Below the pieces are notes generated by a model. That model had not been told where the DNA came from. It did no database searches and saw only the letters and a program-made list of their open reading frames with translations. The position numbers and the translations under genes are program-made. From a virus: 20,054 nt of DNA. The stretch spans positions 1 to 20,054 of the IMG/VR virus record IMGVR_UViG_3300031957_000732; one strand, 5' to 3'. Below, piece after piece: positions 1 to 20,054 of this stretch (position 1 is the first letter of the stretch; every line of letters starts with the position of its first letter).

Positions 1-236
1 GGATTTTTAAATCCACTAAAAGTGATACTTTTTTTATAATTCATAAAGTCTTTTGGAACACTAAGAAGTTTATTCTGAAGATGTTCTGGTATGATGGTAT
101 CATATATCTTATCACCCCAATCACTTACATCAACAGGATTATTCTTTGCATAAGATTGTATTCTTTTGGTGAATACACGCTCAGCATTATTATTAATATC
201 GTGACATAGACTGTCACTTAGTCTAACTGTAGCCAT
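1..236 (-). CDS. Unrecognised phage protein, N-terminal part
   Basis: Reading leftwards from an ATG at 236, the frame stays open for 78 codons to the window edge, so only the N-terminus is visible. A good Shine-Dalgarno (AAAGGAG on the minus strand, about 241-250) precedes the start. The protein begins MATVRLSDSLCHDINNNAER and continues hydrophilic and mixed-charge, with no signal peptide or membrane segment. It is the next gene after the VWA/metallopeptidase gene, 22 bases downstream, so it is probably in the same transcript. The opening (short strand, then an RL-containing helix) faintly recalls phage Nmad5-type proteins associated with nucleotide modification, but this is memory of a family pattern only and should not be taken as a functional call. 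Confidence 0.75.
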   Translation of the reverse strand, partial: MATVRLSDSLCHDINNNAERVFTKRIQSYAKNNPVDVSDWGDKIYDTIIPEHLQNKLLSVPKDFMNYKKSITFSGFKN

Positions 237-258
237 AATTTTACTCCTTTGGTTATAG

Positions 259-1404
259 TTAATTTTTGTCATGCATTCTGACTATCTCGCCAAAAGGCAC
301 TTTCATGTTGTCATCACTTGTGGTAGATATCCACAGTACAGGGTACTCAGGCTCTTTACCAAAGTCATTACAATACAAGTCAGTAAGAAACACACAAGCC
401 AATGGCTGTATATCTTTCTTATCTAGGTATTCAAATACAGGGCTGAATGCTGTACCACCCCCACCATGAGGCTTAATTACAACATCATCTCCTTTATTGA
501 ATTCATCATAGTGAGATACTTCACTATCGAAGTACACCACATGTAAACGACTTGGTAGTAAGTCTTGCCATATGGTATTTATCTCACTGTTAAATTGGTT
601 TATCTCATCTTGACCAACAGAGCCAGAACAATCAACAGCCACAGCTATCTCGCCTAGTCCCATGCCTGTAACACTAGGCATATACATTCCTTGGGTAATA
701 AATCTTCTGTTAGGTCTAGCATAAGTTCTATCATCAACACGAAGTTTTTGCATAAACTTAAGTAGTACTTCTTTCCAATCTACTTTAGGTCTAAGTACTT
801 CATTCACTAGTCTTTCAATACCAGAGGTCATCTTACCCATAATCTTAGTAGCATTGGCTGATTGAGCCACTTTAACTTTCCATTGGGCTGATAGTCTATC
901 CAAGTCAGATTGTGTCTTAACTTGTTTATCACTGTTGTTACCAATACAATCATCTAATGGCTGTCCCTCGCCACCCATACCTTGCTCATCTTTCGGTGTA
1001 TCAGGTAGTAGATTGTAGATACCATCAGTATTTCCTTTACCTTGTTCGTAGATATTCCTATCAAGTAAGCCACCATCTGGCATTTTACCAATCCCATCTT
1101 CATTAAGCATATGATTGATTACATAGTCACCAGCTTGATTCCACTTGTAGCTATCTCTAGTCTCTAGTCTGAAACAATGTCCTAGCATAGGGTGACATAC
1201 CTCATGTGCTAGAAGAAACACTAGCTCCTCATCAGTTAGACTATCCACATAATCAGGGTTTAGTACAATTACCTCACCATTTGTACCAGCTGTTGGTATA
1301 CTTGTGTCCCATATTATATCCATACCGAACAGTAGATTACCAACAAAGGGGTAGCGAAGTATCAACTGAGTCTTAGCTCTCTTTACTCTTTCATCTCTAG
1401 TCAT
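259..1404 (-). CDS. Metallopeptidase-like N-domain plus VWA-like domain protein (DUF2201/VWA type)
   Basis: The 381-aa protein has two parts. Residues about 10-130 hold HEVCH at 67-71 with a further His76, a zinc-peptidase HExxH motif as in the DUF2201 N-terminal domain. Residues about 250-375 form a VWA-like domain with a complete MIDAS metal site: D258-x-S260-x-S262, Thr318 after a GGGG turn, and Asp342 in LTDLY. Family knowledge: such proteins pair with MoxR AAA+ ATPases, which remodel targets while the VWA protein binds them. Here the AAA+ gene (2264-3304) lies two genes upstream, with a helical protein between. The start overlaps the upstream stop region by 8 bases, implying coupled translation. 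Whether the peptidase motif is active is unknown. Domain calls are strong; the phage role is not known. Confidence 0.9.
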   Translation of the reverse strand: MTRDERVKRAKTQLILRYPFVGNLLFGMDIIWDTSIPTAGTNGEVIVLNPDYVDSLTDEELVFLLAHEVCHPMLGHCFRLETRDSYKWNQAGDYVINHMLNEDGIGKMPDGGLLDRNIYEQGKGNTDGIYNLLPDTPKDEQGMGGEGQPLDDCIGNNSDKQVKTQSDLDRLSAQWKVKVAQSANATKIMGKMTSGIERLVNEVLRPKVDWKEVLLKFMQKLRVDDRTYARPNRRFITQGMYMPSVTGMGLGEIAVAVDCSGSVGQDEINQFNSEINTIWQDLLPSRLHVVYFDSEVSHYDEFNKGDDVVIKPHGGGGTAFSPVFEYLDKKDIQPLACVFLTDLYCNDFGKEPEYPVLWISTTSDDNMKVPFGEIVRMHDKN

Positions 1405-2245
1405 TCATGTATTCCTCCATCTGTTTTAAAATCTCTCTAGACTCTATGGCTTTCTGTCTCCTCAAGTCTAAGTCTAGCCTTAGAGATTCTGGGTTATTGT
1501 TTGCCAACTTTGTGTCAACTTGTTGTCGTATGTTCTCCAAGTTAACATCATTGGTGATATTCATACGCTTTAGAACATCACATAGCTCTTTCAAGTTATC
1601 AATCATAGTATCCCTAAAGATATTCTTATTGTCTGACAGCTTATCAGCTATGTGTTTAACCTTATCGTATAGTCTTTGCCATGCCTCACGCATAGCATTT
1701 TCAATAGAACTTTCTACTTTCTCTCCAACTTGTTTGCGTATGTTTTCCAACTCGCTACTCTCAATGTCCACTCTAAAGTCATCAGAGGGTATAGGTAGCA
1801 CAGTCATGTCCATACCAAATTTTAGTTTCAGTTCATACTCAGTAGGGTATTCATTAGAGTTATACAAACTACCTAAGTCCCTTTGTGCATTCAACTGCAA
1901 CTGTGGATATTGATTTATAAAAGTATCTACTAATCTAAACCATTCAACTTTCATCTCATTAAACCTTTCCATGAATGGCATATAGTTTTCAGTAGGTAAT
2001 ATCATAGTACCATCACTCAACCAAGGTAGAGTGTTCTGGTAAAAGAACTGCCTAACCAATGTAGTATACTTGTGTACATTACTAAGATACTCATTGTTAG
2101 GTAGTAACGATTTATGGTAAGTACCAGCTGTTGTTATTGCGTTGTTAGTCATAGCAACTTGCTCACTAACCTTTTTATCACGCTTACTCATAGTAGGCTG
2201 TGATACATTTAGCTGAACTAACAATGCTCTCTCATCTAGTTTCAT
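1397..2245 (-). CDS. Unrecognised helical protein between MoxR and VWA genes
   Basis: A 282-aa, mostly helical, charged protein with no signal peptide, membrane span or catalytic motif that I recognise. Residues about 165-280 are rich in Glu, Lys, Leu, Asn and Arg with heptad-like spacing and probably form coiled coils. The N-terminal half has aromatic-rich helices (an FFYQNTLPWL stretch near 67-76). It starts with ATG at 2245, preceded by a GAGAGGA-type ribosome site. It sits 18 bases after the AAA+ gene and overlaps the VWA gene by 8 bases, so the three are almost certainly one translational unit. Inference: it may be the substrate adaptor or third subunit of the MoxR/VWA complex. No homologue is named here. 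Confidence 0.85.
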   Translation of the reverse strand: MKLDERALLVQLNVSQPTMSKRDKKVSEQVAMTNNAITTAGTYHKSLLPNNEYLSNVHKYTTLVRQFFYQNTLPWLSDGTMILPTENYMPFMERFNEMKVEWFRLVDTFINQYPQLQLNAQRDLGSLYNSNEYPTEYELKLKFGMDMTVLPIPSDDFRVDIESSELENIRKQVGEKVESSIENAMREAWQRLYDKVKHIADKLSDNKNIFRDTMIDNLKELCDVLKRMNITNDVNLENIRQQVDTKLANNNPESLRLDLDLRRQKAIESREILKQMEEYMND

Positions 2246-2263
2246 AATATTTTCCTCTCTAGT

Positions 2264-3304
2264 TTATCTACCAGCTTGTGTAAACTTGGCGTTCTTAACC
2301 ATCAACTCTGCATAAGGCTTACCTACTGCAACAAATGGCTCGATACCATGCTTACTCTGTACCATTTTCAGTGCAAGTATTGAATACTCTGCTCTGTCAT
2401 TATCAAACAATCTGTCTAGATACTTGATAAAGTTTTCAGCATACTCATTGGCAATAGTACCAATAGAGGCACACAAGGCACACATAACATCTGGTTTCTC
2501 TGGTATTAGTGCTGTACTAGGTGACTTAAGTATTTCTTCAGGTTTAGGTAGGTCTGCATAAGTCTGTAGAAAACCAACAAACTCAGCTCCAGCTCCCTCA
2601 CCAACTGCCCCCATAATACATTCTTGCAATGTAATATCTACACTACCATCTTTCATGTAGTCATTACCCCACAACTCCATGATAGCTGACACACCCTCAA
2701 CCCAAGACCTTGGTGTAGGACTTTGCTCTTTTTGTGGGTTAAACATGTGCAGTAAGTCTGGTCTAAATTGTACAAACCCTTGCACAAGAGGGTGAACACC
2801 ATTTTCTGATGACCAATCTAGCCAATTAGATATGTTAGTATCTAGCTCAACTATAGTCATTCTATTACCTAAGTGTCTTAGCATTGATACAACACCAGAC
2901 CTATCGGATTGTTTATTACCTGTCATAATAAACATAATGTCCTTTAGTTTTTTACCATGATGAATACCACTTTGTACCATGTTAGCTACAACCTTTTGTA
3001 TATCGTGACTAGCCTGACCGAAGTCATCTAAACACACAATAACTTGTTGGTCATGCTTACTACCCTCAACAGGTATCCACTCAGGTAACACATACTTGAT
3101 AGTGCCATCAGGCTGAGGCATAGGTATACCCATATCCTCTACCAACATAGTAGGCATATGTACTTCTACATATTCTACTCCTAGTTTCTTGGCTACATCT
3201 CTGACAATGGTAGTCTTACCACCACCTGGAGAGCCTTGTATATAGGTAGTTCGCTTAATAGCAAACAATCTCTCCAATGTAGTCATTAGTTCTTTAGCTT
3301 TCAT
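2264..3304 (-). CDS. MoxR-type AAA+ ATPase
   Basis: A 346-aa AAA+ ATPase. Visible motifs are Walker A GSPGGGKT at residues 24-31, Walker B VIVCLDDF at 88-95, sensor 1 MTGN ending at Asn130, and a likely arginine finger in RHLGNRM (143-149). An SPTPRSWV segment near residue 200 looks like the sensor-2 region of the MoxR/AAA_5 group. The second acidic residue of Walker B is Asp94 rather than the usual Glu, which could slow hydrolysis. MoxR ATPases act as chaperone-like remodelling machines with VWA-domain partners; the partner here is encoded at 259-1404. It starts with ATG at 3304 with AGGAG 7 bases upstream, and is the first gene after the structured gene-free stretch at 3305-3859. Cyanophages carry an analogous AAA+ gene (annotated cobS), but identity with it is not claimed. 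Confidence 0.93.
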   Translation of the reverse strand: MKAKELMTTLERLFAIKRTTYIQGSPGGGKTTIVRDVAKKLGVEYVEVHMPTMLVEDMGIPMPQPDGTIKYVLPEWIPVEGSKHDQQVIVCLDDFGQASHDIQKVVANMVQSGIHHGKKLKDIMFIMTGNKQSDRSGVVSMLRHLGNRMTIVELDTNISNWLDWSSENGVHPLVQGFVQFRPDLLHMFNPQKEQSPTPRSWVEGVSAIMELWGNDYMKDGSVDITLQECIMGAVGEGAGAEFVGFLQTYADLPKPEEILKSPSTALIPEKPDVMCALCASIGTIANEYAENFIKYLDRLFDNDRAEYSILALKMVQSKHGIEPFVAVGKPYAELMVKNAKFTQAGR

Positions 3305-3348
3305 ATTTACTCCTATGATTACTAGTTATATCTATACGCCATGTATAG

Positions 3349-3402
3349 AATTCATTGAGGATAGACAAGCTTTATTCAACCTAGCTACTAACCTATCTAT
3401 CC
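3349..3402 (-). repeat. Hairpin repeat unit 1
   Basis: On the plus strand, AATTCATTGAGGATAGA (3349-3365) is followed by a 30-base loop and TCTATCC (3396-3402). The stem is 7 bp, with GGATAGA at 3359-3365 as its left arm. It is the copy nearest the AAA+ gene start. Confidence 0.7.
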
Positions 3403-3493
3403 TATTAATACCCAACTTTCTCCCATACCTGTTAGAGTCATTGTTAATAGGAATCCCACATCTAGTTAAGGTATGTTCCCACCTAACAGTATT

Positions 3494-3565
3494 AATTCAT
3501 TAAGGATAGTCTGTTCTGTTTAACAGTGAGCATTAAAGTGTCCGTGAATTACACTACCACTATCC
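3494..3565 (-). repeat. Hairpin repeat unit 2
   Basis: AATTCATTAAGGATAG (3494-3509) pairs through GGATAG with CTATCC (3560-3565). The stem is only 6 bp, but the 50-base interior can hold two smaller hairpins (AGTGT/ACACT and CTGTT/AACAG on the minus strand), so this copy looks like a closed multibranch loop. Confidence 0.65.
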
Positions 3566-3583
3566 CCTTACCTATCACTAGGT

Positions 3584-3638
3584 AATTCATTAAGGATAGA
3601 TAGGCGTGGGACTTGCCCTACTTTGCCACTATCTATCC
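3584..3638 (-). repeat. Hairpin repeat unit 3
   Basis: AATTCATTAAGGATAGATAG (3584-3603) pairs with CTATCTATCC (3629-3638) to give a perfect 10-bp stem. The four extra pairs (ATAG/CTAT) are absent from units 2 and 4. Confidence 0.7.
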
Positions 3639-3725
3639 CATTAATAAGGCGAGGATTTGGAACGCACTTGATTTTAGTCCTCATTAAGCATATGTGTCTA
3701 GACAGTACCCACTATACACCTTATT

Positions 3726-3773
3726 AATTCATTGAGGATAGGTAAGCCGATACTATGCAAAACTTACCTATCC
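3726..3773 (-). repeat. Hairpin repeat unit 4
   Basis: AATTCATTGAGGATAGGTAAG (3726-3746, tail plus stem arm) pairs through GGATAGGTAAG (3736-3746) with CTTACCTATCC (3763-3773). This perfect 11-bp stem encloses 16 bases. The extension GTAAG/CTTAC differs from unit 3 on both arms, a compensatory change. Confidence 0.75.
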
Positions 3774-3859
3774 CATGTGACTAGTGTGTAGTCTTTAAAC
3801 CACCTGAATGATGCACTAGCCACTACTTGTGCTGTCTTATTGCTACAAGTTAATTCATA

Positions 3860-4024
3860 CTAAGTAATTTGTTCTATAGTTGCTTTAGGGTTATCTTCTA
3901 CCTCTAACCTTATGTCTTCAGGTGGCACGCAATGGTCACACCATTTAGATTTATATAAACATAACTTTACTTGCTTATCATCTACTGTTAGTAGATATGT
4001 GTGCGTTAAACTATCGTTATCCAT
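3860..4024 (-). CDS. Small CxxC protein, 54 aa
   Basis: A short frame begins with ATG at 4024, inside the end of the upstream zinc-ribbon gene (8-base overlap, 4017-4024), and stops with TAG at 3860-3862. The protein starts MDNDSLTHTYLLTVDDKQVK and is acidic at both ends. The middle holds CLYKSKWCDHC, a cluster of three cysteines and a histidine that could bind zinc or be redox-active. Overlap-coupled translation and codon use like its neighbours support it as a real gene. It is the last gene before the repeated hairpin region. No family was recognised; a small metal-binding or accessory protein is the best that can be said. Confidence 0.7.
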   Translation of the reverse strand: MDNDSLTHTYLLTVDDKQVKLCLYKSKWCDHCVPPEDIRLEVEDNPKATIEQIT

Positions 4025-4217
4025 GCTTACCACCTTTATTATTAATCCCTTTTAAATCTTCTTTATTGCTCACTACTATGTAGTTAGACTTGTGTAAAGG
4101 TACTACTGTGTGCCTAACCTTACGAGCCTCTACCTCACCACAGTCAAGACAGGTATCATAACCTAGCTTAAACCTACCGATGGGTATATTAGTATCACAT
4201 AATTTACATCTATTCAT
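4017..4217 (-). CDS. Small zinc-ribbon protein, 66 aa
   Basis: This small protein has two CxxC knuckles: CKLC at residues 4-7 and CLDCGE near residues 23-28, spaced by about 15 residues. That is the layout of a four-cysteine zinc ribbon. The C-terminal half is basic with a possible short strand pair and ends GGKHG. It starts with ATG at 4217, with GAGGAG about 6 bases upstream. It follows the small membrane-protein gene by 12 bases and overlaps the next gene. Zinc ribbons of this size in phages often bind nucleic acid or host transcription/translation proteins, but the target here is unknown. Confidence is high for coding, low for role. Confidence 0.85.
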   Translation of the reverse strand: MNRCKLCDTNIPIGRFKLGYDTCLDCGEVEARKVRHTVVPLHKSNYIVVSNKEDLKGINNKGGKHG

Positions 4218-4229
4218 AACTTTACTCCT

Positions 4230-4409
4230 CTATAAAGTATATAGTATCACTCCTATGTATGCTATACACAGGGATATTACTAACCCACTAGTCCATACTA
4301 TTACGAACGCTATCTCACCATGCTGAATGAGTCTAACTAAAGCGTAACTTAAACCTAATAAACATATAACTGCTAAGGTCATGTATATAATCATAATTAA
4401 ATCAACCAT
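4230..4409 (-). CDS. Small membrane protein with two predicted spans, 59 aa
   Basis: The frame runs from ATG at 4409 to TAG at 4230-4232. An AGGAG site lies about 7 bases before the start. The protein has two hydrophobic stretches, about residues 4-25 (IMIIYMTLAVICLLGLSYAL) and 36-58, separated by a short polar turn RLIQHGE. It is therefore probably a hairpin membrane protein. Size and topology resemble class II holins, which permeabilise the inner membrane before lysis, but no endolysin gene is next to it and many phage small membrane proteins are not holins. Tight spacing to the gene on each side (56 and 12 bases) supports an operon. Confidence 0.75.
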   Translation of the reverse strand: MVDLIMIIYMTLAVICLLGLSYALVRLIQHGEIAFVIVWTSGLVISLCIAYIGVILYTL

Positions 4410-4465
4410 AATGTTTCTCCTAGAGATTGCCCTAGTTCAGCACTAGGGCAACCCATATTGTTTGG

Positions 4466-4846
4466 TTAGTTGATTGCTATAGCTGGTCTATTTTCTTTCA
4501 AAGTAGCCAATTTATCAGCAATAGATTTGCGTCTAGTAGCTTGGCTATCAACACCACCTTTAGGCAATAAGCCAAAGTATACACCTCTTGCTCCAATGAG
4601 AACTTTAGGCTCAGTACCTATCTGCCCTTTAGGAGACCAGAACTGAAATGGAATACCATCTTCAGTAGACAGCTTACATAAATCCTCATGTAGCTTTACA
4701 TCATCAGTACCCATAGCATATTTATGTGGCTCATCTTCGCTACAACCTTTTATATAGTAGCTTTTAGCTCCGTAATTACGGAACGCTTTACTACCCTCAT
4801 TATGGTTCATAACATCAATAGTCACCCATATAGTTTTCTTATCCAT
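4466..4846 (-). CDS. Unrecognised 126-aa protein
   Basis: A soluble-looking 126-aa protein with no signal peptide or membrane segment and no motif that I can assign. It opens with a strand-like MDKKTIWVTIDVM. A mixed alpha/beta middle contains a single FWSPKGQ turn and a glycine-rich segment, and it ends with a basic helix (TRRKSIADKLATLKENR). It starts with ATG at 4846 behind GGAG, which abuts a 6-bp hairpin (4859-4873). It is the first gene downstream of the 33-base TTGACA element at 4923-4955, so it probably heads the leftward cluster running at least to base 1. Role unknown. Confidence 0.85.
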   Translation of the reverse strand: MDKKTIWVTIDVMNHNEGSKAFRNYGAKSYYIKGCSEDEPHKYAMGTDDVKLHEDLCKLSTEDGIPFQFWSPKGQIGTEPKVLIGARGVYFGLLPKGGVDSQATRRKSIADKLATLKENRPAIAIN

Positions 4847-4858
4847 CTTTATTACTCC

Positions 4859-4873
4859 TACCCAATCTGGGTA
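4859..4873 (-). promoter_or_regulatory. Hairpin next to ribosome-binding site
   Basis: TACCCA-ATC-TGGGTA forms a 6-bp stem with a 3-base loop directly upstream of the GGAG of the 126-aa gene. It could keep the start region open or protect the mRNA end. Only the pairing is seen; the effect is inferred. Confidence 0.4.
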
Positions 4874-4922
4874 AATTATGGTTAAACAAGCCTAAAGGGG
4901 CTAACCCTTCGAGCTTGGGAAA

Positions 4923-4955
4923 ACCTTGCCTGAGAAAATTTTTTCTGTCAATTCT
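4923..4955 (-). promoter_or_regulatory. Shared 33-base promoter-like element, copy A
   Basis: On the minus strand this reads AGAATTGACAG, an A/T tract, then TCAGGCAAGGT. It matches copy B (6042-6074) at 30 of 33 positions. TTGACA (plus-strand TGTCAA at 4946-4951) is a perfect bacterial -35 box, but no TATAAT-like box lies 16-18 bases downstream in either copy; CAGGCAAGGT occupies that place. Both copies sit roughly 60-80 bases ahead of the first gene of a leftward cluster. Likely a phage-specific or activator-dependent promoter. Confidence 0.55.
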
Positions 4956-5186
4956 TGCAGAGTAGTAACTTTACTATCTCGAAGTATCTGGTTTATGGGC
5001 AGTAGACTGCGACTAAAAGCGAGGTGGATACTATAAGTTAGATAGTAATACCTGTTATAAAACAATAAGATAGCTTTAACTATCTAGATTATATAGTGTT
5101 CTTAAAGTAATACGCTGTTACCCCAAACTATAAGTATCTTATAGAAATCTTTTAATGAAAGGGTATATGTATTTTTTATAGATAAT

Positions 5187-5326
5187 CTAGATAGTTTAGA
5201 TAGTAAAACCTTACATGAATGGCTGTAAGCCTTACGTTTCAACAAGTTTATAGGTGGGTGATGTAAGGTTTGACTATCTAAAACCCTAAAGATTGCGTAA
5301 AGTTTAACCTAGATAGTGTAGATAGT
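5187..5326. repeat. Direct repeat pair CTAGATAGTNTAGATAGT
   Basis: The 18-base word occurs at 5187-5204 and 5309-5326 with one difference (T or G at position 10). Each word itself contains TAGATAGT twice, 9 bases apart, so there are four iteron-like half-units. Confidence 0.65.
5195..5282. repeat. 22-bp inverted repeat
   Basis: Arms 5195-5216 and 5261-5282 (outer TTTAGATAGT, inner ACCTTACAT) pair at 21 of 22 positions. The 44-base loop contains its own palindrome GTAAGCCTTAC at 5225-5235. It could be a cruciform, a protein site or an RNA hairpin. Confidence 0.65.
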
Positions 5327-5328
5327 GT

Positions 5329-5390
5329 CACCTTTAAGCAAAACCTTACACTTTATCTTTAAGAATGTGCTTAGTGCGGGCTTAAAGGTG
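5329..5390. repeat. 11-bp inverted repeat
   Basis: CACCTTTAAGC (5329-5339) and GCTTAAAGGTG (5380-5390) are perfect inverse copies. The 40-base loop contains another AAAACCTTACA word, linking this hairpin to the preceding inverted repeat. Confidence 0.6.
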
Positions 5391-5430
5391 AGCTATAACC
5401 CCCCGAGCCATGGCCTATATATAATAATTA

Positions 5431-5475
5431 AATAAAAAATAAATAAAAAGAATGGATAGTTTATAGACATATCCA
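5431..5475 (-). terminator. Probable intrinsic terminator
   Basis: Reading leftwards after the 42-aa gene, TGGATA pairs with TATCCA (5453-5458 with 5470-5475, 11-base loop). It is followed by a long U-rich run on the transcript (plus-strand A-rich 5431-5449). The stem is short, but the U tract is strong and the position, 11 bases past the stop codon, is right. Confidence 0.5.
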
Positions 5476-5485
5476 GGTCTGTTGG

Positions 5486-5614
5486 TTAATTGATTAGTTG
5501 TTTTTTGTATATCACTAATGGTTGTACTGCTTTTAACCATTCTCGATATTCTCCTAGATATATCCATGCTTCTTGTAAGTCATAGTTTACATCTTGATAA
5601 TATATGTATAACAT
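5486..5614 (-). CDS. Small unrecognised protein, 42 aa
   Basis: A short frame from ATG at 5614 to TAA at 5486-5488, behind a clear GCAGGAG ribosome site about 8 bases upstream. The protein starts MLYIYYQDVNYDLQEAWIYL and is rich in tyrosine, tryptophan and leucine. Most of it can form a single amphipathic helix, and it ends with a basic VIYKKQLIN tail. There is no membrane span or metal motif. It follows the 107-aa gene by 47 bases, with a GNRA-looped hairpin in between, and is followed by a probable terminator, so it is the last gene of a two-gene transcript. A host-directed early protein is possible but not shown. Confidence 0.65.
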   Translation of the reverse strand: MLYIYYQDVNYDLQEAWIYLGEYREWLKAVQPLVIYKKQLIN

Positions 5615-5628
5615 TTGCTTTTCTCCTG

Positions 5629-5650
5629 CCCCCTCCCTTTCGGGAGGAGG
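5629..5650 (-). other. Strong intercistronic hairpin with GAAA tetraloop
   Basis: On the minus strand CCTCCTCCC-GAAA-GGGAGGGGG forms nine pairs (one G-U) closed by a GNRA loop. There is no U tract after it, and the next gene's ribosome site follows within 5 bases. It therefore looks like an RNA stability or processing element rather than a terminator. Confidence 0.55.
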
Positions 5651-5661
5651 ACTTGGTTGTT

Positions 5662-5985
5662 CTAGATGTCTTGTCTAGTTGAGCTTTGTGCTCTATTTGG
5701 GTCTTCTCTCTTAATCTGCACTCTACCTTTTATGGCTTTGTGGTAGCATAAGACAGCTTTTCCTTTTTGTTTCAAGGTTTCTATCCAGAAAGAGTAAGTA
5801 TCTAATTGTGCTTTTCCTTCTTTTACAAGTTTCAAAGCTTTTTTCAACCCTATCTCGACATTACCTTTTTCGTTTGAATATACTTCCATTCCTGGTTGAA
5901 GGTCGGTATATATTCTCACTACTTTACCTAGTTTTTTAGAGTCGCCAATATTAATATTAACTTCTCCATTGTACAATTTAGACAT
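5662..5985 (-). CDS. Unrecognised 107-aa protein
   Basis: A basic, soluble 107-aa protein. Residues about 5-50 look strand-rich (NGEVNINIGDSKKLGKVVRI, then a PGMEVYSNEKG turn). The C-terminal part is lysine- and arginine-rich with a hydrophilic tail ending STRQDI. There is no signal peptide, membrane span or catalytic motif. It starts with ATG at 5985 behind AGGAGG, a strong ribosome site. It is the first leftward gene of the window's divergence point, preceded by an 8-bp hairpin (6010-6032) and the promoter-like element B. A small nucleic-acid-binding protein would fit the charge, but no family was recognised. Confidence 0.85.
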   Translation of the reverse strand: MSKLYNGEVNINIGDSKKLGKVVRIYTDLQPGMEVYSNEKGNVEIGLKKALKLVKEGKAQLDTYSFWIETLKQKGKAVLCYHKAIKGRVQIKREDPNRAQSSTRQDI

Positions 5986-6009
5986 AATGTCCTCCTTGTG
6001 TTGATTTTA

Positions 6010-6032
6010 CTCAACGAGCTCATGTCGTTGAG
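6010..6032 (-). promoter_or_regulatory. Leader hairpin of the 107-aa gene
   Basis: CTCAACGA (6010-6017) and TCGTTGAG (6025-6032) form a perfect 8-bp stem with a 7-base loop. It lies between promoter-like element B and the 107-aa gene start. Copy A has a weaker counterpart at 4895-4909. Confidence 0.5.
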
Positions 6033-6041
6033 CTTGTTTAC

Positions 6042-6074
6042 ACCTTGCCTGAAATATTTTTTTCTGTCAATTCT
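6042..6074 (-). promoter_or_regulatory. Shared 33-base promoter-like element, copy B
   Basis: Matches copy A at 30 of 33 positions, with the TTGACA box at 6065-6070 (minus strand). The following CAAGCTC is also shared, slightly downstream. It is about 57 bases ahead of the 107-aa gene. Confidence 0.55.
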
Positions 6075-6132
6075 AAGCTGACATATGTGTATAGTAATAA
6101 GTATTATATAGCCATAACTTTATATATAGCAT

Positions 6133-6189
6133 ATATAGGTAGGGGGGGGCAGTCGGACTACGAAGTATAGCCACCCCCCCATATAGGTA
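6133..6189. repeat. G-tract hairpin flanked by ATATAGGTA repeats
   Basis: Eight G at 6142-6149 and seven C at 6174-6180 can pair, with GGC/GCC continuing the stem past a single bulged A. ATATAGGTA borders it directly on both sides (6133-6141 and 6181-6189). It lies between the divergent operons just ahead of TerS. In such AT-rich DNA it is a striking structure; terminator, pac/cos or phage-control site are all possible. Confidence 0.5.
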
Positions 6190-6242
6190 AACCTCTTATA
6201 ACAAGACCCAAAAATACAACGTGTAAAGTTTTGGACTTTTGG

Positions 6243-6271
6243 TTGACAAATCTTTGATTTTACTTAATGAT
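6243..6271 (+). promoter_or_regulatory. Candidate rightward promoter of the packaging/head module
   Basis: A perfect TTGACA at 6243-6248 and, after 17 bases, AATGAT (6266-6271, four of six matches to TATAAT). The expected transcript start falls at about 6278, the ATG of TerS itself. No other promoter-like site was seen between here and the divergent gene. Confidence 0.45.
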
Positions 6272-6277
6272 TCGATT

Positions 6278-6763
6278 ATGGACACGTTTCCACTAAAACA
6301 TACAAAATGGTCTGACCGCCTAGCTTTTGACATTGCTTTAATGTTAGAAGGTAGTGGTGAGTCTATGGATGAAGTACGCACACGCCATAGTATTTCGGCA
6401 AGCGAGATTATTGATTTCAATAAAGATAAAGTATTTTTAAAAAAAGTAGAGTCTTACCGTAATGAAATAAAAGAAAAAGGTATGACCTTTAAGTTAAAAG
6501 CAAGAGCACAAGCGGAAGAACTTCTGATAACAAGCTGGGCTTTGATACATAGTCCAGAAACATCTTCAGCTGTTAAGGCGGATTTAATAAAGTCTACTGT
6601 TAAATGGGGTGGGCTAGAATCAAAAAACAATACCATGGAGGAAAGTAATGGCGGAGTTAAAATTACAATTAATCTCGGGGGGCAAGAGCACACCACAAAA
6701 GTCGTCCATAGTGAAGAAAGCACAAACCAACCTGAGTTTATCGAAGCTGACCAGTCCGTTTGA
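6278..6763 (+). CDS. Terminase small subunit (TerS)
   Basis: TerS recognises phage DNA and recruits the large terminase for packaging. This 161-aa protein starts at MDTFPLKHTKW. It has an N-terminal helix-turn-helix-like part (about residues 10-55, including EVRTRHSISASEI), a long helical middle with KLKARAQAEELLITSWALI, and an acidic C-terminal tail, the usual order in TerS. It lies one small gene before TerL. I prefer ATG 6278 over TTG 6239 because the earlier TTG overlaps the candidate -35 box and neither has a clear ribosome site; translation could be leaderless. The family assignment rests on size, context and helical pattern rather than a signature residue. Confidence 0.75.
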   Translation: MDTFPLKHTKWSDRLAFDIALMLEGSGESMDEVRTRHSISASEIIDFNKDKVFLKKVESYRNEIKEKGMTFKLKARAQAEELLITSWALIHSPETSSAVKADLIKSTVKWGGLESKNNTMEESNGGVKITINLGGQEHTTKVVHSEESTNQPEFIEADQSV

Positions 6764-6932
6764 TACTGTATACAAAGGAAAACTAGCGAAAAAAATGTAT
6801 GCGTTAAGTGACTATAATAGATTTACAGCAGAATTAATGAAGTTATCATTGTCTTATACTACAAAAATAATAAGGCATAAGAAAAAACCTACAGAATATT
6901 ATGTTATTCTGTTAGAAAATTGCGAGGCTTAA
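6648..6932 (+). CDS. Unrecognised 94-aa protein overlapping TerS
   Basis: The frame is +1 relative to TerS. ATG 6648 has an excellent GGAGG ribosome site 6 bases upstream, although this lies inside TerS, giving a 116-base overlap. It ends with TAA directly against the TerL ATG (6933), so TerL is probably translated by coupling. The part past TerS (from about residue 39) is clearly protein-like: YKGKLAKKMYALSDYNRFT, then a basic helix and a strand-rich EYYVILLENCEA end. An internal ATG at 6795 is an alternative start but lacks a well-spaced ribosome site. No signal peptide or membrane span. Function unknown; a packaging accessory is suggested only by position. Confidence 0.6.
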   Translation: MAELKLQLISGGKSTPQKSSIVKKAQTNLSLSKLTSPFDTVYKGKLAKKMYALSDYNRFTAELMKLSLSYTTKIIRHKKKPTEYYVILLENCEA

Positions 6933-8309
6933 ATGGACATAGACTATACACCGACCGAAATATGTAAAAATTTTATGGTATCTGATAGTAAGATGCGTGT
7001 ACTAATGGGACCTGTAGGTTCTGGCAAGTCAGTTGCAAGTTGTTTTGAGGTAGTTAGACGAGCTTCTATGCAGAAACCAAATAAACAAGGAATAAGAAAA
7101 TCCAGGGTAGCTATCGTTCGTGAGACTGCTAGACAGTTACAGGATACAACAATAAAAACATTTCACGATTGGTTTCCACCAGGCGTATGTGGAGAATATA
7201 TGAGAACTACTAAAACTTATTTTCTAAAGGTAGGCGATGTAGAGTGCGAGATTATGTTCAGAGCATTAGATGATTCAGATGACGTAGCAAACTTAAACTC
7301 GCTAGAGTTAACATTTGCTTGGTTTAATGAGTGTCGGGATATTAATCCAGATATTGTAGACGCTATGTCAAAACGTATTGGTCGTTTCCCATCAGCTAAA
7401 GATGGGGGACCTTCTTGGTTCGGGATGTGGGGGGACACCAACCCACCCACAATGGATACGTGGTGGTATTATCAAATGGAACATCTTGACCCCTCGGATG
7501 GAGTTTCATTTAATGATAATGGGTGGGACGTATTCAAACAGCCATCAGGTAGAAGTCAAAATGCAGAAAATATAGAGAACTTACCTGAAGGTTATTACGA
7601 CACACAAGGTAGGTCGGATGAATATATTCGTGTTTACATTGATGGGGAGTATGGATTAAGTACAGCAGGGCAACCTGTGTATAAGTATTTTAGACCTGAC
7701 TACCATATGGCAGACCAAACTTTACAACCAGTTGTAAACGGTGTAAGGCCAATTATTGTTGGTATGGATTTAGGATTGACACCCGCAGCCGTTATAGGAC
7801 AACAAGACCCACGGGGTAGAGTTCTTATACTAGACGAAGCTGTAAGTTTTGATATGGGCATACAACGATTTATTAGAACAGTTTTAAAACCATTGTTAAC
7901 TGAACGTTTTTCAGCAGCTCCTATATTAATTATATCTGACCCTGCAGGTATACAGAGGGCACAAACAGATGAGCGTTCTGCTGTAGACATAATAAAAGCT
8001 GAAGGTTTTAGAGTTATGCCAGCAAGAACAAATAATGTATCGGCTAGGCTTTCAGCGGTAGATGATTTTCTTATGCGTCAAGTAGATGGCGACTCCGCAT
8101 TCTTAGTAGACCCTAGATGTACAAGATTAAAAGCTGCAATGATGGGGGGATATAGGTTTCATAAGAAGAACGGAACTATAGAAAAGAATAAACATTCGCA
8201 TGTAGCAGAGGGTTTACAGTATCTAATGTTACATATAAACAATACATCAGATGGATTTGTTAATAAAAAAAGAGATATAAAACCTGTTGCGGCAGGCGGA
8301 TGGACTTGA
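6933..8309 (+). CDS. Terminase large subunit (TerL)
   Basis: TerL is the ATP-driven motor and nuclease that packs DNA into the prohead. At 458 aa it is in the normal range. Motifs seen: Walker A GPVGSGKS at residues 26-33; Walker B-like LTFAWFNE ending at Glu133; an ATPase coupling-type WGDTNPP at 167-172. The RNase H-fold nuclease has acidic residues Asp279 (GMDLGLTPA), Asp336 (IISDPAG) and the conserved HSHVAEGLQY near 421-430. It starts directly after the preceding stop and is followed by a terminator-like hairpin. The gene order TerS-TerL-portal-scaffold-capsid supports the call strongly. The nearest group (P22-like or other podovirus) cannot be fixed without alignment. Confidence 0.95.
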   Translation: MDIDYTPTEICKNFMVSDSKMRVLMGPVGSGKSVASCFEVVRRASMQKPNKQGIRKSRVAIVRETARQLQDTTIKTFHDWFPPGVCGEYMRTTKTYFLKVGDVECEIMFRALDDSDDVANLNSLELTFAWFNECRDINPDIVDAMSKRIGRFPSAKDGGPSWFGMWGDTNPPTMDTWWYYQMEHLDPSDGVSFNDNGWDVFKQPSGRSQNAENIENLPEGYYDTQGRSDEYIRVYIDGEYGLSTAGQPVYKYFRPDYHMADQTLQPVVNGVRPIIVGMDLGLTPAAVIGQQDPRGRVLILDEAVSFDMGIQRFIRTVLKPLLTERFSAAPILIISDPAGIQRAQTDERSAVDIIKAEGFRVMPARTNNVSARLSAVDDFLMRQVDGDSAFLVDPRCTRLKAAMMGGYRFHKKNGTIEKNKHSHVAEGLQYLMLHINNTSDGFVNKKRDIKPVAAGGWT

Positions 8310-8340
8310 TATGCTGAACATAGATATTCATATTTGCTAC

Positions 8341-8370
8341 CATAATTATGATTTCCCCGTTCATAATTAT
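8341..8370. repeat. CATAATTAT double site
   Basis: The palindrome CATAATTATG (8341-8350) is followed 11 bases later by CATAATTAT (8362-8370). Two copies just ahead of a terminator and a promoter could be an operator, but AT-rich palindromes arise easily by chance. Confidence 0.3.
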
Positions 8371-8385
8371 ACTTTCTCATCTATA

Positions 8386-8421
8386 CCCTGCTTATATTTA
8401 CTCCTAAGCAGGGTCCTCTTT
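8386..8421 (+). terminator. Terminator after TerL
   Basis: CCCTGCTTA (8386-8394) and TAAGCAGGG (8405-8413) form a 9-bp stem with a 10-base loop. A T-rich TCCTCTTTCT follows. It lies 77 bases past the TerL stop and just before a promoter candidate. Confidence 0.6.
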
Positions 8422-8424
8422 CTA

Positions 8425-8453
8425 TTGGACAATGATGTAATAAAGTATATACT
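8425..8453 (+). promoter_or_regulatory. Promoter candidate for the portal-head operon
   Basis: TTGGAC (8425-8430), 17 bases, then TATACT (8448-8453): both boxes match the bacterial sigma70 pattern at five of six bases. The transcript would start near 8460, giving a short leader to the GGAGG of the 82-aa gene. Confidence 0.6.
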
Positions 8454-8475
8454 CAAAATAAATCGGAGGTAAATT

Positions 8476-8724
8476 ATGCCAGGATATAAAAATTATACTA
8501 TTAAAAAATACAGAGGCGGTGGTCTTGTAGAAACTAAAAAATATGAAGACGGTAAAACTGTAGTCGTAGATGAAGAGAAAGAAAGATTAGAAGCTATGCA
8601 AAATTTTTTAGATGAAGATACTTCTAAAGAAGAGGTAACTGTAATAATAAAAGATTCTAAAAAGAACCCGAATAAATATATAGACATGATGGGCGTACCC
8701 ATTAAAAAACCAGAGCCTAAATAA
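8476..8724 (+). CDS. Unrecognised 82-aa protein ahead of portal
   Basis: A small, highly charged protein with GGAGG 7 bases before its ATG. It starts MPGYKNYTIKKYRGGGLVET. A compact beta-like start (KKYEDGKTVVV) is followed by an acidic helical stretch (DEEKERLEAMQNFLDEDTSK) and a lysine/proline tail ending KKPEPK. No membrane span or known motif. It is the first gene after the terminator/promoter pair and lies 3 bases before the portal ATG, so it is probably co-translated with portal. Small acidic proteins ahead of portals occur in several marine phages without a settled function. Confidence 0.8.
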   Translation: MPGYKNYTIKKYRGGGLVETKKYEDGKTVVVDEEKERLEAMQNFLDEDTSKEEVTVIIKDSKKNPNKYIDMMGVPIKKPEPK

Positions 8725-8727
8725 ATT

Positions 8728-10764
8728 ATGGTATTACAAGTAATAGGTAACGAAGAGCTCGTTAAAAAAGAGAAAGAGCAAATTGATAAAGCTTTAGAAG
8801 AAAGGCAGAATGAGCCTTTGATTTTAGGTTTAGCTGCACACCTTCGTGAATGTTGGGATGCAGCAAAACGTGCTAAAAAGCCTATCGAAAATATTATGCT
8901 TAAAGGACTTCGCCAAAGGAATGGTGAGTATGAGGCTGACAAGAAAGCCCAGATACAAGCACAAGGTGGCTCTGATATATACATGATGATTACGGAAGTT
9001 AAGTGTAGAGCTGCCGAAAGTTGGCTCCGTGATATATTATTAGAGACAGGCACTCCCCCATGGGATTTACAGTCTACACCAATACCTGAGTTAGAACCCG
9101 AGCATTCACAAGAATTACAAAATAGTTTTGCGTCTGAAGTTGTAAAAATAGTAGAGCTTGAAGGACAAGCACCAGACCCAGCAAAAATGGAAGAGCTTAG
9201 AGAAATGGTAGCTCAACAATATAGATTTAAATTATTACAGGCTGCCGATAATAGGGCTCGTAAGATGAAAATAAAAATACAAGACCAATTTGCACAAGGC
9301 GGTTGGGGTGAGTCATTTAACGATTTTATTACAGACTTAGTAACTTATCCATGTGCTTTTATTAAAGGACCTATTGTTCGTAGGCAAAGGAAGTTAAGTT
9401 ACACTAAAGACGAAATGGGTAACACCACAGTAGAAGCTGATGAAATTATTGCACCAGAGTTTGAGCGTGTTGACCCGTTTAGAGTATACCCAGAACCTGG
9501 AATTACTAATATTAATGACGGATATATATTTGAACATCACCCACTTAGCCGTACAGAATTAGCAGATTTAATTGGTGTTCCAGGATATGATGACGATGCT
9601 ATTAGAAAAGTATTAGAGTATGGTAATGGCAGTTCTTGGATATCAGAAGATGTAGAGTTAGCTAAAGATGAAGAAGAAAGAAAGTTTCATTCGTTTGACA
9701 GACCGACAGAAATATATGACGCATTAGAATTTTGGGGTAAGGTAAGCGGTAAAATGCTTGTAGAATGGGGTTTAACTGAAGATGAAGTACCTGATGAAGC
9801 TCGTGAGTATGATGCAAACGTGTGGATGGTAGGTAATTATGTTATCAAAGCAGTATTAAATTATGACCCATTAGGTGAAAAACCATATGCAAAAACCTCA
9901 TTTATTAAATGCCCAGGTGCATTTTGGGGTAAAGGCATACCAGAAATTATAGAAGATTTACAAAATGTATGTAATGCAGCAGCCCGTGCGTTAGTTAATA
10001 ACATGGGTATATCAAGTGGGCCACAGGTTGAAGTCAACCTTGAAAGGATTCCACCAAACGAAGACATTACACAAATGCACCCATGGAAAATATGGCAGGT
10101 TACTAATGACCCACTAGGTTCTAGTGCTCCTGCAGTTAGGTTTAACCAACCTAATGATAATGCAAATACACTAATGGGTGTGTATGAAAGATTTGCTAAA
10201 TTAGCTGATGACCATTCGGGTATACCATCTTATTTACAAGGCGACATAAACGTAAAAGGAGCAGGACGTACAGCGTCTGGTCTTTCTATGTTGATGGGGT
10301 CTGCAGGAAAAGGTATACGTCAAGTGGTTATGCACATAGATAGTGATGTTATAAAACGTGTTGTACATAGACAATTTGTGTATAATATGCGATATGATGA
10401 AGATGAGTCTATTAAAGGCGATGTAGAGATTCTACCAAAAGGTGCAATCAACCTCGCAGTAAAAGAAACAGTTAATCTTCGTAGAATAGAATTTCTTAAC
10501 GCAACCGCCAATGAAATCGATATGGGTATCGTTGGTAAAGAAGGCCGTGCCTCGATACTTCGAGAAGTGGCTAAGAGTTTGCAAATGCCTGTGGATGAAA
10601 TCGTTCCTTCTAGGGAGAAAGGAAGTTACCAGACTAGGATGGCTAAAGAGTTTGCGGCTGAACAAGCACAGCAATCTTCTACACCTACCCAGCCAGATGG
10701 TTCCCCTAAAGGAGGAATGGAAGCAAACACAGTTAGTAACCGTAACACTGGAGGTAAGTCTTGA
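8728..10764 (+). CDS. Portal protein
   Basis: The portal is a dodecameric ring at one capsid vertex through which DNA enters and leaves; it also docks the terminase and adaptors. This 678-aa protein is close in length to the large portals of P22-type podoviruses. It has an acidic, helix-rich N-terminal half, a wing/stem-like middle with KCPGAFWGKGIPEIIEDLQN near residues 391-410, and a helical segment with HSGIPSYLQGDINVKGAGRT near 494-513, a pattern familiar from these portals. The C-terminal tail is Gln/Ser/Pro-rich. The start ATG at 8728 has no clear ribosome site, so it relies on coupling to the gene that ends 3 bases earlier. Position between TerL and scaffold makes the call firm. Confidence 0.92.
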   Translation: MVLQVIGNEELVKKEKEQIDKALEERQNEPLILGLAAHLRECWDAAKRAKKPIENIMLKGLRQRNGEYEADKKAQIQAQGGSDIYMMITEVKCRAAESWLRDILLETGTPPWDLQSTPIPELEPEHSQELQNSFASEVVKIVELEGQAPDPAKMEELREMVAQQYRFKLLQAADNRARKMKIKIQDQFAQGGWGESFNDFITDLVTYPCAFIKGPIVRRQRKLSYTKDEMGNTTVEADEIIAPEFERVDPFRVYPEPGITNINDGYIFEHHPLSRTELADLIGVPGYDDDAIRKVLEYGNGSSWISEDVELAKDEEERKFHSFDRPTEIYDALEFWGKVSGKMLVEWGLTEDEVPDEAREYDANVWMVGNYVIKAVLNYDPLGEKPYAKTSFIKCPGAFWGKGIPEIIEDLQNVCNAAARALVNNMGISSGPQVEVNLERIPPNEDITQMHPWKIWQVTNDPLGSSAPAVRFNQPNDNANTLMGVYERFAKLADDHSGIPSYLQGDINVKGAGRTASGLSMLMGSAGKGIRQVVMHIDSDVIKRVVHRQFVYNMRYDEDESIKGDVEILPKGAINLAVKETVNLRRIEFLNATANEIDMGIVGKEGRASILREVAKSLQMPVDEIVPSREKGSYQTRMAKEFAAEQAQQSSTPTQPDGSPKGGMEANTVSNRNTGGKS

Positions 10765-10976
10765 TTAGACCAGACCCAGAAGTTATTAAGGCTTTAGCCG
10801 TATTGGCACGCCAACACCCCCCAGCACTGGAATGGCTGAAGGGATGGTTAGACCATGAGTTAAAGCAGCTACCCAATGTTACTCAAAACGTGTCACTTGC
10901 ACAGGGGCGGTGCCAAGTTTTGAAAGAAATATACACTTTAGTAAAAGAGTCCCCTGATAACGCAGCAAAGTCATGA
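10761..10976 (+). CDS. Unrecognised 71-aa protein between portal and scaffold
   Basis: It starts with TTG at 10761, overlapping the portal stop (TTGA), with GGAGG 7 bases upstream inside the portal gene. The protein (MIRPDPEVIKALAVLARQHP) is almost all helix, with a central ALEWLKGWLDHELKQLP helix and a second helix near QGRCQVLKEIYTLVKE. It is soluble. A very small helical protein at exactly this spot occurs in other podovirus-like genomes, and a role in head assembly is suggested by the position only. The overlap implies that it is made in proportion to portal. Confidence 0.75.
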   Translation: MIRPDPEVIKALAVLARQHPPALEWLKGWLDHELKQLPNVTQNVSLAQGRCQVLKEIYTLVKESPDNAAKS

Positions 10977-11018
10977 CGACAGCTGTTAATTAACGCATAC
11001 CGTTAGGAGCGAAACATT

Positions 11019-12062
11019 ATGTCATTACCAAAGCAAGTTCAAAAACAATCTGAGGATGTACAAGCGTTGTATAAAGAACTTAACAAAGAAACAGCGGAAG
11101 CAACTGTTGGTTTAGATTCAGGAGAAAAAGTGCCTGAAGAAAAACAAGCTGAAACTACCACTGAAGTACCTGTTGAGGAAGATACAACTGCAACTTCCGA
11201 CAGTGTAGAAAAACAAGCAACTGAGTCTGAGGCTGAAGAGCACAGCACAGCAGACACAAAAGAAGAAAAAGATACATGGGAACAAAAGTATAAAACATTA
11301 CAAGGCATGTATAATAAAGAAGTTCCGAGCTTAAGTGCTCAGAATCGACAATTAAACGGCCGTGTTTCTCAATTAGAAACTTTGTTAGGAGACCTTAACA
11401 AACAAGAAGAACCAGTACAGCAGGCACCAGTCGAGAAGTTAATTACGGAAGACGATGTTAAAGAGTACGGTGATTCTATTGATGTTATGCGTAGAGCAGC
11501 AAAGGAAGAAGTAGCAGGAGAATTGGCTCGTGTTAGACGACTGGAAGCGGAAATAGCTAAGTTGAAAGGCGTAGTACCACAAGTACAACAAGTCCAACAA
11601 CAACAAAAAACTAGTTCCGAAAAACAGTTTTGGGATGCTTTAAACCATGAAGTACCTAATTGGAACGAAATTAATAGTGACCAAGACTTTCAGTCATGGT
11701 TGCTTGAGATTGACCCCCTTACAGGTATTACTCGCCAAACTTATTTAGAAGACGCACAGCGTAAACTAGATGTTAGTAGGGTAGTAAATTTCTTTAAAGC
11801 TTTTGGAAAAGATATAGGTAAAGATGATAATGCTCGTGGAAAAGGTTCTACGCAATCTGCAGAATTACAAAAACAAGTTGCCCCAGGACGAGGACGTGCT
11901 GGACAACCTGTAAGTAATGATGCTAGAACTTATGCACCGAAAGACATTGAAAAATTTTTTAAAGATGTTAGAACGGGTAAGTATAAGGGAAGAGATGATG
12001 AGCGTAACCGAATGGAACGTGACATTTTCGCTGCACAGCGAGAAGGTCGCATAGTTAATTAA
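11019..12062 (+). CDS. Capsid scaffolding protein
   Basis: Scaffold proteins line the inside of the growing prohead and leave before or during packaging. This 347-aa protein has the hallmarks. A very acidic Glu/Thr-rich N-terminal region spans residues about 15-90. A coiled-coil-rich middle (about 90-185, with TLQGMYNKEVPSLSAQNRQL) includes a Gln-rich run near 190. A basic C-terminal helix pair (KDIEKFFKDVRTGKYKG, RNRMERDIFAAQREGR) would bind coat protein, as in the P22 scaffold. It starts with ATG behind AGGAG and lies directly before the capsid gene. No protease gene is seen here, so the scaffold may be released intact; that is inference. Confidence 0.85.
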   Translation: MSLPKQVQKQSEDVQALYKELNKETAEATVGLDSGEKVPEEKQAETTTEVPVEEDTTATSDSVEKQATESEAEEHSTADTKEEKDTWEQKYKTLQGMYNKEVPSLSAQNRQLNGRVSQLETLLGDLNKQEEPVQQAPVEKLITEDDVKEYGDSIDVMRRAAKEEVAGELARVRRLEAEIAKLKGVVPQVQQVQQQQKTSSEKQFWDALNHEVPNWNEINSDQDFQSWLLEIDPLTGITRQTYLEDAQRKLDVSRVVNFFKAFGKDIGKDDNARGKGSTQSAELQKQVAPGRGRAGQPVSNDARTYAPKDIEKFFKDVRTGKYKGRDDERNRMERDIFAAQREGRIVN

Positions 12063-12080
12063 TAGTAAAAGGAGGCTATT

Positions 12081-12986
12081 ATGGCTTTTGCAACATCTCC
12101 AGGTCATCCAACGTATACAGGAAACTTTATACCTGAAATTTGGTCTGGAAAATTAATTGAGAATTTCTATGATGCTACTGTGTTATCAGCAATCTCAAAC
12201 ACTGACTACGAAGGTGAAATTCGTAACATGGGTGATACGGTTAATATCCGTACAACTCCAGAAATCACCATTAAAACATACGTTAAAGGTCAAACTTTAG
12301 CGGTTGAAAACCCAGATAAACCAAAACTACAATTATTAATCGACAAAGGTGAATACTTCGCTTGTGTTGAAGATGATGTAGATGAGGTACAATCAGACAT
12401 TGCAATGATGGACCAATGGTCTAAAGACGCTTCAGAGCGTATGAAGATTAAAATTGACCAACGTGTATTAACTGATTTGTTAACTGGTGTATCTGCTAGT
12501 AACAAAGGAACAGCAGCTGGAGCTATCTCTGGTAACATTGACCTTGGTGAAGCAGGTTCTCCAGAAGCACTTACTACTACAAATGTAATTGGTAAGATTG
12601 TTGATATGGGTACAGTTCTTGACGAAGCTAACTGTCCTGAACAGGGTCGTTTTTTATGTATCCCTGCTAAGATGGCTGGTTTAATCAAGCAATCAGACTT
12701 AAAAGATGCATCTATTACTGGTGACGGAAATTCACCATTAAGAAATGGTCGTTTAGGTATGATAGATAGATTTACAGTATATGTAAGTCATAACCTTTAT
12801 AAGAACGGAAGTGAGTTTAGCGTTATCGCTGGTCACCAAATGGGGTTTACATTTGCGTCACAAATGACAAATATGGAAACAATTCGTTCAGAAACAACTT
12901 TCGGGAACATCATTAGAGGCCTACAAGTTTACGGTTATAAAGTCGTTAAACCTGAAGCTCTTGCTACAATGATTGTAACTGTATAA
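12081..12986 (+). CDS. Major capsid protein
   Basis: The main shell protein, of HK97-like fold by family. At 301 aa it is shorter than P22 coat but similar to other marine podovirus capsids. The N-terminal arm and E-loop region shows the pattern FIPEIWSGKLIENFYDATVL (residues about 16-35), then DYEGEIRNMGDTVNIRT and TYVKGQTLAVENP. All are typical of this capsid group. There is no N-terminal scaffold fusion. A strong AAGGAGG precedes the ATG by 7 bases, consistent with the high expression expected of a capsid protein. It follows the scaffold by 18 bases and precedes a 158-aa probable capsid-associated protein by 17. Confidence 0.92.
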   Translation: MAFATSPGHPTYTGNFIPEIWSGKLIENFYDATVLSAISNTDYEGEIRNMGDTVNIRTTPEITIKTYVKGQTLAVENPDKPKLQLLIDKGEYFACVEDDVDEVQSDIAMMDQWSKDASERMKIKIDQRVLTDLLTGVSASNKGTAAGAISGNIDLGEAGSPEALTTTNVIGKIVDMGTVLDEANCPEQGRFLCIPAKMAGLIKQSDLKDASITGDGNSPLRNGRLGMIDRFTVYVSHNLYKNGSEFSVIAGHQMGFTFASQMTNMETIRSETTFGNIIRGLQVYGYKVVKPEALATMIVTV

Positions 12987-13003
12987 CCATAGGAGACAAT
13001 TAG

Positions 13004-13480
13004 ATGGCAACATATACAGAAGCTACTGGCTTTAATAAAGGTTCTGCAGCACATCCTGCACAGGGCATTAATAAAGTTAGTCTTATCGAAGTAGACTTAA
13101 ACTTTGCTACTATATCTGCCGACAGAGCAGCAGCTGGTCAAACAGCTATTGGTGGCGGTGATATACTAGAAGTAATGTCTATTCCAGCTAAAACTATGGT
13201 TCTTGCTGTAGGTTTAGATGTAACAACAGCTGAAGGTGCTACTTGCACAATCGATGTTGGTGATGGAGGAGACCCTGATGGGTTTCTTGATGGCGTAAAT
13301 GCTAACACAGCAGCATCTTATGCAACATCATTAGTACTAGCTGAAGCTGCACCAAACACTGTGGCTGGCTATAGTAATGGTAAATACTATGCAGCAGCTG
13401 ACACTATTGACGTAAAGACTGTAAATGCAGCAGATACTGCAGTTATGAGACTTTGGGCTATAGTAGTTGATTGTTCATAA
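13004..13480 (+). CDS. Probable capsid decoration or head protein
   Basis: A 158-aa, beta-rich protein of alternating small and hydrophobic residues, with many Ala, Gly, Thr and Asp and few charged side chains. It starts MATYTEATGFNKGSAAHPAQ and has a DVGDGGDPDGFLDG turn (about residues 85-98) that could bind calcium. There is no signal peptide and the only cysteines are two. Its place right after the capsid, and a strong terminator-like hairpin after it, suggest that it is made in large amounts together with the shell protein. Proteins of this composition and position often decorate the capsid outer surface. The assignment is by context only. Confidence 0.75.
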   Translation: MATYTEATGFNKGSAAHPAQGINKVSLIEVDLNFATISADRAAAGQTAIGGGDILEVMSIPAKTMVLAVGLDVTTAEGATCTIDVGDGGDPDGFLDGVNANTAASYATSLVLAEAAPNTVAGYSNGKYYAAADTIDVKTVNAADTAVMRLWAIVVDCS

Positions 13481-13493
13481 TGTAAACATACGG

Positions 13494-13518
13494 TCGGGGG
13501 GTAACTTTAACCCCCCGA
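13494..13518 (+). terminator. Strong hairpin after the capsid genes
   Basis: TCGGGGGGT (13494-13502) and ACCCCCCGA (13510-13518) pair perfectly with a 7-base loop. TTATTT follows, too short for a full U tract. It may be a partial terminator or mRNA 3' stabiliser that raises capsid output relative to the genes after it. Confidence 0.65.
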
Positions 13519-13538
13519 TTATTTAAATGGAGGTTAAT

Positions 13539-13787
13539 ATGGCGGGAAGATGGTTAAGAAACATAAAAGATGGTGAGATATATGGGTGGAATGAAATACT
13601 TGCAGACAGTCCATTAACTGAAGAAGTGACTGAAGAACAGGCTTTTCCAGAAAAATTTTTACCTAAGAAGGAAAAAGGTAGAAAAACTAAAGTTAAATTA
13701 AAAACAGAAGTAATTCCCGAAGATGAAAAAGCTGTTAACATAGAGTTAGCAGAAGAAGCAACTAAAGGTATAGATAAGAAAAAATGA
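13539..13787 (+). CDS. Unrecognised 82-aa protein
   Basis: The start at 13539 is chosen because GGAGG lies 5 bases before it; an in-frame ATG at 13527 overlaps that ribosome site. The protein begins MAGRWLRNIKDGEIYGWNE and has a small folded N-terminus (about 40 residues, with WNEILADSP). A Lys/Glu-rich tail (KKEKGRKTKVKLKTE and ending KGIDKKK) is probably disordered. It is the first gene after the strong hairpin and overlaps the next gene by 4 bases (ATGA). No homologue is recognised. The layout, a small aromatic-rich domain plus charged tail between capsid and adaptor, fits a minor head component. Confidence 0.8.
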   Translation: MAGRWLRNIKDGEIYGWNEILADSPLTEEVTEEQAFPEKFLPKKEKGRKTKVKLKTEVIPEDEKAVNIELAEEATKGIDKKK

Positions 13788-14449
13788 TTTTAAATGATGT
13801 CATTACTGAAGTTAGAAGAATATTACAGGATGAAAACTCACCTCAAAGGTATTCTGACACAGTGCTTTTAGGGTTTGCAAACCAAGCTTTAAAACGTGTT
13901 GCAGTAATTAGACCTGATTTATTTGCTTATATGGGTACAGTTGCATGTACACAAAATGAAGTATTGCAATCAACTCCAAGCGATTCTATAAGATTAATTG
14001 AAGTATTTTCTGTTCAAGGAGGTAATGGGGTAACGGAAGTTAATAGAGAAGTATTAGACCAGTCATACCCTCAATGGGTTTCTGATACTGCAGGTGCTTG
14101 TAAAAATTTTATGAGGCATGCTAGAAACCCAAATAAATTTTTTATATACCCTAAAGCTCCAGCTAATCAAACATTAGTTGTAGAGTATTCGCAATCTCCC
14201 CAAGTTTATGACGGCACAACGACAGTAGCTTTACTACCAGACGCTTTTTTACCAGCTGTTGTGGATGCTACAGTATTTTTAGCTGAGTCTATTGATAACG
14301 AACATGTTAATTCAGGTAGAGCAGAATTGTTTTTAAGGTCATTTACACAAGCATTAGGTGTTTCAGCTTCTAATAGAATATTTACAGACACAGAAGCAGG
14401 TGGGTTACAACCTGTTAACAGACAAAAGATTGAAGAGGACCTTACATAA
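13784..14449 (+). CDS. Head-tail adaptor (DUF6682-like)
   Basis: Adaptor proteins form a ring under the portal and link it to the tail. This 221-aa protein opens MILNDVITEVRRILQDENSP then YSDTVLLGFANQALKRVAVI, a helical pattern typical of phage head-tail connector proteins of the DUF6682 type. A beta-containing middle (KNFMRHARNPNKFFIYPKAP) is followed by two long C-terminal helices (DAFLPAVVDATVFLAESIDN and the SGRAELFLRSFTQALG segment). It starts within the stop of the preceding gene (ATGA overlap) and ends sharing bases with the next start (TAATG). The family name is from the motif pattern; role by context. Confidence 0.75.
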   Translation: MILNDVITEVRRILQDENSPQRYSDTVLLGFANQALKRVAVIRPDLFAYMGTVACTQNEVLQSTPSDSIRLIEVFSVQGGNGVTEVNREVLDQSYPQWVSDTAGACKNFMRHARNPNKFFIYPKAPANQTLVVEYSQSPQVYDGTTTVALLPDAFLPAVVDATVFLAESIDNEHVNSGRAELFLRSFTQALGVSASNRIFTDTEAGGLQPVNRQKIEEDLT

Positions 14450-15105
14450 TGGCTGGAACTAGAACATTTATTGATATTGTGAATAGATTATTACCAAGTG
14501 TACCTGGGTGTCCAACACCTGTTGTAGAAAATTATGTTCGTGATGCAGCAATCGAAGCGTGTGAACGTACTCTAGCTTGGAGGTATGAACAACCACGAAT
14601 ACGTTTGGTTGTAGGTGCCCATGATTATGTTTATGAATGTCCGAGTGATGCTGAAGTACATGCATTTATTACTGCTACAGTAAATGACGAAATGTTAACA
14701 CCTGTTACTTTGGATAAAATATATGAGTTATATCCTAAATGGCCTAACCAACCCACTACATCTAGAGCAAAACCTAGATATATTACACAGTTAGACCCAG
14801 ACCATTTTTCAGTTGCACCTGTACCTGACGATACTGAGTCATATGATGTAAGAATGATTGTGTGTTTAAAACCATTAAGAACAGCAGATAGTATGGATAA
14901 GTCTGTTTTAGATGAATTAGAAAATGTTATTATGCATGGAGCACTACAGCATTTGTTGGTATTACCTGACAATAACTGGAGTGATAGAGAACTAGCTTCT
15001 TATCATGCAAAACAATTTGCATTTAAGTTATCAGAGCGTAGAGCTAGAGCTAATCTAGGTGCAGGGCGAGCATCTATAAGAATTAAAGGACAACCTTTTG
15101 GGTAG
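14449..15105 (+). CDS. Second head-tail adaptor or tail-nozzle-like protein
   Basis: A 218-aa protein starting MAGTRTFIDIVNRLLPSVPG, with the segment VVENYVRDAAIEACERTLAW that often opens podovirus adaptor or tail proteins. It has a beta-rich centre (RLVVGAHDYVYECPSDAEVH) and a PRYITQLDPDHFSVAPVPDD turn, and an ELENVIMHGALQHLLVLPDN helix near the C-terminus. The C-terminal tail is Arg-rich (SERRARANLGAGRASIRIKG). Its start overlaps the previous stop, so the two proteins are probably made in equal amounts. A paired first and second adaptor is common in phages. Exact place in the particle is inferred. Confidence 0.7.
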   Translation: MAGTRTFIDIVNRLLPSVPGCPTPVVENYVRDAAIEACERTLAWRYEQPRIRLVVGAHDYVYECPSDAEVHAFITATVNDEMLTPVTLDKIYELYPKWPNQPTTSRAKPRYITQLDPDHFSVAPVPDDTESYDVRMIVCLKPLRTADSMDKSVLDELENVIMHGALQHLLVLPDNNWSDRELASYHAKQFAFKLSERRARANLGAGRASIRIKGQPFG

Positions 15106-15111
15106 TGAAAT

Positions 15112-15444
15112 ATGGCAGATGTAATTAAATTAGTAAAAGGAGATGAGTTACCGTTAATTATATTAACTTTAACTGACGATGTAGCTAACACAGCACTAGA
15201 TTTATCGGCTGGAACTACTTCGGTGTCTGTAAAATTTAGGGCTGTAGGTGGAACATCAGTGTTATCCACAATAAGTTGTGCAAAAACAACAGATGGTTCA
15301 GATGGTAAGATACAATTTAGTTTTGCAGGTGGTGTATTAGATGTTGATGAAGGTTCGTATGAAGGAGAGATTATAGTTAATTATAATGGTAGCTTACATA
15401 CAGTATACGATTTGTTAAAATTTAGAGTAAGGAGTAGTTTCTAG
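15112..15444 (+). CDS. Small beta-sandwich tail protein (BppU N-domain-like)
   Basis: A 110-aa all-beta protein that opens with the strand pattern VIKLVKGDELPLIILTLTDD. It continues with TALDLSAGTTSVSVKFRAVG and an EGEIIVNYNGSLHTVYDLLK C-terminal strand set. This arrangement resembles the BppU N-terminal (baseplate upper protein) domain, an Ig-like fold used to hold fibres on phage tails. The assignment is pattern-based. It begins 6 bases after the adaptor stop and its own stop overlaps the next start (TAGTG), so the next protein, a serine-rich repeat protein, is probably its partner. Cell role: structural part of the virion. Confidence 0.65.
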   Translation: MADVIKLVKGDELPLIILTLTDDVANTALDLSAGTTSVSVKFRAVGGTSVLSTISCAKTTDGSDGKIQFSFAGGVLDVDEGSYEGEIIVNYNGSLHTVYDLLKFRVRSSF

Positions 15445-16157
15445 TGGCTAATATAAGACTTACATCCGCTTTAGCAGCAACAGCCATATCATTTACAGTA
15501 AGTGTTAGTAGCATTTCTTCAGCTGTATCTGGTGAAACAGAAGTTGTTGCATCTTCAGCTTTAGGAACAAGGATATCATTTAGTCATGAATTAGTACCGA
15601 CTAGAACTATGGTAGGTGTTTCGGTTAGTCTATCAGATGTAGTTAACTCAAAAAGTATTACACATCCATTAACAGAAATACCATCTATAACAGAAACCCC
15701 AGTTATAAATGTAAGTCAAGTTTCTACTGATTCATTTTCCGTATCAGATGCTCCAGTATTTAATCTTTCACAAGTTCTAGCTGATACAGCTACTATTTCA
15801 GCAACACCAAGTAAAATATTTCAGTCTGAGATTGATTTTGATTTATCTGATTCTGATATAGACCCAGACCCAGTTACTGTGTCTGATAGTCTTGTCGTTC
15901 AGTTTGAATATGATTTAGCAGATACACCATCTATAGCAGATTCGCCAGCATTAAATGTAACACCTGCAGGTAAATCAGATAGTGTTTCTATTTCAGATTC
16001 ACCAGTGTTACAACCAAGTTTAGCACCAACAGATAGTGTTACGCCTGGGGACAGCGGTGGATTAGTAATCAATTACGTGTATACTGATGTAGATGACACT
16101 ACATTAGGAGGACATTATTTTAACCAAACTCCAATTAATCCTGGAGGGTATGAATAG
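15444..16157 (+). CDS. Ser/Asp-rich repeat protein, probable virion fibre or stalk
   Basis: It starts with GTG at 15444, overlapping the preceding stop by one base. The 237-aa product has almost no positive charge and a repeated core, a (S/T/A)D(S/T)PV-type word at residues 83, 101, 119, 147, 165, 184 and 202. Spacings are mostly 18 (18, 18, 28, 18, 19, 18). Each repeat ends in a DS-S(V/I) type strand. This near-regular 18-residue repeat suggests a repetitive beta structure or thin stalk. It follows a BppU-like protein and precedes further tail proteins, so a structural role is likely. The repeat DNA has drifted, so it is not a recent duplication. Confidence 0.7.
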   Translation: MANIRLTSALAATAISFTVSVSSISSAVSGETEVVASSALGTRISFSHELVPTRTMVGVSVSLSDVVNSKSITHPLTEIPSITETPVINVSQVSTDSFSVSDAPVFNLSQVLADTATISATPSKIFQSEIDFDLSDSDIDPDPVTVSDSLVVQFEYDLADTPSIADSPALNVTPAGKSDSVSISDSPVLQPSLAPTDSVTPGDSGGLVINYVYTDVDDTTLGGHYFNQTPINPGGYE

Positions 16158-16167
16158 AGGATAAATT

Positions 16168-16608
16168 ATGATAAGTGATTTAATAAAAATGAAAGGTAAT
16201 TTAAAAATTACAGTCACCAATCCAAAAGGTAAAATTAAACAGGAAGTAGAAGTTCCTAATTTAGTTGTTACTACAGGGAAAAACTTTATTGCATCTAGAA
16301 TGAAAGATGCTACTGCTACCGCTATGACACACATGGCTATTGGCACAGGCAGCACTTCAGCAGCAGCTGGGAATACAGCTCTTGGCAGTGAAGCAGGACG
16401 AGTAGCACTTACGTCTACAACTGTTACTGATAATGCTGTAGCTTACGTTGCGTCTTTTCCAGCAGGAACAGGCACTGGAGCAATAACTGAAGCAGGACTA
16501 CTTAATGCAAGTTCAAGCGGAACTTTGCTATGTAGGACTGTGTTTTCTGTAATTAATAAAGCTTCTGGGGATACATTAGGTATTACTTGGACTGTAACTG
16601 TAAGTTAA
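16168..16608 (+). CDS. Tail or fibre-associated protein, 146 aa
   Basis: The protein opens with MISDLIKMKGNLKITVTNPK. A strand pair follows, then Ala/Ser/Thr/Gly-rich segments (AMTHMAIGTGSTSAAAGNTA) and an ITEAGLLNASSSGTLLCRTV motif. The pattern THMAIGTG followed by EAGL(L/F) and a threonine-rich end is common in structural proteins of tailed phages. It starts behind AGAGGA at good distance. It lies 10 bases after the repeat protein and 18 before the large fibre gene, in an unbroken rightward run. Probably a small virion component near the tail tip. Precise role unclear. Confidence 0.7.
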   Translation: MISDLIKMKGNLKITVTNPKGKIKQEVEVPNLVVTTGKNFIASRMKDATATAMTHMAIGTGSTSAAAGNTALGSEAGRVALTSTTVTDNAVAYVASFPAGTGTGAITEAGLLNASSSGTLLCRTVFSVINKASGDTLGITWTVTVS

Positions 16609-16626
16609 TAAAAGGAGATTTGTTTA

Positions 16627-18063
16627 ATGACCGTTCTATTTAAAAACAATGCTCATTCGACATTAGCTTCTAGCATTACGGATTCTGCTACAAGTATTAC
16701 TCTTGCTTCAGGTCATGGAGATGCTAGGTTTCCAGTTACAGCAAGCCCAAATTATTTTTACGCAACTCTCATTGATAATTCAAATAACTTAGAGGTTGTA
16801 AAATGTACTGCAAGGTCTAGTGATGTCCTTACAGTTGTTAGAGCTCAAGAAGGTACCTCGGCAAGAGCTTATTCTACAGGTGATAGAATAGAGCTTAGAA
16901 TTACTGCACAAGGTTTAGAAGATTTAAATGGTACCCGAGCTAGTGAATATAAATCAGATTGGGGTAGTTCATCAGCCCCTATAACTCATACTGTAACTGT
17001 TGGAACTAAAACAGGTGCACACCCCTATACAGGCGTAGGTTCTAGTAATGCTTATTTTATAGACAACATAGAGTCGCCTGTTCTAGCGTTTGATGGTGCA
17101 GATACAGGTAAAACATACTACTACAGATTTGACCAATCAGATTCAAGTAACAGTGGACATCCATTATTATTTTATTTAAATGCTGCAAAAACTACAGCAT
17201 ATACAACCAATGTAGCAACAAACGGAACACCTGGTAGTGCTGGTGCGTACACACAGATTCAAGTAGATGAGTACACTCCAAACCTATTGTACTATCAATG
17301 TAGCAGTCATGCTCATATGGGTAATTACATACATCATATTTCTAATATGCACAATAGTAATGGCGTGTTGTTTAAAATGCCTACAGCAGATGGCTCTGCT
17401 GGGCAAATAATAAAAACTGACGGCTCTGGAGTATTAAGTTTTGTAGCAGCAGCAACAGCAACATACCCAACTGTTACAGGAGTAACTCCTTCAGCTACAG
17501 GTAATACTGCGGCTAACCTTGTTATTGCAGGAACAAATTTTGTTATAGGGTGTCATGTAGAATTTATAAATTCATCTGGGGTTATAACTCTACCAAATAG
17601 TATTACAAGAGATTCGGCAACACAGATTACAGTTAACGCAACTTTACCTACAGATGGCACATATTTTATTAGAGTTGAAAACCCTGATGGTTTAGCAGCT
17701 CGTAGCTCATCAGCAATTCTTACAGTATCTGATGCTCCTACATGGTCTACAAGTGCTGGAAGTCTTGGAAGTGTAGCAGCAGGAGATTCTGTCAGTTTAG
17801 ATGTAGACGCTTCTTCAGATTCAACAGTAGCGTTTAGCGAAACAACAAGTGTGTTAACCAGTAATTCTGACACACCTGCAAGTACAATGAATTTAACTCT
17901 CAACTCGTCTACAGGAGCCATTACTGGCACAGCTCCTAGCCCAACAGGTGAAACAACTTATAACTTTACCCTACGAGCTACAGATGCAGAGGGTCAAACA
18001 GCAGATAGGGCATTTAGTATAACCATATCAGTAGGCATGAACAACACAGGACAATTCAACTAA
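16627..18063 (+). CDS. Modular tail fibre with cupredoxin-like, IPT/TIG and Ig-like domains
   Basis: A 478-aa modular protein. Residues 1-100 form a tail-attachment domain of the common phage type (TSITLASGHGDARFP, VRAQEGTSARAYSTGDRIEL). About 119-241 is a cupredoxin-like domain with GHPLLFYL (His178) and YYQCSSHAHM (Cys225, His228, Met231). C-x2-H-x2-M plus an upstream His is the full type 1 copper ligand set. About 281-367 is an IPT/TIG domain (GVTPSATGNTAANLVIAGTN). About 371-468 is an Ig-like domain of the He_PIG kind (STGAITGTAPSPTG, RATDAEGQTADRAF). It starts behind AAGGAG and ends overlapping the next gene (TAATG). Related cupredoxin-like domains are known from marine phages; copper binding here is unproven. 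Role: host adhesion. Confidence 0.85.
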   Translation: MTVLFKNNAHSTLASSITDSATSITLASGHGDARFPVTASPNYFYATLIDNSNNLEVVKCTARSSDVLTVVRAQEGTSARAYSTGDRIELRITAQGLEDLNGTRASEYKSDWGSSSAPITHTVTVGTKTGAHPYTGVGSSNAYFIDNIESPVLAFDGADTGKTYYYRFDQSDSSNSGHPLLFYLNAAKTTAYTTNVATNGTPGSAGAYTQIQVDEYTPNLLYYQCSSHAHMGNYIHHISNMHNSNGVLFKMPTADGSAGQIIKTDGSGVLSFVAAATATYPTVTGVTPSATGNTAANLVIAGTNFVIGCHVEFINSSGVITLPNSITRDSATQITVNATLPTDGTYFIRVENPDGLAARSSSAILTVSDAPTWSTSAGSLGSVAAGDSVSLDVDASSDSTVAFSETTSVLTSNSDTPASTMNLTLNSSTGAITGTAPSPTGETTYNFTLRATDAEGQTADRAFSITISVGMNNTGQFN

Positions 18064-19481
18064 TGGCAGCAAATTCATATTTATCAAAAGCAACATCATC
18101 AGCTGGGAATCAAAAAACCTTTACAGTATCAGCATGGGTAAGACAATCTATGTTGGTATCAAATCCAAGACATATTGTAGGTAGTGATGTAGAAGATGAT
18201 GGTGCAAACTATTGTCATTTTTCTATTGAAGCAGATGGCACATTAAAATTTTTAGCTTTAGCATCTTCTAGTATAATTGCAAATATAGTATCAATACCTA
18301 AGTTTATAGACACAACTGCATTTTACCATTTAGTATTAAGATGTGATACAACGCAAAGTACAGCAGCAGATAGAGTAAGAATATATGTTAATGGAAGTCA
18401 AGTTACTGCTTTAACTTATCACACTACTCCGAGTCAAAATGATGACTTAGGATTATTCAAAAGTGGAAGTGCTACTTTAATTGGTGCAAGACACCCAAGC
18501 ACAAATCCACATTTTTTTGAAGGAGAAATGGGTATGGTTTGTATAGCAGATGGTGCTAGTTTAGCTCCTACAGTATTTGGAGAAACAGATAGTACAACTG
18601 GAATATGGAAACCCATACTTAGCCCAACCTTTACTGCTGGTACAAATGGAGCTATGTTAAAATTCGAGAACTCAGGAGCATTGGGAACTGATAGCAAAGG
18701 TTCAAATAACTTTACAGTTAATGGTAATCTAAAACAAAGCAATAGCACTGCTAGTAACAAGTTTCCAGCTTTAAACCCAAGAGGTACTCATGCAGATTAT
18801 GATGGATCTAACTATAATCTTCATGCTGGACACACTGCATTAATGACAACAGGTGTAAACAGACCAGCTCCTATAGATATGTGTTTTCAAGGTGGTAAAT
18901 GGTATTGGGAATGTAAGATTGAAAAAGCAAATATGTTCGCAACACTTGGTGTATATATGACTGACTTCTCATCTCCAAAAAGAATAGAGCAATTTAATGC
19001 TGACTTAGCTTTACAATCTGCTGCTAATGGTGGTAAACGAGCAGTTAGTTTTCTAACATCTGCTAGTTCATCACAAATTCAAAATGCTGGTAGCACAGTA
19101 ACTTATGGTGCTAACTGTAGTGATGGAGATATTATTATGTTTGCTTTTGATTCAGCTACAGGCAAGGTATGGACAGGTAGAAATGGAACTTGGAATAACG
19201 CACCTGGAACATCTAATGTTGGCGACCCTGCTGCTGGTACTAATGATAGTGGTACAGTATTAACAAACACAGATAATGATTTAATGTCATTTTATATTAG
19301 TGGGCGAAACTCAGATGCAGCAAACAGACATATGTATATAAATTTTGGACATGGCTACTTTGGAACTACTGCAGTCGCATCAGCAAATGCAGATGGTAAT
19401 GGTGAAGGAGCATTTGAGTATGCACCACCAACTGGATTCTTAGCTTTGTGTAGCAAAAACATTCAATCAGACGGAGGGTAA
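18063..19481 (+). CDS. LamG-like and SPRY-like receptor-binding protein
   Basis: A 472-aa all-beta protein without a signal peptide. Residues about 5-180 look like a LamG/concanavalin-type jelly roll: KTFTVSAWVRQSM, FYHLVLRCDTT and RVRIYVNGSQV are the usual strands, and GARHPSTNPHFFEGEMGMVC closes the fold. Residues about 268-470 look like a SPRY-type domain: GGKWYWECKI, GDIIMFAFDSATGKVWTGRN and FEYAPPTGFLALCSKNIQ. Both folds bind sugars or proteins. The protein starts overlapping the fibre gene (TAATG) and has no obvious trimerisation region, so it may bind the preceding fibre. Role: probable host-surface recognition. Domain calls from motif patterns only. Confidence 0.82.
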   Translation: MAANSYLSKATSSAGNQKTFTVSAWVRQSMLVSNPRHIVGSDVEDDGANYCHFSIEADGTLKFLALASSSIIANIVSIPKFIDTTAFYHLVLRCDTTQSTAADRVRIYVNGSQVTALTYHTTPSQNDDLGLFKSGSATLIGARHPSTNPHFFEGEMGMVCIADGASLAPTVFGETDSTTGIWKPILSPTFTAGTNGAMLKFENSGALGTDSKGSNNFTVNGNLKQSNSTASNKFPALNPRGTHADYDGSNYNLHAGHTALMTTGVNRPAPIDMCFQGGKWYWECKIEKANMFATLGVYMTDFSSPKRIEQFNADLALQSAANGGKRAVSFLTSASSSQIQNAGSTVTYGANCSDGDIIMFAFDSATGKVWTGRNGTWNNAPGTSNVGDPAAGTNDSGTVLTNTDNDLMSFYISGRNSDAANRHMYINFGHGYFGTTAVASANADGNGEGAFEYAPPTGFLALCSKNIQSDGG

Positions 19482-19482
19482 T

Positions 19483-20054
19483 ATGGCAACATTTACAAAA
19501 ATAGCAAAACCATCAGCACACCATGACGAAGTATTATATGCAGGTAGTGCAAGTGAACAAACTATTACTGGTTTAGGATTTCAACCTGATTGGTTACATA
19601 TAAAAAACAGAGTAGAAAATGCAAACGGATATCATAATATTTGTGATACTGTTAGAGGTCTTAGCAACAATTTATTTTTGAATGAAACAGATGGAACAAA
19701 TAGTAGTAGTAGAGTAACTGCTGTTACCTCAGATGGATTTACTTTAGCTGGAGATTTATCTTACACTAATAAGGCATCTGCTGGGTTCATTGCACATTGT
19801 TTTAAACTAGCTGGTTCAACAACAAGTTCTACAGGAGTAGGTACAATAGATTCGAGTTATCGTGCAAACCAAGACTCAGGTATATCAGTGGTTACTTGGA
19901 CAGGCACAGGTGCAAATGGCACTATAGCTCATGGTTTAGGTAAAGCACCTGACGCTATAATAATAAAAAGCACAGGACAAAGTGGCAATCATTGGATTTT
20001 GTATTTACATTCAGGCAATGCTGGTGGTAGCCCTGAAAATTCAGCAGCTAGTGA
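19483..20054 (+). CDS. Tail/fibre protein with repeated beta module (DUF7483-like), N-terminal part
   Basis: ATG at 19483 follows the previous stop by one base and has GGAGG 5 bases before it. At least 190 codons are open to the window edge. The protein shows two similar modules. The first has TITGLGFQPDWLHIKNR (from about residue 27) and DGFTLAGDLSYTNKASAGFI. The second starts with TIAHGLGKAPDAIIIKST. This GLGFQPDxxxIKN pattern belongs to a repeat seen in many marine phage structural proteins (DUF7483-like). The gene continues the receptor-binding run with no promoter or terminator between. C-terminus and true length are unknown. Confidence 0.78.
   Translation, partial: MATFTKIAKPSAHHDEVLYAGSASEQTITGLGFQPDWLHIKNRVENANGYHNICDTVRGLSNNLFLNETDGTNSSSRVTAVTSDGFTLAGDLSYTNKASAGFIAHCFKLAGSTTSSTGVGTIDSSYRANQDSGISVVTWTGTGANGTIAHGLGKAPDAIIIKSTGQSGNHWILYLHSGNAGGSPENSAAS

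What the first reader, a model, noticed from the sequence alone, without database searches (positions are those of the whole stretch)
16981..17349. Cupredoxin-like domain with complete type 1 copper ligands in a tail fibre
His178, Cys225, His228 and Met231 reproduce the H...C-x2-H-x2-M order, with the Cys-His-Met spacing of amicyanin. Domains of this sort are recurrent in marine phage fibres, but why a phage would keep a potential copper site is not established: copper sensing, adhesion to a metal surface protein or only fold stability.
Basis: partly seen in the sequence, partly recalled or inferred. Interest (0 to 1): 0.6.

Follow-up and report, generated by a model that had tools for sequence, protein, structure and literature searches.

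The report
Copper-site domain in phage tail fibre
A marine phage tail fibre carries a small plastocyanin-like domain whose four copper-binding residues are kept almost without exception in relatives across ocean phages and some ocean microbes, so marine phage particles very likely carry copper on their host-facing parts, though nobody has yet measured it.

Summary
Confirmed. The ORF at 16627-18063 (+, 478 aa) is a tail fibre whose residues ~113-244 form a cupredoxin domain. AlphaFold2 gives it pLDDT 91; PDB structure matches are led by type 1 copper proteins. His178, Cys225, His228 and Met231 sit where cupredoxins carry their ligands: the first His just before a strand, then C-x2-H-x2-M (amicyanin's spacing) in the last inter-strand loop. 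Of 225 homologous copies with all four columns readable, 220 keep H/C/H/M. Four of the five exceptions lose two or more ligands together while the domain still scores, so the residues look kept as a unit for a metal, not for folding. A plastocyanin-family profile aligns with the phage family (hhalign 93%; reversed and Ig-domain controls 0.1-0.2%), ligand on ligand. The module is swapped between fibre types, is absent from some pelagiphage fibres, and also occurs in surface-type proteins of marine archaea and bacteria. Pfam and NCBIfam do not name it and I found no paper on it. Copper binding is strongly predicted, not shown; side-chain distances could not be measured. Most likely role: a copper-rigidified display or adhesion module in the fibre. 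Copper-dependent docking remains open.

The parts
16627..18063 (+). tail fibre protein, 478 aa, carrying the cupredoxin domain
   Evidence: ORF; PHROG tail-fibre families phrog_30742 E 5e-38 and phrog_8469 E 2e-26; N-terminus matches PDB 8jov 'putative tail fiber protein' E 2e-16
16627..16932 (+). N-terminal region, aa 1-102, resembling the N-terminus of the 8jov tail fibre (likely virion-attachment part); a different N-terminus replaces it in related fibres
   Evidence: junction at aa 103 in 29 related loci
16963..17358 (+). cupredoxin domain, aa ~113-244
   Evidence: AF2 pLDDT 91.4; Foldseek/VIA cupredoxin matches; hhalign to the plastocyanin family 92.9%
17158..17160 (+). His178, first predicted copper ligand, just before a strand
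17299..17301 (+). Cys225, predicted thiolate ligand at the end of the penultimate strand; the usual sole Cys of the domain (216 of 220 copies)
17308..17310 (+). His228, predicted ligand in the last inter-strand loop
17317..17319 (+). Met231, predicted axial ligand in the same loop
17467..17727 (+). IPT/TIG-like Ig domain, aa ~281-367 (assigned by eye from sequence; no Pfam hit above cut-off)
   Evidence: shared with pelagiphage fibres HTVC104P and HTVC022P that lack the cupredoxin
17761..18030 (+). putative Ig domain (He_PIG), aa 379-468, distal part of the fibre
   Evidence: PF05345 34.9 bits, above cut-off

Best explanation
Residues ~113-244 of this tail fibre are a cupredoxin domain with an intact type 1 copper site of the short amicyanin loop type (His178, Cys225, His228, Met231). 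It most likely binds one copper ion per chain, taken up during assembly or from lysate or seawater. It most likely serves as a copper-rigidified display or adhesion module between the virion-attachment end and the Ig-like distal domains, exchanged between fibres as a cassette. Shown here: predicted fold, homology, ligand positions and their conservation as a set, cassette exchange. Inferred: copper occupancy, and the stabilising/adhesive role.
For: (1) The AF2 domain model has pLDDT 91.4; strand order places His178 (domain H67) just before strand 69-72, Cys225 (C114) at the end of strand 109-114, and His228/Met231 (H117/M120) in the loop before the last strand 122-127, the cupredoxin arrangement. 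(2) The top 23 Foldseek PDB hits are cupredoxin-fold proteins, nearly all copper-binding, led by rusticyanin, E 2e-3. VIA best is three-domain NirK, residues 24-137, Z 8.7, rmsd 2.9 over 103 residues. (3) A plastocyanin-family profile from genomic PF00127 proteins aligns to the phage profile at 92.9% (E 3.7e-7); reversed profile 0.2%, the fibre's own Ig domains 0.1-0.2%; His, Cys, His and Met pair up, with two residues fewer in the loop. (4) In 56 clusters under 70% identity the ligand columns are H 95%, C 94%, H 94%, M 96%. In a set fetched only by the YxFDQxDxSN motif, so not selected on ligands, 26-27 of 29 clusters keep each ligand. (5) Deviant copies lose ligands together: NSAM, FSQM and HNNY lose three, DCHL two, HCHQ one; 0 of 20,000 permutations reach three triple losses. 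(6) 216 of 220 copies have a single Cys, arguing against an intradomain disulfide. (7) Surface-type homologues in MGII archaea, Actinomarina and Prochlorococcus keep C-x2-H-x2-M in all 20 complete copies. (8) Cassette behaviour.
Against: No metal measurement exists. Individual Foldseek scores are modest (no PDB hit with E <= 0.001; TM about 0.42), and VIA Z 8.7 is only just above the tool's caution level. The first His is followed by Pro, not the Asn of amicyanin or Ser of rusticyanin, so the site's second shell differs from known type 1 sites. Free copper in seawater and in bacterial cytosol is very low (own knowledge), so loading is not guaranteed. The stabilising/adhesive role rests on architecture only. 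The permutation test ignores relatedness.
Confidence: 0.6

Rival explanations
1. Copper-dependent receptor docking: the copper-loaded fibre is recognised by, or mimics, a copper-handling surface protein of the host, a copper analogue of the Trojan Horse idea proposed for iron in phage tails.
For: The domain sits in host-facing tail and baseplate proteins and also in surface-type proteins of marine microbes. The iron version is argued for phage tails in PMC11705849.
Against: No receptor is known; the domain is found in phages of very different hosts and in baseplate proteins as well as fibres; fibres with the same C-terminal region do without it.
Confidence: 0.15
2. The domain stays copper-free in nature; the Cys/His/His/Met cluster is kept for another reason, such as packing at the barrel end, binding another ion, or a protein-protein contact.
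For: No metal data; modest structural similarity scores; non-canonical His-Pro next to the first ligand.
Against: Ligands are lost together while the domain still scores, so packing does not need them; the same set is kept in distant cellular homologues; a solitary Cys is otherwise easily lost.
Confidence: 0.17
3. Redox-active site: the fibre accepts or donates an electron, for instance to the host surface or as a redox switch of fibre conformation.
For: Cupredoxins with this ligand set are mostly electron carriers (own knowledge); fold match to electron-transfer cupredoxins.
Against: No partner or redox enzyme is evident among the window genes searched; a virion has no evident electron source.
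Confidence: 0.07

Closest known systems
Amicyanin / plastocyanin-family cupredoxins (Pfam PF00127)
   Same: Cupredoxin fold; ligand order H...C-x2-H-x2-M, amicyanin loop length (His53, Cys92, His95, Met98 in PMC12723479); profile homology 92.9% with ligands paired
   Different: Below Pfam cut-off (2 of 63 members match at all, best E 0.017); His-Pro instead of amicyanin's His53-Asn54; embedded in a virion fibre; no known electron partner
Rusticyanin and the N-terminal cupredoxin domain of three-domain NirK
   Same: Best structural matches (Foldseek E 2e-3; VIA Z 8.7)
   Different: About 15% identity; rusticyanin's loop is longer (own knowledge); enzyme or respiratory proteins, not adhesins
At5g54830-like domain (Pfam PF25489)
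   Same: Best Pfam resemblance of the family: 17 of 63 members, best E 7e-4
   Different: Named after a plant protein; below cut-off for the window sequence (13.6 of 27 bits)
HxH iron-binding phage fibres (T4 gp37 type; Trojan Horse hypothesis)
   Same: A phage tail fibre predicted to carry a transition metal (PMC11705849)
   Different: Different fold, ligands and metal; the window's H228-x-H230 is incidental, as position 230 varies (G/Y/L)
Ig-like decoration domains of phage structural proteins
   Same: Exchangeable beta-sandwich modules in host-facing proteins; this fibre also has He_PIG
   Different: No profile similarity to the cupredoxin (0.1-0.2%); no metal ligands

Membership tests
Type 1 copper cupredoxins (fold and site) | Greek-key beta-sandwich of the cupredoxin fold | tested here: met
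   AF2 pLDDT 91.4; PDB matches dominated by cupredoxins
Type 1 copper cupredoxins (fold and site) | Ligands His, Cys, His, Met in order, with C/H/M in the loop before the last strand | tested here: met
Type 1 copper cupredoxins (fold and site) | Ligands conserved as a set among homologues | tested here: met
   220 of 225 copies; concerted losses; cellular copies
Type 1 copper cupredoxins (fold and site) | Sequence homology to known cupredoxins | tested here: met
   hhalign 92.9% against 0.1-0.2% controls
Type 1 copper cupredoxins (fold and site) | Four side chains within bonding distance of one point | not testable with these tools
Type 1 copper cupredoxins (fold and site) | Binds copper with the S(Cys)-Cu charge-transfer band | not testable with these tools
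   needs purified protein
Pfam PF00127 (Copper-bind) | Score above the family cut-off | tested here: not met
   no hit for the window protein; 2 of 63 homologues at E <= 0.1
Amicyanin | C-x2-H-x2-M loop | tested here: met
Amicyanin | Asn next to the first His ligand | tested here: not met
   His-Pro in 84% of clusters; amicyanin has Asn54
Amicyanin | Electron carrier for methylamine dehydrogenase | not testable with these tools
   no such enzyme was seen among the window genes searched
HxH iron-binding fibre | Conserved HxH pairs | tested here: not met
   H230 is not conserved: the column is G 37%, Y 20%, L 15%
Ig-like decoration domain (He_PIG/TIG) | Profile similarity to Ig-like domains | tested here: not met
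   hhalign 0.1-0.2%

The most novel reading that the evidence does not exclude
Marine tailed phages have taken up a distinct family of type 1 copper domains as exchangeable virion modules shared with the surface proteins of marine archaea and bacteria, and use bound copper in host recognition or fibre function. Phage particles would then be an uncounted pool of tightly bound copper in seawater.
Probability: 0.22. Interest if true: 0.85.

Novelty: new variant of a known kind. Interest (0 to 1): 0.58.

Why it matters
Metal in phage tails has been argued mainly for iron. That bears on adsorption, virion stability and the marine copper budget. It is directly testable with cultured phages: P-SSM2, S-TIM5, Mosig EXVC030M and HTVC028P match the domain, while HTVC022P, on the same host HTCC1062 as Mosig and HTVC028P, lacks it in its fibre.

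Tried and rejected
Single-sequence search with the domain found nothing in the PDB by sequence; only the profile did, weakly (pseudoazurin 3tu6, E 0.088), so that hit is not used as evidence alone. Full-length AF2 with 16 sequences was poor (pLDDT 55.5; much of the cupredoxin region under 50) and is not used; the domain model with 63 sequences is. Scan A2 used a pattern containing Cys and His, so ligand counts were repeated on the unbiased set. A disulfide role was rejected (one Cys per domain). The HxH iron reading was rejected (H230 not conserved). Literature searches for cupredoxin with phage fibre or virion and plastocyanin-like with cyanophage gave no papers; the one paper with copper-binding, tail fiber, phage and marine concerns viral NirK. 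A look for a precedent in Skeletor/Knickkopf papers gave nothing usable. Only open-access papers were searchable.

Full report
Observation. ORF 16627-18063 (+) encodes 478 aa. It is a tail fibre by PHROG matches, and its first ~107 residues match the tail fibre of PDB entry 8jov. The window is a viral record with terminase, SU10-type portal, adaptors and major head protein, so this is a tailed phage; its relatives are marine. The motif with this spacing occurs in 0 of 942 ORFs without the domain.

Fold. With 63 aligned homologues, AlphaFold2 gives the 134-residue domain pLDDT 91.4, pTM 0.85, nine strands. Against the PDB, Foldseek's top ranks are rusticyanin, NirK and laccases. VIA gives residues 24-137 of a three-domain NirK Z 8.7 (rmsd 2.9, 103 residues), followed by two-domain laccases, rusticyanin and the purple cupredoxin of Nitrosopumilus. 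Single scores are modest, but the lists agree on one fold class. The ligands fall where cupredoxins have them: first His just before a strand, Cys at the end of the penultimate strand, His and Met in the loop after it. That the four side chains meet in space is expected from this topology; it was not measured.

Homology. The family scores below Pfam and NCBIfam cut-offs; Pfam's nearest are PF25489 (At5g54830-like) and, weakly, PF00127. I therefore built a plastocyanin-family profile from PF00127 proteins in genomes and compared profiles. The probability is 92.9% (E 3.7e-7), against 0.2% for the reversed profile and 0.1-0.2% for the fibre's own Ig-like domains. The alignment pairs His with His, Cys with Cys, His with His and Met with Met, with a two-residue shorter loop, as in amicyanin and in a cyanobacterial member seen here (CTPHPFM, L266).

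Conservation. 262 copies were gathered. In 56 clusters under 70% identity the ligand columns are 94-96% conserved. Of 225 copies with all four columns, 220 are H/C/H/M; the exceptions are NSAM, FSQM, HNNY, DCHL and HCHQ. The losses are concerted, and the domain is still recognised without ligands, which argues against a purely structural reason for keeping them. The result holds in the set fetched without reference to ligands. Codons vary synonymously at Cys and His (TGT 156/TGC 65; CAT 138/CAC 83).

Distribution and mosaicism. Matches are in marine cyanophages, pelagiphages, Methylophilales phages and unassigned phages, in tail fibres, baseplate wedges and other virion proteins. Twenty-nine related loci (L015-L038, L040-L044) share aa 103 onward with this fibre but carry another N-terminus. 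HTVC104P and HTVC022P share the C-terminal Ig region at 48-49% identity but lack the cupredoxin. The module also ends putative lipoproteins with collagen-like repeats in Marine Group II archaea and Thr-rich tethered proteins in Actinomarina, and begins proteins in Prochlorococcus that look secreted; all 20 complete copies examined keep C-x2-H-x2-M. BFVD also gives hits in giant viruses.

Mechanism. Best reading: a copper-binding cupredoxin used as a rigid display or adhesion module in the fibre. Predicted fold, homology and ligand conservation are shown; copper occupancy is strongly inferred; the role is inferred from position and cassette exchange. Copper-dependent docking is the interesting rival, in analogy to iron in phage tails (PMC11705849). 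Redox activity is least likely. Second-shell difference: the first ligand is followed by Pro (84% of clusters), where amicyanin has Asn54 and rusticyanin Ser86, so an unusual spectrum or potential is expected.

Novelty. The fold and site type are known; their use as a recurrent virion module is, as far as the searchable literature shows, undescribed. Hence a new variant of a known kind.

Noticed in passing
window 259-1404 (-) and 2264-3304 (-): A DUF2201 metallopeptidase plus VWA protein near an AAA ATPase, resembling a MoxR/VWA pair, carried by the phage.
   Followed up: no
L226, L232, L297-L302: Marine Group II archaeal putative lipoproteins with collagen-like Gly-rich repeats ending in the same cupredoxin domain with all ligands.
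   Followed up: partly
L233, L235-L237, L290-L296: Actinomarina secreted-type proteins: signal-like start, long Thr/Pro tether, C-terminal cupredoxin; found in 7 of 42 genomes of the family.
   Followed up: partly
L289:2887-3810, L288:1261-3753: Pelagiphage fibres with the same Ig tail but a different module (LNCSQNSHGV...) in place of the cupredoxin: natural domain-minus comparisons.
   Followed up: partly
L252, ORF 3393 (1558 aa); L257: Proteins with a more classical cupredoxin copy (YYYQC..HNGMYGTI) that bridge the phage family and PF00127.
   Followed up: partly
window 18063-19481 (+): Next gene downstream: a 472-aa protein with a concanavalin-A-like (Laminin_G_3) domain and a weak SPRY match, probably another host-facing virion protein.
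   Followed up: no
window 15444-16157 (+): 237-aa Ser/Asp-rich low-complexity protein with no family match, just upstream of the fibre genes.
   Followed up: no
BFVD A0A481Z6J5, A0A481YY19 and others (outside the window): Giant-virus 'beta-sandwich proteins' (Pithovirus, Marseillevirus) match the domain model (TM 0.68-0.72, 20-25% identity); ligands not checked.
   Followed up: no
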